From: Gemmata massiliana
GTDB taxonomy: Bacteria; Planctomycetota; Planctomycetia; Gemmatales; Gemmataceae
Direction: 5' to 3'
NCBI RefSeq assembly: GCF_901538265.1
Contig: NZ_LR593886.1
Coordinates: 6,717,738 to 6,781,737 of the forward strand
Length of the DNA: 64,000 nt
A model generated the notes under the pieces. That model was not told the DNA's origin. It made no database searches and was given only the letters and a program-made list of their open reading frames with translations. Of the stretch, positions 1 through 64,000 are shown in pieces (position 1 is the stretch's first letter; each line of letters starts with the position of its first letter). Made by a program: the position numbers and the translations under genes.

Positions 1-53
1 AAGACTGCGGTCCCGATCGCAAGCGCGAGTGGAACCAGGAGGCGTGAGGCCAT
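1..53 (-). CDS. N-terminus of an exported protein (cut by window edge)
   Basis: An ATG at 53-51 opens a minus-strand frame with no stop before the window edge. The 17 visible residues begin MASRLLVPLALAIG, a short basic n-region followed by a hydrophobic core, as in a Sec signal peptide. A GAGG sits about 14 bases upstream. The gene lies downstream of the S9 peptidase on the same strand, separated from it by a strong hairpin. Nothing can be said about function; the call rests only on the signal-like start. Confidence 0.4.
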   Translation of the reverse strand, partial: MASRLLVPLALAIGTAV

Positions 54-157
54 TGGCAGGAACCTCGGTGTGTGGGGGACCTACCGGTCCCTCTATGAGA
101 AGGGACGCGGCCGGCGAAACAGGTATGCGTTAGCTGAGTGAATTGGGAGCGTACAGG

Positions 158-197
158 CCCTTTGGTCGCGCGCTGTAGAAAGTGCGCGACCAAAGGG
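158..197 (-). terminator. 14-bp perfect hairpin after the S9 peptidase gene
   Basis: The arms 158-171 and 184-197 are perfectly complementary, with a 12-nt loop. The hairpin starts 9 bases beyond the minus-strand peptidase stop codon. No T-tract follows on the minus strand, so its role as a terminator or 3'-end stabiliser is inferred from position and strength. Confidence 0.5.
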
Positions 198-205
198 ATT
201 TGAGA

Positions 206-3019
206 CTACTTCACCTTTGTGTTCTTCACGTACAGGTCGAGCCACGCGAGCCACCGCGCCCACATATCGAGGTTAGTTTCGCGGGCGATCGGTCCGTGGC
301 CCTCATACGGGTACATGTACAGCGCCGCGGGCTTGCCCAGCCCGTCGAGCGCGGCGAACAGCGCCTCCGAGTTCATCGGGTGCGTGCCCACGTTCGCGTC
401 CTCCATGCCGTGGTACATCAGCAGTGCGCCGTTGATCTGGTTCGCGCGCAACAGCGGCGACATTTCCAGGTAGGTCTCGCGAGCGTCCCAGAGCTGCCGG
501 CGCTCGGATTGAAACGACATGCTGGTGAGGGTGCGGTTGTAGCACCCGTCCCCGGCGATCCCGGCCTTGAAGAACGGCGTGTGCGCCAGCGCGTTGGCCG
601 TGCTGAACGCCCCGTAGCTGTGCCCGCCGCACGCGAGCCGGTCCCGGTCGATGATCCCACGCTTGTCGCACTCGTCGATCGCGGCCCACAGCCCGTTCCG
701 CAGATCCGGGACGTAGTTGTCGTTCATCCGCCCGGCCGGGCCGACGATCGGCACGTCCGGCTCGACCACCGCGTACCCGGCCAGTGTGAGGATCGCGACG
801 CTCCGCGGCGCCGGCCCGGTGTAGCGCCCGGCCACCGCCCCCGGACCGGTGCCGGTGCCGCCGCGACCGGCCTTGGCGTCGTAGTCGGCCTGGTCCGCGT
901 ACTCGCGCGGGTAGATCCAGAACAGCGCCGGGAGCTTGCCCTCGGCCTTGGGCGACCGCGTCACCTTCACCCAGAACTTGATCCCGTCCGCCCGGGTCGC
1001 GCGGAAGCGTTCGGTCTTCAGCTCGTGGAACCACGCGCTCTTTTCCACATTGTCGGTCAGCTTCGTCGTCTTCCCGGTGGCGACGTCGGTCACGTAAGAA
1101 TTGGGCACGACGTTCGACTTCTGCCGCGTGGTGAACACGTACTTGACGTCATCCCCGTCCACGCCGTCGACCGTTTCGAGCACATCGGCCTTGCCCTCGA
1201 ACACGCGGGCCTTCTTGCCGGTCTTGATGTTGACGGCGTCGATGTACGGCTTCGGGAACGCGCCCTCACCGGCACCGCGGGCGCGCTCGGTGCCCGAAAG
1301 GTAAACGGTGCCAGTGTTCGACACGCGGACCACGTTCGCCGCGCCGAGCGGACGGGCCAGCAGTCCAAGACCAGCCGTCGCTCCGCCGCGCCCCGCGCCG
1401 GGCTGTTCGTCGTCGGCGTCCTCGTTGTCACTGTCGCCACCGTCCTTCTTGGCCGGTGGTTCGTCCTTCTTCGGTGTGGCGAAGTCGGAACCGCCGCGCG
1501 AGATCACGTAGGTCGTCTTCGGGTTGGCGAGGTCGATCGCGGTGATCTGCCGTTGCGCGTCCACAATTTGCGAGATGAACAGCCAGTACCCGTCGGCGGA
1601 ATACTGTGCGCCCACGATCCGGTTCGGCGACTCGTACACGACCTTTGCGTCGTCCTTCCCGAACGGCGGGAGCCACTGCATGACGCGGTCCTTGCGCACC
1701 GCCTTCGCATCGTCCTTTTTGGTGTCGTCTTTCTTGGCGTCCTTGGCGGCAGGTTCGAGTTGCAGGAACGACATCCCCTTTCCGTCCGGGCGCCACGAGA
1801 GGTCACGCTTGGCGTCCGGGTCGAACGGCTCGGGCGCGACCGTCGGCGCGTCGTCCGGGTTCATCGGGTTCACCGGCGGGGTGGGCGCGGGCTGCGTCGG
1901 GTCCGGCACCGGTTGGGTGCCACCCGTCCCGCGTGCGCCCTTCGTCAGCCCGCCCTTGGGAAATGGGGGCTGCGTAGGAGTGGTCGCCGGGGTTACCACG
2001 GGCGGCGTTTCGGTTTCGCGCAAGTTGCGGTCGGATAGTGTCACCAGGGCCTTGCCGGACTTGTCCCAGATGCTCTCCTGCGTGCCAAACCGTTGGAACG
2101 GTGCGTAGTACGAGAACGGCTTCTTCACGATCGCCACGCGGAACTGTTTTTCGTTCGGCGACGCACTGACGCTGCGGACCATCGCCGGTTCCCCGATCGG
2201 CGTGACCGCGCCGTCTTCGACGCCGACGATCGCGACCTGACCGGTGAGCAGGTGTTCGAGCAACTGCATCTGGTACGGCGATTCGAGCAGGTACCGGTAC
2301 GTGCGCGACGGATCTTTGCCATCGCGTGCGATTCGGACCTTCGGCTCGGTCGCGATCCCGGGCTTCGGCACTGGTCGCTTTCCTCCATCCGGCAGCAGCA
2401 CCGTGTGGATGCGTTTGCCGTCCGGGGACCACTGGAACGCCGTCACGAGGGTCGCGAGCACCGGTGTTTGGGTCACCTTCCGGCACGCGCCGGTTTCGGT
2501 GTCGGCGACGCAGATGTGCGTGGCGTCCGGGAACAGCGCGAAGAACGCCAGTTTGGAACCGTCCGGGGACCATGCGGGACTCGCAATCCGCGCGCCCGAC
2601 GGCACCCGCACGGGCACGGTGCGGCGCTCGGCCGGGAAGAACAGATCAAGCGCTTCGGCACTGCCCACCCACAATTCGCGCGAGCGGCACGCGACCGGAT
2701 CGAAGGCCATCTCCGCGAGGTGGACGCACGGGGCTCCGAGGCGCTCGACCGGCGGCAACGGGTCGCGCTTGGCGATCAGGAACTTGCGCCCGTCCGGGCT
2801 GAGATTCGTAAGGGCTACGATGTCCCCGCGGGACGCGAGAACCGCGTCGGCAATCTCCTTCGGCGGGAGCAGGTACGTCTCGCGCCCCAATGGAGCGAGC
2901 GTGGCCGCAGCGCCGGCGGGGCGGGGAGCGGGAGCGGGCTCGGCAGCGCGCAGCAGCCCGGCCAGGGCGACCAGACCGACGCACGCGGCCGACCGGCGGA
3001 GGAAGCGGTTCCCTCGCAT
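206..3019 (-). CDS. Secreted S9-family prolyl oligopeptidase (glutamyl-endopeptidase-like)
   Basis: A 937-residue serine peptidase. The start at 3019 (MRGNRFLRR) is preferred over an upstream in-frame start because it begins directly with a basic/hydrophobic signal peptide ending near AAEPAP. The middle is a beta-propeller-like region with WSPDG and SADG repeats, interrupted by a Pro/Thr-rich and a Lys/Asp-rich low-complexity stretch. The C-terminal alpha/beta-hydrolase domain carries the nucleophile in GGHSYGAF (Ser801), the acid in HGMEDANVGT (Asp874) and the base in YEGHG (His908). The GGHSYGAF...NRTLT...SERR pattern is typical of the S9D glutamyl endopeptidase group. It likely acts in the periplasm or at the cell surface. 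The family call is firm; cleavage specificity is inferred. Confidence 0.88.
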   Translation of the reverse strand: MRGNRFLRRSAACVGLVALAGLLRAAEPAPAPRPAGAAATLAPLGRETYLLPPKEIADAVLASRGDIVALTNLSPDGRKFLIAKRDPLPPVERLGAPCVHLAEMAFDPVACRSRELWVGSAEALDLFFPAERRTVPVRVPSGARIASPAWSPDGSKLAFFALFPDATHICVADTETGACRKVTQTPVLATLVTAFQWSPDGKRIHTVLLPDGGKRPVPKPGIATEPKVRIARDGKDPSRTYRYLLESPYQMQLLEHLLTGQVAIVGVEDGAVTPIGEPAMVRSVSASPNEKQFRVAIVKKPFSYYAPFQRFGTQESIWDKSGKALVTLSDRNLRETETPPVVTPATTPTQPPFPKGGLTKGARGTGGTQPVPDPTQPAPTPPVNPMNPDDAPTVAPEPFDPDAKRDLSWRPDGKGMSFLQLEPAAKDAKKDDTKKDDAKAVRKDRVMQWLPPFGKDDAKVVYESPNRIVGAQYSADGYWLFISQIVDAQRQITAIDLANPKTTYVISRGGSDFATPKKDEPPAKKDGGDSDNEDADDEQPGAGRGGATAGLGLLARPLGAANVVRVSNTGTVYLSGTERARGAGEGAFPKPYIDAVNIKTGKKARVFEGKADVLETVDGVDGDDVKYVFTTRQKSNVVPNSYVTDVATGKTTKLTDNVEKSAWFHELKTERFRATRADGIKFWVKVTRSPKAEGKLPALFWIYPREYADQADYDAKAGRGGTGTGPGAVAGRYTGPAPRSVAILTLAGYAVVEPDVPIVGPAGRMNDNYVPDLRNGLWAAIDECDKRGIIDRDRLACGGHSYGAFSTANALAHTPFFKAGIAGDGCYNRTLTSMSFQSERRQLWDARETYLEMSPLLRANQINGALLMYHGMEDANVGTHPMNSEALFAALDGLGKPAALYMYPYEGHGPIARETNLDMWARWLAWLDLYVKNTKVK

Positions 3020-3714
3020 GACACGGTTCCTGATTGGATGGATTAAGAGGTGCGGTCCGAGGAGAGCGAGACGGACCACGGATGTGAACTTGTTGTAGCC
3101 GTTTGAAGGTGATCGGAAGAGTGCGCAGCAGCACTCACATCGCGTTCTCATAATTCCCGTCTGGCGGGGTTAGAGAAGCTCTATCGGCCCGACCCGCGCA
3201 CAGAGAATTCGATCACGTAGTTGTTCGACTCCCCGAATTGCGTTGGGCGCTTCACGTCTTCCGGCTTCACAACCGAGCCGTCCGTTTACACGTCCGCCGA
3301 TTGCATCAATGCACACATTGTGGTCACAGGAACGCGACTGGTTTGCAAGTGGCTGATTCCGTGCGCTTTGGATCACCCCGTGGGGCTGTTCCAGGAATCG
3401 GCGGAAGAACGGCTTCTCGGTGCGCCCGATCAGCGAGCGGCTCACACCCGTCGGCCCGACGATGACCGCGCTGGTGGTCACCAGTTCGTCGACCTCCCAA
3501 TCTGCGGGTCCAGCAAGTCCGCGAGCACCGTGGGGTTCGTCAACACCCGCCTATCAGCGACAAGGGCATCCTCCAACACCCTCTGTGTAAGTGGAAGAGC
3601 TTATACCATCTGCTGCTCATAGTGCGCACGCCCTACAGGGCGTGCGGTTCGCTACTCATAAATCGCTCAACTTGAAAATGCTAGATCCGGTACGACGGAT
3701 TGTGCGGGCCGTTG
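3020..3714. other. Non-coding stretch with a possible decayed minus-strand reading frame
   Basis: About 700 bases lie between the large TPR gene and the peptidase. On the minus strand, about 3600 to 3481 reads as a protein-like segment (QRVLEDALVADRRVL, then TNPTVLADLLDPQIGR) that breaks at a stop. A neighbouring frame continues with TSAVIVGPTGVSRSLIGR, which looks like an old gene disrupted by frameshifts. I do not recognise the family. No intact gene, tRNA or terminal inverted repeats were found. Confidence 0.3.
3625..3646 (-). terminator. 9-bp GC-rich hairpin after the TPR gene
   Basis: The arms 3625-3633 and 3638-3646 are perfect complements around a TACA loop. The hairpin lies about 70 bases past the TPR gene's stop codon. 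No T-tract follows on the minus strand, so transcription termination is only inferred. Confidence 0.4.
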
Positions 3715-6276
3715 CTACTTCAAAAGGGCCGACACGCGAGCAAACTCGGGACGCTCGAGCGGGTGCAAGTCAGCGAGTTTGATTCCCAAATCCTGAGCGC
3801 GTTGCCAGGCAGATTTCGCTTCGACCTTGTGTCCCAGCGCGAGTTCCACTCGTGCGAGGTGGTAGAACGCAGTGCCGCTCGGGGCTTCGGCTGCGACCAC
3901 ATCAAGCAACTTCTGTGCGGGCTCGAAATCTCCTTTCTCGATCCGAATCAGTGCCTCCGTGTCAAGTATATCCATGATCGGTCCACGGGCTTTTTTGGCC
4001 CGCTCGATCAGGTCCAGTGCCCGGCGGTGGTCCCCGTCTTTGGCCGATACGAGGAATGCTAGATTATTCAGAGCCAAAGCGTCTCTGTCGTTGACGCTGA
4101 TCGCGTCGGCATACAGTTTCATGGCGCTCGCGTAATCTCCTTGGAGGTTGCGAACCGAGGCGAGAAGTTGAACGAGTATTGCTTTGGTCGTCCCGCTCGC
4201 GCCGGTGATCGCGTCACTGAGCCACGCGGCCACGTGTTCCGTGTCCGCGCGCGACGGAGCGGAATTGTCGTAAAGGGCCTCGACAGCGACCTTCGCCACC
4301 ATCAGTATCGGCGCCTTTTTCCGCACCTCGTCACAGATCCGGAGAGCGGCGGCCGTTTGCCCTCGGCGCCCGTAGAACGCAGCGAGCAGGAGCGGTGCGT
4401 CTGGTTGTTTTTCTTTGGTCTTCTCCACCACGCGCTGGAACAACTGTTCGGCGTCCTCGTAGAGCTTCAGGCTCTCGCACACACGGGCGATCACCAAGAC
4501 CGGGGCGTCGGGGCCACTCGCCCGCGGGACGATGATGGACCGCGCCGCGTTCGAGTTTCCTCTGGCAACCGCGAGTCGGGCACGAAGTTCCGCGGTTACA
4601 AGGGATTCGGGTTGCAGTTCGGCGAGGCGGTTTACCCATTCTTCTGCCGCACGGTGATCCCCGATTTGGAGCAGCCACCCTGCATAGAACTGGATGTAGC
4701 GAGTGACTCGGTTGTTCTTTACAAGCAAATTGCTCATAACTTCGCGAACCTTGCGATCTTTGCCGACCGAGCGGTACAGTTGAGCGAGCAGGAATTGATC
4801 GTCTGATGTCGGAACGCTTCCAGATTTTTCGATCAAATCAATGGCCGCCAACCGACTCTCGCGATCGCGCTGAAATGCGAGCGCCAGAACCCGGGTTCGG
4901 ATCTCCGCTGGGGACTCAGTCCCTGTGAGCGGGCGCAACTGATCTCCCTGCAACAGACCGAGTTCCGATAGGGCTTGGCGCGAAACTGCGTAATCGGGGC
5001 TAGAAGCGAAACAGATCGCGATCATTTGGCGGGCATAGTCTCTGTCGTCTGCGGAGGCCGCCGGGAGAGTAAGTAGGCGGCGGAACGCTTCGATCGCGTC
5101 CGCGTTCTTTCGGTCCAAGTCAAGTTTCGGGTGCTGGTACAGAAATACCGCTTCGGCCCGGACCGTTCCGGGATGCTCCGAGCGCTCGGCTCGCGCTCGC
5201 GCGTATGCCTCACGGGCCTTGTCCTCTTTTCCGAGAAGTGCATAGGCCGAACCAAGGAATAGGGAACGTTCGGGTGGGGCCACTTTACCTTGGGCCTCGT
5301 CCAGAGTCTTTTCCGCCTCGCCCGCGCCTTTGGTGAGGACGAAATACTGGATCAGGGGCAACCACCCATCCGGGGATTCCGGTCGGAGTGCAGTCGCTTT
5401 GCGGAGCGCGGCTTCGGCTTTGTGATGGCTCCCCGCGCCGAAGTAAATTTGTCCTTGCCAAATGTAATCGGCGGGGTTCGTCGAGTTCGCGAGCACGGCC
5501 CGGTCCGCGAGTTCGATGGCTCGGGCCATGTCGCCGGCATGAAGGGCCGCTTCGGCCGCGATCCGTTGAGAGGTTACGTTTTCTGGTAGAGCGACCTTTT
5601 GGAGAACACTCGCAATTTCGTCGAGGTTGTTGTTGCCTCGAAGCAGTTCCAGCAACCGCCGGATGGCGTCGGGACTCGTTTCGCCGTACTTGAACGCTTG
5701 CCGGTACTTCGCGAGAGCGGAATCGTGGTGGCCGCGCAGATCGTGAATCAGTGCTTGGGCATAAGCCACTCGGGCCCACTCGTTCCGCTCGCGCTCCAAG
5801 TTGGTAAGGAGGGCCGCGGCCTCGTCGAGGCCAGCGGTGTCTTTTTTGTGTTGGGCGCGCCAGATCAAATAGATCGCTTGGCACAGGCGCGCTGTGGAGT
5901 CGGTTTCACCATTGACCTTGCGGATCGCGCGCAGAGCGTTTGTGATTTTGTCCTCGTCTCCAGCACTGAGGGCGAGATCAAAGCGGGTCAGTTGGACGTT
6001 GAGGTCGGACGGGCGAAGCGCAGCAAGACGGTCCCAGAGCTGGTTATTCAGTGGTGCCGGGGCCATTTCTGCTAGACTGCGTAACAAAATGCGTTGTTGC
6101 TCGGGGGTAAACTTGTTAGAGGCGTTTGCAAGGCTCTCGAACTTTTCGGTAAGCTTTTCGTCCTTGGTCTCAACCCAGAGGCGAGCACGAGCCAGCCGAA
6201 GGGCCGGCGAATCTAGGCCCGCCTTTTCGGCCGCGTCAAGCGTCTCGATTGCTCCCTTCCAATTTTTGTCACGCAA
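3715..6276 (-). CDS. TPR-repeat protein, downstream part of a frameshifted gene
   Basis: An 853-residue open frame from ATG 6276, made almost entirely of TPR/helical-hairpin units with AxxxY/A-P spacing. Examples are a DYIWQGQIYFGAG unit around residue 265 and a DALALNNLAFLVSAKDGD unit near the C-terminus. The same frame stays open upstream to base 6419, reading DVEVRILRARLLAAQGD, which carries straight on from the TPR sequence of the preceding gene. The ATG at 6276 is therefore probably not a real start. Restoring one A in the A5 run (6416-6420) fuses the two parts into one 1451-residue protein ending here. The likely role is protein-protein scaffolding at the membrane. Next to a PEP-CTERM gene and polysaccharide genes, it is reminiscent of the large TPR proteins of exosortase systems, but that link is inference. 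Confidence 0.8.
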   Translation of the reverse strand: MRDKNWKGAIETLDAAEKAGLDSPALRLARARLWVETKDEKLTEKFESLANASNKFTPEQQRILLRSLAEMAPAPLNNQLWDRLAALRPSDLNVQLTRFDLALSAGDEDKITNALRAIRKVNGETDSTARLCQAIYLIWRAQHKKDTAGLDEAAALLTNLERERNEWARVAYAQALIHDLRGHHDSALAKYRQAFKYGETSPDAIRRLLELLRGNNNLDEIASVLQKVALPENVTSQRIAAEAALHAGDMARAIELADRAVLANSTNPADYIWQGQIYFGAGSHHKAEAALRKATALRPESPDGWLPLIQYFVLTKGAGEAEKTLDEAQGKVAPPERSLFLGSAYALLGKEDKAREAYARARAERSEHPGTVRAEAVFLYQHPKLDLDRKNADAIEAFRRLLTLPAASADDRDYARQMIAICFASSPDYAVSRQALSELGLLQGDQLRPLTGTESPAEIRTRVLALAFQRDRESRLAAIDLIEKSGSVPTSDDQFLLAQLYRSVGKDRKVREVMSNLLVKNNRVTRYIQFYAGWLLQIGDHRAAEEWVNRLAELQPESLVTAELRARLAVARGNSNAARSIIVPRASGPDAPVLVIARVCESLKLYEDAEQLFQRVVEKTKEKQPDAPLLLAAFYGRRGQTAAALRICDEVRKKAPILMVAKVAVEALYDNSAPSRADTEHVAAWLSDAITGASGTTKAILVQLLASVRNLQGDYASAMKLYADAISVNDRDALALNNLAFLVSAKDGDHRRALDLIERAKKARGPIMDILDTEALIRIEKGDFEPAQKLLDVVAAEAPSGTAFYHLARVELALGHKVEAKSAWQRAQDLGIKLADLHPLERPEFARVSALLK

Positions 6277-6407
6277 GTCTTGGTCGATCAGAGCGAGCCA
6301 CGCCGCACTATCTTTAGGATTCTCTGACTTGAGGGCTTCGAGCCGCGTGCGCGCTAAGGTCGGGTCACCTTGAGCCGCGAGAAGTCGCGCCCGGAGAATG
6401 CGAACCT

Positions 6408-8069
6408 CTACATCGTTTTTGGGAGAATGTCTTCTGCGTTTTTCAGTGCTTCTTCGGTCTCGCGCCAGCCCTGTTTCTTATTAGCGGGCGCTTGGAGTTC
6501 TTTGACCATCCGGAGGCGCGAGATCTGTAGCCACACTCCCGGGGCGCGGTCCTTGAGTTTGGTGTAGGTCTGTAAACTCGCATCGATTTTTCCGAGAGCG
6601 TTTTCAGTTTCGGCGACGGCCAGCATCGCGGGAACCCAAAGTGTGTCGGTTGTGTCCGTCGGGACGGCCCGGGTGAACGCATCAAGTTGACGATCGAGCT
6701 GTCCCAACTGTTCGTAACAGCGTCCGAGCAGCAAATTCGCCTCGCGCCCAAAGGCAGGCTTATTAGGCACGTTGTTGCGCACGTAATCGAGACCTGTGGT
6801 CGCTTCAGACCATTCGCCCTTTAGCATTCGGATTCGAGATTCGTAGTACTCAACTTCGGTAGGTAAAAGACCGCGCCCCTTAAGTTTAGTGAGCGCGTCG
6901 GTCGCGCCAGACACGTCTCCCGCGTGGATCTGATAGTCGACGAGCGCGTGCATAAGGGGCGCCGAGTCAGGGATCGCGGCTAGGCCTTCTTTGATAACCG
7001 CAACCGGTTCCTTTTCCTGCCGTTGTTCTGCTTCCCGAGCCGCGAGCGTGAGGTACAGTGCGGGCGATTGGGGGTGCTTCACAAGCCCTGTTTTCAATTG
7101 GTTACGGGATGCCGCAAATAACCCCTTGGCTTCCTCTCGCGTTTTTTTGTCCGGGGATCGAGCCAGTTCGTAACTCTGGAACCGCAACGAGTCTGATGCC
7201 GCAATGATGACATCAAGTTCGTCCGGCGCCAGAGCTTTGGCCTCCATTATTGCGATGTCGATTGCCTTGATAACTTTGATAGGTTTAGTGTTGTCTTGCT
7301 TTTTATCTTCGATTTTTTGATTCAGTTGCGATTCTATAACAGGTCGGGCCGCGCGGACGGCGTCTTGATCGAGTCTCCAAAATGTGCGCCAGTAACCGGC
7401 TACTAGTAAATGCGCGCGAAAGTTCCCTCGGTTCTTGTCCAACATTTTGGCAACGGCTTCGTCCGCGGCCTTCTCATTCTTGAGTTCCGTGCGAAGAAGT
7501 GTAGCCCAGAGAGGGTAGGCATCGACAAGATCGGGGCGGAGCTGGGTTGCTTCTCCATAGAATGTCGCAGCGGCCTCATATTTCTGAGTTAGCGCCAAAC
7601 AACGGGCCTTTTGTGCCTTGAGCTCGCCCTCGTTGGGATACTTCCGGAGCAGAATATCAATATCGGCGATTGCATTCGGGAAATCGTTGAGACGATTGAT
7701 TGCAAAATCAGCCGAAAATCTGCGCAGATCGTCACGCGTCGAGTCGCGGCGCAGAACGTCCTGGACGACTAGGTAGCCCTCTTGAATCTGCTGATTTGTT
7801 TTTGCCGACTGGCAGATCAATCGAGCTAACCGTTCATGAACGTCGATATCATTCGGTTTTGCAACCAGGTAACGTTTGAGATAAGTGATTTCACGTTCTG
7901 TTGCCTGTTCATCTCGGTCTTTGGCGTCACGCGCGGCATCGGCTTGACGGAGGAATGCCCCGACCTGACGACTCGCCTGCCAGCCGTGAGTGAAGTGAAC
8001 CACAATCAATATCAGAAGGGTTACGGCAGAAAATTTCGCGAGGAATCGCCAGTTGATTTTGAGTTGCAT
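6408..8069 (-). CDS. TPR-repeat membrane protein, upstream part of a frameshifted gene
   Basis: The frame encodes 553 residues from ATG 8069 (MQLKINWRFLAKFSAV). This start is preferred over one 20 codons upstream because a membrane helix (about residues 9-26) follows at once. TPR-like helical repeats fill the rest, for example DIDVHERLARLICQSAK and PALYLTLAAREAEQRQ. The frame ends abruptly at ...AEDILPKTM just after an A5 run (6416-6420 on the plus strand). One extra A would read ILPKNDVEV and continue in the frame of the next gene. The total span 3715-8069 is 4355 bases, exactly one short of a multiple of three. The cause is either a sequencing or assembly error in the homopolymer, a recent mutation, or slippage on the A-run. 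The topology is a single N-terminal anchor with the repeats outside the cytoplasm. Confidence 0.82.
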   Translation of the reverse strand: MQLKINWRFLAKFSAVTLLILIVVHFTHGWQASRQVGAFLRQADAARDAKDRDEQATEREITYLKRYLVAKPNDIDVHERLARLICQSAKTNQQIQEGYLVVQDVLRRDSTRDDLRRFSADFAINRLNDFPNAIADIDILLRKYPNEGELKAQKARCLALTQKYEAAATFYGEATQLRPDLVDAYPLWATLLRTELKNEKAADEAVAKMLDKNRGNFRAHLLVAGYWRTFWRLDQDAVRAARPVIESQLNQKIEDKKQDNTKPIKVIKAIDIAIMEAKALAPDELDVIIAASDSLRFQSYELARSPDKKTREEAKGLFAASRNQLKTGLVKHPQSPALYLTLAAREAEQRQEKEPVAVIKEGLAAIPDSAPLMHALVDYQIHAGDVSGATDALTKLKGRGLLPTEVEYYESRIRMLKGEWSEATTGLDYVRNNVPNKPAFGREANLLLGRCYEQLGQLDRQLDAFTRAVPTDTTDTLWVPAMLAVAETENALGKIDASLQTYTKLKDRAPGVWLQISRLRMVKELQAPANKKQGWRETEEALKNAEDILPKTM

Positions 8070-8130
8070 AGGAGAACCAAAAAGTGCTAATTCCAGGTGA
8101 AGTGATTGAAGTGTAACAGGTGTGTGCAAA

Positions 8131-8169
8131 AAACAAAGTCGCCTGGGTAATCTGTTGACTACCCAGGCG
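8131..8169 (-). terminator. Rho-independent terminator of the PEP-CTERM gene
   Basis: A perfect 10-bp stem (8140-8149 with 8160-8169) and 10-nt loop. On the minus strand it is followed by a T-rich run (TTTGTTTTTT) near 8131-8138. It starts 28 bases after the PEP-CTERM stop and should separate that gene from the TPR gene downstream. Confidence 0.8.
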
Positions 8170-8197
8170 ATGTCATTTTCAGGCGCGTCTAAGTTAC

Positions 8198-8899
8198 TTA
8201 GGCAACGGTCGCGACTTCGCTCTTGCGGAGCCGACGACGGAGGAAACCGGCGAACGGCAGAGCAGTCGCCAGCATCACGAGCCCAGCGGGAGCGGGAGTC
8301 GCTGTGACGGTGCTCGAGAGAGTGGCATTAGCAATTTCTCGTTCGCCACCAGTCGATGCTGCCAAATGGAGCGTCAGTTGGTTGCCGAGCGTGAACGTAT
8401 TGCCAAGGCTGATACCTGTTTGATCATTGGGGGAAAACCCACCAGCCGCACTAGTGATCTTCACATCACTGCCAGTCACCTTTACCCCGTCAATCAGGGT
8501 ATACCCTTCCGCCTTAACGCTCGATCCAGTCCCGTTCAGTTTGGTGGATGAGAGAGTCGTGTTGAGATCTCCCTGGTTCTTGCCCAGAGCGAAACCATCT
8601 GAAATAACCTTGATAGTAATATTCCTCGCAGTAACAGCACCCGACGCCTTAACTTCGGTCGAGATCTGAGAGAGTTGCCCGATCCCATCCGCACCGGGTG
8701 AATTCGACGTCAAGGTTAATTTAACCGACAGGCCAGTGAAAGAAAACGTGTTGGCGTAGTCGTTGCCGGCAGGGGTGACGTCGTACGTTGTCGTTCCGTC
8801 GGTAATGTGAACAACAAAACCAGCCTTGCTTGTCGCCGGGGCGACCAAAGCAGCAAAAGCAGCTACAGCCGCCACCATCAAAAATTTCGAACGGGACAT
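8198..8899 (-). CDS. PEP-CTERM sorting-domain surface protein
   Basis: A 233-residue exported protein. It has an N-terminal signal peptide (MSRSKFLMVAAVAAFAAL..., cleavage near SKA), a Ser/Thr/Gly-rich beta-type body with few charges, and a C-terminal tripartite sorting signal: PAPAG at 202-206, a hydrophobic helix about 206-220, then RRRLRK. In PEP-CTERM/exosortase systems this tail directs transpeptidase-like processing by an exosortase and attachment to, or release into, the extracellular polysaccharide matrix. The core motif is PAPAG rather than the canonical PEPA, as in many planctomycete members. An AAGGAGG Shine-Dalgarno lies 8-10 bases before the start, strong for this window, which suggests high expression. 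No exosortase gene is in the window. The exopolysaccharide genes upstream fit the known association. Confidence 0.82.
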   Translation of the reverse strand: MSRSKFLMVAAVAAFAALVAPATSKAGFVVHITDGTTTYDVTPAGNDYANTFSFTGLSVKLTLTSNSPGADGIGQLSQISTEVKASGAVTARNITIKVISDGFALGKNQGDLNTTLSSTKLNGTGSSVKAEGYTLIDGVKVTGSDVKITSAAGGFSPNDQTGISLGNTFTLGNQLTLHLAASTGGEREIANATLSSTVTATPAPAGLVMLATALPFAGFLRRRLRKSEVATVA

Positions 8900-8951
8900 G
8901 AGGGGCGTCCTCCTTGGGGAACGGGACCCACGGTGGGCCCACTGGGCGAAG

Positions 8952-10067
8952 TTACCCGAGTGGGATGTACCGGAGCGATCTCGCTTCTTGGATGGTCAGA
9001 TCCAGTCTGCGGTGGGCAGCGAGGGCGATATTCGCCATTTCCCGTGCCGTTACATAGTGGAACCGGAAAAGGGGATCCCGGTTCGCACGCTCCGAGAGCA
9101 TCTCGTGGAACCGAACCATTGGCTCACCGAGGAGCACGTCTTGGTTGGGTTCATTTACTCCGTGCGTGTGCAATTTGACGAAGTACCAATTAGGCTTCGT
9201 CGGAATTTTGACACACGATCGGAGCCAGAGTTCCAAGCGATTTTTATCCGGCGGTTGACTTTTCTGCAAGCACGAGTTTTCGATTTTTGGGAGAAACCCC
9301 CATTTCTTTCGCGTCCAGTCTAAAGTCAACGGCCCTTGAATCATTAGAAGGCTATTGGGGGGCTGCGATGCAGTACCCAAATCGATGCCGGTGTCGTGTG
9401 ATTTTGGTCGGTTCGGATCGTCCACAGCCCAGTAAATACTGTTGATTTTTCGCGTTTGAGTTTCGCTCGGCGCAGAAGGCAGGGTGAAGTCCGCGTAGCA
9501 CCCCGTCTCGCGCAGCACGTCCAGTTCGTTGTTGACCCCGCACCAGCGCCCGTCGTGGCGGCAGTTATCAAGGCACCAGTTCCCGTGAATAAAGGCGTAA
9601 ACGATTTCGCCCGTTTCTTTGTCTCTTGAAAGCAACCCGTGTCGCTCCGCCAGGGTCTTCTTGAAATTCAGAAGAGTGCGGCGGAGATTTTCTGCGGTAT
9701 CGTTATCGTGGTGAAGGTGAACCTCCACCTCGCCGTATCGCTGACCACTTTTGTGCCGGCACAGTTCCGCCACCATATCGACTAGTTCCGGCTCGTACTC
9801 GTCTTCCGGATAGAAAAACGAATACTGTGGTGGCATTCCGTCCGCATCACGAAACCGGTCGAAGAGTCGAGGGTATTCCTCGACCCACTGACGCACTCGT
9901 GCCCGTGCTTTTTCCGGCGGCGCATTACCTCGTTTAGGTTCGTAGTGGTCGCAAATCGCCAAGAGCAAGTGGACCGGTTGTCCGTGGGGCGGAGCCTGAC
10001 GCTTCGACCCCGAGAGCAGGTACGGAATGAGCCAGCGGCTCAATCCTCGACTACTCGAACCCAACAT
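8952..10067 (-). CDS. Polysaccharide-deacetylase-like protein of the EPS cluster
   Basis: A 371-residue, mostly soluble protein. Near the N-terminus it has a beta-strand followed by acid/His residues (VHLLLAICDHYEPKRG), then a conserved-looking histidine cluster VEVHLHHDND around residue 120 and FIHGNWCLDN around 160. Such Asp/His clusters on beta-strands resemble the NodB/CE4 metal site of polysaccharide deacetylases, but no canonical TFDD motif is visible, so the enzyme class is an inference. It sits at the downstream end of a run of polysaccharide genes, 63 bases after the GT2 gene, with the PEP-CTERM gene next. It could trim acetyl groups from the exopolysaccharide. It could also be an uncharacterised hydrolase of such clusters. 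Confidence 0.5.
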   Translation of the reverse strand: MLGSSSRGLSRWLIPYLLSGSKRQAPPHGQPVHLLLAICDHYEPKRGNAPPEKARARVRQWVEEYPRLFDRFRDADGMPPQYSFFYPEDEYEPELVDMVAELCRHKSGQRYGEVEVHLHHDNDTAENLRRTLLNFKKTLAERHGLLSRDKETGEIVYAFIHGNWCLDNCRHDGRWCGVNNELDVLRETGCYADFTLPSAPSETQTRKINSIYWAVDDPNRPKSHDTGIDLGTASQPPNSLLMIQGPLTLDWTRKKWGFLPKIENSCLQKSQPPDKNRLELWLRSCVKIPTKPNWYFVKLHTHGVNEPNQDVLLGEPMVRFHEMLSERANRDPLFRFHYVTAREMANIALAAHRRLDLTIQEARSLRYIPLG

Positions 10068-10130
10068 CCGGCGTGCTCCCGTTTGCTGTTTCCAACACCC
10101 GACTCACACAATACTCGTTTGTGGAAGATT

Positions 10131-11390
10131 TTATTGCCCGGAACCGACGGGCTGAGCTTCAGGAAGGCTCACGCCCTCATTCGTTCGGTCCGTTCGCTTC
10201 CACGTGCCGCCCTGACGCCCGAGGCACCAGCGGAAGAACCCGAGGAACAGGGCCGCGTTCATTGAAACGAACATCGTTGGGAGCCGAAAAAACCGGAGGA
10301 ACCGTGGCTGAGCGGGGAGCCAGTTGCCGGCGGCCGCGAGGGCGTAGAATGCGGCTTGGGCTCCCATCGTCGACGCGTACAGTGGGTCGCTGAGGAGCAG
10401 GGCGTTTGCGCCCAACATTCCCAAAAGGAAGAACGGGCACACCCAGCGCAGCACTTTGTGGCTCAAGAACGTGAACGACACCCAGCCATGCACCGGCGAG
10501 AGCAAGGGCCACAACATCCCGATGCTCTGGAATCCGCCGGCGCCGATTCGCACCCGTCGACGGAATTCCGCCCGCATCGTCGGCGCCGTTTCTTCGTAGG
10601 CAACGGCGTCTGGGTCATACACGATCCGGCACCCCGACTGTAACTTTGCATCGAGTGGGATCACAAAATCGTCGATAATCGTGCCGGACGCGATACCCGG
10701 GAAGAGCGCCTTGCGGATGGCGTAGATCGCGCCGTTGGAGCCCAACAGTGCCCCTAAGCGGCTCTCGCACTTTTTGAGGAACGTTTCGTACTTCCAATAC
10801 AAACCGTCGACATTTTTGCCGGTCTTCGCGTCGGTCAGGACGAGACGCCCGCACACGACCCCGATGTCCGGGTCCAAGAACCACGCCGCCAACCGCTGGG
10901 CCACGTCCGGTTCCATGTGCGTGTTTGCGTCCGAGAGGATAACAATCTCCCCGTTCAGGCGCGGAACCGATTTGTCGAGAACCGACGCCTTGCCCTGGTT
11001 CAGCGAGTACGCCAAGAGGCGCACGCCGCGGTCTGCGAACTTCCGGACGATGTCGTTTGTTGCGTCGGTGCTGCCGTCCGACGCGATTACGATTTCGAGT
11101 TTCCCGGCTGGGTAATCCAGCGCGAGCGCATTCTTGATCCGAGCTTCGATGTCCGCTTCTTCGTTGTGAGCGGCGATGAGGAGCGAGAGCGTGGGAACCG
11201 ATTCATCCAAATTTGCGATTGGGGCCGCGGAGGACGCGGCTTGTGACTGAAGCTTAACCGCAACGTATCGGGGGGTCCGACGACCAAATAAATAAGCGAA
11301 TGCAAGGATCAATAGCGGATAAATGATGTAAGTGAACGACACCAGAAATAAGCATGTCCAGAACGCGATGGAGAGGGCGTTAGAGAGCAT
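10131..11390 (-). CDS. Membrane glycosyltransferase, family 2 (cellulose-synthase-like)
   Basis: A 419-residue processive-type GT2. One N-terminal membrane helix (about 8-34) precedes a GT-A domain: the nucleotide-binding strand TLSLLIAAHNEE near residue 70, ASDGSTDATND, and the metal-binding SDANTHMEPD around 155-165. The acceptor-side GSNGAIYAIRK and an IIDDF segment follow, then an R/V-rich motif (EFRRRVRIGAGG) and three to four C-terminal helices. This architecture transfers sugars from a nucleotide donor to a growing polymer or lipid acceptor at the inner membrane. Its neighbours (acyltransferase, UDP-sugar dehydrogenase, GT4) point to exopolysaccharide synthesis. The substrate cannot be read from the sequence. 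Confidence 0.88.
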   Translation of the reverse strand: MLSNALSIAFWTCLFLVSFTYIIYPLLILAFAYLFGRRTPRYVAVKLQSQAASSAAPIANLDESVPTLSLLIAAHNEEADIEARIKNALALDYPAGKLEIVIASDGSTDATNDIVRKFADRGVRLLAYSLNQGKASVLDKSVPRLNGEIVILSDANTHMEPDVAQRLAAWFLDPDIGVVCGRLVLTDAKTGKNVDGLYWKYETFLKKCESRLGALLGSNGAIYAIRKALFPGIASGTIIDDFVIPLDAKLQSGCRIVYDPDAVAYEETAPTMRAEFRRRVRIGAGGFQSIGMLWPLLSPVHGWVSFTFLSHKVLRWVCPFFLLGMLGANALLLSDPLYASTMGAQAAFYALAAAGNWLPAQPRFLRFFRLPTMFVSMNAALFLGFFRWCLGRQGGTWKRTDRTNEGVSLPEAQPVGSGQ

Positions 11391-11533
11391 GGGTTAATCT
11401 CGCTGGGGGCGGTCAGCGTCGGGCGTGAAAAAATGTGTAAGGGATCGGTAGGTATGTTCAGGTTGTGATGGTAATGGCGGCGGTAGTATCTGTCAAAGGG
11501 CAATACGCCAAAAAACACCATTTCCTCGGCAAT

Positions 11534-12079
11534 CTATTGTCGCAGCTCAATCGCGTTTGGTTCCACAATCCGAACTACTTTTGCAGGAATTCCGACTGCG
11601 GTCGCCCCGGCGGGGATGTCGGTCAGAACGACGGCGTTGGCGCCGATCTTGACCCCGTCCCCGAGCCGAACCGCGCCAACGATTTTGGCCCCCGCACCCA
11701 CAAACACGTTGTCACCGAGCACCGGGCTTTGGCGCTTTTCAGCTCCAATCGTTACCTGATGCTCAATCTTGACTCCTGTGCCCCCGCGCACATTTCCGTT
11801 AATTACGACCCCGAGGGAGTGGATCAGGACAAATTCGGCCCCAAATTCGGCTCCGCGCCCGATGATGCACCCGCAGCACATCGTATTCATCCGATTGAAG
11901 AACATTTCGAGCGGGGCGAGCTGCCAGCGCCGCGCCCACTGCATCAGGCGGTACCAGATCATTGCGGGCGTACCGTCCGTGAGCAGAACCTTAATAATCC
12001 CCTTCCATCCGCGGGTTTCATAACACCACTCGGCTTTCGCGCGAAGGTCGGAGAGGATGAGTTGGACCGTTCGGATCAT
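11534..12079 (-). CDS. Serine-acetyltransferase-like hexapeptide acyltransferase
   Basis: A 181-residue left-handed beta-helix transferase of the CysE/LbH-SAT type. Hexapeptide-repeat sequence runs from about residue 70 to 165 (IGRGAEFGAEFVLIHS, GVVINGNVRGGTG, LGDNVFVGAGAKIVG, IGANAVVLTDIPAGATAVG) and closes with the usual GIPAKVVR. The N-terminal helical part is shorter than in true CysE, and such short versions usually O-acetylate sugars or polysaccharide intermediates using acetyl-CoA. Its position inside the polysaccharide cluster supports sugar acetylation rather than cysteine synthesis. The gene starts about 150 bases after the dehydrogenase stop, with a hairpin between. Confidence 0.8.
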   Translation of the reverse strand: MIRTVQLILSDLRAKAEWCYETRGWKGIIKVLLTDGTPAMIWYRLMQWARRWQLAPLEMFFNRMNTMCCGCIIGRGAEFGAEFVLIHSLGVVINGNVRGGTGVKIEHQVTIGAEKRQSPVLGDNVFVGAGAKIVGAVRLGDGVKIGANAVVLTDIPAGATAVGIPAKVVRIVEPNAIELRQ

Positions 12080-12176
12080 GGGTGTGGTGCCATTTCAAAA
12101 CGCCACGAGGTGATCTTATTCGAGAAGTACCAGCGCAAAGGCGCGGCGGGCACTTCGTTAGACCCGACCACAGCGG

Positions 12177-12200
12177 GGCTCGCAACGCCAGTTGCGAGCC
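12177..12200 (-). terminator. Hairpin between the dehydrogenase and acyltransferase genes
   Basis: A perfect 10-bp stem (12177-12186 with 12191-12200) closes a GCCA loop 29 bases past the dehydrogenase stop. No T-tract follows. It may reduce read-through or protect the upstream message. Confidence 0.4.
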
Positions 12201-12228
12201 GTTAACTCGTGCAGCATTTGATACCGTG

Positions 12229-13560
12229 TTACGCCTTAACGACCTTCTCGCGACCCGCGGCGACTTTTTTCGTCGCGTTGCGAGTGTCAACCACGAGCGG
12301 GCTGTGCTCCACGATCCACGAGTAATCGTAAGCCGTGTGGTCGGTGGCGATCAAAACGCAATCGAAGCTCGCGAGCGATTCGGGAGTGAGAGCGACGCTT
12401 TCCATCGCCTTCAAGTGTGGCCAGTGGCGCATCTTCGGTAGGGTCGGAATGTGCGGATCGTTGTAGTCGACCTTCGCGCCCTTCTTGAGCAACAGGTCGA
12501 GCAACTCGAAGCCCGGCGACTCGCGCGGGTCGTCGATGTCCTTTTTGTATGCCATTCCGAGCAGCAGCACCTTGCTTCCCTTAACCGGCTTGCCTGCGTC
12601 GTTAAGTGCGTCGGCCACCTTCGAGACGACGTAAGCCGGCATCGCCGTGTTCACTTCGCCCGCGAGTTCGATGAAACGGGTGTTGAGCCCGTACTTGCGC
12701 GCGATCCAGGTGAGGTAAAACGGGTCGATCGGGATACAGTGCCCGCCTAACCCCGGCCCGGGGTAAAACGCCTGGAAACCGAACGGCTTGGTTTTGGCCG
12801 CGTCGATCACTTCCCACACGTCGATACTCATGCGGTCGTAGAGCACCTTCAGTTCGTTTACCAGCGCGATGTTGATCGCCCGGTACGTGTTTTCCAGGAT
12901 CTTGCAAGCTTCCGCGACTTCGGGCGCGGACACTTCGACGACGTTCACAATCACTTGGCGGTACATGGATGCCGCGAGTTCGAGGCTCGTCGGATCCAAC
13001 CCGCCAACGACCTTCGGAATGGTGGTCGTCGAGAAGTGAGCGTTACCCGGGTCTTCCCGCTCCGGGCTAAACGCGAGGAAGAAGTCCTCCCCGGCTTTGA
13101 GCCCGGCTTCGTTTAAGATCGGCAGAACGACGTCGCGTGTGGTGCGCGGGTAAGTCGTGCTCTCCAACACGACGAGTTGCCCCTTGCGCAGCGTCGCCGC
13201 GATCGCCTTCACGGAGTTGACGATGTAGGTCAGGTCTGGCTCGCGCGCGTCGGTGAGCGGAGTCGGCACGCAGATGATGATCGCGTCCGCCTCCTTGAGA
13301 CGCGAGAAGTCAGTCGTGGCAGCGAATTTGTTCTGCCGCATCTGTTTAATTGCTTCGGCGTCGATGTGCCCGATGTAACTCTCGCCACGAGAGAGTTTTT
13401 CGACCTTCACAGGATCGACATCGAACCCGAGGACCGGGAACCCCTTGGTCGCGAATCCGCGGGCGAGCGGAAGCCCGACGTATCCAAGGCCAATGATCCC
13501 GATGACCGCTTGGCGGTCACGGATGCGGGCCGCAAAGGTTTGCGACACTGAAGCACTCAT
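12229..13560 (-). CDS. UDP-sugar (UDP-GlcNAc/ManNAc-type) 6-dehydrogenase
   Basis: A 443-residue UDP-glucose/GDP-mannose dehydrogenase-family enzyme. It makes a four-electron NAD+-dependent oxidation of C6, giving a UDP-uronic acid for the exopolysaccharide. The N-terminal Rossmann motif GLGYVGLPLARGF lies at about 24-36. The central domain has ENTYRAINIALVNEL, and the catalytic cysteine is Cys275 in GPGLGGHCIPIDPFYL. The C-terminal UDP-binding domain includes KVLLLGMAYKKDIDD and ESPGFELLDLL. The GGHCIPIDPFYL version and the KTKPFGFQAFYPGPG lead-in are typical of the WbpA/WecC N-acetylhexosamine dehydrogenases rather than UDP-glucose dehydrogenase. The exact sugar is inferred. Confidence 0.9.
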   Translation of the reverse strand: MSASVSQTFAARIRDRQAVIGIIGLGYVGLPLARGFATKGFPVLGFDVDPVKVEKLSRGESYIGHIDAEAIKQMRQNKFAATTDFSRLKEADAIIICVPTPLTDAREPDLTYIVNSVKAIAATLRKGQLVVLESTTYPRTTRDVVLPILNEAGLKAGEDFFLAFSPEREDPGNAHFSTTTIPKVVGGLDPTSLELAASMYRQVIVNVVEVSAPEVAEACKILENTYRAINIALVNELKVLYDRMSIDVWEVIDAAKTKPFGFQAFYPGPGLGGHCIPIDPFYLTWIARKYGLNTRFIELAGEVNTAMPAYVVSKVADALNDAGKPVKGSKVLLLGMAYKKDIDDPRESPGFELLDLLLKKGAKVDYNDPHIPTLPKMRHWPHLKAMESVALTPESLASFDCVLIATDHTAYDYSWIVEHSPLVVDTRNATKKVAAGREKVVKA

Positions 13561-13641
13561 GCTGTTCGTCCTCAGACAAAGGCTCGGGTTGATCAGTGGT
13601 GTCGGAACTACACGCGCCGGGATTTACAACGGCGGGGCGCG

Positions 13642-15018
13642 TTATCGGTTCATGAGAAGCCCGTTCATGAAATCGGCGAGCTGTCCGGCTTCGTTGGCGC
13701 GAGTGAACGGGGAGGAATCCCAGCTTCCGGTACTCTCTGTGATCGAGCTGAAGGCGCTGGCCCGGTGGTCCCGGATCGCTCCGGACAGCCACGCGGCGAT
13801 TCCTTCAATGTCGCCGGGCGCAAACTGCCCGCCGGGGTACCCGCGTAGTAGATCTCGGGCTTCGCCGGCGGGGGCGACGGTAAGAATCGGGCGCCGTGTC
13901 GCCATGTACTCGAACAGTTTCGCGGGAACCACGCGCCCGGCGCCGGGTAGTTCACTGAGGAGCAGGCACAGGGCTTCGCTCCCGCGCATGAGTTCCACGG
14001 CGGCAGAGTGGTCCAAGTACGGGTGCTCAACGAGACGGCACGGGAGCCCGCGGAGGCCGGCCAGCAATTCGGACTGCGGACCGGTACGGCGCCCGGCGAA
14101 CACGAGTTCGAGTCCGCCCACCAGATCCGGCGCGGTTGCCGCGACACGTTTTACAGCTTCAATGAGCGGGCCAACTGAGGTCAGGTTCCACAACGTTCCG
14201 GTGTACGTCAATCGGAATAGTTCCCTTTCGGCTCGCGCGGGGGGTACGTCGAAGTCATCAGGGTCGAACCCGTTGTACACCCAGGTGGTTCGCGCGCGCC
14301 CTCCGGCTCGGCGGCTCAGGGTCGCGAGAGATTCCGCGCTACATCGCGTGGTCGCAATCAGCCCTTGAGCCGCGCGAAGAACCTTTCGCTGCATCCGATC
14401 CTGAACAAAGCGCGAGACCGGGTCGAGGCGCTTATTCTCCCAATACTCGTTACTAATGGTCCACTCGTCTCGGTAGTCGAGAACGAGCGGCACCTTCGCC
14501 TCGCGCCTCAGAGCAGCCCCGAGGAGGAACGTCGAGAACGGCGGGCCGCTCGCGAATATCGCGTCGTGCCGCACGCGGCGGAGCAACCGCTTGCCGTCGG
14601 CCACAGCCCCGGGCAGCCAGAGGATCTGTGGGTCGGGTTGGAGCACGAGTGTGGCGAGCCGACGTGCGGTGCCGATGAGGAACGTTTTGACCCCGCCCCG
14701 GGCGCGCGTTTCCCCCTGCTGCCCAGCGGAAACGGACGCTTTCAGCGCGTATCCCGGTTCCCACGATCGCGCCCGGGTGATAATGGTGTCGGGCGGGATA
14801 TCTTTCGCCAAACTGTCGTCGAAAAGGGGGACGGACGGGTTCGCAACAGTGAGAACTGAAACGTCCCAGCCGTGCCGGGGTAAGTATTTGACGAACTTTG
14901 TAACGCGCTGAACGCCGGCCCCGCCCACCGGCGGGAACGGGTATGTTACTAACAGCACGCGATTGCGCGTGCGCTGGTCAGTGGCTGTGGAGGTCAAGGG
15001 AGGGGCCACAGCCGTCAT
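13642..15018 (-). CDS. Glycosyltransferase family 4
   Basis: A 458-residue GT-B retaining glycosyltransferase. The start at ATG 15018 is chosen over an in-frame GTG 15 codons upstream. The N-terminal acceptor domain opens with VLLVTYPFPPVGGAGVQR, the usual glycine-rich loop of GT4 enzymes. The C-terminal donor domain has LTYTGTLWN, LVFAGRRTGP, and a nucleotide-sugar site with LPGAGRVVPAKLFEYMATRRP, including the E of the EX7E-type motif. It probably adds one sugar at the cytoplasmic face during exopolysaccharide repeat-unit assembly. It is the first gene of the minus-strand polysaccharide run, 81 bases before the dehydrogenase. Donor and acceptor are unknown. Confidence 0.85.
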   Translation of the reverse strand: MTAVAPPLTSTATDQRTRNRVLLVTYPFPPVGGAGVQRVTKFVKYLPRHGWDVSVLTVANPSVPLFDDSLAKDIPPDTIITRARSWEPGYALKASVSAGQQGETRARGGVKTFLIGTARRLATLVLQPDPQILWLPGAVADGKRLLRRVRHDAIFASGPPFSTFLLGAALRREAKVPLVLDYRDEWTISNEYWENKRLDPVSRFVQDRMQRKVLRAAQGLIATTRCSAESLATLSRRAGGRARTTWVYNGFDPDDFDVPPARAERELFRLTYTGTLWNLTSVGPLIEAVKRVAATAPDLVGGLELVFAGRRTGPQSELLAGLRGLPCRLVEHPYLDHSAAVELMRGSEALCLLLSELPGAGRVVPAKLFEYMATRRPILTVAPAGEARDLLRGYPGGQFAPGDIEGIAAWLSGAIRDHRASAFSSITESTGSWDSSPFTRANEAGQLADFMNGLLMNR

Positions 15019-15792
15019 TTCGTCCGCGCCTTTGCAGTGGGGGAATGAAGCGTTTGGTTGCACGTGACGGTGATCAGTTTAGGCAGGATCTCAACGATTT
15101 TGGTCCGAAAACGGGTTAAACCGAAACACCTTGAACCTTGCGTCATACAAACGCGATGTGACAAACTCATTACCACACCTGACGATTTGACGATGCCACA
15201 TAATCAGGTGGGACGTCACAATTGCATACTCCGTGTCCCGGTGTAAGCGGGTAAACTAGATGTCAAAGGATGATATACGTTCCGAACAGGATTTCGATCA
15301 GTCATTTGTGGGTGTTCTGGGCCGCGTGGCACCGGCTTCAGTATTACCATTACTCTGTTGAACCTTCCTAACCAGCAAGTAGATCAGCTTGTAAGTCAGA
15401 ACGCGGAGGTAGCATTCTCGTGTGCGGCTCTCGTCGGTGCGCCGTCTCGGCACTGCCGAAATGAGGTCAGTACGGTGAAGCGGCTCGTGGCCCGCGCTGA
15501 AAGTCCCCCCATCGCTGGCCGCAGCCCGTAGCGCCTTGCGATGGCAACGTTCGACGCAGCACTGGGCAGTGACCTGGAAAATAAAACACTAGGAGGTCTG
15601 ATGACCAAACAATTAGAAACCCAAGTCATGTGATCGCCGCCCCGCTCACGACGAAGGGGCCCCTGCTGGCCGGCGCAAATGCGGCGCGAACCAAACCGCA
15701 TTTCGCTACGTTCGCTACGATTGAATCAGTGCCAGCGTCGTGCCTGGGTTCGGTGAAACCGGATAGGAACGAGGCCGAACCGAGGCACTGAG
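15019..15792. other. 774-base intergenic region, partly structured, with mini-ORFs
   Basis: This separates the divergent GT4 and RluA genes. The GT4-proximal part is AT-richer than the surroundings and should hold its promoter. ATG 15260-15361 gives a 33-residue plus-strand ORF (MSKDDIRSEQDF...) without recognisable relatives. From about 15410 a GC-rich, repeat-poor stretch contains GTGCGGCTCTC. It ends at a perfect AGGAGG (15591-15596) and an ATG at 15601 encoding only ten residues, MTKQLETQVM, then stop. That layout (structured leader, strong ribosome site, aborted start) looks like the 5' end of a lost mobile gene such as a group II intron, but the call is a guess. No tRNA was seen. Confidence 0.3.
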
Positions 15793-16653
15793 ATGCAGCA
15801 CCTCCCGTCGCCCGCGTCCGAAGTCCCGCTCCTGGAATGGTTGCTCCACGCACTCGCACCGATGAATCGCACGCGCGTCAAACAGGTACTGCGTTCCGGG
15901 CGCGTCGCGGTTAATGGCACTTTAATCACCCAACACGACCACCCGGTGCGCCCGGGTGACCAGATAACCATCGCCCGCGACGCGCCCACTCCGGCCACGG
16001 ACTTGGCCGGGATCACCATCGTTCACGAGGACGCACACCTCATCGTGATCGACAAGCCCTCCGGTCTGCTCACGGTGGCCACCGAATCGGAGAAGACTGA
16101 CACCGCGTTTGTGCGGCTGAGTGCGCACCTCGCCGCGCGGAACGCCGGGCGCCCGTTCGTCGTTCACCGGCTCGACCGCGACACGTCCGGGCTGCTCCTC
16201 TTCGCCCGTAGCGCCGAGGTTCGTGACCAACTTCAGGCGGACTGGGAGGACGTGACCAAGACCTACCTCGCGGTGGTAGAGGGCGCACCGACACCGGCGC
16301 GGGGTACGATCGAGAACTTTCTGACCGAGGGGCGAGATTTGCGTGTGCGCGCGGGCCGCACTCCGGGTAAGGACGCGAAGCGCGCGGTGACGCGGTACCA
16401 GATGCGCGAGGCGCGCGGGCGGTACGTGCTCGTGGAGGTAGAACTGGAAACCGGGCGCAAGCACCAGATCCGGGTTCACATGGCCGGGGTGGGGTGCCCG
16501 GTCGCGGGCGACAAGATGTACGGCGCGACCACCGATCCCGCACGCCGGCTGTGCCTGCATGCTTGGCGCCTCGCGTTCGACCACCCGTTCAGCGGCACGC
16601 GAGTGGAAGCGGAATCACCCTTCCCTGCCGCGCTTGCCCGGGTCGTGGGGTAA
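15793..16653 (+). CDS. RluA-family 23S/tRNA pseudouridine synthase
   Basis: A 286-residue RNA-modifying enzyme converting specific uridines to pseudouridine. An N-terminal S4 RNA-binding domain (about 12-60: VKQVLRSGRVAVNGTL...VRPGDQITI) precedes the catalytic domain. That domain has the signature HRLDRDTSGLLLFA with catalytic Asp128, the GRKHQIRVHM motif near 220, and the closing LCLHAWRLAFDHP motif. Length and layout match RluA/RluC/RluD-type synthases. Which uridine is modified cannot be told from sequence. It stands alone on the plus strand and converges with the redoxin/cytochrome gene across a strong bidirectional hairpin. Confidence 0.93.
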   Translation: MQHLPSPASEVPLLEWLLHALAPMNRTRVKQVLRSGRVAVNGTLITQHDHPVRPGDQITIARDAPTPATDLAGITIVHEDAHLIVIDKPSGLLTVATESEKTDTAFVRLSAHLAARNAGRPFVVHRLDRDTSGLLLFARSAEVRDQLQADWEDVTKTYLAVVEGAPTPARGTIENFLTEGRDLRVRAGRTPGKDAKRAVTRYQMREARGRYVLVEVELETGRKHQIRVHMAGVGCPVAGDKMYGATTDPARRLCLHAWRLAFDHPFSGTRVEAESPFPAALARVVG

Positions 16654-16707
16654 GAAGACGTGTTCGAAGTGCGGCAGAACTCTGGTGTGAGAATTGGAGA
16701 AATGAGC

Positions 16708-16751
16708 GATCGGTGCAGGGACTGGGAACAAGCCCGGTCCCTGCGCCGATC
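16708..16751. terminator. 19-bp bidirectional hairpin between convergent genes
   Basis: The arms 16708-16726 and 16733-16751 pair over 19 bases with only two G-T wobbles and a 6-nt loop. The element sits midway between the stops of the RluA gene (plus) and the redoxin/cytochrome gene (minus), so it can serve both. There is no clear T-tract on either side. Confidence 0.65.
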
Positions 16752-16803
16752 AGATCCTAATGTGCAGAATCACTGCCGTAACTTCTGCGACACGTAGCAA
16801 AAA

Positions 16804-18651
16804 TCACTTCCCGAACAGCGGGCCGTTCGGCGTAATAAGTCGGGTGGCCTTGCCCTCAGTCGAGACGCCCAGGAACACGAAGCACATTTCGTTCGTCGTC
16901 TGCTCTCCGAACCGAACCGCTTGTGGTGGGGCACTCGGGTTGTGCGGATTGCTGGCCGAGTTGTCGTAAGTCGCGCGCACCCGCAGCACGGTCCCCTTCG
17001 GCAGCTTCATCGGCTCCTTGAGTTCGTACTGTTCCTGCCAGTTGTAGTCCCACGCCGGGATTCGCACGAGCGTCTGCTCTTTCCCGTCGGGAACGGTCGC
17101 GGTCAGTTCGATGTCCTTGCCGAGCAGGTGCATGTGCGGCGACAGGCGGTACAGCGTCACGTCCTCGGTCAGTTTCCAGGACGAATCGACTTTGAACTGC
17201 TTCTCGCCCGCCGGGATCGAGAGGAATACGCCGGTCGCCGGGATCGTGCGGAACGGCTGCGTGACGGGCGTTTTGGCGAAGTACAGACCGATCTTGGTGC
17301 GGTCCTTCTCTTCCTTCCCGGTGCGGTGGTAGTGGAACTGCACGCACAAATCCGCGCCCTTCGGGAGCTTCTGCCCGATGCCGTCGGGGAGTTTCTTCGG
17401 CAGCGAACCCGGCGCCCACCCCCCGACCATCCCGCTGCGGTCCGGCAGGAAGCCCCACCCCATACTCACCGGGTACCCCGGGCCGTGGTCCGCGTCGTCC
17501 GCTTTCGGCTTCGCTTTGGCCTGAAGTGCACGGGCTTTACCCGATGTATCGACCAGTTGAAGCGTGTGGTGAACGACGCGCGGGTTCCCCGGCTTCACCT
17601 CCATCGCGACGATGAACTTGTCTTCGGACAGGTTCGTCGGGAACACCACCACGCGGAAGTGGTCCTTACCGCTGGCCGCGATCGTCGTCTCACTCGGCGC
17701 TTCGAGAATGAGGTCCGGTTCACCGAGCGTCCACCCGTCGGTGAACTTCTGCGCCGCGGGTGCGTCCTTCGGGTCGCCTTCGAGCTTGCCCCCGGCGATC
17801 CACTTCTCGACCACCTTGACCGCCTCATCCGGGATCGCCCGCGCGCCGGTGAGGAGCGGGTTCGGGGCCGGCTTCCACGGCGGCATCCGCTTCGCGTGCA
17901 TCTCCTCGAGCGACGTGTCCGCCCACTTCGCCACCTGTTTGTAGTTCACGAGGCTGAACGGCCCCACCTGGTCCGGCCGGTGGCACGACTGACAGTAGTT
18001 CTGCATCACGGGCAGCACGTCCTTGTAGAACGTGACCGGCGCGTCGACCGCGGCCGCCCTCACCGGATCGGGAATCGGGCACCCCAGCGCCTTTGTTTCC
18101 GGCACGCTCACCGCTTTCCCCGCAAGGATTTCGTCCAGCGCGGTGACGAGATCGTGTCGCGAAACGGTGGCCTTCGGCTTCATCCGCGCCGAGTATCCGT
18201 CATCGATCCGCCCGCGGTACCGCACCACCAACTTCTCGTCCAGAATCACGACTTCAGGCGTGGTCTTGGCGCCCAGCGGGGCGGTAGCCGCATGGGTCGG
18301 GTCGCGCAGCACGGTGAACGGGATCTTGTACTCTTTCGTGTGCTTGGCGACGCGCTCGGCGGATTCGTCGGGGTCCGCGTGGATACCGACGACCGCGACG
18401 CCCTTCTCCGCAAACTTGGTAGCCACGTTTGTGAGGGCCGGGATGTAACCGTTGGACATCGGGCACTCACACGACAGGAACGCGAAGACAATCGCCTTCG
18501 CCTTCTGATCCGCGAGCCCCCACTTTTTGCCCGTGGTATCGGTGAGAGTAAAGTTTGCGACGGGCTTCGAGTCAGATTTGAGATCAGCCGGCGCTCCGAT
18601 GAGCGGTATCGCGCAGGCGAGAAGGATCGGTACAACGAGCAAGCGTTTCAC
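16804..18651 (-). CDS. Exported redoxin / cytochrome c / PHM-like copper monooxygenase fusion
   Basis: A 615-residue three-part protein. A signal peptide (MKRLLVVPILLACAIPLIG) precedes an AhpC/TSA thioredoxin-like domain (about 27-170) with FLSCECPMSNGY in place of a classical CXXC and TPEVVILDEKL. A c-type haem site follows, CQSCH (Cys220, Cys223, His224), with a downstream MPPW that may supply the axial methionine. The C-terminal third resembles copper type II ascorbate-dependent monooxygenases, with HHTLQL, QFHYH and LSPHMHLLGKD histidine clusters. Fusions of this sort occur in planctomycetes and other environmental bacteria. The periplasmic location follows from the signal and haem. The electron path and substrate are unknown. 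Confidence 0.82.
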   Translation of the reverse strand: MKRLLVVPILLACAIPLIGAPADLKSDSKPVANFTLTDTTGKKWGLADQKAKAIVFAFLSCECPMSNGYIPALTNVATKFAEKGVAVVGIHADPDESAERVAKHTKEYKIPFTVLRDPTHAATAPLGAKTTPEVVILDEKLVVRYRGRIDDGYSARMKPKATVSRHDLVTALDEILAGKAVSVPETKALGCPIPDPVRAAAVDAPVTFYKDVLPVMQNYCQSCHRPDQVGPFSLVNYKQVAKWADTSLEEMHAKRMPPWKPAPNPLLTGARAIPDEAVKVVEKWIAGGKLEGDPKDAPAAQKFTDGWTLGEPDLILEAPSETTIAASGKDHFRVVVFPTNLSEDKFIVAMEVKPGNPRVVHHTLQLVDTSGKARALQAKAKPKADDADHGPGYPVSMGWGFLPDRSGMVGGWAPGSLPKKLPDGIGQKLPKGADLCVQFHYHRTGKEEKDRTKIGLYFAKTPVTQPFRTIPATGVFLSIPAGEKQFKVDSSWKLTEDVTLYRLSPHMHLLGKDIELTATVPDGKEQTLVRIPAWDYNWQEQYELKEPMKLPKGTVLRVRATYDNSASNPHNPSAPPQAVRFGEQTTNEMCFVFLGVSTEGKATRLITPNGPLFGK

Positions 18652-18714
18652 GTTCGTTCTCCTGAATCGCGGACGAACCGCTATTGGGAGAACAACCCAC
18701 CGAGACCGGTCCGG

Positions 18715-19665
18715 TTACATCCCGCGGAACACGATTTCGCCGATTTGCTGGATCAAGAGCCGCCGGCGCTGGTTCGGTTTGGTGCGGTCGTAGACCGGCG
18801 CCCCGGGCTTGATGTGCCCCTCCGGGGTGAACGCAGCATCGCCCTTGGAAACGGTTTCGATCAGCTCAAACGTGAACGCGGTACTGCCTTCACCGAGGGC
18901 CTTTCGCCGTACCACGAGTGAACGCACGACCTTGGTCTGTTTCTCGATCACCAACTCGGCCGACGCGATGTGCAGCGGGCGCACGTCCCCGCGACGCACC
19001 GCAGTCACAGAGTAGGTATCCGTGTCGTCCGTGGGCGGTTCGGCCCAAGTGAGATCGAAGTTTGCGAGCACTTCGTCGAGCAGCGAACCGACTTCGAGTT
19101 CGTGGATCTTGACCGCGTTGCGGAGCGCGACGGGCAGTTCGCTTTCGTCGAACGCCACCGCCCCTTCGGTAGTCGGCGCGACCCACACGCGCCCCGATCC
19201 GTCGCTACCCCACGACCCGCGCCCGCCGAACCCGGGCTGGACATAGAACCGGTCGCCGCGTGTACAGAGAATGCGCGGGCTGGTGTCGAGCGCGAGGAGC
19301 GGGAACGCTTCGCGTAAGCGCGGGGGAAGCTCGATCGTTACGCGATAGCACCGCGTGTCGGCTCGAGTATAAGCGTCGCGTGCGCCCTGAACGACCTGCG
19401 CAGGCAATGCGACCACCTCGCGCGGGCCTGAGAGCGTAACGACCGCAATCAGTACCGCTGCGGCCAGCCCCACGAACCCAACCACCGACGCCACCCGCCG
19501 CCACGAGCGCCCGGCTCGCACCGGTTCCGCACCTGCCGCAAGCCGAGTCAGAAGACGATCGGCCATTTCCCGACCGTCAATCCGCGTCGCTTCCGCATCG
19601 AGTTGCGCGCGAACGAGTTCGTCGATTCCCGGTTCGGGTTCAGGAAACGAATTGGGTTGGGGCAT
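18715..19665 (-). CDS. Membrane anti-sigma-factor-like protein, partner of the ECF sigma
   Basis: A 316-residue single-pass protein. ATG 19665 (MPQPNSFPEPEPG) is chosen. An N-terminal cytoplasmic segment of about 65 residues (VRAQLDAEATRIDGREMADRL) precedes one membrane helix (about 62-83, VGFVGLAAAVLIAVV). The remaining 230 residues are outside and include a beta-rich region resembling LolA/outer-membrane-sensor domains (TDTYSVTAVRRGD, AELVIEKQTKVV). No zinc-finger HXXXCXXC motif is visible. The gene lies 162 bases downstream of the ECF sigma gene on the same strand, the usual arrangement for a cognate anti-sigma factor. The function is inferred from topology and position. Confidence 0.6.
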   Translation of the reverse strand: MPQPNSFPEPEPGIDELVRAQLDAEATRIDGREMADRLLTRLAAGAEPVRAGRSWRRVASVVGFVGLAAAVLIAVVTLSGPREVVALPAQVVQGARDAYTRADTRCYRVTIELPPRLREAFPLLALDTSPRILCTRGDRFYVQPGFGGRGSWGSDGSGRVWVAPTTEGAVAFDESELPVALRNAVKIHELEVGSLLDEVLANFDLTWAEPPTDDTDTYSVTAVRRGDVRPLHIASAELVIEKQTKVVRSLVVRRKALGEGSTAFTFELIETVSKGDAAFTPEGHIKPGAPVYDRTKPNQRRRLLIQQIGEIVFRGM

Positions 19666-19827
19666 TACGGGTTCTCGCACACCAAGCCCGCGAAGGAATC
19701 GCGGACTGACTGCACTCAGCCGGTAAGGTAGATACAAGGTTTAAAGCCAAACGAAAGCAATAAGTGGGGCATTCCCCGCATTTGCTGGTCGTCGGCAATA
19801 GGGAACAACCCACCACACGCGATGCGG

Positions 19828-20409
19828 TTACACCTTTTCGTCGAAATCCGCAACACTGCGCAACGATTCCAGTTCGCGGGCGAGCGCCTGGCGCCCGCGG
19901 TGAACGAGCACACCGGCGTTAGTCGCGGACACCCCCAGTGCGTCGCCGATCTCCTCTTTCGACATCCCGAGCGCCCGCAACTCGATCGCGGCCCGTTGCA
20001 GCGGCGAAAGCACTTGCAGCGCGTCTCGAATCGCCTGTTCGAGTTCGCGGTGCTGGAGAATTTGTTCGGGCCGGAGCGCGACCGGATCGGCAATGGGAAC
20101 CGGCTCCCCGTCAGCTTGGGGAGCAGAATTGAGGCTGAGGAGAGCTTTTTCGCGCGTCGCCTGGTTGATGCACAGATTTGAGATCGCTTTGAAGAGGATC
20201 TTCACGCCATCCCGTTCGAGGTCATAAGCATCCGCCCGGCGGAGTAACCGGTAGAAACACTCTTGAACCACGTCATCGGCCCGCGACTCGTCGTGTACGA
20301 GGGACCGGGCGTAGGCGACCGCACGCGGACCAACCGCGGCGACCCACGCTCCGAAGCGCTGTCGTTGTTCGTTCGTCAACATCGCAGTCGTTCCCGGGTC
20401 CGCCCACAT
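19828..20409 (-). CDS. ECF-type RNA polymerase sigma factor
   Basis: About 193 residues from ATG 20409 (MWADPGTTAM); ATG 20382 (MLTNEQRQRF) is an equally plausible start. Region 2 is AYARSLVHDESRADDVVQECFYRLLRRA, containing the core-binding DDVVQECF helix. Region 4 (about 140-180) is LSPLQRAAIELRALGMSKEEIGDALGVS followed by the recognition helix. This two-domain layout defines group 4 sigma factors, which switch on stress or envelope genes when their anti-sigma partner releases them. The transmembrane gene immediately downstream is the candidate partner. The divergent succinate dehydrogenase operon starts 163 bases upstream, but regulation of it is not shown. Confidence 0.9.
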   Translation of the reverse strand: MWADPGTTAMLTNEQRQRFGAWVAAVGPRAVAYARSLVHDESRADDVVQECFYRLLRRADAYDLERDGVKILFKAISNLCINQATREKALLSLNSAPQADGEPVPIADPVALRPEQILQHRELEQAIRDALQVLSPLQRAAIELRALGMSKEEIGDALGVSATNAGVLVHRGRQALARELESLRSVADFDEKV

Positions 20410-20571
20410 CCTATCAACCGCGTCCAACAAAACAGGTTCCGGACACAAAAGGCATTCAATCTCAGGCCGACACAGCTCGACCGTTTCCCTCCGTAAAAAC
20501 TTGCACCCGTTCGACTGTACGCATATCATCGAATTTCACAGTTCAGGATTCTCTCTCACCCTGAGCGTGGC

Positions 20572-21375
20572 ATGGCGAGTACCCCCCTCCCGGTTCTCCG
20601 GCAGCGGTCGTTCGGCGAAACGGCGCGGCGCGACCGCTGGTGGCTCCAGCCGTTGCTCGTGTTCATCGGGCTCGGCACGTTCCTCGTCTACGCGAACTGG
20701 GCTGCGTTCCAAGGCGCGCACTACACCTACGGCCCGTACCTCTCGCCGTTCTACTCGCCGGAACTGTTCGGCAACTCACCCCATGCGTGGTTCGGCCCCC
20801 AACCGGCGTGGTGGCCGAACTGGTTACCATTCTCACCCGCGCTCATCATTCTCTGGGCGCCCGCCGGGTTCCGGCTCACCTGTTACTACTACCGCGGCGC
20901 GTATTACAAGGCGTTCTGGGCCGACCCGCCCAATTGCGCCGTTGGCGAACCGCGGAAGCACTACATCGGTGAGAGTAACTGGCCGCTCCGAATCCAGAAC
21001 GTCCATCGCTACTTCCTCTATTTCGCGATCCTGTTCCTTTTCATGCTCGCATACGACGCGATCTCCGCGTTCTGGTTCAAGGACGAGAACGGCAAAGGTA
21101 GCTTCGGCATCGGGGTCGGCTCGCTCGTACTCACCACAAACGTGATTCTGCTCACCTGTTACACGCTCGGGTGCCACTCGCTGCGCCATCTCGTCGGCGG
21201 CCGGCGCGACTGCATCTCGACGTCACCGCTGTGCCACAAGGCTTACAAGGGGTGCAGCGCGCTGAACAAGCGGCACATGCTCTGGGCGTGGGTGAGCCTC
21301 GTAGGGGTGATGTTCAGCGATGTCTACGTGCGGCTCTGCTCGATGGGCGTGTGGACGGACGTCCGCATTCTTTGA
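20572..21375 (+). CDS. Succinate dehydrogenase/fumarate reductase membrane anchor (SdhC-like)
   Basis: A 267-residue polytopic protein with about five hydrophobic helices (LLVFIGLGTFLVYANW, FSPALIILWAPAGFRLTCYYY, FLYFAILFLFMLAYDAI, LVLTTNVILLTCYTLGCHSL, LWAWVSLVGVMFSDVYVR). Histidines at or near helices (NVHRYFLYF, GCHSLRHLVGG, NKRHMLWAW) are candidate haem b ligands. It is placed first in an operon with the flavoprotein and iron-sulfur genes, so it is the membrane anchor/quinone-binding subunit. The sequence is far from the short SdhC/SdhD pair and resembles single-polypeptide anchors seen in planctomycetes. The call leans on genomic context more than on motifs. Confidence 0.72.
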   Translation: MASTPLPVLRQRSFGETARRDRWWLQPLLVFIGLGTFLVYANWAAFQGAHYTYGPYLSPFYSPELFGNSPHAWFGPQPAWWPNWLPFSPALIILWAPAGFRLTCYYYRGAYYKAFWADPPNCAVGEPRKHYIGESNWPLRIQNVHRYFLYFAILFLFMLAYDAISAFWFKDENGKGSFGIGVGSLVLTTNVILLTCYTLGCHSLRHLVGGRRDCISTSPLCHKAYKGCSALNKRHMLWAWVSLVGVMFSDVYVRLCSMGVWTDVRIL

Positions 21376-21435
21376 TCCACGCGCTACGGGTCGGTACGGA
21401 CTTGTGTTTCAACCACTCGGCCGGAGTCCGGATTC

Positions 21436-23301
21436 ATGTCTGTCGAGTTCCAGACTCACGAACACGACGTGGTCGTCATCGGGGCCGGGGGCGCGGGGCT
21501 CCGGGCCGCGATCGAGGCGAGCGCGGCCGGCGTGTCGGTCGGGTTGGTGTGCAAATCACTGCTCGGCAAAGCTCACACCGTGATGGCCGAGGGCGGGATT
21601 GCAGCGGCGCTCGCGAACGTCGATAACCGCGACAACTGGAAGGTCCACTTCGCCGACACGATGCGCGGCGGGCAGTACGTCAACAACTGGCGCATGGCCG
21701 AACTTCACGCGCGCGAGGCCCCGGACCGCGTGCGCGAACTCGAAAAGTGGGGCGCGGTGTTCGACCGCACGCCCGACGGCAAAATTCTGCAACGGAACTT
21801 CGGCGGGCACAAGTACCCGCGCCTCGCGCACGTCGGCGACCGCACCGGGCTCGAACTCATCCGCACGCTCCAGGACCACGGCATCCACCGGGGCATCTCG
21901 GTGTACATGGAGCGCACCGTCATTCGGCTCCTGAAGGACGGCGACCGGGTCGCGGGCGCGCTGGCCTACGACCGTGAGCGCGGGCGATGGACCGTGTTCC
22001 GCGCGAAAGCCATCGTGCTCGCGACCGGCGGCATCGGGAAGGCGTACAAGATCACGTCGAACTCGTGGGAGTACACCGGCGACGGGCACACGCTCGCCTA
22101 CGACGCGGGCGCGGAACTCATCGACATGGAGTTCGTGCAGTTCCACCCGACGGGAATGGTGTGGCCGCCGAGCGTGCGCGGCATCCTGGTCACCGAGGGC
22201 GTGCGCGGCGAGGGCGGGGTACTGCGGAACAATACGGGCAACCGGTTCATGTTCGGCGACATCCCGGACAATTACCGCCCCCAAACCGCGAAGGACGAAG
22301 AAGAAGGCTTCCGCTACGTGCTCGGCGACAAGGAGGCCAACCGCCCGCCGGAACTACTCACGCGCGATCACGTGGCGCGGTGCATCGTGCGTGAGGTGCG
22401 TGAGGGGCGCGGGAGCCCGCACGGGGGCGTGTTCCTCGAGTTGCAAACGTTCGCCGAGTGGTACGGCAAGCGCGCGAAGAAGTTCGACGCGGCCGAGCAC
22501 TGGAAGAAGAAATTGCCGAGCATGTACCACCAGTTCAAGGAACTCGGCGGCTTGGACATCACGAAGGAGCCGATGGAAGTCGGGCCGACGACGCACTACA
22601 TGATGGGCGGCGTCCGCGTCGACGCGGACACGCAGATGTCGCGCGTCCCCGGGCTGTTCGCGTGCGGCGAGTGCGCGGCCGGCATCAACGGCGCGAACCG
22701 CCTGGGCGGGAACTCGCTTTCCGACTTACTCGTGCTCGGCAAGCGCGCGGGGGAATTCGCGGCGAAATACGCTCGCGAGCAAAGTTCCGCGGGAGCCGTT
22801 CCCACCGATCAGGTCGATGCGGCTGCGAAATGGGCACTGGAGCCATTCGATCGTGATGTATCGGAGAACCCGTTCAAGGTTCAGCAGGACTTACAGGACA
22901 TGATGCAAGACCTCGTCGGGATCGTGCGGAAGGAAGACGAGATGCTGCGCGCCCTCGACGGGCTGGAAAAGCTCCGCGCCCGCGCCGCGAAGGTCCAGGT
23001 CACGGGGAACCGCGAGTACAACCCCGGCTGGCACACCGCGATGGACCTTCACAACCTCTTGACCGTTTCCGAAGCCGTGACGCGCGCCGCAATCCTACGC
23101 AAAGAGAGCCGCGGGGCACAGTTCCGCGACGATTATCCGAAGAAGGATAACGCGAAATTCGGGAAGGTGAACAGCATCATCGCAAAAGGTACCGACGGCA
23201 CGATGCAGATCCGCCTGGAACAGATTCCGCCCATGCCCGACGAGCTGAAAGACGCCATCCGCGCGGAAGCGAACGGTGTGCTTCCGGACGAGCTGAAATG
23301 A
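21436..23301 (+). CDS. sdhA: Succinate dehydrogenase/fumarate reductase flavoprotein subunit
   Basis: A 621-residue FAD enzyme that interconverts succinate and fumarate in the TCA cycle. It has the dinucleotide-binding VVVIGAGGAGLRAAIEA (about 12-28), the covalent FAD-histidine region KAHTVMAEGGIAA (His47), the active-site segment FVQFHPTGM, HYMMGGVRVD, and the C-terminal FAD motif GANRLGGNSLSDLLV. The C-terminal helical domain with YNPGWHTAMDLHNLL completes the family. Length and motifs are normal. The gene starts 60 bases after the anchor gene and is followed within 58 bases by the iron-sulfur subunit. The assignment to SdhA rather than FrdA is by convention; direction in the cell depends on the quinone. 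Confidence 0.95.
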   Translation: MSVEFQTHEHDVVVIGAGGAGLRAAIEASAAGVSVGLVCKSLLGKAHTVMAEGGIAAALANVDNRDNWKVHFADTMRGGQYVNNWRMAELHAREAPDRVRELEKWGAVFDRTPDGKILQRNFGGHKYPRLAHVGDRTGLELIRTLQDHGIHRGISVYMERTVIRLLKDGDRVAGALAYDRERGRWTVFRAKAIVLATGGIGKAYKITSNSWEYTGDGHTLAYDAGAELIDMEFVQFHPTGMVWPPSVRGILVTEGVRGEGGVLRNNTGNRFMFGDIPDNYRPQTAKDEEEGFRYVLGDKEANRPPELLTRDHVARCIVREVREGRGSPHGGVFLELQTFAEWYGKRAKKFDAAEHWKKKLPSMYHQFKELGGLDITKEPMEVGPTTHYMMGGVRVDADTQMSRVPGLFACGECAAGINGANRLGGNSLSDLLVLGKRAGEFAAKYAREQSSAGAVPTDQVDAAAKWALEPFDRDVSENPFKVQQDLQDMMQDLVGIVRKEDEMLRALDGLEKLRARAAKVQVTGNREYNPGWHTAMDLHNLLTVSEAVTRAAILRKESRGAQFRDDYPKKDNAKFGKVNSIIAKGTDGTMQIRLEQIPPMPDELKDAIRAEANGVLPDELK

Positions 23302-23359
23302 ACAGAACGTAGGGTTCGCGGGTTCCAGCCTTGTGATCCCTAATGTGGGAGCGCTCCTA

Positions 23360-24133
23360 ATGTCCACCACGTTCCGCATCTGGCGCGGGGACGCCACGAA
23401 GGGCGAGTTCCGCGACTACACCGCCGAAGCGGGCGAAGGGATGGTCGTTCTCGATGCCGTCCACCAGATCCAGGCCACGCAAGCGCCCGACCTCGCGTGC
23501 CGGTGGAACTGCAAAGCGGGTAAGTGCGGGTCGTGCTCCGCCGAGATCAACGGCGCGCCCAAGCTCATGTGCATGACGCGCCTCGACGACCTGCCGCCGG
23601 ACGAGATCGTCATCGTCGAGCCGATGCAGGCGTTCCCGCTGGTGAAAGACTTGGTCACGGACGTGTCGTGGAACTACGAGGTGAAGAAGCGCATCAAGCC
23701 GTTCCGCCCGCGGAAACCCGACAACCCCGACGGCACCTGGAAAATGGCCCAGGAAGACGCCGATCGCGTGCAGGAGTTCCGCAAGTGCATCGAGTGTTTT
23801 CTCTGCCAGGACGTGTGCCACGTGCTGCGTGACCACCACAAACACGCCGAGTTCATCGGCCCGCGGTTCCTCGTGTACTCGGCCGCGCTGGAGATGAACC
23901 CGCTCGACACCCACAACCGCATCCCCGACCTGAAAGGCACACAGGGCATCGGCTACTGCAACATCACGAAGTGCTGCACGAAGGTCTGCCCCGAACACAT
24001 CACCATCACGGACAACGCGATCATCCCGTTGAAGGAGCGCGTCGTGGACGAGTTCTACGACCCGGTGATGAAGCTGATCCAGTTGGTGTTCCGGCCCCGG
24101 AAGAAGGAGGATCTGGGCGGAACGGCGGATTGA
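23360..24133 (+). CDS. sdhB: Succinate dehydrogenase/fumarate reductase iron-sulfur subunit
   Basis: A 257-residue protein carrying electrons from the flavoprotein to the anchor. The N-terminal plant-ferredoxin fold binds [2Fe-2S] through CKAGKCGSC plus a fourth cysteine 11 residues later (KLMC). The C-terminal half has CIECFLCQDVC for the [4Fe-4S] cluster and a CNITKCCTKVCPEHI segment that supplies the [3Fe-4S] ligands and the last 4Fe cysteine. ATG 23360 is chosen because the protein then begins directly with the ferredoxin strand (MSTTFRIWRG). It ends the three-gene operon; a small TPR-like gene follows 48 bases later and may be cotranscribed. Confidence 0.94.
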   Translation: MSTTFRIWRGDATKGEFRDYTAEAGEGMVVLDAVHQIQATQAPDLACRWNCKAGKCGSCSAEINGAPKLMCMTRLDDLPPDEIVIVEPMQAFPLVKDLVTDVSWNYEVKKRIKPFRPRKPDNPDGTWKMAQEDADRVQEFRKCIECFLCQDVCHVLRDHHKHAEFIGPRFLVYSAALEMNPLDTHNRIPDLKGTQGIGYCNITKCCTKVCPEHITITDNAIIPLKERVVDEFYDPVMKLIQLVFRPRKKEDLGGTAD

Positions 24134-24181
24134 GGCACGAACCGTGTTTCGTATCGACGCGACCGCGTCGGGGAGGGCGCC

Positions 24182-24688
24182 ATGAATTTGGAACTCAAGA
24201 TCTTGCGTCGGGACGCGATCCCGGCCGCACTCGAAAAGGCGCACCGCTACCGGCTCCTCAATGAACCGGAGCAGGCCGAGAGCATCTGCGAGGACGTGCT
24301 GAGCATCGACCCGGACAACCAGGCCGCGCTCGCCTCGCTGATCCTCGCACTCACGGACCGTTTCGGTAGCTCGCGGCCGGTGCCGCCGCGGTACGTCCGC
24401 GAATTGTTGCCGCGGCTGACTGGCGACTACGAGCGGGCGTACTTCGCGGGAATCATTGCCGAGCGCGAGGGGATCGCGTGGCTGCGGTCGGGGCAACCGC
24501 GGTCCGGCGAGGCCGCGTTCGTGTGCTTCCACGACGCGATGAACCACTTTGAAACGGCCGAGGCACTCAGCCCGCCGGCCAACGACGATGCGCTCCTTCG
24601 GTGGAACAGTTGCGCCCGAATGATTATGAAGCACCCCGACGTCTACCCGACCGATGTACTCGCGACCGAGGTCTACGTCGGCGACTGA
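24182..24688 (+). CDS. Small TPR-like protein of unknown function
   Basis: A 168-residue soluble protein. The first 55 residues form a TPR-type helix pair (AIPAALEKAHRYRLLNEPEQAESICEDVLSIDPDNQAAL), and further helices follow (FVCFHDAMNHFETAEALS). There is no signal peptide or membrane helix. A GGGGAGGG purine run just upstream supports the start. Planctomycete proteins of this type occur beside metabolic operons, but no function is known to me. It follows sdhB closely and may be cotranscribed. Confidence 0.7.
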   Translation: MNLELKILRRDAIPAALEKAHRYRLLNEPEQAESICEDVLSIDPDNQAALASLILALTDRFGSSRPVPPRYVRELLPRLTGDYERAYFAGIIAEREGIAWLRSGQPRSGEAAFVCFHDAMNHFETAEALSPPANDDALLRWNSCARMIMKHPDVYPTDVLATEVYVGD

Positions 24689-24970
24689 TCCGGGTACCCG
24701 CTCGGGACCACCGCAGAAAGGCCGTCCATCAACCGGGCCAAAATTATCTTCGGCCCGGCAGAGTATTTTCGTAACCCGCGGTACGTCCGTCACATCGAAC
24801 ACGGGCGTCGATATTTCGCGCTCGCCCCTCCCAGGTGATCTCGGGAACAGCGAGTTGCTTCCTTTCGCGATTCGGCCGGGGCGCCGCGGCCCCGGAAACC
24901 GCGGCGGGGCTTTTGACGTAATCATCTCTACAATCACACGACTGGCAGAAACGAACTCGGAGCTTGCGAG

Positions 24971-27895
24971 ATGTCGGACCCGGTGCCCCTCCCCGCACCC
25001 CCCCCGCCCCCGAAACCAACTCGCCGAACGCCGTGGGGCTACTGGGCCGACGCGGTTCTCGCGTTCGCGGTTCTCGCGTTCGCGTTCCTCGCGGGGTCGT
25101 TCGTCGCGCGGAACTCGGACGTCTGGCTGCACCTCGCAACCGGGCGGCTCGTAGCACAGGGCGCGTACCACTTCGGCACGGACCCGTTCGCGTACACTAC
25201 GGCCGACAAATACTGGGCGAACCACGCTTGGCTTTTTGATCTGGGCCTGTACCTCGTGTTCAAGTGGTTCGGTGGTGCCGGTCTGGTGGTACTCAAGGCG
25301 CTCGCGGTCGCCGGGACCGCGGGTGCGATGTGGGTCACGACGCGCGGGCGCGGAGCGGTCTGGCCCACGGCCGGCTGCCTCCTCCTCGCCGTTCTCGCTT
25401 GTGCCCCGCGGTTACTCCTTCAGCCCACAATTGCGTCGCTCTTATTGCTCGCGGTCTGTTTGTACTGTCTGAGGGCGGGCGGCCGAGCGCTAGTTGCGAT
25501 ACCGGTGCTGACCGCCGTTTGGGTGAACCTCGACGCGTGGTTCATCCTCGCCCCCACGTTAGTCGTTCTGTTCTGGCTCGGTCGTCAGATCAGTCCACAG
25601 CGCGCGACTCTTCCTGCGTGGCCGAGTTGGTTGGTGCCGGCGACGTTCGGCGCGTGCCTGCTCAGCCCGCACCACATTTTCGCCTTGCGGTTGCCACTGG
25701 AATTGTCTCCGGCGGTGTGGTCGAGCGAGTTCGTGTCCGACCCGCGGTTCGCAGGGGTGTTCGTATCACCGTGGCACACATCGGCACTCGGCGCGGCCGG
25801 TGGGTACAACCTCGCTGCGTGGGCGTTCTTCGTGCTTCTGGCGTTGGGAATCTTTTCCTTTGCGGTGAACCGCACGGCCGCACTGAGCTGGCGCGTGACG
25901 GTGTGGGTGCCGTTTGCGTTGCTGGCGGCGTGGCAGGCGCGACTGATCCCGTTCTTCGCAGTCGTGGCCGGGCCGATTACCGCGTTGAATCTGCGGGAAA
26001 TCATTTCCGAAACGTCGCTCCCGCGCCTCGGGCGCGGGTTCGCGCTGATCGGTAGCTCAGTGCTCCTCGTTCTGGCGTGGTTCGGGTGGACGACCAGCTT
26101 CTCGAACCGCGACCGCGCTCCGGCTTGGGCCGTCCACACAGACCCGACGCTCGCACGCGCGGCCGAGGGGGTTTCCGCGGCCCGCCAGCAAAGCGGGTTC
26201 GCCCCCGACCGGGTACTCGTGACGCACCCCGATGTCGGGCACTATCTCGCATGGTTCGCCCCGGGCGAACGGTACTTCCTCGATTCGCGATTACACTTGT
26301 TCACACACGTCGCGGATGATTTCGCGGCGACATCGCGTGCGGTCGGATTGCTTGGCGAACCCGCCCCCGGTGACGCGCACCAACTAGACGAGTTCGGCGC
26401 AGTTCTGCTCTACGACCCGGACGGCGGCCGAATGACCCGCGCGCTCCGCGCGACAACCGGCACCGACAGTACGTGGGCGCTCGCGCGCGTCGACGGCGGG
26501 GCCGTCCTCCTCGCGCGAACCGTGGCGAGTTCGCGCCGATTCGACCCCGAGCGCGAAGCGTTCAACGGCTCCCCGGCTCCGTTACCGGTCGCGGGAACCG
26601 GCCCCGCAACTCTAGCCGAGCCGGAGCTGGCGTGGTGGGTTGTGACACGAACAGTGGGGCGGTCCGGATCGTGGGAAGCAGACGCGGCCACGATTTATCT
26701 CCGAATGTTTGAAAGCGGCTCCTCGCGGGAGCCGGCGCTACCGCTGCTCGCGGTCCGCACGGCCCGAGCGGGGGCCGAGGTCGACCCGAACGACCCGATC
26801 GCGTGGCTGGCTCTGGGGCGCGCGTACAGCACCCTCGGCGAGCGCACCTGGGAGCGCGAAACGGGTACGGGGCTAACACCCCTCGAGCACATCCGACAGG
26901 TGCAAATCATTGCGACGCTCGTTCAAAGTGTGCTCCTGAATCCGGACTCCGTGCCGGCTCGCGAAAGCCTCGCCGGTGTCCTCCTGCGCCGGAACATGCT
27001 CGACAGTGCCCGCACGCACGCGGCCGAAGCGCTACGCCTGGTGCGCCGGGCGGGACCGGGTGCGGGCGAAACGCCCGAAGCGTTCACCGAACGGGTCGGG
27101 CGCCTCAACGCGCTGGTTGAGCAACTCGAAGCCGGGATTCAGGACGGGGAGAACCGGTACCTGATTCGCACGACGGGGTTGGCCGGTGATCCACTGGCGC
27201 GGGCGCGGATCGCGCTCGAATTGGGGCTGTCACAAAAAGCCATCGACGTGCTGCGCACGTCGCACCCGGACCTCTACGGCGGTGCGGGTTTGGGGTTACT
27301 CGCTGACCTGCTCCTCCAATCCGGACAGGCGGCCGAGTGCCGGGTGCTGCTCGACCGAGCGGAACTACGCCGCAACCCGGACGTACTCGGGATCGCCACT
27401 TTGCCCCGCGCCGCGGACCCGAACGGGTATAATTGGGCGTACCAACTACCGACCTACGACTGGCTCGACCTGTGCCAGTGTGCGGCCGTCGGCCGGTACA
27501 CCGGCGCGACCGAAGCCGTTGACCGAATCTGCGCGCGTTTGTACGCGGAAGAACAGAGCCGGGCACAACCAATTGCGATGAGCGGGGCGGCTCTGTTCGT
27601 TCTGGAAATCGGGATGGGAGCGCCCCCGATCCCGGTACACGCTCGCCTGAACCGGGTGCGAGACCGGGCACAGTTCACCGAGTTACTGGCGCAGGCCAAA
27701 TCCCTGTCCGTTGCCCGGGCCGATCTCACGACACTCGCCGGAGTACTCGAACTGGAACGCGGGGCAACCAGTGCCGCAGTGAACCGATTCAAAAGTGCGC
27801 AAACGCTGTACACGCAGACAAAAAATATGGGTCTTGTAGCCCCGGGCGCGCCGCTTGCTTCTCGGTACACCGAAGCACTCAACAAGTACCGGTAG
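24971..27895 (+). CDS. Large polytopic membrane protein with C-terminal TPR-like region
   Basis: 974 residues. A proline-rich N-terminus (PVPLPAPPPPPKPTRR) precedes about ten membrane helices within the first 400 residues (AVLAFAVLAFAFLAGSFVA through SSVLLVLAWFGWT). A loop DVWLHLATGRLVAQGAY...DPFAYTTADKYWANHAWL resembles the first external loop of GT-C/PMT-type transferases (family 39 and relatives), where a DE/DD-like acid pair would be expected. From about residue 420 the protein is soluble and helical with TPR-like units (DPIAWLALGRAYSTLG, RESLAGVLLRRNMLDSARTHA). It may be a membrane transferase or a repeat-bearing envelope protein. The enzyme class is not settled. It is followed 43 bases later by the VCBS lipoprotein gene. 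Confidence 0.6.
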   Translation: MSDPVPLPAPPPPPKPTRRTPWGYWADAVLAFAVLAFAFLAGSFVARNSDVWLHLATGRLVAQGAYHFGTDPFAYTTADKYWANHAWLFDLGLYLVFKWFGGAGLVVLKALAVAGTAGAMWVTTRGRGAVWPTAGCLLLAVLACAPRLLLQPTIASLLLLAVCLYCLRAGGRALVAIPVLTAVWVNLDAWFILAPTLVVLFWLGRQISPQRATLPAWPSWLVPATFGACLLSPHHIFALRLPLELSPAVWSSEFVSDPRFAGVFVSPWHTSALGAAGGYNLAAWAFFVLLALGIFSFAVNRTAALSWRVTVWVPFALLAAWQARLIPFFAVVAGPITALNLREIISETSLPRLGRGFALIGSSVLLVLAWFGWTTSFSNRDRAPAWAVHTDPTLARAAEGVSAARQQSGFAPDRVLVTHPDVGHYLAWFAPGERYFLDSRLHLFTHVADDFAATSRAVGLLGEPAPGDAHQLDEFGAVLLYDPDGGRMTRALRATTGTDSTWALARVDGGAVLLARTVASSRRFDPEREAFNGSPAPLPVAGTGPATLAEPELAWWVVTRTVGRSGSWEADAATIYLRMFESGSSREPALPLLAVRTARAGAEVDPNDPIAWLALGRAYSTLGERTWERETGTGLTPLEHIRQVQIIATLVQSVLLNPDSVPARESLAGVLLRRNMLDSARTHAAEALRLVRRAGPGAGETPEAFTERVGRLNALVEQLEAGIQDGENRYLIRTTGLAGDPLARARIALELGLSQKAIDVLRTSHPDLYGGAGLGLLADLLLQSGQAAECRVLLDRAELRRNPDVLGIATLPRAADPNGYNWAYQLPTYDWLDLCQCAAVGRYTGATEAVDRICARLYAEEQSRAQPIAMSGAALFVLEIGMGAPPIPVHARLNRVRDRAQFTELLAQAKSLSVARADLTTLAGVLELERGATSAAVNRFKSAQTLYTQTKNMGLVAPGAPLASRYTEALNKYR

Positions 27896-27938
27896 AACGC
27901 GCCGATCCGCGCGCATCGCTCTCTGATCGAGGTCGTTC

Positions 27939-29513
27939 ATGGTTTCTTGTCGCCGCTGGCTCGTCCTGTGCCCGGTCGTCATTGCGGGGGCGCTCGCGGC
28001 CCTCGTGGGTTGCGGAGGCAATTCGACCACACCGCCCACGCAGCCAGACACGCCCGACCCGACGCCGGCCGCCCTGCCCGCCGACATGGAGGCGCAGGTC
28101 CACAACTTCTGCGGCGGTTCGTGCCACGCCTACCCGCCACCCGATTCGTTCCCGAAACGGCACTGGCGCGCGGAGGTCGAGCGCGGGTTCCGGTTCTTCG
28201 ATCAGTCCGGGATGAGCACCGTCCCACCGAAACTGTCGCACGTCGTCCGCTATTACGAGGACCGGGCCGCGGACGAATACACCCCGCCGCAGGTGACGAC
28301 CTCGGCCCGGCCGCTCGGGATCGGCCTCGAACCCGTGAGCTACCCGCCCCCGGCCGGGGACCGCCCGATGATCTCACACGTTAACCCGGTCAAGTTGCCC
28401 TCCGGCCGCGTCGACGCAGCAGCCCTCGCCCGCGCGCCGTTCACCCTCGTCGCGTGCGACATGCGGGGCGGGCGGGTGCTCGCGCTGGACCCGACCGCAA
28501 CGGCTCCGGCTTGGCGAGAGTTGGTACGAGTTCCGAACCCGGCCCACGCCGAAGTGCTCGACCTAGACGGCGACGGGATACTCGACTTGCTCGTCGCGGA
28601 CCTTGGTAGCTACCCGCCGACCGACCGGAAGTGCGGGAGCGTGGTTTGGGCTCGCGGGCGAGCCGACGGCTCGTTCCAACCGATCACCTTGCTGAAAAAC
28701 GTGGGGCGCGTTGCCGACGTGCGAGCGGCGGACTTCCGCGGCACCGGAAAGCTCGATCTGGTGGTCGGGGTATTCGGGCTCCACTCCGTTGGAGAGGTGC
28801 TGTTTCTGGAGAACCGGACCACGGACTGGAACCAACCGAACTTCGCGCCGACCACCGTCGACGCGCGCCCCGGCGCGATTCACGTTCCAGTCGCGGACCT
28901 CAACGGCGACGGCCGCCCGGACTTCGTCGCGCTCATCGCGCAGGAGCACGAAATGGTCGTCGCGTTCCTCAACGAGGGCGGTGGCAAATTTGGAAAGAAG
29001 GTACTGTACCGGGCTCCGCACCCCGGGTGGGGCAGTAGCGGCATCCAATTGGTGGACCTGAACGGCGACGGAAAGCTCGACGTCCTGTACACGAACGGCG
29101 ACATCCTTGATGAGCCGTACTTGTGGAAGCCATACCACGGGGTCCAGTGGCTGGAGAACAAAGGCGATCTGACGTTCGAGCACCGGCGGATCGCCCCCAT
29201 GTACGGGGTTCACAACGCGGTCGCCGCGCGGGTGACCGGCGGACCACTCCCCGACATCCTCGCGGTCAGCTTCCTGCCGGCCGACAAGTTTCCCGATCGT
29301 GCGGCCAAGCGCGCGGACGCGGTGGTGCTTTTCGAGCAGGTCGCGCCCGGGCAGTTCGAGCGACACGTGCTCGCGAGCGTGCAGTGCGACGCTGTCGTCT
29401 GCGCGGCTGCCGACCTCTACCGGTCTGGACGGAACGATCTGGTGATCGGGAACTTCAGCAGCCCAACGACCGACCACCCGGTAACGATCTGGAAGAATCT
29501 CGGGAAAAAATAG
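27939..29513 (+). CDS. FG-GAP/VCBS-repeat lipoprotein with a CX3CH motif
   Basis: A 524-residue envelope protein. The lipoprotein signal ends at LVGC (Cys25), and a Thr/Pro-rich linker follows. An unusual FCGGSCHAYPPP segment (Cys58, Cys62, His63) resembles a haem-binding motif with three spacer residues. From about residue 190 the chain is a beta-propeller of calcium-binding-type repeats: DLDGDGILDLLVADLG, ADLNGDGRPDFVALI, DLNGDGKLDVLYTNGD. Such proteins are abundant in planctomycetes, and some show cytochrome-like N-termini. The role is probably structural or binding at the cell surface. It converges with the TPR gene with only 13 bases between stop codons. Confidence 0.8.
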   Translation: MVSCRRWLVLCPVVIAGALAALVGCGGNSTTPPTQPDTPDPTPAALPADMEAQVHNFCGGSCHAYPPPDSFPKRHWRAEVERGFRFFDQSGMSTVPPKLSHVVRYYEDRAADEYTPPQVTTSARPLGIGLEPVSYPPPAGDRPMISHVNPVKLPSGRVDAAALARAPFTLVACDMRGGRVLALDPTATAPAWRELVRVPNPAHAEVLDLDGDGILDLLVADLGSYPPTDRKCGSVVWARGRADGSFQPITLLKNVGRVADVRAADFRGTGKLDLVVGVFGLHSVGEVLFLENRTTDWNQPNFAPTTVDARPGAIHVPVADLNGDGRPDFVALIAQEHEMVVAFLNEGGGKFGKKVLYRAPHPGWGSSGIQLVDLNGDGKLDVLYTNGDILDEPYLWKPYHGVQWLENKGDLTFEHRRIAPMYGVHNAVAARVTGGPLPDILAVSFLPADKFPDRAAKRADAVVLFEQVAPGQFERHVLASVQCDAVVCAAADLYRSGRNDLVIGNFSSPTTDHPVTIWKNLGKK

Positions 29514-29526
29514 GCTTCTCGGGCGG

Positions 29527-30804
29527 TTACTGTTTACCCCCGACCGCCCGGGCGCGGTGCTCTTCGGCCTTCGCCCGTTCCCCGCGCGACTCGTAGTACT
29601 CAGCAAGTGCCAAATGAGACGCTCGGTGTTCCGGGTCGAGCTTGAGAGCGCCGAGGAGCCAACGCTCGCCCACGTCCCCGCGGCCGGTTTGGATTAGCAA
29701 TTGTCCCATTTCAAAGTGGAGCGCCGGGTCGAGCGGGAACTCGGCGAGTCGGCGGCTCTGTAGTTCGGTGAGCCGCGCGACCCGGTCTTTGATCTCGTCG
29801 GCCTTGAGCCCTTGCACGCGGGCCTCTTCGGATTTCCCCTGTTGGCGGAGCGCTTCGAACAGGAGCCATTGAGCTTGGTAGTCCTCTGGCATCGCGACCG
29901 CGGCGCGCCGGAGCCACTGCTCCGCGTCGGCCTTCCGATCCTCGGTCATCGCGAGCTGTCCGCGGGTACGTAGGCACGGGCCGTCGTCCGGATATCGCTC
30001 GAGGGTCTCATCGAGCAGCCGGCGAGCCTCGTCGCGCTGGCCGAGAAAGTTGTAGCACCGGGCGAGCCGAGCCACGAGCCCGGGGTCGTCGGGGTGCCGG
30101 GCACGGAGCACCTCCAGGTTCCGCGCGGCCTCCTCGTACCCACCCAGAGAAATAACCGCGTCTGCGAGACGGCGCCGCGCGTAATCCCGGCCCGGATCGA
30201 GGTCGAGAACCCGGCGAAAGTCCTCGGCCCCGCGCACCGCACCGCGCCCGATCACGTAGGTTTCCCCTCGAAGTTCGAGCGCCCGGACGTTGTCCGGGCT
30301 CCGCTGCAGCCACGCTTCGAGGCAGGCCATCGCGTCGAGGATGCGGTACACCCGCAGGTACCCCATAGCGAGCGCCTCCCACACCAGCGGCCCAGCGGCC
30401 CCGGGCGCCTCCGCGGCCCGGTTCTGGAGGTACACCTCGACCTCCCGCATGTTCCCGCTCGCGGCCTGCACCAGCGCCCACTCGAACGCGGTTTCGTCGG
30501 TCGCCTGCCCCAAGTTACTTTGGGCAGCGCGAAGTTCGCGGCGCGCGCCCTCGACGTCGCCGTCCTGCCACGCCGCGCGGCACGCCGCGAGCCGGACCGG
30601 TGCGCGACCGCCCCACAGACGCGCGCACGCCGCCAACTCGCGCCGCGCCGCCGCCGGGTCGTGCCGCGCCAGCGCGGCACGGCCGGCTCGGAGCCGGGAC
30701 CACGCCCACACGTTCGGAGCACCCACGAGCACCACGAATACGACCGTCGCGAGCCCGATCGCGCCCCGGCGCGTGGCGAAGACCTTCAAGAGCCGACGAA
30801 TCAT
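29527..30804 (-). CDS. Membrane-anchored TPR protein
   Basis: A 425-residue protein. An N-terminal basic start and membrane helix (about 15-34, AIGLATVVFVVLVGAPNVWAW) are followed almost wholly by TPR units: RALELRGETYVIGRGA, DDPGLVARLARCYNFLGQRDEARRLLDETL, DPEHRASHLALAEYYESRGERAKAEEH. The repeats should lie outside the cytoplasm as a protein-binding scaffold. It lies 22 bases downstream of another TPR membrane protein on the same strand. The two share architecture and may be cotranscribed with the small lipoprotein and DUF1559 genes upstream. No enzymatic motif is visible. Confidence 0.82.
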   Translation of the reverse strand: MIRRLLKVFATRRGAIGLATVVFVVLVGAPNVWAWSRLRAGRAALARHDPAAARRELAACARLWGGRAPVRLAACRAAWQDGDVEGARRELRAAQSNLGQATDETAFEWALVQAASGNMREVEVYLQNRAAEAPGAAGPLVWEALAMGYLRVYRILDAMACLEAWLQRSPDNVRALELRGETYVIGRGAVRGAEDFRRVLDLDPGRDYARRRLADAVISLGGYEEAARNLEVLRARHPDDPGLVARLARCYNFLGQRDEARRLLDETLERYPDDGPCLRTRGQLAMTEDRKADAEQWLRRAAVAMPEDYQAQWLLFEALRQQGKSEEARVQGLKADEIKDRVARLTELQSRRLAEFPLDPALHFEMGQLLIQTGRGDVGERWLLGALKLDPEHRASHLALAEYYESRGERAKAEEHRARAVGGKQ

Positions 30805-30826
30805 GGCTGGCCTTAGAACGAACGGT

Positions 30827-32206
30827 TCAAGGGGTCTGCGGCCGGGCAGACAACTGCTTGGCTACCGCGCGGTGACGGGCGGCAAGGGCCGGTTTGTCCA
30901 GGTCGCGGTAAAGAACGACGAGTGACTGGTGCGTCGGCAAGTGCTCCGGGTCGGCTTGCAGCGCGGCGTCGAACCACCGCAGCGCGTCCCGCACTTGCCC
31001 CGCGCGGAGCGCGATGTGCGCGAGTTCGTGGAGGAGCGCCGGGTCGCGCGGGTTCCGCTGGAGCGGCCCCTGCACCAGTGCCAAGACGCGCTCGTTGTCC
31101 GCCTCGAGCTGTTTGATCGTCTCGTACTCGCGCTTGGCTTCGGTCTGCTGCCTGTTGCGCGCGAGCGCGAGTGCGTACTGGTGCCGCGCCGCAACGTTCC
31201 CGGGGTCGTTCGCAATCGCACGGCCGAGGTACCCGACGGCCGCTTGTTCGTCGCCCTCGGCCAGCGCCCGCGCCCCGCGCTCGACGAGCGCGTCCGAGTT
31301 GTCCGGATGCCGGAGCACGCAGTCGTCGAGCGCGAGTCGCGCGTCGGCCGTGCGCCCTTGAAGGGAGAGAGCTTTCACCCACAGGATGTGGACTTGGGCG
31401 TTGTCCGGGAGCCGCTCGCGTAACACGGCCAACTGTTCGATCGCGTCCTCCCCGTTCCGCCGGTTGACGAACAGGGTCGCCAGACGGAGCCGCGCCTCGA
31501 GCAGATCCGGGTCGAGTTCGAGAACCCGGCGGTAGGCCGCGATCGCGTGCTCGAACCCCATTTGGCTTTCGAGGAATTTGCCCCGGAGCAACAGCGCGAG
31601 CGTATCGTCGGGATCTTGGTCGAGCCACTCACTGAGGGCGTTGTGGACTTCCAAATACCGGTATCGTGTCATCAGCCCCGCGACGACCGCCTCACGCGCA
31701 AGGCGCGAGCGAGGGCCGCCGACGCTAATGTGAACCCGAATTGCCGGAGCCGTCGCATCTACGTCCCCAAGATAGGCCCGGTGGTAGAGCAACTCAAAGG
31801 CCAGAGTCTCGTCCTGACCGTAAAGCTGATCGTACCTATCGAGGGACGTATCTGCCGAGGCCCCGTCCCCGGTGCGACGGGCGATGCGAGCAGAGAGCAC
31901 GAGAACCTCGCGCTGGTCCGGCCGCAACCACTGGCAGTGCCGGAGGCGCTCGGCGGCTTCCGCATTGTGCCAGCGGTCGGCCGCCCGTTCCGCCGCTCTC
32001 AAGTTACTCGTGAACCAGAACCAGACGCCCCCGGCGGCGAACAGAGCGACCGATGCGAGCAGCGCAACAGTCAACAACGGACGGTGCTGGACGAACCGAA
32101 CGGGAGCGAGAAAGAACCGCCTCACTCTCCCGGGGCGGCGCACCAACCCAGGCGCCGGGTTTAGTTCCGGCGTGGAGAAGGTCGTGTCGAGGTTCGGTGC
32201 AGACAT
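30827..32206 (-). CDS. Membrane-anchored TPR protein
   Basis: A 459-residue protein. A cytoplasmic proline-rich lead (about 1-42) precedes one membrane helix (about 45-66, LLTVALLASVALFAAGGVWFW). TPR repeats then run from about 70 to the end, including DTLALLLRGKFLESQMGFEHAIAAYRRVLELDPD, NVAARHQYALALARNRQQTEAKREY and DPALLHELAHIALRAGQVRDALRWFDAAL. It is probably an inner-membrane scaffold with periplasmic repeats. The gene begins 22 bases after the transthyretin-like lipoprotein stop and ends 22 bases before the next TPR gene, which suggests one operon. Confidence 0.82.
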   Translation of the reverse strand: MSAPNLDTTFSTPELNPAPGLVRRPGRVRRFFLAPVRFVQHRPLLTVALLASVALFAAGGVWFWFTSNLRAAERAADRWHNAEAAERLRHCQWLRPDQREVLVLSARIARRTGDGASADTSLDRYDQLYGQDETLAFELLYHRAYLGDVDATAPAIRVHISVGGPRSRLAREAVVAGLMTRYRYLEVHNALSEWLDQDPDDTLALLLRGKFLESQMGFEHAIAAYRRVLELDPDLLEARLRLATLFVNRRNGEDAIEQLAVLRERLPDNAQVHILWVKALSLQGRTADARLALDDCVLRHPDNSDALVERGARALAEGDEQAAVGYLGRAIANDPGNVAARHQYALALARNRQQTEAKREYETIKQLEADNERVLALVQGPLQRNPRDPALLHELAHIALRAGQVRDALRWFDAALQADPEHLPTHQSLVVLYRDLDKPALAARHRAVAKQLSARPQTP

Positions 32207-32228
32207 GAAGGAACTCAGCGGGCTGCGG

Positions 32229-32768
32229 TCATTTCAACGTGATGTCGAACGTCGGCTGCCCGGTTTTCACGGTGGTGGTCAGCGGCGTCGTCTCGGCCTT
32301 CGAGTACTCGTTCGGGATCTGAACGTATTTGGCCGCATTCGCTGCAGCCATCGCCGCAGGCGGGCCGCCGGGGGTGTACCCTGAATCTTTTCCGGCACCT
32401 TCCGGCGGCTTATTTTCTTTGACTTTCGCTAACGGATTTTCGGGGGCTCCGCCCTTCGCACCGCCCTTGGAAGTCATCCCGGCGCTCCCGGCCGGTTTGT
32501 TCCCCTTGAGCGACTCCGTTTCCACGCAAACCTTGTAGTCGCCTGCGAGCACACCAGGCATCGTATACGTACCATCCTCTTGAATGGTCGCAGAAAATGT
32601 CGGCCCCTCCCCGGCCGCCACAAAGGTCACGAACCCACCTTTGAGGGCCTTCCCATTGTAGCTGACCTTACCAGACATATCCTGTTTTCCCCCGCCACAC
32701 CCACTGAAGAAAAGGGTCAGCGAGCAGAGCATTACTGCACAGAAAATCCGTGGGATAGAAGCTCGCAT
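32229..32768 (-). CDS. Small transthyretin/carboxypeptidase-regulatory-like lipoprotein
   Basis: A 179-residue lipoprotein from ATG 32768. The signal ends at the lipobox FSGC (Cys24). A longer in-frame extension upstream lacks sense as a signal and overlaps the DUF1559 gene end, so it is not used. The mature part begins with MSGKVSYNGKALKGGFVTF, the carboxypeptidase-regulatory/transthyretin-like beta fold, with DGTYTMPGVLAGDYKV. A long Gly/Pro/Lys-rich insert follows (about 95-150) before a final strand. Planctomycetes keep many such lipoproteins just downstream of DUF1559 genes, as here. The function is unknown. Confidence 0.82.
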   Translation of the reverse strand: MRASIPRIFCAVMLCSLTLFFSGCGGGKQDMSGKVSYNGKALKGGFVTFVAAGEGPTFSATIQEDGTYTMPGVLAGDYKVCVETESLKGNKPAGSAGMTSKGGAKGGAPENPLAKVKENKPPEGAGKDSGYTPGGPPAAMAAANAAKYVQIPNEYSKAETTPLTTTVKTGQPTFDITLK

Positions 32769-32804
32769 CAGCGTAGCTCCGAAGAGAGGAATTTGAATGA
32801 GAAA

Positions 32805-32826
32805 CGGGTCCGGATGACCGGACCCG
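32805..32826 (-). terminator. 9-bp hairpin between the DUF1559 and lipoprotein genes
   Basis: The arms 32805-32813 and 32818-32826 pair perfectly around a four-base loop. On the minus strand a short T/C-rich stretch follows. The position, in an 88-base gap, suggests an attenuator that lets the DUF1559 gene be expressed more than the genes downstream. Confidence 0.45.
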
Positions 32827-32856
32827 AAGTTAGATTTTACCTTGGTAGCAGAAGAC

Positions 32857-33762
32857 TTACCAGTTGCTCCCAAGAACTTCGCCCCCGTTCGGTGTGAGCG
32901 CAGACCAGAACGTGGCGCCACTTACGCCGGACGAAACGCCGCGGACGCTACCATCGGCCAGCGCGACCAGCACGGTGCCGGTGTGCATAGAGCTCGCGCG
33001 CCCAGCGTCCGCTTGGGCCGGAGAGCCCCGCACGTTGAATTGGGGAACAGCCGCCGCACCAGTCGGGTACCCGAGATCGGCGTCCGCGGTGACCGAACCC
33101 CAGTCCGGCCAGAAGTTATCGGTGTAGTTACCGGAGCTCGTGAGCGACACCTTCTCGACGTAGATGATCGTGTTCGAGGTGCCGTCGGTAATATTGGCCG
33201 GGTACTTCCGGTAACCCTGCGGCCCCCAATAGGTGTTGCCACCGACGAGTTGGGAGTTGATCGCGTAGCTCGTTCGCCCGCGAGCGCCGTTGTTCGACGT
33301 GAGCGTGGCGTCCGACGGGCAGCCGTATGTCTTGATGACCGCCGTCTGGAGTTCTGCTCCGCTCGGACCACCCCACGCGGAGTACGTGGGCAGGTTCCCG
33401 TTTCGGTCGTCGATAAAGCCGGCCGAGCCGTCGGATTTCTTATAGCTCTGGTCGTACCAGTTCTTTTGCTCAATAAACGGCAGCAGGTGGACAAAGTGGC
33501 CACCGTGCCCGTTGCCGGAAGTTGCTCGGAAGCTGGGATAGAGGCCGAGAGACATCGGCATGTTCCCATTATTCGTGTCGGCCATGTTGATGAAGCCCAA
33601 GCTCAACTGCTTGAGGTTGTTCGAGCAGGACATCCGAGCAGCCGCTTCGCGGACTTTTTGAACAGCCGGCAATAGCAGACCAATGAGAATCGCGATAATT
33701 GCGATAACGACAAGTAGCTCGATCAGCGTAAAAGCGCGTCGTCGGGAGAGCGGAGTCGGCAC
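32857..33762 (-). CDS. DUF1559-family pseudopilin-like protein
   Basis: A 301-residue protein. It has a type IV prepilin-like N-terminus: a short basic leader, [20 protein letters not shown] (GFTLIEL-type methylation/cleavage site with the key Glu at +5), and the hydrophobic helix. The rest is the DUF1559/SBP_bac_10 fold with [46 protein letters not shown] and the C-terminal [16 protein letters not shown]. The family is hugely expanded in planctomycetes. Prepilin peptidase processing is expected, but the biological role is unknown. It is the first gene of a minus-strand run with the lipoprotein and TPR genes. Confidence 0.9.
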
Positions 33763-33885
33763 TGAGAACCTCCAGAAAGGATCAGAGATGGGCTAGACCA
33801 CCCAGATTACAATGAGAACGGACGGACCCCATAATGAAAGCGAGTACGGGGCATCTACCTTACAAAAAGCTACCCTCACACATGC

Positions 33886-33921
33886 ATCATGTCAACACCA
33901 AATATCATGTCAACACCAAAT
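33886..33921 (+). repeat. Tandem 18-bp direct repeat upstream of the CRTAC1 gene
   Basis: Two identical 18-base copies (33886-33903 and 33904-33921; core ATGTCAACACCAAAT) lie back to back in the divergent promoter region of the DUF1559 and CRTAC1/UnbV genes. The sequence here is AT-richer than its surroundings. It could be a dimeric regulator site or a chance duplication. Confidence 0.6.
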
Positions 33922-34034
33922 CCTGTACCCCCACCGTAATTCCGTGAACCGTTCGCACTCGTGTCGTCCGCGTTCTGCTATCCTCAATTACGATAGATTA
34001 AAGGCTTCATTTCATAACTCTCCGAGGTCATCAC

Positions 34035-35831
34035 ATGTCCGGCCCAAGTGACTCGCACTTCCGGAGGCCTCGAGTAATTATTGCTGGAATGATTACCGTT
34101 AATGTTTTCATCATGGGAGTGCTGGTCGCGGTGTCCGCGTGCTCGGCCCCGCCCGCTTCCACCACCGCGCCGTCGCGGGTTGAAGAGGAGGTACCCGGCC
34201 CCCCACCGTTCGCCGACATGACGGCCCATAGCGATATCAACCTCACCTATCGCAACGGAGAAGAGGCCGGGAACTTTGCTATCATCGAGTCGCTCGGGGG
34301 CGGGGTGACACTCATCGACTTCGACGGAGACGGGCTTCTGGACGTGTTCCTGCCGGCTGGCGGGTACTACGAGGGGAAAAAGGTACTCGGACACCCGTGC
34401 AAACTGTACCGCAATCTCGGAGGATTCAAGTTCACGGATGTCACCGCCAGCGTGGGTTTGGATAAGGTCACGTTCCAGTACAGCCACGGCGGGGCTGCGT
34501 TCGACTACGACCGCGACGGGTGGCCCGACCTGCTCGTCACTGGGTACAACCGCCTCGTACTCCTTCGCAACGAGCCGAACCCGGCTGGGGGACGCAAGTT
34601 CGTAGACGTGACCCCGAAGTCCGGGCTGAACGATGCCCTGTGGTCCACCTCGGCCGCCTGGGGCGACTTGGACGGGGACGGGTACCCGGAAATCTACGTG
34701 TGCCACTACGGGAACTGGGGGTTTGACACCAACCACCCCACCGACTGCACTTACGACGGCAAAACTCGCGATGTGTGCCAGCCGGCCAAGTTCAAGCCAC
34801 TCCCGCACACCCTTTACCAGAACAACCGCGACGGCACCTTTACCGACGTCACGCAGAAAATGAAACTGCGCAAGGACGGCAAGGGGATCGGCGCGCTGCT
34901 CGTGGACGTGAACAACGACGCGCGCCCGGACATCTACGCGGCCAACGACACCGACGACAACTTCCTCTACATGAACAGCGGAAAGCCCGGTGAACTGGCG
35001 CTCGAAGAAGTGGGGCTGTTCGCCGGGGTCGCGCGCGACGACCGGGGGATCGCGAACGGGAGCATGGGTCTCGCCGGGAGCGACTACGACCGCACCGGGC
35101 GCGCCGCGCTCTTCGTCACCAACTACGAGAACGAACTCCCGGCACTCTACAAGAACCAGAGCACCGACCGCCAAGTGCGGTTCCTCCACAATACGGTTCC
35201 GAGCGGCATCGGGGCCATCGGGGGGAACTACGTGAGTTGGGGCACGGGGTTCTTCGACTTCGATCTTGATGGCTGGGAAGACATCATGATCGTCAGCGGG
35301 CACGCGATCCGGTTCCCGACGAAGATCGACCGGCGCCAAAAACCGATCCTCCTGAGCAACCAGCGCGGGAAGTTCAAACCACTCGCGGCCGGCGGGTGGC
35401 CCTACCTCCGCGACCCGCACAACGCCCGCGGGCTGGCCCTCGGGGATCTCGATAACGATGGCAAGATCGACGCGGTAGTGAGCCACCTGAACGAGCCGAT
35501 CGCGGTATTGCAGAACGTGACCCCGACCGAGGGGCGTCACTGGGTGGGGATCAAACTGATCGGCGCGAAGAACGCGGACATCGTGGGCGCGCGGATCGTG
35601 ATCGAAACGACCGGCGGGAAGCAAACGAAGTTCGCTCAAGGCGGCGGTAGTTACGGCACCACGAACGACCCGCGCCTGCACTTCGGCCTGGGCGCGGACA
35701 CCAAGATCAACAAAGCCACCGTTTACTGGCCGTCGGGCAAAGTCGAAGAGATCGTGGGTCTGGAGCCGGACGCCTACTGGACAGCGACGGAAGGCGAACC
35801 GAAACCCAAGAAGGCGGGAGCAAAGCCGTAA
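34035..35831 (+). CDS. CRTAC1-family FG-GAP/ASPIC-UnbV protein
   Basis: A 598-residue exported protein. The N-terminus holds a hydrophobic segment (about 14-36, VIIAGMITVNVFIMGVLVAVSAC) with a possible lipobox Cys near residue 36, then VCBS/FG-GAP beta-propeller repeats from about 85 (DFDGDGLLDVFLPAGG, DYDRDGWPDLLVTGYN, DLDGDGYPEIYVCHYG, DLDNDGKIDAVVS). The C-terminal ASPIC/UnbV domain is about 495-585 (WVGIKLIGAKNADIVGARIV...INKATVYWPSGKVEEIVGL). ATG 34035 is chosen; ATG 34089 would cut the signal shorter. Such proteins are surface or periplasmic and common in planctomycetes. A likely calcium-binding role is inferred from the repeats. Confidence 0.85.
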   Translation: MSGPSDSHFRRPRVIIAGMITVNVFIMGVLVAVSACSAPPASTTAPSRVEEEVPGPPPFADMTAHSDINLTYRNGEEAGNFAIIESLGGGVTLIDFDGDGLLDVFLPAGGYYEGKKVLGHPCKLYRNLGGFKFTDVTASVGLDKVTFQYSHGGAAFDYDRDGWPDLLVTGYNRLVLLRNEPNPAGGRKFVDVTPKSGLNDALWSTSAAWGDLDGDGYPEIYVCHYGNWGFDTNHPTDCTYDGKTRDVCQPAKFKPLPHTLYQNNRDGTFTDVTQKMKLRKDGKGIGALLVDVNNDARPDIYAANDTDDNFLYMNSGKPGELALEEVGLFAGVARDDRGIANGSMGLAGSDYDRTGRAALFVTNYENELPALYKNQSTDRQVRFLHNTVPSGIGAIGGNYVSWGTGFFDFDLDGWEDIMIVSGHAIRFPTKIDRRQKPILLSNQRGKFKPLAAGGWPYLRDPHNARGLALGDLDNDGKIDAVVSHLNEPIAVLQNVTPTEGRHWVGIKLIGAKNADIVGARIVIETTGGKQTKFAQGGGSYGTTNDPRLHFGLGADTKINKATVYWPSGKVEEIVGLEPDAYWTATEGEPKPKKAGAKP

Positions 35832-35842
35832 ATCACTTCGGA

Positions 35843-35875
35843 GCGCTGCGGACAGTGGGTTAAGATCCGCAGCGC
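35843..35875 (+). terminator. Terminator hairpin of the CRTAC1 gene
   Basis: A perfect 10-bp GC-rich stem (35843-35852 with 35866-35875) begins 12 bases past the stop and is followed by ATTTACC, a short T-rich tail. Confidence 0.65.
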
Positions 35876-36280
35876 ATTTACCACGAACCGAAAGCGGCAT
35901 CGCAATAGTCAAACGACAGCCGCCACAGCAACTCATAGCCGGCGCGATTCTAACGCAGAACTACCACACCTCAACTCGGATCGTTCCACGCCCCACTCCA
36001 CACCCGGTTCCGAAGTTGGTCCATTTCAGGCATTTCGGGCACGTTATGGCAGCGCGTTCCCACGTCTGCGCGAGTGGATTTCGTGAAAACGCCTCGCGCC
36101 CACTGCGAATTCTCATCTCGCGTTAAAACAAAGTCGTGAGAAACGGGTCCAAAAGCCCGGAAGTTGAGGTGACGCGCGGTTCCGGGCCGTATTGCGCCGT
36201 CGCGTGAGCTAGAGTCGGAAGGGGCGGTGCGAGGCTTCGGCACGCACGGACCCACCAACCGCCGAGTATTGAGTCGCCGT
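35876..36280. other. 405-base non-coding leader of the histidine kinase gene
   Basis: I see no gene, tRNA or repeat here. A GTG at 36227 is in frame with the kinase and could start it 18 codons earlier. Promoter elements probably lie here, but none could be picked confidently. Confidence 0.4.
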
Positions 36281-38422
36281 ATGCCCCGCCGGATCGAACT
36301 ATCCTCAGCGCCCCCGGACCCGAACGGTCCCAGTGCGTTCGCGGTTGCGTTCACGGGACCGTATTCCGTTGGGGTGACTCTGGGACTCGCTGTTCTTGTC
36401 CCGGCCCTGCTCGTAACAATCGCACTCCGGGTCCGGCGCAAGCTCCGACGACCTGTTTCCCCGCTCAGCGACACTGTACCCGTCCCGCCCGCGCGCCCGG
36501 TCTTCACACCACAGCCCGAACCCGACGCGGTCTTCCGGCTCCTGTTCGAGCACCACCCGGCACCCGCGTGGGTGTTCGACGAGGACTCGCTCCGGTTCGT
36601 CGCGGTCAACGATGCCGTGCTCCGCCGGTACGGGTACGCACGCGACCGGTTCCTTACGCTCAAAGTTCGCGACGTGTGCCCGGACGAGGACGCGGACCGA
36701 CTCATCGGCGCCCCGTGCGGGCCGCTCCAGTGGCGGCACCGGATCTCGTCGGGCGCCCTTATCGCGATCGAAGTGACTTCGCACCGCATCACGAGCGACG
36801 GGCGGCTCCTCCGGTTGGTCGTGGCCAGCGACGCGATCGACCGGCGAAAAGCGGAAGGTGCGCTCAAAGAACGAGACGACCTGCTCCACGACGTCCTCAC
36901 AAACGTGCCGTGCGCCGTGTCCTGGAAGGACCGCGCGTCCATTTACATCGGGTGCAATGACCAGGCCGCGCGCGACCACGGACTAACGGTCCCGGGCGAG
37001 GTGATCGGCCAGACGGACTACGATCTCGCGCGCGTCTCCGAAGAGGCCGAGAGCGTCCGCGCCAGCGACCTGCGGGTCATCGAGTCCGAGGAACCGCTGC
37101 TCGACGTGGAAGAAACCCGCACACTCACAGACGGAACGAAGGCAACGTTCCTGACGAACCGCGTCCCGCTCCGCGACTCGGCCGGGCGCGTCGTCGGGGT
37201 CGTGGGCGTGGCGCAAAACGTGACCGAGCGCAAGCGCCTGGAAGACGAGCTGCGGCACTCGCAAAAGATGGAAGCGGTGGGCCGGCTCGCCGGGGGTGTC
37301 GCGCACGACTTCAACAACCTGCTCACGATCGTCACCGGGAGCGTCCACCTCATCCGGTCGCTACCGCCCGGCGACACGTCGCTCGGCAGCTACGTCGACG
37401 AGATCCAGGGCGCGGTCGATCGGGCCACGGCCCTGACGCGCCAGCTCCTGGCGTTCAGCCGCAAGCAACCGTCGCGCCCCGAAATACTCGACCTGAACGA
37501 GATCGTTACGGGGCTGGCGAGCCTCCTGCGCCGGCTCCTCGGGAACCGCGTCACGATCCACACGGACTTGGCCACGGAACCGGTCCGCGTTCGAGCCGAC
37601 CGCGGTCACCTGGAACAGATCTTGATGAACCTTGCGGTGAACGCACGCGACGCGATGCCCAACGGGGGCACAGTGACTATCGCGACCGCACCCGATATTG
37701 CGAATCAATTTGCCCGGCTCACCGTCTCCGACACCGGAACTGGTATGTCGGACGAGGTGAAGGCCAAAATCTTCGAGCCGTTCTTCACCACGAAGGAAAT
37801 CGGCAAAGGCACAGGTTTGGGGCTGGCAACGGTCCACGGCATTGTGCAACAGGCCGGGGGCGGGATCGAGGTCACGTCCACGCTGGGTACGGGGACGACG
37901 TTCGCGATCCGGCTCCCGTGGTGCTCGACGCCGCCGCCCCCGCCATCCGGTACTCTCACGCCCCTCGCGCCGCTCTCCGCGCGCCCCGGGCGCTCGGTGC
38001 TGCTCGTTGAGGACGAAGAACGGGTGCGCAAACTGGTTCGAGGCACGCTGGAAGGATGGGGATATGCGGTCACCGAAGCCGATCGCGCAGAGGAAGCTCT
38101 GGGACTGCTCGCAGTCAGCCGCGAGTTCGACCTGCTCGTTACGGACCTCGTGATGCCCGGAATGGACGGGCGCGAGCTGGCGGCTCGTGTGCGCGCGGAG
38201 CGCCCCGGTACCGCCATCGTCTTCATCTCCGGATACGTCCCGGACCTGAAGCGCCTCGACGGGTTCTCCGACGGAGTATTCCTACCCAAACCGTTCACCC
38301 CGTTCGACCTGCTCCGGTGCGCGGAGCGGGCGCTGCGCCAGCGAAAAGCCCACGACGCGCACGCCCACAGTGCGGTCCCCGTGCCGGTCCCCGGCTCTCC
38401 CGTGGGGGCACAGGAACTATGA
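36281..38422 (+). CDS. Hybrid sensor histidine kinase with C-terminal receiver
   Basis: 713 residues from ATG 36281. There is one membrane helix at about 26-48, then two PAS-type domains (about 85-185 and 200-315, the second ending in VVGVVGVAQNVTERKRLE). The dimerisation/phospho-acceptor helix SQKMEAVGRLAGGVAHDFNN carries His342. The HATPase has ILMNLAVNARDAMPNGG (N-box), VSDTGTGM and GKGTGLGLATVHGIV. A C-terminal receiver follows, with VLLVEDEERVRKL and phospho-acceptor Asp622 in LLVTDLVMPGMDG. The His box VAHDFNNLL places it in the HisKA group of orphan hybrid kinases. Its stop overlaps the start of the HDOD gene (ATGA), so the two are translationally coupled. Confidence 0.93.
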   Translation: MPRRIELSSAPPDPNGPSAFAVAFTGPYSVGVTLGLAVLVPALLVTIALRVRRKLRRPVSPLSDTVPVPPARPVFTPQPEPDAVFRLLFEHHPAPAWVFDEDSLRFVAVNDAVLRRYGYARDRFLTLKVRDVCPDEDADRLIGAPCGPLQWRHRISSGALIAIEVTSHRITSDGRLLRLVVASDAIDRRKAEGALKERDDLLHDVLTNVPCAVSWKDRASIYIGCNDQAARDHGLTVPGEVIGQTDYDLARVSEEAESVRASDLRVIESEEPLLDVEETRTLTDGTKATFLTNRVPLRDSAGRVVGVVGVAQNVTERKRLEDELRHSQKMEAVGRLAGGVAHDFNNLLTIVTGSVHLIRSLPPGDTSLGSYVDEIQGAVDRATALTRQLLAFSRKQPSRPEILDLNEIVTGLASLLRRLLGNRVTIHTDLATEPVRVRADRGHLEQILMNLAVNARDAMPNGGTVTIATAPDIANQFARLTVSDTGTGMSDEVKAKIFEPFFTTKEIGKGTGLGLATVHGIVQQAGGGIEVTSTLGTGTTFAIRLPWCSTPPPPPSGTLTPLAPLSARPGRSVLLVEDEERVRKLVRGTLEGWGYAVTEADRAEEALGLLAVSREFDLLVTDLVMPGMDGRELAARVRAERPGTAIVFISGYVPDLKRLDGFSDGVFLPKPFTPFDLLRCAERALRQRKAHDAHAHSAVPVPVPGSPVGAQEL

Positions 38423-39612
38423 CGCGCCGCGTGCTACTCGTGACCGAAGACCCGAGCGCGCACGTCGCGCTGCGGGACACGTTCTCCCCGCTCTCGGCGG
38501 AATGGGGCGCGGACTTTTCCCGCGGCGGCCCCGAAGCGATGAATTACCTGAAGCGACCGGGCTACGACGCCCTGATCGCCGACGCGCACCTGCCCGCCAA
38601 CGGGTGCGCGGAGCTGCTCACGGAAGCCCGGCGCCGGCCCCCGCCGATGGCGCGGATCGTGCTCGCTTCCCCGGGCCGGATGGAAGTAATTGGACTGGTC
38701 ACGCTCGCTCACCGGATGCTCCCGAAGACGTGCCCGGCGGCCGAACTGATCGGCGCGATTCAACGGGCGCACTCCTTGCGCGAGTTGCTCGGCAGCCCGT
38801 CCCTCGCGGCCCTCGTCGGTCGGCTCGCGAGCGTCCCGGCACTGTCCGCAGTCTACACGCGGATTGCGGAAGAACTCGCGTTCCCCGATTTCTCGCTCGC
38901 AGCCGTGGGTGGGTTGGTGTCTCAAGACGTCGGGATCGCGGCCAAGTTGCTCCAGATGGCTAATTCTGCGCTCGTTGGGCTGCGCAAACCGGCCTCGACG
39001 CCATCGCAGGCCGTCCGCATTCTGGGCGCGGACCTGACGCGCACGTTGGTTCTGGCGGTCGACTTGTTCTCGCGCTACAACCCGCACGCGCTCAAGCCGT
39101 TCTCGATCGAAGCGCTGTGGGACCGCAGCCAGGCCGTCGGGGAACTCGCGGCGACCATCGCCGCAGCCGAGCGCGCGGAAGAACAGGTCGTGCGGGAGTC
39201 CGCCCTGGGGGGATTGTTCCTCGACATCGGGCGCCTCACGCTCGCGAGCCAACTCACCGGGCCGTACAAGGAAATTCTGGCCCTGATGCGCAAGGAGAAC
39301 TTGGACGCAGCCGAGGCCGAGCGCCGGGTGCTGGGCACCTCGCACGCCGAAGTCGGGGCCTACCTGCTCGGGTTGTGGGGGATGCCCGACGGGTTGGTCG
39401 AAGCAGTCGCGTGGCACCACAACCCGTCCGGCTGCCCCGGAAGCGCGTTCACCCCGCTTACCGCCGTTCACGCAGCGGACACGATCCTCGCGGAAGGCAT
39501 CAAGGTGAACCCCGATTGGGCCTACCTGGAGCGTCTCGGACTACGCGACCGGTACGCAACGTGGCGAAAACTGTGGCAGGAGCGGACGACGCGCGACGAG
39601 CGCGAGACTTGA
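38419..39612 (+). CDS. Receiver-like plus HDOD-domain signalling protein
   Basis: A 397-residue soluble protein. The N-terminal 115 residues have a CheY-like fold (RRVLLVTEDPSAHVALRDTF, YDALIADAHLPANG with Asp in the acceptor position, MLPKTCPAAELIGAI). The C-terminal HDOD domain (about 140-340) has LVSQDVGIAAKLLQMANSAL, QAVRILGADLTRTLVL, GGLFLDIGRLTLASQL and AVAWHHNP, typical of metal-free or degenerate HD hydrolase relatives. The start ATG overlaps the kinase stop by four bases, so the pair is cotranslated. Receiver-HDOD proteins often link phosphorelays to motility or c-di-GMP. The flagellar locus follows directly, and that connection is inferred. Confidence 0.87.
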   Translation: MTRRVLLVTEDPSAHVALRDTFSPLSAEWGADFSRGGPEAMNYLKRPGYDALIADAHLPANGCAELLTEARRRPPPMARIVLASPGRMEVIGLVTLAHRMLPKTCPAAELIGAIQRAHSLRELLGSPSLAALVGRLASVPALSAVYTRIAEELAFPDFSLAAVGGLVSQDVGIAAKLLQMANSALVGLRKPASTPSQAVRILGADLTRTLVLAVDLFSRYNPHALKPFSIEALWDRSQAVGELAATIAAAERAEEQVVRESALGGLFLDIGRLTLASQLTGPYKEILALMRKENLDAAEAERRVLGTSHAEVGAYLLGLWGMPDGLVEAVAWHHNPSGCPGSAFTPLTAVHAADTILAEGIKVNPDWAYLERLGLRDRYATWRKLWQERTTRDERET

Positions 39613-39674
39613 AACGGCGATTCGAGCGCGCGGTCGCGTGCAACACCATTCGCCGCGCGAACGGCTTGAAATGG

Positions 39675-39711
39675 AACGGTATCGGGCACCGAAAACGTAC
39701 CCGATACCGTT
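39675..39711. terminator. 12-bp hairpin between convergent genes
   Basis: A perfect stem (39675-39686 with 39700-39711) and 13-nt loop between the HDOD gene (plus) and the FlhB-tail gene (minus). The right arm touches the minus-strand stop codon at 39711. It could terminate both messages. Confidence 0.6.
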
Positions 39712-39980
39712 TACGTCGGGCGGTTGACGCGGTTCAGGAACGCGAGAATTGCAGCCACCGCGCGGTACACCTCGGGCGGGATCTCCTGATCGAGATTCAG
39801 CCGACTCAGAACCTGCACGAGCGTCGGGTCCGAGCGCACGGGCACAGCGTTCTTTTGTGCCAGTTTGAGAATTTGTTCCGCGGTGCGCCCCTTCCCCTTC
39901 GCAATCACGGTGGGGGCCTTGTCGCGCGCGGGGTCATAGCGGAGTGCGACGGCGCGCTTCTGTTGCGGTTTCTCGGCCAT
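39711..39980 (-). CDS. Free FlhB C-terminal-tail protein (FlhX-like)
   Basis: 89 residues matching only the cytoplasmic FlhB/YscU substrate-switch domain (RAVALRYDPARDKAPTVIAKGKG...IPPEVYRAVAAILAFLNRVNR). The NPTH autocleavage motif and all four membrane helices are absent. In other bacteria similar orphan tails (FlhX, or FhlB beside an extra FliK-like gene) can substitute for, or modulate, the FlhB tail in export specificity. It begins one base after the stop of the FliK-like gene, so the two form a two-gene minus-strand unit. A full FlhB is encoded at 53047-54114. Confidence 0.85.
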   Translation of the reverse strand: MAEKPQQKRAVALRYDPARDKAPTVIAKGKGRTAEQILKLAQKNAVPVRSDPTLVQVLSRLNLDQEIPPEVYRAVAAILAFLNRVNRPT

Positions 39981-39981
39981 A

Positions 39982-41508
39982 TCACACTCTCACATCCAAT
40001 AGGGAAGCAAGGGCGGCCGGGCGCCCGGACATCATAGCGGAGGACTGTACCCGCGTTCGAGGAGGGAGATCGGCAACCGCGCGCACGTCGAGGAACACTT
40101 CACCGAACCCCTCGGTTTGCAACTCCGAATGCAGTTCGGGCAGCGCCGCGCTCACGCGCTCGCGCACCGCGGCTCGGTCGAGGTAGATCGCGGCCCGGAA
40201 ACTGTCGCCGGCCAGCCCCGCATCGATCCACGTCTCCCCGAGTTCGCTCAGCGGCACGTGCATGAGCATCCGGAAGCGTCCGCCCCGGCGCTCCGGGTCG
40301 GCGTCGTCCGTTTGCTGGTCTTCCGTCTCAACGGACAAGTGAAGCGTGCGCCACTGGTCGCGATCCGGGAACGGAACCTGGAGAATGTACGGCGTGCCCG
40401 TGGCCTGCGCGAGCGTTTGCGTCGCTTGCTGCGACTCGATCCCGTCGAGTGTGGCTTTCGCGGCCGGAATCTGGGACGCGACACCCAACTCGCGCGCGGT
40501 CTGGAGCAACCGCAGCAGATCACCCTTGAGGTCCGCCTTCAGTTCGTGTGCGACATCGGCCTTCGGCGCCGCGGCGTTTGTCGGCGCGGAGTCCTTAACC
40601 GGTGCGGAGTTATTCTTGGTCGGGGCCTGGTCTTCTTTGAGAACGGAAGGCTTCGACGCGCTCGCGTTTGAAGGATCTGAGACCGAAGCCCGCGCCGGGT
40701 CCGGATCGGCGAGCCGCGCGAGTTTGGCCTCGAACTGAATCCCGCCGTTCTGAACGAGGTTCTGAAGCTCGGTCGCGTTCAACACGCGGGGTTCGCTCGG
40801 CACGAGAGCTCGAATCGTGTCGCGCACCGCAACGGCAGCCTCGCGGACGGGAGCGGGAACGACCGGAGCGGGTTCGGCCCCGTCGGTCGGCGGTTGCGGC
40901 TCAATCAGTGCTTTGAGTTCGGCCTGAAGAGGTTTGAGGTTCGTTGCGAGTTCGGGCGCCGGCGTCGCGCGAATAATCGCCGTCGCAATTTCCGTGGGCA
41001 GAGCCGGGGTCTCGGCCGGAACTTTAAGCGTGAGCCCCGTCGGGGTGTTCTTGACTTCCAGGATGAACCGGCCCGGCAGGAGGGGGTCGCGCGTGGTCGC
41101 GGTCTGTTCCTGTCCCTCGATTTGCACGAGTACGCGCCCATCAGGGAGCGCCGCTGTGACGTCCACGACCTTGAGCTGCGTCGACCCCACCGGAACGTTG
41201 GGTGGGGCCTGCGGTTTTGTCTCACGCGCCGCCGGAGTCGCGATTTCCAGTGTCCCGTTCCCGGATTTCGGCACCCGCACGAAAAGTACCGATCCGGCCT
41301 GAAGCCCCACGGACGGGCTGACCGTGAGGGATTGCCCGTTCACGTTCAGAACCGCGTCGCGCGGGTTCACCTGCGTGACGGTCGCTTGCAACAGCGAACC
41401 GAGGGGAACCGCGGTGAGGTTCCCGGCCAAAATGCGCACGCTCGCCGCGGACGCCGTCTGCGCGGGCGGCGGGGGAGGGAGCACAATTTCGGTCGCGTTG
41501 ATTTGCAT
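39982..41508 (-). CDS. FliK-like flagellar hook-length/export-switch protein
   Basis: 508 residues. The N-terminal 100 residues (AGNLTAVPLGSLLQATVTQV...VLFVRVP) are followed by a Pro/Ala/Lys-rich middle (about 180-330). The C-terminal domain (about 370-500) resembles the FliK/FlgK-type domain: WRTLHLSVETEDQ, FRMLMHVPLSELGETWIDAGL, SALPELHSELQTEGFGEVFLDV. Its LSELG stands where FliK has LPXLG. Paired with an orphan FlhB tail, it is probably a second substrate-specificity or length-control factor besides the FliK at 61194-62900. It diverges from flgB, sharing a 120-base control region. Confidence 0.75.
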   Translation of the reverse strand: MQINATEIVLPPPPPAQTASAASVRILAGNLTAVPLGSLLQATVTQVNPRDAVLNVNGQSLTVSPSVGLQAGSVLFVRVPKSGNGTLEIATPAARETKPQAPPNVPVGSTQLKVVDVTAALPDGRVLVQIEGQEQTATTRDPLLPGRFILEVKNTPTGLTLKVPAETPALPTEIATAIIRATPAPELATNLKPLQAELKALIEPQPPTDGAEPAPVVPAPVREAAVAVRDTIRALVPSEPRVLNATELQNLVQNGGIQFEAKLARLADPDPARASVSDPSNASASKPSVLKEDQAPTKNNSAPVKDSAPTNAAAPKADVAHELKADLKGDLLRLLQTARELGVASQIPAAKATLDGIESQQATQTLAQATGTPYILQVPFPDRDQWRTLHLSVETEDQQTDDADPERRGGRFRMLMHVPLSELGETWIDAGLAGDSFRAAIYLDRAAVRERVSAALPELHSELQTEGFGEVFLDVRAVADLPPRTRVQSSAMMSGRPAALASLLDVRV

Positions 41509-41628
41509 AATTTCTACTTTAGCCTATCTTTTGCGATTCTGCCGAATTCGCGCCAAATGCCCGTACAGCCCTCGCCACCGGCGCGATTGGTTCAAGTTCG
41601 CGCGCAAATCTTCCGACTTATCACCCAC

Positions 41629-41979
41629 ATGGAAACCAATTTACCCGGCCTGAGCGGGTTGACGCAGTTGCTCGACACGAGCGCCCTGCGGCACCGCGTC
41701 ATTGCCCAAAACGTTGCGAACGTGAACACGCCCGGCTACCGCCGGCAAACGGTCGCGTTCGAGTCCGATCTCGCGCGAGCGCTGGCCTCGCCCACGAGCG
41801 ACGCGCCGGTGCGGTCGCGCGTCGTGACCTCCGACGGCCCGGAACGTGCCGACGGTAACACGGTCGACATCGACCGCGAGATGAACGACATGAACAAGAA
41901 CGCGCTGCTGTACCAGGCCGCGACCCAGATCATGGCGAGCCGCATCGCCTCGCTGCGGGCCGCGATCGCCGGGCGCTAG
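41629..41979 (+). CDS. flgB: Flagellar proximal rod protein FlgB
   Basis: 116 residues from ATG 41629. It has the flagellar-rod N-terminal signature (LTQLLDTSALRHRVIAQNVANVNTPGYR, the ANVNTPGY rod motif) and C-terminal DREMNDMNKNALLYQAATQIMASRI. It forms the proximal rod with FlgC and FliE through exported subunits. The longer open frame upstream overlaps the FliK-like gene antisense and is not used. The first gene of the plus-strand flagellar run; flgC starts 22 bases later. Confidence 0.92.
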   Translation: METNLPGLSGLTQLLDTSALRHRVIAQNVANVNTPGYRRQTVAFESDLARALASPTSDAPVRSRVVTSDGPERADGNTVDIDREMNDMNKNALLYQAATQIMASRIASLRAAIAGR

Positions 41980-42001
41980 CGCGAACTCTTAAGGAGCACA
42001 A

Positions 42002-42433
42002 ATGCCCTTTAATGACCTCTTTGCGGCCACGGCCATCAGCAGCTCCGGCATGTCGGCCGAACGATTGCGGATGGAAGTCGTCGCGAACAATATCGCGAAC
42101 GCCAACACCACCCGGTCCGCGAACGGCGGCCCGTACCGCCGGCAGGACGTGGTGTTCGCCGAGGTGCTCGGCGCGGCCCGGGGCGGCCCCGGCGGGAACT
42201 TGCGCGGGGTAGAAGCGGTCGAGATGATCGAAGACCCGAGCGACCTGCCCAGCGTGTACCAGCCCGGGCACCCGGACGCGGACGCCGCGGGCAACGTGCG
42301 GATGCCGAACGTCCAGCTCCCGATCGAAATGGTCAACCTGTTAACCGCGGCGCGGGCATACGAAGCCAACCTGCGCACGGCCCAAACGTTTCGCCAAATG
42401 AACGAGCAGGCGCTCGCGCTGCTCCGGGGGTAA
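42002..42433 (+). CDS. flgC: Flagellar proximal rod protein FlgC
   Basis: 143 residues, with the FlgC N-terminus (AISSSGMSAERLRMEVVANNIANANTT), the central VYQPGHPDADAAGNVRMPNV segment and the C-terminal rod helix (EMVNLLTAARAYEANLRTAQTFRQM). An AAGGAG Shine-Dalgarno lies upstream. It is a structural partner of FlgB in the proximal rod and is exported by the flagellar type III apparatus. The stop is four bases before the fliE start. Confidence 0.94.
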   Translation: MPFNDLFAATAISSSGMSAERLRMEVVANNIANANTTRSANGGPYRRQDVVFAEVLGAARGGPGGNLRGVEAVEMIEDPSDLPSVYQPGHPDADAAGNVRMPNVQLPIEMVNLLTAARAYEANLRTAQTFRQMNEQALALLRG

Positions 42434-42436
42434 GCC

Positions 42437-42745
42437 ATGCCAGTCGATTCCATCGCGACCGTCGCCCCGCTCACGCGGCTCCAACCGCTCGTCGCCCCGC
42501 AAGCGCTGGCCGAGGCCCCGTCCTCGGTGCCGTTCGCGGGTGTGCTGAACGGTGTCCTCGCGGGCAACGCCCAGGCCCAGGTTACTGCCGACAATGCTAT
42601 CCGCGGCCTCGCGGACGGCACCGCGCAGGACTTGCACACGGTCAGCCTCGCGGTCGCACAGGCCGACATCTCGTTCCGGCTGATCCTGGAACTGCGCAAC
42701 CGGCTCGCCGATGCGTTCCAGGAAGTGACCCGCATGCAAGTGTAA
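42437..42745 (+). CDS. fliE: Flagellar hook-basal body protein FliE
   Basis: A 102-residue small rod/MS-ring adaptor. The variable N-terminus leads into FAGVLNGVLAGNAQAQVTADNAIRGLADGTAQDLHTVSLAVAQADISFRLILELRNRLADAFQEV, whose final helix matches the FliE family. It joins the MS ring to the proximal rod and is among the first export substrates. It follows flgC directly, in the usual flgBC-fliE-fliF order. Confidence 0.9.
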   Translation: MPVDSIATVAPLTRLQPLVAPQALAEAPSSVPFAGVLNGVLAGNAQAQVTADNAIRGLADGTAQDLHTVSLAVAQADISFRLILELRNRLADAFQEVTRMQV

Positions 42746-42831
42746 CGAGCAGTTCGTCGGGCGGGCGGAGCCCGCTCGGCACGGATTCGGTGACCGGAAC
42801 GGCCCCTGGACCAGACTCGATCGGGTGACGC

Positions 42832-44370
42832 ATGGAAGCTTTGAACCGCCTACTTGCCCAAACGCGCGCGTACTGGGCGGGCCTGAGCGCCGGGCGCCGC
42901 GTGGGTGCGGTGATCGGTGCGCTCGGTATCGTCGCCGCGCTCGCGGCGGTCGCGTACCTGTCGCCGGGCGCGCACTACGTACCGATCTCACAGGGGCCGC
43001 TATCGCCGGAAGAAGTCGCGGCGATGCGGGCCAAACTCACCTCGGACAACATCACCAACCGCCTCGTAAGCGGCGGTACGAACCTCGAAGTCCCGGAAGA
43101 GCGGTACGCCGAGGCGGTGGTCTCGCTCGCCTCGGGCGGCATCCCGGCCCGCGGCGGGAAGGGCTACGAGCTGTTCGACGAAACGTCGCTCATGACGACA
43201 CCGTTCGTCCAAAGCGTGAACTACCAGCGGGCGCTCCAGGCCGAACTCGCCCGCTCGATCATGCAGATGGAAGCGGTGCAATCGGCCCGGGTCATCATCG
43301 CCAAACCTGAGCCGTCGCCGTTCGTCCGCGATCAGAAGCAACCGACCGCCAGCGTGGTCATCAAATTAAAACCGCGGGCACGGATGGCCACGGCGACCGC
43401 GGCGGGTATCGTCTCCCTTGTCGCACACAGCATCGAAGGGTTGCGCCCGGAAAACGTTACGGTCATGGAGACCGGGGGCCGGTTGCTCTCGGACCCGCAC
43501 GCGGCCGACCGCGGAAACTTGCCCACCCCCCAGCTCGAATATCTGGAGCGCCTGGAGACGTATCTCTCGACAAAAGCCGAGGAAATGCTGGCAAAAACCC
43601 TCGGACCGGGGCGGGCCGTCATCCGGGTCAATGCGGACGTCAACTTCCAGAAAATCAAAGAGCGGTTGAAAACTTATTCGCCAGATGGGAAAGTAGCGGC
43701 GGCTGAGCGGACCGCAAACTCAACGAGCTCTGGCGGAGCGGCCCGTGGCCCCGCGGGGGCCGTTAGCAACGTGACTCGCGCCGGCGGCACGCCGTCCAGT
43801 GGGGGGGGCGGCAGCAGCGGTACCGCGAAAGAAGAGGTGATTCAGACCGATTACCTCGTGTCCGAGACGATTCGCGACATTGAGGATACTCCCGGGGCCG
43901 TGAACCGACTGAGCGTCGCGGCCATCGTCGACCTGACACCGCAAGGCGAGGGCCAAACGGTCATCAGCGCGACAGATGCTGAAGAAATCATTAAGCAGGC
44001 TGTCGGGTTTCGCGTCGGTCGCGATAATGTTACACTGGCGCGGGCGCCGCTCACCGGGTTGGGTATAACAGAGCCGGACGACACGCTGGTTAAGCTCCAA
44101 CGCTTCCAAACCTATGTGAGCTTGGCGCGAAACCTCAGCGTCGCTGTGGCGACCGTCCTGGCGATCCTTGTAGCCGCGCTGCTCGTGCTCCGCCGCCGCC
44201 GGGTTCCGGACGTGGCTGAAGTGAATGCCGCAGCCCAAGCCGCCGCTCAAGCCGCTGCCGAGGAAGAGCGACGAAATACGGAACGCAATCGGTTCCAAGA
44301 CCTGGCCCGGAACGACCCCCGCCAAGTGGCCGATGTGTTCCGCCTGTTGGTTGGCGAACCTGCTACTTGA
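42832..44370 (+). CDS. fliF: Flagellar MS-ring protein FliF
   Basis: 512 residues. A first membrane helix (about 23-42) precedes the YscJ/FliF ring-building domain, with YVPISQGPLSPEEVAAMRAKL, ARGGKGYELFDETSLMTTPFVQSVNYQRALQAELARSI and VIRVNADVNFQKIKER. A Ser/Gly-rich linker follows at about 300-330. The second membrane helix (about 438-460, VATVLAILVAALLVL) leads to a short cytoplasmic tail that binds FliG. Length and layout are standard. It is the base of the motor in the inner membrane. Confidence 0.93.
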   Translation: MEALNRLLAQTRAYWAGLSAGRRVGAVIGALGIVAALAAVAYLSPGAHYVPISQGPLSPEEVAAMRAKLTSDNITNRLVSGGTNLEVPEERYAEAVVSLASGGIPARGGKGYELFDETSLMTTPFVQSVNYQRALQAELARSIMQMEAVQSARVIIAKPEPSPFVRDQKQPTASVVIKLKPRARMATATAAGIVSLVAHSIEGLRPENVTVMETGGRLLSDPHAADRGNLPTPQLEYLERLETYLSTKAEEMLAKTLGPGRAVIRVNADVNFQKIKERLKTYSPDGKVAAAERTANSTSSGGAARGPAGAVSNVTRAGGTPSSGGGGSSGTAKEEVIQTDYLVSETIRDIEDTPGAVNRLSVAAIVDLTPQGEGQTVISATDAEEIIKQAVGFRVGRDNVTLARAPLTGLGITEPDDTLVKLQRFQTYVSLARNLSVAVATVLAILVAALLVLRRRRVPDVAEVNAAAQAAAQAAAEEERRNTERNRFQDLARNDPRQVADVFRLLVGEPAT

Positions 44371-44413
44371 TGAACCTCTTTGATCGTAGACGTGGCTCCT
44401 ACTGGTGCTATGG

Positions 44414-45355
44414 ATGGCCAACGCTCCTGGTGAAGATGTCGCGGTCCTTTTGCTGCGAGCCTTGCCCGCGGACGTCGCCGAGAATGTTCTCGGGCAGATG
44501 GGCGCGGACGACGGCGAACGGCTCCGGAGTAAACTGCGCGCGGCGCCGGTCGAACCGCCGCCCGCGAACGACCTCGACGCGGCGGTCGCCCAGTTCTTCG
44601 ATATCCAACGGATCGCCCAGCGCATTACGGCGGCCTCGGCCCCTCCCGCGCCCACGGAACCGGCGGAGCCCGAACCACCCGTAAGCCCGATCGAAGAACT
44701 CAAGACGGTTTCGGCCGAACAACTCGCCCGTGCCTTGGATGGTGAGTCGTCAGGCGCGATCGCGATGCTCCTCTCGTCGCTCGACGCGAAGACGACCGGC
44801 AACGTGATCCGGCGCCTGCCTCCGGATATTCGGCCCGATATTGCTCTGCGACTCACAAAACCCGGGCCGCGGAACTTGGCCCTCCTGCAACCGCTCGCCA
44901 AAGCCGTTCTGGAGAAGGTTTACAAGCTCAAGGACGTCCCGCCGGAGCCGTCACAGGACGAGCTGATCCAGAACCTAGCCGACATGCTCCGCACGTTCCC
45001 GCGGACCGACCGGACGCCCGTTGTTCTCAAGCTCGAAGAGACTGATCCCGAACTGGCGACTCGAGTTATCGAGAAGCTGTACCGGATCGAAGACATTATG
45101 CGTATCCCCGACCGGCAGGTTCAAATGCTGCTCGGGAAGCTGGACGTGAAAACCGTCGCGGTCGCACTCAAGGGCGCGGCCCCGGCGATCCGCCAAAAAG
45201 TCACCTCAAATATGTCCAGCCGGTCGAAATCGGTTCTGGAAGAGGAAAGCGAGCTTCTCGGGTCCATTGCCGATTCCGTGGTCCGTGAAGCACAAACCAC
45301 AGTTCTCGCCGCGATCCGGAAGGGCGAAGAAGACGGCCAGATCACGATGGATTGA
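44414..45355 (+). CDS. fliG: Flagellar motor switch protein FliG
   Basis: 313 residues from ATG 44414; an in-frame GTG lies three codons upstream. The N-terminal domain (about 1-75) is divergent, and a Pro/Glu-rich linker follows. The middle domain (about 95-175: AIAMLLSSLDAKTTGNVIRRLPP) has ESSG where most FliG proteins carry the EHPQ motif. The C-terminal torque domain is clear: IEDIMRIPDRQVQMLLGKLDVKTVAVALKGA, then SNMSSRSKSVLEEESELL and VVREAQTTVLAAIRKGEEDGQI. It couples the C ring to the stator and MS ring. The gene ends at a strong terminator. Confidence 0.86.
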   Translation: MANAPGEDVAVLLLRALPADVAENVLGQMGADDGERLRSKLRAAPVEPPPANDLDAAVAQFFDIQRIAQRITAASAPPAPTEPAEPEPPVSPIEELKTVSAEQLARALDGESSGAIAMLLSSLDAKTTGNVIRRLPPDIRPDIALRLTKPGPRNLALLQPLAKAVLEKVYKLKDVPPEPSQDELIQNLADMLRTFPRTDRTPVVLKLEETDPELATRVIEKLYRIEDIMRIPDRQVQMLLGKLDVKTVAVALKGAAPAIRQKVTSNMSSRSKSVLEEESELLGSIADSVVREAQTTVLAAIRKGEEDGQITMD

Positions 45356-45386
45356 TCGCAAAATCGGTTGCTGTCACATTTTTTGC

Positions 45387-45434
45387 GCTCGGCGGTCCGT
45401 TTACCTTCGACAATGGGTGAACGGACCGCCGAGC
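45387..45434 (+). terminator. Rho-independent terminator after fliG
   Basis: A 19-bp stem (45387-45405 with 45416-45434) with one G-T pair is followed by CTTTTGTG. It lies 31 bases after the fliG stop. It probably ends or attenuates the flgB-fliG message, so fliH onward may have its own promoter. Confidence 0.8.
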
Positions 45435-45718
45435 CTTTTGTGTCGGCCGGTTTCGCGTTCGCGCGTCTGCGTATAGTCTTTCCACTCCCACAATAACTTT
45501 CTCGGTTCGGCTCCAATCTAGCCCTCCTACCCTTCCAATTTTGCCGAAAATCCCGTTCCGCTCCCCCCTTCACGCGGAACCTGATCCATTGTGGAATTGT
45601 TCACTTTCTGCCACGGAATCCCTTGCGGAAACCACCCCTCGCGGGTATCCGCTCACCGGGGTCTCGGGTCGTCCATACCGCACTCGCGCGGGGGTCGGAA
45701 GTGAGTGAAGGGGGTCAC

Positions 45719-46414
45719 ATGCGGTCCACACCGGTAGCCCACCGGGGGAGTCATCCCGGATCGCACGAGTTCCGCGTCCGGTTCACCCGGCGCCTCCGCG
45801 ACGCTCGCATCGTCGAGGCCAAGGAAGCCGCAGTTGTTCCTCCGCCCCCTGCTCCGCAGGTACCCGCAGCAGTAACGGTTCCGCCCCCGACCCCACAACC
45901 GGTACCCGTTGTCGCACAACAACCGACCGATTTTTGGACCACGAACGCCGGCCGTGAAATCCAGGCCGACCGCGAGCGCATCGAAGCCGTGCTCGCGAAT
46001 GTGAAATCGACAGTTGAGAGTATCCGCACCGAGCGCGCGGACATGCTCCGCGAGTGGCAACGGGCGGCAATCGAACTCGCACTCACGCTCACAACCCGAC
46101 TCCTACACGAACAGGTCGAAGCCGACGCGTTCCCGATCGAGGGCAAGGTGCGCGACATGATCGCGCAACTCGGCGACGACACCGCTGTCACGGTCCGTTT
46201 GAACCCCACGGACCTCGCGCTGCTCACCCAACGACTCGGCGGGGAGCCGCTGTTACCCGATCAGACCGGCCCGCGACTCGTACCGGATGCGAATCTGGGC
46301 CGCGGGGACTGCCAGGTTGAAGGCCGCGAGTCCATGCTCCTCTCGGACGTGACCCGCGAGCTCGAAGAAATTCGCGACGAACTATTACGGAGCCTGAAGA
46401 ATGCTCGGTCTTGA
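45719..46414 (+). CDS. fliH: Flagellar assembly protein FliH-like
   Basis: 231 residues from ATG 45719 with a purine-rich run just upstream. After a basic N-terminus comes a proline-rich stretch (about 45-75, VVPPPPAPQVPAAVTVPPPTPQPVPVV is its core), then a coiled-coil segment (about 85-125). The C-terminal part (TTRLLHEQVEADAFPIEGKVRDMIAQL, DTAVTVRLNPTDLALLTQRLGG, CQVEGRESMLLSDVTRELEEIRDELL) matches the FliH/HrpE stalk family that binds and restrains the FliI ATPase. Its last 14 bases overlap fliI. A 363-base gap precedes it, with the fliG terminator and otherwise no gene. Confidence 0.8.
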   Translation: MRSTPVAHRGSHPGSHEFRVRFTRRLRDARIVEAKEAAVVPPPPAPQVPAAVTVPPPTPQPVPVVAQQPTDFWTTNAGREIQADRERIEAVLANVKSTVESIRTERADMLREWQRAAIELALTLTTRLLHEQVEADAFPIEGKVRDMIAQLGDDTAVTVRLNPTDLALLTQRLGGEPLLPDQTGPRLVPDANLGRGDCQVEGRESMLLSDVTRELEEIRDELLRSLKNARS

Positions 46415-47717
46415 TATGCCCGCGATGAACCGCAGCATCGTACAGACGCCCCTCTACCGCATGGGCGGTCGGCTGAAGAGCGTCACGGGACTGATGACCT
46501 GCAACATTCCCGCGGCCGTTGGCGATCACTGTGCGATCCTCCCGCGCGACGGCGAACCCGTTCTGGCCGAAGTGATCGGGTTCGAGAACGACCTGGCGTA
46601 CCTCGTGCCGTTCGACGCGGCCGAGAACCTGCGGCCTGGCATGCCGGTGCTCCGCAAGGGTAAGGGCCTGATGGTCCCGACCGGGCGCAACCTGCTCGGC
46701 CGCGTGATCGACGGTCTGGGTCGCCCGCTCGACGGCAAGGGGCCGATCACGGACTGCCCGCTGCGGTCGGTGAACCGCCCGGCCCCCCCCGCGATGGAGC
46801 GCCAGCGGATCCGCGAGCCGTTCGTAACCGGGATTCGCGCGATCGACGGCATGCTCACCTGCGGCGGCGGCCAGCGGGTCGGGATCTTCGCCGGGTCGGG
46901 CGTCGGTAAGAGCACCCTCCTGGGTGAAATCGCCAACGGGTCGCAGGCCGACGTGAACGTGATCGCCCTCATCGGCGAGCGCGGGCGCGAAGTGGCCCCG
47001 TTCCTCGAAGACGTCCTCGGGCCTGAAGGCATGGCCCGGTCCGTCGTGATCGTGGCCACCTGCGAGCAGACCCCGCTCATGCGGGTCCGGGCCTCGCAAG
47101 CCGCCATCGCCATTGCCGACTACTTCCGCGGTGAGGGCCAAAACGTCCTCTTCGTCATCGACAGCCTGACGCGGCTCGCGATGGCCCAGCGCGAACTCGG
47201 GCTCCTCCTGGGCGAACCCCCCAGCAGCCGAGGGTACACCCCGAGCGTGTTCCAGACCCTCGCGAACACCGTGGAGCGCCTCGGCAACGCGGCCGTCGGC
47301 GGCATCACCGCCCTGCTCACCGTTCTCGTCGACGGCGGCGACATGGACGAGCCGATCGCGGACTACGTCCGCGGGCTGGTAGACGGCCACATCGTGCTGG
47401 ACCGCAAGATCGCCGAGCGCGGGTTCTACCCGGCCATCGACGTCTCGCGCAGCGTCAGCCGGGTCGCGACCGACGTGGTGGACCGCGAGTTCTCGAAGGC
47501 GGCCCGCAAGATCCGCGCGATCATGGCCACGCACGCGGAAGTGCTGGACCTGATCCGCATCGGGGCCTACGTCCGCGGGTCCAGCCCGCAGGTCGACAAG
47601 GCCCTGGAACTGATGCCGCGGCTCGAAAAGTTCTTGAAGCAGGACGTGGGCGAGCGGGCCACGTTCGAGGAAACCCGGACCGGCCTGTTCCAGATCGCCG
47701 CAGCCTGGCCCTTCTGA
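46401..47717 (+). CDS. fliI: Flagellum-specific ATPase FliI
   Basis: A 438-residue type III export ATPase. The Walker A motif is GIFAGSGVGKSTL with Lys170, the Walker B is VLFVIDSLTR with Asp254, and the catalytic glutamate lies in ALIGERGREVAPFLED. The C-terminal part holds YTPSVFQTLANTVERLG, DYVRGLVDGHIVLDRKIAERG and YPAIDVSRSVSRV. ATG 46401 has GGAG about ten bases upstream and overlaps fliH; ATG 46416 is an alternative. It works with FliH and FliJ to feed substrates to the FliPQR-FlhAB gate. Normal family length. Confidence 0.96.
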   Translation: MLGLDMPAMNRSIVQTPLYRMGGRLKSVTGLMTCNIPAAVGDHCAILPRDGEPVLAEVIGFENDLAYLVPFDAAENLRPGMPVLRKGKGLMVPTGRNLLGRVIDGLGRPLDGKGPITDCPLRSVNRPAPPAMERQRIREPFVTGIRAIDGMLTCGGGQRVGIFAGSGVGKSTLLGEIANGSQADVNVIALIGERGREVAPFLEDVLGPEGMARSVVIVATCEQTPLMRVRASQAAIAIADYFRGEGQNVLFVIDSLTRLAMAQRELGLLLGEPPSSRGYTPSVFQTLANTVERLGNAAVGGITALLTVLVDGGDMDEPIADYVRGLVDGHIVLDRKIAERGFYPAIDVSRSVSRVATDVVDREFSKAARKIRAIMATHAEVLDLIRIGAYVRGSSPQVDKALELMPRLEKFLKQDVGERATFEETRTGLFQIAAAWPF

Positions 47718-47740
47718 TCACACGAGAATTTTCACTCCCC

Positions 47741-47788
47741 CGCGGGCACACCCGGTTCTCCAACACATGAGAACTGAGTGTGCCCGCG
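47741..47788 (+). terminator. Hairpin between fliI and fliJ
   Basis: The outer stem is 11 bp (47741-47751 with 47778-47788). An inner 6-bp stem (GTTCTC with GAGAAC) makes a two-part hairpin in the 196-base gap between fliI and fliJ. No T-tract follows, so it may modulate rather than end transcription. Confidence 0.45.
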
Positions 47789-47913
47789 AGCGTTCCGCCC
47801 GGGCGCGTGCTACGATACCGGAAGACCGGCACTCGGTGAATCGCCCGAGCGCTCGCACTTGACAAGCTCCCGCCGGTTCGCCATAACCCCGGCACCAACG
47901 GAGGTGCCTCGCC

Positions 47914-48399
47914 GTGAAACGATTCGAGTTCTCACTGGACCGACTGCTCCGCGTCAAGAAGCAGCTCGAGCACGTTGCTGAACTCGAACAGCGGCGCGCT
48001 CAGGAAGCGACCGAGCGCGCCCGCGCCACGCTCCTCGCGCTCCGGGACCAGCTCGACCGCATCGCCGAGAAGATCACCTCGTCGGTCGGGTGCGTGATGG
48101 CCCCGCAACAGTGGGCGTCCGCGTCCGACATGGCCGAGCGCGTCGACGTCTCGATCCGCGCGTCCGAAAAAGAGGTCGCGGAGGCCGAACAGCGGCTCCA
48201 CACCGCGGCCCAGGAGCGGGCACAACTTGCGACCGAGGTCGAAGCGCTCTCCACGCTCCGCCGGCAGCAGGTCGAGAAGTGGCAGCAAGAGGCCCAGAAG
48301 TCCGACCAGAACCAACTCGACGAACTCATCCAACAGCGGTGGCAAGCAGCCCAGAACGCGCCGAGCGTGGCGCTGTACCAGGCCGAACCCGCCGCGTAA
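47914..48399 (+). CDS. fliJ: Flagellar export protein FliJ-like
   Basis: 161 residues, nearly all coiled coil (KRFEFSLDRLLRVKKQLEHV at the start is the usual FliJ opening, then heptad-rich helices to about 140 with EKWQQEAQKSDQNQLDELIQQRW). GTG start at 47914, with GGAGGT upstream. FliJ is a soluble export chaperone and central stalk of the FliI hexamer. The placement after fliI is canonical. Confidence 0.82.
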   Translation: MKRFEFSLDRLLRVKKQLEHVAELEQRRAQEATERARATLLALRDQLDRIAEKITSSVGCVMAPQQWASASDMAERVDVSIRASEKEVAEAEQRLHTAAQERAQLATEVEALSTLRRQQVEKWQQEAQKSDQNQLDELIQQRWQAAQNAPSVALYQAEPAA

Positions 48400-48426
48400 C
48401 GACCCGACCCGCGAGCGGAGCCCGAC

Positions 48427-49176
48427 ATGAAAAACTTGATCTTTTTGGGCGCGATCGCCCTCCTCCTGTTCTCGCTCTCGGCCGCGCTGTCGCTGTGGCT
48501 CAACCAGTCGCGCCAGCAGCAGGAAACCGCCGAGAAGGACAAGGCCGAAAAAGAGAAGGCCGAAAAGCCGACCCTGAAACCCGGTCCCTCGGGCGACCCC
48601 TCGAAAGACCCCGCAGAACCCAAGACGATCCCCAAGACCCCACCGGCGAACTTGGGGCCGGACGTGCGCACCGTCGAGCCCCAGGAAAAGCTGGAGCGCA
48701 AGGCGCTGCAGATCTCGCTAGTGCTCCAGGACGTCCAGGCCCAGCGCGAGGCCACCGACGCCCTGCTCCGCCAGGTCACGACGGAACTGAAGACCGCCAC
48801 GAAGAACCCCGAGCCCGATCCGAAGGTCGTGGAGGATCTGAAGAAGCGGCAGGCCGAGGACCGCGCGAACGAGATCAAAAACTACGAGAAACTGGCCGCC
48901 GTGTACGACGCGATGACGCCCGAGGGCGCGGCGCCGATCCTGAAGCAGATGGCCGAATCCGGTACCGGGAAAATGGAGCAAACGGCTCAGATCCTGGTTC
49001 GGATGAAGGAGCGCAACACGGCCCGGCTGATGGAAGCGCTCGGCGACCCGGCCCTCGCCGCTCAGCTCATGGACAAGGTGCGCCAGTTGAAGGCCCTCAA
49101 CGCCGCGCTCGCGGCCCCGGGCGCAGCTCCCGCACCGGCCCCCGGCGGGGCCGCACCCGGCCGACCTTTACAGTGA
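48427..49176 (+). CDS. MotE-like flagellar motor chaperone (MgtE N-domain family)
   Basis: 249 residues. One N-terminal membrane helix (about 4-24, LIFLGAIALLLFSLSAALSLW) is followed by a Lys/Glu/Pro-rich linker, a long coiled coil (about 85-150) and a C-terminal helical domain. That domain has KLAAVYDAMTPEGAAPILKQM and AAQLMDKVRQ, matching the MgtE N-terminal fold found in MotE. MotE proteins stabilise MotC-type stators in rhizobia. Equivalent genes sit after fliJ in many operons, as here. A Pro/Ala/Gly tail ends the protein. The exact role in this organism is inferred. Confidence 0.7.
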   Translation: MKNLIFLGAIALLLFSLSAALSLWLNQSRQQQETAEKDKAEKEKAEKPTLKPGPSGDPSKDPAEPKTIPKTPPANLGPDVRTVEPQEKLERKALQISLVLQDVQAQREATDALLRQVTTELKTATKNPEPDPKVVEDLKKRQAEDRANEIKNYEKLAAVYDAMTPEGAAPILKQMAESGTGKMEQTAQILVRMKERNTARLMEALGDPALAAQLMDKVRQLKALNAALAAPGAAPAPAPGGAAPGRPLQ

Positions 49177-49208
49177 CCGCGACGAACCACCCGACCCGAG
49201 AGGGCACG

Positions 49209-49712
49209 ATGCCCACCGCGAAACAACCCGGTTCCGTTCGCATTCCCCCCGCGCTCATTGGCGCGGGGGTTCTTGTCGTCGCACTCGGCTTCGTCCTCCC
49301 GGCGTTCGTTTCGACGCCGATCCCGCTCCCCGACGCCCCACCTCAAGCCACCGAAGGGGCCAGTGCATTCGCGCCGCGACTGGCGCAAGCGCCGAACACC
49401 AAAACCCCGGGCAGCGTCGCTCTCGGTCTCTTACAACTCGTCGTCGCGCTGGTGGTCGTGTGCGGTCTGTGCGTTCTCACCACACGGTGGCTCGGTCGTA
49501 AGCCCACACCTGTTACCGAACAATCGATGCGAGTGATTACCTCACTCCGCGTCGGACGGTGCGTGGTTCACCTCGTGCGCGCGGGCGACAGGCGCATGTT
49601 GATCGGGACCGACATCACTGGCGTAAAAGCACTCGTCGAACTCTCCGGCCCCGAACCGGAACAGCCTGCGACCGCCCCCGCCCAAGCGACTTCCGTCTCC
49701 CACGCTGCATGA
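49209..49712 (+). CDS. fliO: Flagellar biosynthesis protein FliO-like
   Basis: 167 residues. A possible signal-anchor helix (about 12-33) and a second membrane helix (about 75-94, ALGLLQLVVALVVVCGLCVL) precede a C-terminal beta domain with ITSLRVGRCVVHLVRAGDRRMLIGTDITGVKALVELS. The second part is the FliO/FliZ fold, which helps FliP assemble. The extra N-terminal segment with a second helix is longer than in E. coli FliO. Position between fliJ/motE and fliP supports the call. fliP itself lies 1.45 kb downstream behind an unrelated gene. Confidence 0.78.
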   Translation: MPTAKQPGSVRIPPALIGAGVLVVALGFVLPAFVSTPIPLPDAPPQATEGASAFAPRLAQAPNTKTPGSVALGLLQLVVALVVVCGLCVLTTRWLGRKPTPVTEQSMRVITSLRVGRCVVHLVRAGDRRMLIGTDITGVKALVELSGPEPEQPATAPAQATSVSHAA

Positions 49713-50086
49713 GGGACGGGCGCCCTAACATTGGCTAACCTTTTGGCCCCACGGAGAGGTCGGGGCGCCCATTTCTCCACGATCCGTTTCCGGGAAACAC
49801 TTTACAACCGAATTACCATTCTCATCCGGCGGCACCAAAGGCTAACAACCGCTAACATTCTCTCCGTTTTGGCTCTCACTTCAGGCGCCGGCACTCCTGG
49901 ACACCCGTCACTACTACTTTACGCCATAGTGGACAAAAATTCAAATCACTACTGCCCCGGTTTGTTGTTTTTGTCCGCGATGCGATTCCGGGCTTCTCCC
50001 TCGTGTAACGGCTCTGTCACGCGAGTAATCGGTTCGGCGTTTCACTTCGTCTCATTTTGCCCACACCACACCGCACCGGAGCCCCC
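49713..50086. other. 374-base non-coding gap after fliO
   Basis: No gene is seen. A self-complementary GGGCGCCC occurs twice (about 49721 and 49765), enough to form a long-loop hairpin past the fliO stop. Several GCTAAC motifs follow (about 49733, 49841 and 49852). The AT-rich stretch to 50000 may hold the promoter of the next gene. Nothing else could be assigned. Confidence 0.35.
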
Positions 50087-50884
50087 ATGACTGCCCGATT
50101 GCTCACCGCCGCTGTGATGGTCGCGTTGTCAACAAGCTGGTCCTTCGCCACGTCGATCCGCTTCATCCCGGTTCCGGAACGGGTCGCCGGCGCAGATGTC
50201 GTGGCCGTTGGAACGGTGACGAACATCGAAGAAAAGGCGATCGAAGCCGAGCAGTTCAATGGGGGCAACAAGATCCGGTTCCGGATCGCGGTCGTAAAGG
50301 TGTCCGACCGGATTCTCGGTGGCGAAGAGGTAACCCACCTGCGCGTCGCGTTCGTTCCCAAAGAGGATCAACCCAACGACGGGCTGAAAATCGGAACCCC
50401 GATACTTGCGAAGGATGAAGAAGTGCTCCTCTTCCTCCGCAAGCGCTCGGACGAAGGGTTCTACCGGCTCGGCGGCTACTTTGGGGCGGTCAAGAAGGCC
50501 AACAAGTTCGACGAGACCGTCAAAGAAGCCAAAGCCGCCGCCAAGATCCTGGCCGACGCGGACAAGGCGCTGAAATCGAACGACCAAACCGAGCGGATGA
50601 CGGCCGCGTGGCTGATTACAATGCGCCACCGCCGGCACCCGGCCGATGCGGTCATTGGCAAAACGTCCGAGGAGCCGATCGGAGCCGACGAGAGCCAGGC
50701 GATCATCGAGGGACTACTCGTTCTGGCCGAAAAGAACTCCGATGCGTTTTACATGACGGCGTCCTCACTGAACCTGACGCGCGAAGAAGGCTTCGGACCC
50801 AACTTCACCCCCGACAAAGCCAAAGCCTGGCTAAAAGACAATGCGAAGACGTACCGGATCAAGAAGGTCGTCCCGGCGAAGTAA
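50087..50884 (+). CDS. Exported protein of unknown function inside the flagellar locus
   Basis: 265 residues from ATG 50087. A signal peptide (MTARLLTAAVMVALSTSWSFA) leads into a beta-rich region (about 25-115: DVVAVGTVTNIEEKAIEAEQFNG, RFRIAVVKVSDRILGGEEVTHLRVAF, GFYRLGGYFG). The second half is helical (about 130-260) with no membrane helix. I do not recognise the family. The opening resembles periplasmic proteins with an OB- or beta-barrel-type fold that respond to envelope conditions. It lies between fliO and fliP but is bounded by a 374-base gap and a 31-bp hairpin, so it looks like an insertion rather than an operon member. Confidence 0.72.
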   Translation: MTARLLTAAVMVALSTSWSFATSIRFIPVPERVAGADVVAVGTVTNIEEKAIEAEQFNGGNKIRFRIAVVKVSDRILGGEEVTHLRVAFVPKEDQPNDGLKIGTPILAKDEEVLLFLRKRSDEGFYRLGGYFGAVKKANKFDETVKEAKAAAKILADADKALKSNDQTERMTAAWLITMRHRRHPADAVIGKTSEEPIGADESQAIIEGLLVLAEKNSDAFYMTASSLNLTREEGFGPNFTPDKAKAWLKDNAKTYRIKKVVPAK

Positions 50885-50908
50885 TAAGCACACACAGAGC
50901 TATTGTGC

Positions 50909-50979
50909 CCACCCGCTCGTTAACACTCGCGGTTCGCCCAGAGACTCCGGGCGAACCGCGAGTGTTAACGAGCGGGTGG
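50909..50979. terminator. 31-bp perfect hairpin upstream of fliP
   Basis: The arms 50909-50939 and 50949-50979 are perfectly complementary over 31 bases around a 9-nt loop, the longest perfect stem in the window. It begins 25 bases past the unknown gene's stop and lies 184 bases before fliP. There is no T-tract. It may terminate or stabilise the upstream message, or be a copy of a repeated palindromic element. Confidence 0.7.
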
Positions 50980-51162
50980 AGTTACGGGATCGCGGACACC
51001 TTACCCGCCTTCTTATCACAACCGAAAAGCGGCCAAGATACCCGCGGTCCCGGGTTCCCCGGCTCCGCTCATAAGTTCACGAACTCGCCCACATCTTGTC
51101 CGGCTTGACTCATCTCGCCAACCGCGATAGACACCGCCCCCGAACGCACGGAGGCGCAGTTC

Positions 51163-51840
51163 ATGGGCGACATCGCCGATTTCATCAACAGTCCGAACGG
51201 GCTGAACTTCCAGAACCTGTCGCCGCCCGTGCAGATGGCCCTGATGCTCGGGCTGTCCACGCTGCTCCCCGCGGCGCTGATGACCATGACGTGCTTCACG
51301 CGCGTGGTCATCGTGCTCTCGTTCGTGCGCCAGGGGCTGGGCACTCAAAACGTGCCGCCCAACCTCGTGCTGACCGGGCTCGCGCTGTTCCTCACGCTGT
51401 TCATCATGCAGCCGACGTTCGCAGAGATCGACCAGAAGGCGTACCAACCGTATGTGCAGAAGCAAATGACCGGCCCGCAGGCGCTGAAGATCGGTAGCGA
51501 CATCTACAAGCGGTTCATGCTCCAACAGACGCGGAAACAAGACCTCGCGCTCTTCCTGCACCTGTCGAAGAACACGAGCGTCGAGCACGCAGAAGACACG
51601 CCGTTCCTCACCGTGATCCCCGCGTTCCTCATCAGCGAGCTGAAGACCGCGTTCATCATGGGGTTCTGCATCTACCTGCCGTTCCTGATGGTGGACCTCG
51701 TGGTGTCCAGCATCCTGACCTCGATGGGCATGGTGATGATGCCGCCGATCACGATCTCGGCGCCGTTCAAGATCCTGCTGTTCGTCCTCGCGGACGGGTG
51801 GCACCTCGTGTCCTACGCGATCGCGCTGAGTTACGGGTGA
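51163..51840 (+). CDS. fliP: Flagellar export gate protein FliP
   Basis: 225 residues. FliP core motifs: LSTLLPAALMTMTCFTRVVIVLSFVRQGLGTQNVPPNLVLTGLALFLTLFIM at the N-terminal half, and FLTVIPAFLISELKTAFIMGFCIYLPFLMVDLVVSSILTSMGMVMMPP at the C-terminal half. Four membrane helices are predicted. The N-terminal signal sequence of E. coli FliP is absent; this short form is common. GGAGG precedes the ATG. It forms the FliPQR channel with the next two genes. Confidence 0.95.
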   Translation: MGDIADFINSPNGLNFQNLSPPVQMALMLGLSTLLPAALMTMTCFTRVVIVLSFVRQGLGTQNVPPNLVLTGLALFLTLFIMQPTFAEIDQKAYQPYVQKQMTGPQALKIGSDIYKRFMLQQTRKQDLALFLHLSKNTSVEHAEDTPFLTVIPAFLISELKTAFIMGFCIYLPFLMVDLVVSSILTSMGMVMMPPITISAPFKILLFVLADGWHLVSYAIALSYG

Positions 51841-51908
51841 CGTGAGTGTGCCCGTTCGCGGGTGACCACACGTTTTTAAGGCAGAACGTCCCGGGTGCGG
51901 AGCGCCAG

Positions 51909-52178
51909 ATGACAACCGACCACGTGATACGGATGACCCAGGAACTGTTCCTGGTGGCACTGGTGGTGGCCATGCCCGCGCTGGTGGTGAGCCTCGCCGT
52001 CGGGATGCTCGTGAGCATCTTCCAGACGGTGACGAGCATCCAGGACCAGACGCTCAGTTACGTGCCGCGCATCATCCTGGTGGGGCTGGTGCTCGTGGTC
52101 ACGCTCGGGTTCTCGTTCCAACAGGCGGTCGCGTTCACACAACGCATGATCTCCTACGCCGCGGGGAAAGGCACGTGA
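51909..52178 (+). CDS. fliQ: Flagellar export gate protein FliQ
   Basis: 89 residues, two membrane helices. ATG 51909 (MTTDHVIRMTQELFLVAL) is chosen, giving the family's usual length; an open frame upstream has no FliQ sequence. The motif VSIFQTVTSIQDQTLSYVPRI is diagnostic. Its stop overlaps the fliR GTG (GTGA), so FliQ and FliR are translationally coupled, as expected for partners in the gate. Confidence 0.95.
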   Translation: MTTDHVIRMTQELFLVALVVAMPALVVSLAVGMLVSIFQTVTSIQDQTLSYVPRIILVGLVLVVTLGFSFQQAVAFTQRMISYAAGKGT

Positions 52179-52945
52179 CGATCTCCGGTGTGGCTCTGGG
52201 ACTCTTGATCGCGCGGATCGGCGCGTTCGTCGCCGTCATGCCGCTGTTCTCGGGCCGCGCCCCGCGCTCGGTCCAGGCGGGCATGGTGCTCGTGTTCGCG
52301 GCGTTCTACATCGGACAGGCCAGTTCGGACCTCGGCACCCTCCCCGCCGGGAGCCTGCGCGAGGTCGATCCCATCCGCTACGGTCTCGTAATCACGCGCG
52401 AAGCGCTGATCGGGGCCGCGATGGGGTTCGCGTTCGGGCTGTTCCTCCTGCCGGGGCGGATCGCCGGCGAGTTCGTGACGCAGCAGATCGGGTTGAACAT
52501 CTCGCCGCAAGTCGGCCCCACGGGAACCGATTCGGCCGGCCCGCTCACGAACATCCTCGAAACCGCTGGTGCCCTGATCTTCCTGATCGCGGACGGACAC
52601 CACGTGGTCCTCGCGGTGTTCCACTCCTCGTTCGCGGCACTCCCGCTCGGCGGGTCCGCGATCCCGGAGGCCGGTCCGATGGTGACCGGCTTGGCGAGCG
52701 CCTACGAAATGGGACTGCTCCTCGCCGCGCCGCTCGCGCTGTGCTTGTTCCTGTTGGCGATCACGCTCGCGGTGATGGCCCGGGCCGCCCCGCAACTGAA
52801 CATCTACTCGGTCGGCTTCACGCTCCAGGTGTTCGTCGCGCTCGTTGCGGGACTGGTGCTGGTTCCGGAGTTCGTGAACACCCTGACCGCGATCGTCGGG
52901 CGCACGGGCGAGATGCTGCCCAAGTTGTTGGCGGGCCGCGGGTAA
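52175..52945 (+). CDS. fliR: Flagellar export gate protein FliR
   Basis: 256 residues, about six membrane helices. GTG start at 52175. Family motifs include RIGAFVAVMPLFSGRAPRSVQAGM, RYGLVITREALIGAAMGFAFGLFLLPGRIAGEFVTQQIGL and VMARAAPQLNIYSVGFTLQVFVALVAGLVLVPEF. The final residues end near the membrane. It completes the FliPQR export channel. The flhB GTG follows after 101 bases. Confidence 0.95.
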   Translation: MTISGVALGLLIARIGAFVAVMPLFSGRAPRSVQAGMVLVFAAFYIGQASSDLGTLPAGSLREVDPIRYGLVITREALIGAAMGFAFGLFLLPGRIAGEFVTQQIGLNISPQVGPTGTDSAGPLTNILETAGALIFLIADGHHVVLAVFHSSFAALPLGGSAIPEAGPMVTGLASAYEMGLLLAAPLALCLFLLAITLAVMARAAPQLNIYSVGFTLQVFVALVAGLVLVPEFVNTLTAIVGRTGEMLPKLLAGRG

Positions 52946-53046
52946 CCGAAGGCGGGCACGAAAACCAAGAATCGATCCGGCGGCGTTTGGTAATTCCCTG
53001 GTGACTGGTGGCTCATCGGGCACGGTCATTCCCGAAAGGGTGACGA

Positions 53047-54114
53047 GTGGCTGACGAAGTCGACGACGAATCAAAAACAGAAGATCCGACACCGCGTCGG
53101 CGCGAGGAGGCGCGCCGACAGGGTCAGGTGCCGTTTAGCGCGGAACTAGTCGGGAGCCTCGTACTCATCGTCGGTGTGGTCGGCCTGTCGAACCTCGGGC
53201 CGGACGTCTGGAACGCTCTCATCAACATCTTCCGTCACGACCTTCCTCGGGCATTTCGGCCCGACTTCAACATCGAAGTAGCCGTAGAACTCTTGTCCCG
53301 CACGGGGCTCCGGGCACTCGCCGCGCTCCTGCCCTTCTTCGGGCTGCTGCTCGCGGTGGGGGTCGCGGCGAGCATTGCGCAGGTGGGGTTCCAGATCAAC
53401 ACGGAAAAGCTCGAACTAAATTTCGACAAACTGAACCCGGCCAACGGGTTAAGCCGGCTATTCTCCACTTCGGCGCTGGTCCGCGGGTTGCTCACGATCC
53501 TGAAAGTGATCGCGCTGGGCGTGGTCGCGTATGTCGTGCTCAACGGGCGCGGCGGGCTGATCGGGAGCCTGGGTCAGGGGCGCGTCGCGGGCGCTGCCCC
53601 AGCAGCGTGGGCCGTCGTGATGAAGTTGGCACTCTACCTCGCCGGCGCGGTCGCGCTCGTCGCGGTCTTCGACTACGCCTACCAGCGCTACCGGTTCGAG
53701 GTCTCGATCCGGATGACGAAGGAAGAGCTGAAACAGGAACTGAAGCAGGAAGACGGCGACCCGATGGTGAAGGCCCGCATCCGGCAAATCGCCCGCGAGC
53801 GCACCAAGCAGAAAATGCTGAAGGAAGTGCCAAAGGCCACGGTCGTCGTCACGAACCCGACCCACTACGCCGTCGCACTCCGATACGACGCCAACCGCGA
53901 CAGCGCCCCTGTAGTCATCGCCAAGGGCAAAGGCGCGTTCGCCAAGCGGATCGCGAAACTCGCCCGCGATTCCGGCGTGCCCGTGCTGGAGCGCCCGCCG
54001 CTCGCACGGGCACTCCAATCCATCCGAGAAGGTCAACCGATCCCGGGTGTGTTGTTCCGGGCAGTGGCCGAGGTGCTCGCATTCGTGATGAAGTTGCGCA
54101 GCGGAGCGGTGTAG
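53047..54114 (+). CDS. flhB: Flagellar export switch protein FlhB
   Basis: 355 residues, GTG start. The opening DESKTEDPTPRRREEARRQGQVPFSAEL is typical of FlhB. Four membrane helices lie at about 35-220. The cytoplasmic tail carries the autocleavage NPTH motif at Asn270-Pro271-Thr272-His273 (VVVTNPTHYAVALRYD), followed by IAKGKGAFAKRIAKLARDSGVPVLERPPLARAL. Cleavage between Asn and Pro lets the apparatus switch from rod/hook to filament substrates. The tail resembles the orphan 89-residue protein at 39711-39980. Confidence 0.96.
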   Translation: MADEVDDESKTEDPTPRRREEARRQGQVPFSAELVGSLVLIVGVVGLSNLGPDVWNALINIFRHDLPRAFRPDFNIEVAVELLSRTGLRALAALLPFFGLLLAVGVAASIAQVGFQINTEKLELNFDKLNPANGLSRLFSTSALVRGLLTILKVIALGVVAYVVLNGRGGLIGSLGQGRVAGAAPAAWAVVMKLALYLAGAVALVAVFDYAYQRYRFEVSIRMTKEELKQELKQEDGDPMVKARIRQIARERTKQKMLKEVPKATVVVTNPTHYAVALRYDANRDSAPVVIAKGKGAFAKRIAKLARDSGVPVLERPPLARALQSIREGQPIPGVLFRAVAEVLAFVMKLRSGAV

Positions 54115-54581
54115 GTCCAAGCGGCAATATTTTCGCGCCCGGCCGCGCGCGTTTGTTGTCATTGTGGCGCGGACATTTTCGCCCGCGTCTGGTATTGGGC
54201 GTTCTGAGCCGGGCAGAAATGTGCTGAGTCACTCACCTCGCCGTGAAGAACACACGTGTGGTGAGCCTGTATCGCGCAAGGAAAAAGGCTCGAAAAGGCG
54301 GGCGATAGAGTTGAACGTTTCGAGCTATTGAGCGGCGCGAGGAATTGCGATTTGGTGAGTGTTATGCGCCCGACGCAATGACGCAGGACCGGAGTTTTCA
54401 GGAACGGCGCAAAACCGGCTTTGGGGAAACCCGAACGGAACTTACGCTGGGGCCGAATCCTGAGAGTGTGACAGGAAGAAAAGCTTAGAAACGTTGCGTC
54501 TTCCGTGACTTCCGCGCGCCGAAAATCGGCGGCGTTCTAAATCATGGTGTCGCCGGAAACGGCGACCTGAATGGACTCCCG
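54115..54581. other. 467-base non-coding gap between flhB and flhA
   Basis: No gene or tRNA is seen. The first 100 bases are GC-rich with weak palindromic stretches; the rest is ordinary. Since flhB and flhA are often adjacent, this gap probably holds a separate promoter for flhA-fliA. No confident promoter could be picked. Confidence 0.35.
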
Positions 54582-56723
54582 ATGGCAAGCGACATTAAAC
54601 CCGTTGCCGGCAGCCCCTTACTGCGGAGCGAACTGCTCCTCTCGGTCGCGCTGCTCGGGTTACTCGTGATCTTCTTGGTCCCGCTCCCCACGTTGGTGCT
54701 GGACCTCCTGCTCGCGTTCAACATCAGCGCGACCATCTTGTTGTTGCTGGTCACGCTGACGGTGAAGCAGCCACTGGAATTCTCGACGTTCCCGTCACTG
54801 CTTTTGCTCTTTACGTTGTTTCGACTCGCACTGAACGTCGCGACCACCCGGCTCATTCTGCTGAACGCGCACGCCGGCGAAATCGTGGAAGCGTTCGGTA
54901 AGTTCGTCGTCGGTGGCAGCCTGATCGTCGGCCTCGTGATCTTCTTGATCCTGATCGTCATCCAGTTCGTGGTGATTACGAAAGGGGCCGGGCGGGTGTC
55001 CGAAGTCGCGGCGCGGTTCACGTTGGACTCGATGCCCGGCAAGCAGATGGCGATCGACGCCGAGATGAACGCGGGCATGATCGACGAGGTCGAGGCCAAG
55101 AAGCGACGAACGGCCTTGATGAGAGAGAGCGAATTCTACGGCACGATGGACGGTGCCAGTCGGTTCGTTCGTGGTGACGCGGTGGCCGCGATCATCATCA
55201 CGGCCGTGAACCTGGTGGGCGGCTTCATCATCGGCCTGACGAAAGGGATGCCGTTGTCCCAGGCGATCCGGACGTACTCGATCCTGACGGTTGGTGACGG
55301 GCTGGTGACCCAAATCCCGGCACTCATCACCGCCACCGCGTCCGCGATGCTGGTGACCAAGGCGACATCCGGGACCAGTTTGGGCGAGGAACTGGAGGGC
55401 CAGTTCCGCTCCGCGTCGGCCCCGTTCCGGCTGGGTTCGTACATCCTGTTCGCACTCGCGATCGTGCCCGGGATGCCCGTAATTCCGTTCCTCGCACTGG
55501 GTAGCGCACTGTTCTACATGTCGCGCCGCAGCGCACAACCGGCCGTGCCGGTTCTCGCAGCGGCGGGAGCCGCTGGCGAAGGTGGTGCCGCAGCAGCGGG
55601 CGCGCCGGGCGCGGCCCCGAAGTCCCCGGTCGAAGGGTACCTCGACGACTTCCTGCAAACGGACCGGATCAGCCTCGAAATCGGTGCCGCGCTCATTCCC
55701 CTGGTGTCCGCTCGACGCGGACCGGGGCTCCTCGACCGGATCGGTGGTTTGAGGCGCGACCTCGCGAAACAGAGCGGTTTGTGGGTACCGGCGGTGCGCG
55801 TGCGCGACAACATTCAGCTCGATCCGCCCTCGTATCGAGTATTACTCGGCGGACGGGAAGTGGCCCGCGGCGAAGTGCGCCCGGACTTCTGGCTGGCGAT
55901 CGACCCGGGTGGCGCGAGCCGGATCTCGCTCACGGGCGAAGAGGCTCGTGAACCGGCCTTCGGTCTCCCGGCCAAGTGGATTACCGACGCGGACCGCAAC
56001 CGCGCCGAGGCCGCCGGGTTCACCGTGGTGGACCCGCCGAACGTGATTATCACGCATTTGGGCGAAGTGGTGCGCCGGCACGCGGGCGAGTTGCTCGGCC
56101 GCGACGACCTGAAATCGATGGTGGACCGGGTCCGCGAAACGACCCCGGCTGTGGTGGACGATCTGATCCCGAACGTCGTCAGCATGGGCACGCTACACCG
56201 CGTCCTCACACTGCTGCTCGAGGACCGGGTGCCGATCTCGAACCTGCCGCGCATCCTCGAAAGTCTCGCCTCGCACGCGCCGACCGTAAAAGACCCCAGC
56301 GAGTTGACCGAACGGGTGCGGGCCGACATCGGGCGCTCGGTCGTGGACCGGTTCCGCGATCCGTCCGGGCGCATCCGGGCGATCGTGCTGGACCCGCGCC
56401 TCGAACTCGAACTGCGCCGATCGGTTCAGGGGCACCAGTTGGTGCTCGATCCGACCCGACTTGAGCAGCTCACGCTACGAGTTGCGGGAGAATTACGAAA
56501 AGCGAGCGCCCGCGGGTACGAAGTTGCTCTATTGTGTGACGGGAGCCTCCGCCGTGCCGTCCGGCACTCACTCGCACGGGCGCTCCACGACCTCAGTGTC
56601 GTCTCGTACCAAGAAATTCCGACCGACCTGTTAATGGAACCGGTGGCCGTGATTCGCCCCGAGGAACTAACCGGCGACGCATCCCCCGGATTAAGCAATT
56701 TGTTCGAGCAGAACCGAACTTAA
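54582..56723 (+). CDS. flhA: Flagellar export gate protein FlhA
   Basis: 713 residues. About eight membrane helices fill the first 330 (LLSVALLGLLVIFLVPLPTLVLDLLLAFN...). The FHIPEP signature lies in the cytoplasmic loop: AARFTLDSMPGKQMAIDAEMNAGMIDE, then FYGTMDGASRFVRGDAVAAI. The C-terminal domain of about 350 residues binds export chaperones (VTEGxxx-like ITHLGEVVRRHAGELLGRD, LIPNVVSMGTLHRVLTLLLEDRVPI). An Ala/Gly-rich linker lies at about 325-350. It works with FlhB and FliPQR as the proton-driven export engine. fliA starts 33 bases after it. Confidence 0.96.
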   Translation: MASDIKPVAGSPLLRSELLLSVALLGLLVIFLVPLPTLVLDLLLAFNISATILLLLVTLTVKQPLEFSTFPSLLLLFTLFRLALNVATTRLILLNAHAGEIVEAFGKFVVGGSLIVGLVIFLILIVIQFVVITKGAGRVSEVAARFTLDSMPGKQMAIDAEMNAGMIDEVEAKKRRTALMRESEFYGTMDGASRFVRGDAVAAIIITAVNLVGGFIIGLTKGMPLSQAIRTYSILTVGDGLVTQIPALITATASAMLVTKATSGTSLGEELEGQFRSASAPFRLGSYILFALAIVPGMPVIPFLALGSALFYMSRRSAQPAVPVLAAAGAAGEGGAAAAGAPGAAPKSPVEGYLDDFLQTDRISLEIGAALIPLVSARRGPGLLDRIGGLRRDLAKQSGLWVPAVRVRDNIQLDPPSYRVLLGGREVARGEVRPDFWLAIDPGGASRISLTGEEAREPAFGLPAKWITDADRNRAEAAGFTVVDPPNVIITHLGEVVRRHAGELLGRDDLKSMVDRVRETTPAVVDDLIPNVVSMGTLHRVLTLLLEDRVPISNLPRILESLASHAPTVKDPSELTERVRADIGRSVVDRFRDPSGRIRAIVLDPRLELELRRSVQGHQLVLDPTRLEQLTLRVAGELRKASARGYEVALLCDGSLRRAVRHSLARALHDLSVVSYQEIPTDLLMEPVAVIRPEELTGDASPGLSNLFEQNRT

Positions 56724-56756
56724 TCGTCCCGTTGTTCGCCCGAGTCATAACACACC

Positions 56757-57485
56757 ATGAGTGGCAACATTCAAGCGTACCAACGACAAGCCGACCAGCA
56801 GCGCCGCGACGAACTCATCGTGTCGCACCTCCCCCTGGTCAAGCACGTGATCGGGCGACTCATCGGCGACACGCCCCCGGGCGTGGACGTCGAGAACCTC
56901 GAATCGGCCGGTGTCCTGGGACTTGTGGAAGCGGCCTCGAAGTTCGACCCCTCACGCAACGCCCAGTTCAAAACGTTCGCGTACCTGCGCATCCGCGGCG
57001 CGATCGTGGACGAGATGCGGCGCAACAGCCCGCTCCCCCAACACGTTCACACGCGGCTCGCGGCGGTGCGCCGGGCGTGCCGCACCCTGCCCCACCCGAT
57101 CACGGTCGAGGCCATCGCCGCCGCAACCGGGATGACCGAAGACGAAGTCACTGATACACTTGCGGCAGAACGGGTCGCTAAAACGACGTCCTGGGAACAG
57201 ACCGCAGACGCGAACGGTATGGAACCGGCGGTCGCGGCTGAGGAGCCGTCGGTCGAGCTGGAGCGCTGGGAAACGATCCAGCAGCTCACCGATGCGATCG
57301 AGGGGCTCGACTCGAAGGAGCGGATCGCGGTCACGCTCTACTACCGCGAAGACCTCCGCCTGAAGGAAATCGCCGAAGTGATGAAGCTCTCCGTGTCGCG
57401 CGTGTCGCGTTTGCTGAGCAAGGCCACGTTCGAGTTGGGCGAGCGCCTCAAGGCACTCAAGGCTGGCGCGTTCGTTGTCAGCTAA
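56757..57485 (+). CDS. fliA: Flagellar sigma factor (sigma-28, FliA/WhiG family)
   Basis: 242 residues. Region 2 includes ELIVSHLPLVKHVIGRLIGDTPPGVDVENLESAGVLGLVEAASKFDPSRNAQFKTFAYLRIRGAIVDEMR, with the FKTFAYxRIRGAIxDE core typical of FliA. Region 3 is about 100-140 and region 4 (SKERIAVTLYYREDLRLKEIAEVMKLSVSRVSRLL) ends the protein. It directs late flagellar genes. Its placement after flhA is common. It is followed by a strong bidirectional terminator shared with the antisense HEAT-repeat gene. Confidence 0.94.
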   Translation: MSGNIQAYQRQADQQRRDELIVSHLPLVKHVIGRLIGDTPPGVDVENLESAGVLGLVEAASKFDPSRNAQFKTFAYLRIRGAIVDEMRRNSPLPQHVHTRLAAVRRACRTLPHPITVEAIAAATGMTEDEVTDTLAAERVAKTTSWEQTADANGMEPAVAAEEPSVELERWETIQQLTDAIEGLDSKERIAVTLYYREDLRLKEIAEVMKLSVSRVSRLLSKATFELGERLKALKAGAFVVS

Positions 57486-57505
57486 GCTCGGGCACACCAA
57501 ACATT

Positions 57506-57539
57506 AAAGAGGCACAGGGTTTCGGCCCTGTGCCTCTTT
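57506..57539. terminator. Bidirectional terminator after fliA
   Basis: A perfect 14-bp stem (57506-57519 with 57526-57539) around a TTTCGG loop, with A- and T-runs at its two ends, so it reads as a terminator from either strand. It lies 20 bases past the fliA stop and about 40 bases before the HEAT gene's stop on the other strand. Confidence 0.85.
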
Positions 57540-57578
57540 GCGTTTACCGGTCTGTGCCACAAACCCTCGGCACCGCGT

Positions 57579-58403
57579 TTACGGGTTCGTTGCCGTCACC
57601 CCCGGCGGCAGTTGCGGGATCGGAATGCGGTTCAGCGCGTCGACCACGGCTCGGCGGACGTCGGGATCGGGGTCGGAACGCAGCGCGTCGATGTCCGCGA
57701 CCGCGATCGAGGCAGGCGCCCCGAGCCGACCGAGCGCGCGGACCGCGAGCAGGCGGTAGTTCGCGTCCGGGTCGCGCAGGTCGACGGCGATCGCCCGCAC
57801 GAACGCCTCGGTCGGCTTCGCGTTCGGCGTCACGCGGTTTATCGCGTTGATCGCCCCGCGGCGCACGTCCGCGTCGGCGTCCCCGAGCGCGATCGCGAGA
57901 AATGGGGCCGCGTTGCGTGCAACCGGGCCGAGGTCCGAGAGGGCCTTGGTCGCGCGCACCCGCGAACTCGGGTCGCGGCTGAGCAACTGCCGGGCGAGCG
58001 CGTCAATTTCCTGTGAGTCCGAAGAATTCAGGATCGCGTCCCGCGACTGCTTCAGCGCGAGGTCGAGGTCGATGGTGCGCCCCGCGAGCCGCGTGAACGC
58101 GGGGAGCGCCGCCTTCGCGGGCGCACCGAGTTGTCCCAGCGCTTCGACGATCGCCTCCTGGAGCGGCTCCTGCTCCGTCGGACGCAGGCGCTCGATAACG
58201 GCGATCAGGTCGCCGGCGGCCGCGCCCGCGTTCGGGCCGATCTTGCCGATCATGTTCGCGGCCTCGACCCGCGCCCACAACGATTGCCGCGGGTCGCGCA
58301 CGATCGCGCCGAGTTTTTTCGCGAAGGCGTCGTCGGCCTCGTCCGCGCGCCCCGCGGCGACCGGGAGCGTGAGGAGCGCCACGAGAACCAGTCCACAGCG
58401 CAT
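57579..58403 (-). CDS. Exported HEAT-repeat protein
   Basis: 274 residues from ATG 58403. A signal peptide (MRCGLVLVALLTLPVAAGRADE) is followed by about six HEAT/PBS-lyase-type repeats with the pattern DPDxxVRxxAxxALxxLG: DPSSRVRATKALSDLGPVA, DADADVRRGAINAINRV, DPDANYRLLAVRALGRLG, DPDPDVRRAVVDALNRI. The role is probably periplasmic scaffolding. It is the only minus-strand gene within the plus-strand flagellar run after fliP, lying between fliA and motA, so it splits the region into two transcription units. No link to motility is shown. Confidence 0.85.
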   Translation of the reverse strand: MRCGLVLVALLTLPVAAGRADEADDAFAKKLGAIVRDPRQSLWARVEAANMIGKIGPNAGAAAGDLIAVIERLRPTEQEPLQEAIVEALGQLGAPAKAALPAFTRLAGRTIDLDLALKQSRDAILNSSDSQEIDALARQLLSRDPSSRVRATKALSDLGPVARNAAPFLAIALGDADADVRRGAINAINRVTPNAKPTEAFVRAIAVDLRDPDANYRLLAVRALGRLGAPASIAVADIDALRSDPDPDVRRAVVDALNRIPIPQLPPGVTATNP

Positions 58404-58618
58404 AGCGAACCCCCGACAGGTACGGAACTTACTCTGCTCATCGACCCCGCACCCCCGGGGACTTCGGACCCACCCGAGCGCGCACGCGCCCGGCGCGAAA
58501 ATTGACACAGTTCACTCCGCACGACCATCTTTTCTCGCGCAACGGCAAAAATCGGCACGGACGTTCGATTTTGTTCAATACTCGGTTTGTAAACCTACCC
58601 CCTAACTAACGGTGACCG

Positions 58619-59464
58619 GTGGTCGTAATCGTTGGCGCAGTGATCGTGCTCGTTTCCGTCCTCGTCGGGTTCTCGATGGCGGGCGGGAAAGTGGCCGCAC
58701 TCATCCACCTTTCCGAGTTCGTCACGATCGGCGGTGCCTCGTTCGGCGCGCTAATCCTGATGTCGCCCGTGAAGGTCATTAAAGACCTGGTCCGGGGCGT
58801 CCTACAAACGATCAAGGGTTCGAGCTTCGGCAAGGCCGCGTGCGTCGACCTGCTCAAGCTCCAGTACGCCCTCGCGCGTCTTGTGCGCCAGGAAGGGCTG
58901 CTGGCGCTCGACACGCACGTCACGAACCCGGACTCCAGCGCGCTGCTGCGCGAGTACCCCCGGGTGAACGGTAACCACCACGCTCGCGCGTTCCTGTGCG
59001 ACTCGCTCGCCATGATCCTCGACGGCACCGTGGAGAGCGCGCAACTGAGCGAGTGGCTCGAAGAAGAAATTTCGGTGATCGAGCGCGAGCACCACGCGGC
59101 CTCGGACGCCCTGGCGAAGAGCGCGGACGCGCTCCCCGGGTTCGGGATCGTGGCCGCGGTGCTCGGGATCGTCGTGACGATGCAGTCGATCGGCGGCCCG
59201 GTTGACGAGATCGGGTACAAGGTCGGTGCCGCACTCGTCGGTACGTTCCTCGGGATTCTGGCGGCCTACGGCTTCGTCGCTCCGCTCGCGGCGCGTATGC
59301 AGTCCCTCGGGGACCAGGAGATCCTGTTCTTCCGGGCGATGGCTGTGGGCGTGATCGCGATGAACGACGGGGCCAGCCCGAAGGACGTGGTCACCCGCGC
59401 CCGCCGCATAATCTCGACCGACTGCCGGCCCAACCAGGCAGAACTCAAAGACATGTTCGGCTAA
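58619..59464 (+). CDS. motA: Flagellar stator protein MotA
   Basis: 281 residues, GTG start at 58619. Four membrane helices: about 2-20, 32-50, 176-195 and 205-228. The stator proline lies in ALPGFGIVAAVLGIVVTMQ, and the cytoplasmic loop has the EGLLALDTHVTNP motif and a charged helix. The C-terminal LRRxx-like AARMQSLGDQEILFFRAMAVG and RRIISTDCRPN are usual. It forms the ion channel of the stator with the next gene. The upstream 215 bases are divergent from the HEAT gene and probably contain its promoter. Confidence 0.94.
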   Translation: MVVIVGAVIVLVSVLVGFSMAGGKVAALIHLSEFVTIGGASFGALILMSPVKVIKDLVRGVLQTIKGSSFGKAACVDLLKLQYALARLVRQEGLLALDTHVTNPDSSALLREYPRVNGNHHARAFLCDSLAMILDGTVESAQLSEWLEEEISVIEREHHAASDALAKSADALPGFGIVAAVLGIVVTMQSIGGPVDEIGYKVGAALVGTFLGILAAYGFVAPLAARMQSLGDQEILFFRAMAVGVIAMNDGASPKDVVTRARRIISTDCRPNQAELKDMFG

Positions 59465-59526
59465 CCGTCGGCGGTTTCGGTTCCGAATCCAACACCAGTT
59501 CCCGGCCCGGCCGGGTGGAGTGAATC

Positions 59527-60081
59527 GTGGCAAAGGGCGGCGGCGGTTCGTGGAAAGTGGCCTACGCGGACTTCGTAACCGCGATGATGGCGTTCTTCCT
59601 CGTGATGTGGATCGGGGCGCAGGACGTGAAGGTGCGCCAGTCGGTCGCGAACTACTTCGTCGACCCGTCCGGGGTGAGCAAGCGCCCCACGAACGCGGGC
59701 GCGGTCCTCGACGCACCGGTCTCCGGCCCGGTGCCGGAGAACGCGAAGGTAGAGGGCGGGCGCGGGGCGCGGGCGCCGGGCGGCGACACCCCCAGTCCGA
59801 GTACGGCGGCGGTCCTTAACTGGATCAAGTCCAACGACAAGCAGTTCCAGCGCTGGAAGGCCGAGGCCCAGCGGTGCCGCGAGTCGGCGGCGGTCCAAAA
59901 GGCCGTGAACCAGACGCAGACGCCCGAGGAGGTCGCGAGCAACCAGTTGACCAGCCTGCTCTCGACCGAGGTGGCCGGGGGCATCCCGAAGGACACGCCG
60001 GACGTTTACAAGGATCTGTTGTTCGGCTCGTTCAAGGAGGTAAACTGGAAACAGGTCGCCGAGGTTCTCCTCACGGAGTGA
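59527..60081 (+). CDS. motB: MotB-like stator protein lacking the peptidoglycan-binding domain
   Basis: 184 residues. The N-terminus is textbook MotB: GGSWKVAYADFVTAMMAFFL, with Asp15 in the position of the essential proton-carrying Asp32 of E. coli, and one membrane helix (about 13-32). After a Pro/Gly/Ala-rich linker (about 60-95) the protein ends with a short helical stretch, and the OmpA-like C-terminal domain (HTD-type motifs, about 120-150 residues) is missing. No frame carrying that domain is visible in the 88 bases before the next gene. It starts 62 bases after motA. The stator may be anchored by another protein or be a regulatory or divergent version. Confidence 0.85.
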   Translation: MAKGGGGSWKVAYADFVTAMMAFFLVMWIGAQDVKVRQSVANYFVDPSGVSKRPTNAGAVLDAPVSGPVPENAKVEGGRGARAPGGDTPSPSTAAVLNWIKSNDKQFQRWKAEAQRCRESAAVQKAVNQTQTPEEVASNQLTSLLSTEVAGGIPKDTPDVYKDLLFGSFKEVNWKQVAEVLLTE

Positions 60082-60169
60082 CCCGGACCGGCCCCGCCGA
60101 ACGAACTTGTTCCCGTAAGTCGTTCGCGGTATAGCCGCCCAGATAACGATCCCCGGTGAGGGCAGGCTC

Positions 60170-60787
60170 ATGCGATTGATGTACCGCGTGCTCGTGCTCG
60201 GCGCGTTCCTGGTCCCGTGCGTGGCGGCCGGCGTCACGGCACAACCCCCGTCGTCCGCGACGGAAAAGCTAAAGAGCGACACGAGCGCGCTCGCGGGAGA
60301 ACGAACGGCCGCCGAATCGACCACGACGGAGCGGGCCAAACTCCAGGCGGATTTGCGGCGATTGATCGACCGGCTCGAAAAGACCCCACCCGGCCCGGGA
60401 GTTGTGTCGCCCACCAGCCCCCCGGTCAGCCCGCCGAAGACAAAGGACAAGGATCCGGGTGCCGGCGGGGCTTCGGTTGATAAATTGCGGGCAGCAATGA
60501 ATTTAGTGCTGAATAACGAGATCGATGCGGCCCTGAACGCCTTCCGCCAGATCGATCTGCAATCGTTGTCGGCCGAGGATCGCTCCTTCGCCCGGTTCAT
60601 GACGGCCTCGTGCCTCCGGCGCCAGGGGCGAATGGCAGAAGCCCTGCCAATTTACCGTGAGGTCGGTGACAGCGGAGAGGACGCTTTTATTGCCTCATCT
60701 GCAGTTTCACAGGTAGCCCTTATACGAACAGGTGAAGAACTTCAGGCCCAACTCACACAACTTCGCGCACGGCCGAAATCTCGCTGA
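60170..60787 (+). CDS. Exported coiled-coil protein of unknown function in the flagellar run
   Basis: 205 residues. A signal peptide (MRLMYRVLVLGAFLVPCVAAGVTA) precedes a short coiled coil (about 32-70, TERAKLQADLRRLIDRLEK), a Pro/Lys/Asp-rich linker, and a C-terminal TPR-like helical region (LRAAMNLVLNNEIDAALNAFRQIDLQSLSAEDRSFARFMTASCLRRQGRMAEALPIY). It could be a periplasmic partner of the stator, given the missing anchor domain of the upstream MotB-like protein, but that is only context. No family was recognised. Confidence 0.7.
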   Translation: MRLMYRVLVLGAFLVPCVAAGVTAQPPSSATEKLKSDTSALAGERTAAESTTTERAKLQADLRRLIDRLEKTPPGPGVVSPTSPPVSPPKTKDKDPGAGGASVDKLRAAMNLVLNNEIDAALNAFRQIDLQSLSAEDRSFARFMTASCLRRQGRMAEALPIYREVGDSGEDAFIASSAVSQVALIRTGEELQAQLTQLRARPKSR

Positions 60788-60869
60788 TTATCGGTCGGTT
60801 GCGCCCTTTTTTCCATTTCTTCCCCCCTTCCCCCCGGCTCACGTGCTACAGGAATTGCGAGCAACCGTG

Positions 60870-61178
60870 ATGACCGCGACTGAGCTGGTAGCGGAAATTC
60901 GCGACCGGTTCAAAATCGGTGACGCGGCCCTCGAACTGACCGGCCGACTCGTATCCCTCGTAGCCACAATCGAACTGGACGTTGCCCGAGCAGGAACTCT
61001 GCCCCCGGACCTGGGGGCGGATATTACCCGTCTGCTCGTGCAAGTCCAGGAAACGACAAAGATTGGCGGCCACTGGTTGGACGCGGTGGCGGACGGCCCG
61101 GAACTTGCAAACCTCCACATGCGGATGCGCGTACAGAAAATGTACGGCCTGCTAGTGCGAGAGGATTCATCCCCCTAA
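60870..61178 (+). CDS. Small helical protein, possible FlgN/FliT-type chaperone
   Basis: 102 residues from ATG 60870; an in-frame GTG at 60843 would add nine. The chain is all-helical and acidic (TELVAEIRDRFKIGDAALELTGRL, GADITRLLVQVQETTKIGGHWLDAV, ELANLHMRMRVQKMYGLLV). Size and position just before fliK-flgD-flgE suit an export chaperone, but I see no decisive motif. It ends 15 bases before fliK. Confidence 0.6.
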   Translation: MTATELVAEIRDRFKIGDAALELTGRLVSLVATIELDVARAGTLPPDLGADITRLLVQVQETTKIGGHWLDAVADGPELANLHMRMRVQKMYGLLVREDSSP

Positions 61179-61193
61179 GACGAGCAACTACAC

Positions 61194-62900
61194 ATGGCGT
61201 CAACCGTCGCAAGTGTGGCTACCACGTTCCCGCTCCTTCAATCGAGCGCCACCACGACAACGACATCGACTCGCCAAACAACGTCAACGTCCCGTACCGA
61301 CTCTTCCGACCCGTTCCAAACCGTTCTCTCACAAGCCACGAACGACGCCCGCGCCGCACAAGCAGCGAGCGACGCAGCTCAGGCCGCAGTGGACACCCGA
61401 GCCGCCAACGACGCGGCTGCACGGGAACTCGCCGACCAACAGGCCGCCGATAAGGACGCAGCCGATAACGCCGCCGACGAAGCCGCGGCCGCACAACTCG
61501 CCGCCACGCTCGCTGCCGCCACTCAACTCGCCCCGACCAACACAACACCCGAAACGACACTCACCGGAACCACCGGGGTCGGCCCCGGCCAAGTACCGGC
61601 TGGTGCCCTAGGCGGGACGGCGGGGGAACTCGCACCCCCGAACGTTCCCACACAAAACAACCCGCTGTTCCGCCAGTTTGTTTCCGAGGCCGCAGCCCAA
61701 AACAACACGAGCGCCCCGGCGCCGGTCACCCAGGACACGAACACGAACCTGAACGCGAACACCGCGGCGACCACGCTTCCGACGCCCGCCGTTCCGCAAA
61801 CGACCACTACAACGACCACGACGACTCCCGCGATTACGACCCAAGCGGAGACACCCGCGGCAACCAACCTGGCCAGTACGATCGATTCCGTGCAACCCGC
61901 GCAGAAGCAGATCGTGGTTGCCCAGACGCCGCTCGTCACCGGGCAGAACCAACTCGGAGCCGGTGCGACCCAGCTCCCGACGCCGGTCGTGGCCCCGCAA
62001 GCCCCGGTCGAAACCACCGCACTGCCCAGCGTGCAGGTCGGTAGCCGCCCCACCACCGCAGGCGAGCAGTTCGCTCAGATCGCGTCGGCCGCGTCGACGA
62101 TCACCCAAAACAAGGCACCGGCCACAACCGGGACCGAGACCAGCCCGTTCGCCACGCTCCTGGCCTCGACAACGGTTCCGACGGCCATTCCCGCTCCCGC
62201 GCCAACGACCACGGCGCCCGCAGCGGTCAGCGTTCCTGCAACGAACGCCCTCGCGACCAACGCACTCACGGCGACCGCTCTCACGAGCCCCACGGAAATC
62301 AACGCGCCCTCTGTGACCCGTGCCCCCACACAACTGGCGGAGATCGGCGAACTGGCCCGAAAAGAGAGCAACTTCGGGGACGCGACCGGCACCACTGGTG
62401 CGACCGCGGCGGGCACCTTCGCTCAGACCCTGACGACGCAATCCCCCACTGCTCCGCAACCGACCGCGACCGTCCAGGCCCCCACGCCGACCGCACAGGT
62501 CGCGGACGGGATCATTACCCACGCTCACGTAATCGCCCGCGGCGGGAAGACGGAGTTCCAGATCCGCCTCGACCCGCCCGAGCTCGGCACGGTCCGCATC
62601 CGCTTGACGTCCGATGGTGACGGAATTAACGGACAAGTGGTGGTGGCGAGTGACTCCGTTCGCCGAATGATTGAAAGTCAGTTGCCCGAGCTGCGGCAGC
62701 GTCTTGAAGCAACGGGTGTGACGGTTCAGAACCTGAACATCGCAACGGACTCCGGAACCGGGGCCGGATCGGACGCCGGATCGCGAGCGTTCCGCTCGGA
62801 AGCCCCGGCCGACACCGCTCGGCAAACCCCGGTAGCAACCGGCGCTCGGCCCAGACCACCGACGGTCCGAACCCCCGGCGCCCTCGACGTAATGGCCTAA
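61194..62900 (+). CDS. fliK: Flagellar hook-length control protein FliK
   Basis: 568 residues. The first 440 are low-complexity, rich in Thr, Ala, Pro and Gln, as expected for a molecular ruler. The C-terminal domain (about 445-530) is the FliK switch domain: THAHVIARGGKTEFQIRLDPPELGTVRIRLTSDG, with the LDPPELG motif near residue 459, then SDSVRRMIESQLPELRQRLEATGVTVQNLNI. It binds FlhB to stop hook growth. A second FliK-like protein is encoded at 39982-41508. The adjacent flgD and flgE complete the hook module. Confidence 0.9.
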   Translation: MASTVASVATTFPLLQSSATTTTTSTRQTTSTSRTDSSDPFQTVLSQATNDARAAQAASDAAQAAVDTRAANDAAARELADQQAADKDAADNAADEAAAAQLAATLAAATQLAPTNTTPETTLTGTTGVGPGQVPAGALGGTAGELAPPNVPTQNNPLFRQFVSEAAAQNNTSAPAPVTQDTNTNLNANTAATTLPTPAVPQTTTTTTTTTPAITTQAETPAATNLASTIDSVQPAQKQIVVAQTPLVTGQNQLGAGATQLPTPVVAPQAPVETTALPSVQVGSRPTTAGEQFAQIASAASTITQNKAPATTGTETSPFATLLASTTVPTAIPAPAPTTTAPAAVSVPATNALATNALTATALTSPTEINAPSVTRAPTQLAEIGELARKESNFGDATGTTGATAAGTFAQTLTTQSPTAPQPTATVQAPTPTAQVADGIITHAHVIARGGKTEFQIRLDPPELGTVRIRLTSDGDGINGQVVVASDSVRRMIESQLPELRQRLEATGVTVQNLNIATDSGTGAGSDAGSRAFRSEAPADTARQTPVATGARPRPPTVRTPGALDVMA

Positions 62901-62941
62901 GCCCGATCCCTTAAACAAGTTAACGACAGGAGAACGTTACA

Positions 62942-63301
62942 ATGGCCACCAGCAGTCTCGCCGGCATCGGGCAGGACCAGTTCCTCCAACTGCTCATCGC
63001 ACAGCTCAAGAACCAGGACCCGCTGTCGCCGGTTGATAACAGCCAGTTCATCACCCAACTGGCCCAACTGAACACGGTTCAAGGTCTCCAAGATCTGAAT
63101 GCGAGCTTCTCACAGCAACTGAAACTGCAACAGCTCACCCAGGGAGCGGACCTGATCGGTAAGACGGTCGAGTACCTTCCGGCCGGTGCGACCGAGTTCA
63201 AGACCGGGAAGGTCACCTCGGTCGAAGCCCAAAACGGCAGCTTCGTGCTGCAAGTCGGGTCCGACTCCGTGGGCCTCGATCAGATCCAATCGGTCCGTTA
63301 A
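62942..63301 (+). CDS. flgD: Flagellar hook-capping protein FlgD (short form)
   Basis: 119 residues. Matches the FlgD N-terminal region: IGQDQFLQLLIAQLKNQDPLSPVDNSQFITQLAQLNTVQGL, then SQQLKLQQLTQGADLIGKTVEYL and a short C-terminal beta stretch. It lacks the tudor/Fn3-like domains of the 220-residue E. coli protein; short FlgD proteins occur in several phyla. CAGGAG lies upstream. It caps the growing hook so FlgE can polymerise. Confidence 0.9.
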   Translation: MATSSLAGIGQDQFLQLLIAQLKNQDPLSPVDNSQFITQLAQLNTVQGLQDLNASFSQQLKLQQLTQGADLIGKTVEYLPAGATEFKTGKVTSVEAQNGSFVLQVGSDSVGLDQIQSVR

Positions 63302-63385
63302 ACAATAACCCGAACTCATACTGTTTTTTAACCTAGACTCACAACCAGTTTCCACAACACTCGAACACACCAGGAGTTACTCACA

Positions 63386-64000
63386 ATGTCTTTGAACGCT
63401 CTCTTCATCGGTTCCAGCGGCCTGACCACGAACTCGTCCGCTCTCGACGTGATCGGTAACAACCTCGCGAACCTCAACACGACCGGTTTCAAGAGCCAGC
63501 GGATGTTGTTCAAGGACGTCGTGTACCAGACGATCAACAGTGGGTCGACCGCGACGAACAGCGTCGGCGGCACGAACCCGACCCAGTTCGGGTTCGGTGT
63601 CGGCACCGGGTCGATCGGGACGATGTTCGCCCAGGGCAACCTGAACCCGACCGGCCGCAACCTAGACGCCGGTATCCAGGGCAGCGGGTTCTTCGTGCTG
63701 AAGAGCAGTAACAGCGTGTCGTACTCGCGGGCCGGCGGGTTCGACGTGGACGCGGCCGGCTACTTGGTCGACCCGAGCACCGGGTTCCGCGTGCAGCGGT
63801 TCGGGGCGGTGGGCGAGGGCACCGCGACCACCCCGGCGTTCCAGACCCCGGGTAACCTGGACATCCAGATCCCGTTCGGCACCGGCGTCGCGGGCTTCGC
63901 GACAACGAACGTGAGCTACCAGGGCAACCTGAGCACCTCAATGCAGGTCGGCGACGTGGCCACCACCGCGATCCAGGTCTACGACTCGCAGAGCACCCCC
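63386..64000 (+). CDS. flgE: Flagellar hook protein FlgE (cut by window end)
   Basis: The first 205 residues of a hook protein, open at the window edge. The N-terminus has ALFIGSSGLTTNSSALDVIGNNLANLNTTGFKSQ, the rod/hook family signature with a NNLANLNTTGFK core. GSGFFVLKSSNSVSYSRAGGFDVDAAGYLVDPSTGFRVQRF is the FlgE-type D0/Dc region. A CAGGAG Shine-Dalgarno precedes ATG 63386. It follows flgD by 84 bases. FlgE and FlgF/FlgG share this N-terminus; the flgD neighbour and length favour FlgE. Confidence 0.88.
   Translation, partial: MSLNALFIGSSGLTTNSSALDVIGNNLANLNTTGFKSQRMLFKDVVYQTINSGSTATNSVGGTNPTQFGFGVGTGSIGTMFAQGNLNPTGRNLDAGIQGSGFFVLKSSNSVSYSRAGGFDVDAAGYLVDPSTGFRVQRFGAVGEGTATTPAFQTPGNLDIQIPFGTGVAGFATTNVSYQGNLSTSMQVGDVATTAIQVYDSQSTP

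What the first reader, a model, noticed from the sequence alone, without database searches (positions are those of the whole stretch)
59527..60081. MotB-like stator subunit without the OmpA peptidoglycan-binding domain
The channel helix with the essential Asp (AYADFVTAMM) is intact, but the protein ends at 184 residues. The OmpA-like domain that anchors MotB to the wall is absent, and no frame in the following gap restores it. Planctomycetes have unusual cell walls, so the anchor could be a separate protein, such as the exported coiled-coil protein encoded next (60170-60787).
Basis: partly seen in the sequence, partly recalled or inferred. Interest (0 to 1): 0.6.

Follow-up and report, generated by a model that had tools for sequence, protein, structure and literature searches.

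The report
Flagellar motor protein with swapped anchor
In one branch of planctomycete bacteria the flagellar motor protein that normally clamps the motor to the cell wall has lost its wall-binding part and carries instead a small helical domain related to a phage protein of unknown function, so these bacteria may hold their motors in place in an undescribed way.

Summary
Observation confirmed. Window 59527-60081 encodes a 184-residue MotB with intact channel helix and plug and no OmpA domain. It is the only MotB in its single-contig genome, next to motA, inside a flagellar cluster. It is neither truncated nor frameshifted: the same architecture recurs in 36 of 397 sampled genomes of the class, each with only this MotB. 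The partner MotAs form one clade (100/96); the planctomycete MotAs next to it pair with OmpA-type MotBs, so OmpA was most simply replaced once. A 2025 survey (PMC12505986) lists the OmpA-related domain among conserved traits of flagellar stators; this clade is an exception. The neighbouring TPR protein adjoins motB in 8 of 23 loci and elsewhere goes with fliK-flgD, so it is a weak candidate anchor. Most likely the stator works and the new domain docks it to a partner other than the one OmpA binds; the ligand is unknown. Odds: anatomy ~0.95, working stator ~0.85, domain as anchor ~0.5.

The parts
58619..59464 (+). motA, 281 aa, partner stator A subunit (TIGR03818 MotA1)
   Evidence: NCBIfam TIGR03818 322.4 bits, cut-off 303.8; motA lies next upstream of short motB in 23 of 23 loci
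59527..60081 (+). short motB, 184 aa, sole MotB of the genome
   Evidence: A1/A2 alignments
59533..59664 (+). residues 3-46: channel helix with the ion-binding Asp (D15) and plug
   Evidence: PF13677 54.2 bits, profile 12-56 of 58; D15 and most of residues 6-28 invariant in 36 rows
59665..59787 (+). residues 47-87: low-confidence linker, Gly/Pro-rich
   Evidence: pLDDT 44-57 by blocks of ten; not conserved apart from a few Gly/Pro positions
59788..60078 (+). residues 88-184: DUF7249-like five-helix domain in the place of OmpA
   Evidence: A3 profile hits stand-alone DUF7249 proteins; viral DUF7249 profile hits it, 30.3 bits; hhalign probability 99.4; helices 91-102, 104-125, 133-151, 159-170, 174-183, pLDDT by blocks 83-89 with one of 69
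60170..60787 (+). coiled-coil/TPR protein with a signal-like start; neighbour, linked to fliK-flgD, doubtful part of the stator
   Evidence: sub-threshold TPR_16, 20.5 bits; synteny with fliK-flgD

Best explanation
This is the B subunit of the ordinary flagellar proton stator of a Gemmatales planctomycete, in which the OmpA-type peptidoglycan-binding domain was replaced once, in an ancestor within class Planctomycetia, by a small helical domain of the DUF7249 kind taken from a mobile-element or phage-type gene. It most likely still forms a 5:2 MotA:MotB channel, is gated by its plug, and pushes FliG. Its periplasmic DUF7249-like domain most likely takes over the docking step: paired in the MotB dimer, it binds a fixed partner around the rod (a ring protein, an envelope protein, or the wall by a new surface) so that the stator does not spin with the rotor. 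SHOWN: the architecture, its conservation, its being the only MotB, the homology to DUF7249, co-occurrence with FliG, and a MotA tree that needs only one origin. INFERRED: periplasmic location (from MotB topology), a working stator, the docking role, the direction of transfer. UNKNOWN: the ligand.
For: Only MotB_plug protein in the own single-contig genome and in each of the 36 class genomes that carry this architecture (read together). Homology: the A3 profile finds, besides short MotBs, stand-alone proteins in whole genomes at E 7.5e-23, 7.9e-19, 3.9e-18, 7.3e-16 and weaker; of seven of these scanned, six pass the Pfam DUF7249 cut-off and the seventh (L220) reaches 20.4 bits against 27; three of three scanned hit phrog_871. 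Reverse: a profile from 80 viral DUF7249 proteins scores 36 of 36 short MotBs (22.9-45.9 bits) above the best of 3,600 shuffled and 36 reversed C-termini (9.6 bits). Profile-profile probability 99.4 over 98 columns. A4, used, was itself picked with A3. Structure: MotB C-domain and a viral DUF7249 protein have the same order of five main helices, and two BFVD phage proteins, A0A6J7XNE2 and A0A6J5MG11, rank 1 and 2 for the first and 3 and 1 for the second, probability 0.99-1.00, E 1e-3 to 3e-2. MotA tree of 109 rows: the 35 partners of short MotBs in it are one clade, 100/96, in 100% of 200 bootstrap trees; next out are planctomycete MotAs (L095, L054, L097, L091, L045), whose MotBs have OmpA (five tested, five positive, L097 and L091 by their copies L037 and L041). 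Function: motA adjacent in 23 of 23; FliG in 28 of 29 Gemmatales genomes with the intact short form and 10 of 10 of the other family. C-domain dN/dS 0.09-0.33 in 5 of 6 comparisons, the sixth saturated. No OmpA match at E up to 0.001 in G072 and G098 (97 and 93% complete), which have short MotB and FliG, so an OmpA anchor in trans is probably not general.
Against: The Pfam DUF7249 model itself does not find MotB (not among the 25 of 39 families shown for the 36 C-domains), and MotB lacks the NGWxNYETW signature of the stand-alone proteins, so whatever DUF7249 does may be lost. The stand-alone proteins whose starts I read (L183, L185) have no evident signal sequence and are presumably cytoplasmic. 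No PDB structure matched convincingly (best Foldseek E 1.1; VIA-align Z below 5), so the fold suggests no ligand. The full-length model is of low overall confidence (mean pLDDT 66.8, pTM 0.47), good only in the C-domain, and its Foldseek TM-scores to the phage proteins are low by query length (0.33-0.34). G012 has the short motB but no FliG match. I found no motility, binding or location data for this protein.
Confidence: 0.6

Rival explanations
1. The stator is held by a separate periplasmic protein (such as the TPR/coiled-coil protein at 60170-60787 or a lineage-specific scaffold), and the DUF7249-like domain of MotB is only the adaptor that binds it.
For: The TPR protein has a signal-like start (by eye) and lies in the flagellar cluster of Gemmatales genomes; whole-genome matches at E 1e-10 or better in 6 of 6 Gemmatales genomes searched outside the window's genus, and in G201 of the other family a match also lies upstream of fliK-flgD. 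Periplasmic scaffold proteins do place stators in other phyla (recalled: PflA/PflB, MotY; from no call).
Against: Beside motB in only 8 of 23 loci; it goes with fliK-flgD in 5 of 10 further loci; in the other short-MotB family the matches are 9.8e-13 in one genome, 2.0e-8 to 3.8e-4 in seven, none in G117, and may be any TPR protein. OmpA-type helpers were not found in 2 of 17 genomes. Whether OmpA-MotB planctomycetes also have the TPR protein was not tested.
Confidence: 0.25
2. The domain does not anchor: it keeps the MotB dimer together or regulates the plug, and the stator runs weakly held or is on its way to loss of function.
For: No ligand known; the C-domain changes faster than the channel part in 6 of 6 comparisons.
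Against: Kept in two families, dN/dS below 0.35 where it can be computed, invariant residues in 36 rows, FliG kept. In Salmonella, residues 111-270 of MotB are essential for motility (PMC9093738, passages).
Confidence: 0.15
3. This MotAB pair serves something other than the flagellum (a TolQR/ExbBD-type transporter or a Zorya-type defence motor), which would fit a phage-type domain.
For: The domain's relatives are phage proteins and proteins of planctomycete genomes, probably mobile.
Against: MotA is over the flagellar equivalog cut-off; in the window the pair lies between a sigma-70-family factor gene (fliA by my reading) and fliK-flgD; FliG co-occurs; no PADLOC hit; ZorB1 model 13.5 bits against a cut-off of 400.
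Confidence: 0.03
4. Artefact: a frameshift or assembly error hides an OmpA domain.
For: None found.
Against: Same form in 29 Gemmatales genomes (own included) and 10 further genomes; no OmpA in six frames.
Confidence: 0.01

Closest known systems
MotB of the flagellar MotAB stator (E. coli/Salmonella kind; 'FIT' in PMC12505986)
   Same: Channel helix with Asp, plug, motA next door, sole MotB of a genome with FliG
   Different: OmpA-type peptidoglycan-binding domain missing; DUF7249-like helical domain in its place; shorter
OmpA-carrying MotB of other planctomycetes (L095, L054, L037, L041, L045)
   Same: Same N-terminal type (WKVAYADF); nearest MotA partners in the tree
   Different: 233-313 aa with PF00691
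DUF7249 (PF23907) / phrog_871
   Same: Roughly 95-residue domain of five main helices; shared T93, V96, W99, W110, A114, L141, DLL 163-165, EV 171-172, W174, A178
   Different: Stand-alone, presumably cytoplasmic; keeps NGWxNYETW, which MotB lacks; MotB domains are a separate long-stemmed clade
ExbD/TolR-type B subunits
   Same: B subunits without an OmpA domain (recalled, and PMC12505986 section 11)
   Different: This protein has the flagellar plug and partner; no PF02472 match

Membership tests
Flagellar MotB | N-terminal channel helix with the essential Asp | tested here: met
   PF13677 54.2 bits; AYADF with invariant D15 in 36 of 36 rows
Flagellar MotB | plug after the helix | tested here: met
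   PF13677 positions 12-56 of 58
Flagellar MotB | OmpA-type peptidoglycan-binding domain (listed as a flagellar-stator trait in PMC12505986, section 7 read) | tested here: not met
   No PF00691 in the protein or in three other short forms; none in six frames; 25 of 25 long planctomycete MotBs have it
Flagellar MotB | gene next to a flagellar-type motA | tested here: met
Flagellar MotB | flagellar rotor present in the genome | tested here: met
   FliG in own genome about 14 kb upstream of motB; 28 of 29 and 10 of 10 genomes
Flagellar MotB | drives flagellar rotation | not testable with these tools
   needs deletion and swimming assay
DUF7249 (PF23907) | passes the curated Pfam cut-off | tested here: not met
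   no hit in the window protein at E up to 0.1 or in the own genome; not among the 25 of 39 families shown for 36 C-domains
DUF7249 (PF23907) | NGWxNYETW N-terminal signature | tested here: not met
   of the signature only the T is kept
DUF7249-like superfamily (wider than the Pfam family) | significant profile similarity in both directions and same predicted fold | tested here: met
ExbD/TolR (PF02472) | Pfam model match | tested here: not met
   not listed at E up to 0.1
ZorB (Zorya defence) | ZorB model match | tested here: not met
   13.5 bits, cut-off 400; no PADLOC match

The most novel reading that the evidence does not exclude
A flagellar stator that anchors without OmpA: a phage-type helical domain captured once by an ancestral planctomycete MotB now docks the motor to a new, non-OmpA partner in the envelope, and swimming bacteria with a DAP-containing wall have depended on it since.
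Probability: 0.45. Interest if true: 0.82.

Novelty: new variant of a known kind. Interest (0 to 1): 0.66.

Why it matters
[quoted passage not shown] A whole clade that swapped it for an unrelated fold would show that the anchor is replaceable, gives a natural experiment on what docking must provide, and gives the uncharacterised phage family DUF7249 a tie to a defined cellular machine. It also offers a test of how a motor is held in planctomycete envelopes.

Tried and rejected
Frameshift or hidden OmpA: rejected. A second motB: rejected. An OmpA protein acting in trans: the two above cut-off in the own genome have no stator genes in the ~3 kb read, and 2 of 17 short-MotB genomes gave no match. 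TPR neighbour as the anchor: at first I took it to be limited to Gemmata-like genomes; whole-genome search showed matches in the other Gemmatales too, several beside fliK-flgD, so the wording was weakened. PDB fold search: Foldseek best E 1.1, VIA-align best Z 4.9, nothing to build on; PDB sequence search with the C-domain gave only chance-level rows, best E 0.17, and the full profile gave none at E 0.01. Pfam scan of 36 C-domains: nearly all single-member hits (25 of 39 families shown). A tblastn search of phages with one planctomycete DUF7249 protein found only 2 records. Literature: the searches listed no paper whose title or abstract start describes a MotB without OmpA in planctomycetes; DUF7249 had no hit at all. 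This covers only the held open-access library, and I read into PMC12204202, PMC2656463, PMC4432640, PMC9093738 (passages) and PMC12505986 (abstract, sections) only.

Dropped rows: G047 (gene cut by the contig end) is left out of the 29; G270 has a short motB piece that is split between frames and is left out of the 36. The MotA tree holds 35 of the 39 intact short forms (L027 and L030 were not put in, no MotA was found for L024, L081 is a fragment); MotAs under 250 aa and identical copies were left out (119 to 109 rows). A2 and A3 hold 36 rows and not every one of the 39. Linker against C-domain: the linker changed faster in 3 of 6 comparisons only.

Full report
WHAT IS THERE. The ORF at 59527-60081 (+) gives 184 aa from a GTG start. 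Pfam finds MotB_plug at residues 3-46 and nothing else at E up to 0.1. motA (58619-59464) lies upstream and passes the NCBIfam MotA1 cut-off. The pair lies downstream of flhB, flhA and a sigma-70-family gene (fliA by my reading; flhB and flhA by the Pfam families FlhB and FHIPEP) and upstream of fliK and flgD (Pfam). FliG of the same genome lies about 14 kb upstream of motB, inside the window. The genome is one contig of 10.1 Mb; this is its only MotB_plug hit. It has five other MotA/ExbB-type proteins, which I did not follow. The window's family also holds G047, whose contig end is identical to that of Fimbriiglobus sp. Prado160, so by NCBI taxonomy the family is Gemmataceae, order Gemmatales. 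That the genus is Gemmata is my inference from genome size and kin; no call names it.

NOT AN ACCIDENT. In 102 genomes of the order, 36 have a MotB_plug match: 29 have the intact short form, one (G047) is cut by its contig end, four (G001, G028, G050, G067) have a pair of other MotB-like proteins, and two (G030, G101) are below cut-off. In 397 genomes of the class, 222 have MotB_plug and 36 have the short form with its C-domain, 26 in the order and 10 in another family labelled f4; each of the 36 has exactly one MotB_plug match. Of the long planctomycete MotBs at hand, 25 of 25 scanned carry OmpA; the match list was cut, so I did not scan all. A phylum-wide draw of 391 genomes gave 10 genomes with a match to the C-domain, all in the class; two of them (G117, G044) also have separate relatives of the domain and one (G159) has only such a relative. 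MotA stands next to short motB in 23 of 23 loci read at greater length. FliG is found in 28 of the 29 order genomes, the exception being G012, and in 10 of 10 of the f4 genomes.

THE C-TERMINAL DOMAIN. After a variable linker the last 97 residues are conserved. A profile of them (A3) found, besides short MotBs, stand-alone proteins, most with the motif NGWxNYETW or close to it. Of seven of these scanned, six are Pfam DUF7249 above cut-off and one is below it (20.4 of 27 bits); three of three hit phrog_871. The Pfam model itself does not reach MotB, so I tested the link the other way: 80 viral proteins found with the DUF7249 alignment A4 (A4 had been picked with A3, so the test is reciprocal but not wholly independent) gave a profile that scores all 36 short MotBs given above all 3,636 shuffled or reversed controls; the window protein scores 30.3 bits, E 1.4e-7. 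Profile-profile comparison gives probability 99.4. The predicted helices of the two agree in order (91-102, 104-125, 133-151, 159-170, 174-183; 9-20, 22-40, a short 43-46, 52-72, 80-90, 94-103), and the same two phage proteins are among the top three of the viral fold library for both models, though neither search passed E 0.001. Shared positions include T93, V96, W99, W110, A114, A137, L141, P154, D163-L164-L165, E171-V172, W174 and A178. What MotB lacks is the NGWxNYETW signature, so I call it DUF7249-like and not a member.

ONE REPLACEMENT. A tree of 109 MotAs, which do not contain the domain and so give separate evidence, puts the 35 partners of short MotBs in it in one clade (100/96, 100% of 200 bootstrap trees), next to L095 and then other planctomycete and Verrucomicrobia MotAs. 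The MotBs of L095, L054, L037, L041 and L045 all have OmpA (5 of 5). The simplest reading is that an OmpA-type MotB lost that domain and gained the other once; the tree allows this and does not prove it. A tree of the domain itself (90 rows, 108 columns, poorly resolved, bootstrap not settled) has MotB domains as one clade on a long stem (100/100), with viral and planctomycete stand-alone proteins mixed outside it; it does not show the direction of transfer, which I infer from the wide spread of the family in viruses (440 viral loci among the stretches checked).

HOW IT MAY WORK. Shown: architecture, conservation, constraint (dN/dS 0.09-0.33 for the C-domain in 5 of 6 comparisons), sole MotB, FliG. 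Inferred: since the channel helix is all but invariant and the plug is kept, the protein should sit in MotA as usual with its C-terminus in the periplasm, where the DUF7249-like domain takes the place of OmpA. [quoted passage not shown] whether that species itself has the short motB I could not check by name. So the usual ligand is there in a relative but the usual binder is gone. Of 17 short-MotB genomes, G072 and G098 gave no OmpA match at E up to 0.001 (they are 97 and 93% complete). I therefore favour docking by the new domain to some other fixed structure (about 0.5), or through a partner protein (about 0.25).

THE NEIGHBOUR. The protein at 60170-60787 begins with a signal-like stretch (by eye) and has a weak TPR match. 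It is beside motB in 8 of 23 loci. In G051, G044, G094 and G037, and in G201 of f4, a homologue lies just upstream of fliK-flgD and not beside motAB (in G037 about 10 kb from it on the same contig); in the five other loci fetched this order was not seen, one of them (L330) being a 3.8-kb contig. It looks like a flagellar-cluster protein that happens to meet motB in Gemmata-like genomes.

AGAINST WHAT IS KNOWN. PMC12505986 (abstract, section 7, section 11 part 1 of 2, and passages) surveyed 205 genomes in 27 phyla, lists an OmpA-homologous expanded peptidoglycan-binding domain among the conserved features of flagellar stators, and names Planctomycetota as holders of both stator subtypes in the passages I saw. 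I found no report of the present architecture in the searches named under Tried and rejected. The finding is a new variant of a known machine, not a new machine. The interest lies in the swapped anchor and in the source of the new domain.

Noticed in passing
L088:6260-8434 (-), L087:6346-7700 (-), L089:2510-3256 (-) and G028:C101:16787-17583: Four Gemmatales genomes have two adjacent, different MotB_plug matches instead of one; the five proteins read in full are 209-252 aa, and in L088 two of them follow a motA-like gene. None of the five has a Pfam OmpA match at E up to 0.1, which may mean degenerate OmpA domains or a two-MotB stator. Three of the four genomes have FliG.
   Followed up: partly
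L184, L186, L220, L221 (planctomycete genomes): These DUF7249-type proteins are fused to a second domain ending in a stretch like FWIITEADRS-T--LLPEEY, of the kind seen in mobile elements (recalled); G044 has three DUF7249 copies.
   Followed up: no
window 57579-58508 (-): A HEAT-repeat protein stands beside motA in 7 Gemmata-like loci and beside the TPR-fliK-flgD block in L325 and L326, on the opposite strand.
   Followed up: no
window 60858-61178: A small ORF of about 105 aa between the TPR gene and fliK, with a relative in 8 loci and no Pfam match for the slightly longer ORF tested. By position it could be a FlgN-like chaperone (guess).
   Followed up: no
L224:2717-3376 (-) (G270): A short motB of a third family (f6) appears split between frames; the genome has FliG. 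Assembly error or a dying gene.
   Followed up: partly
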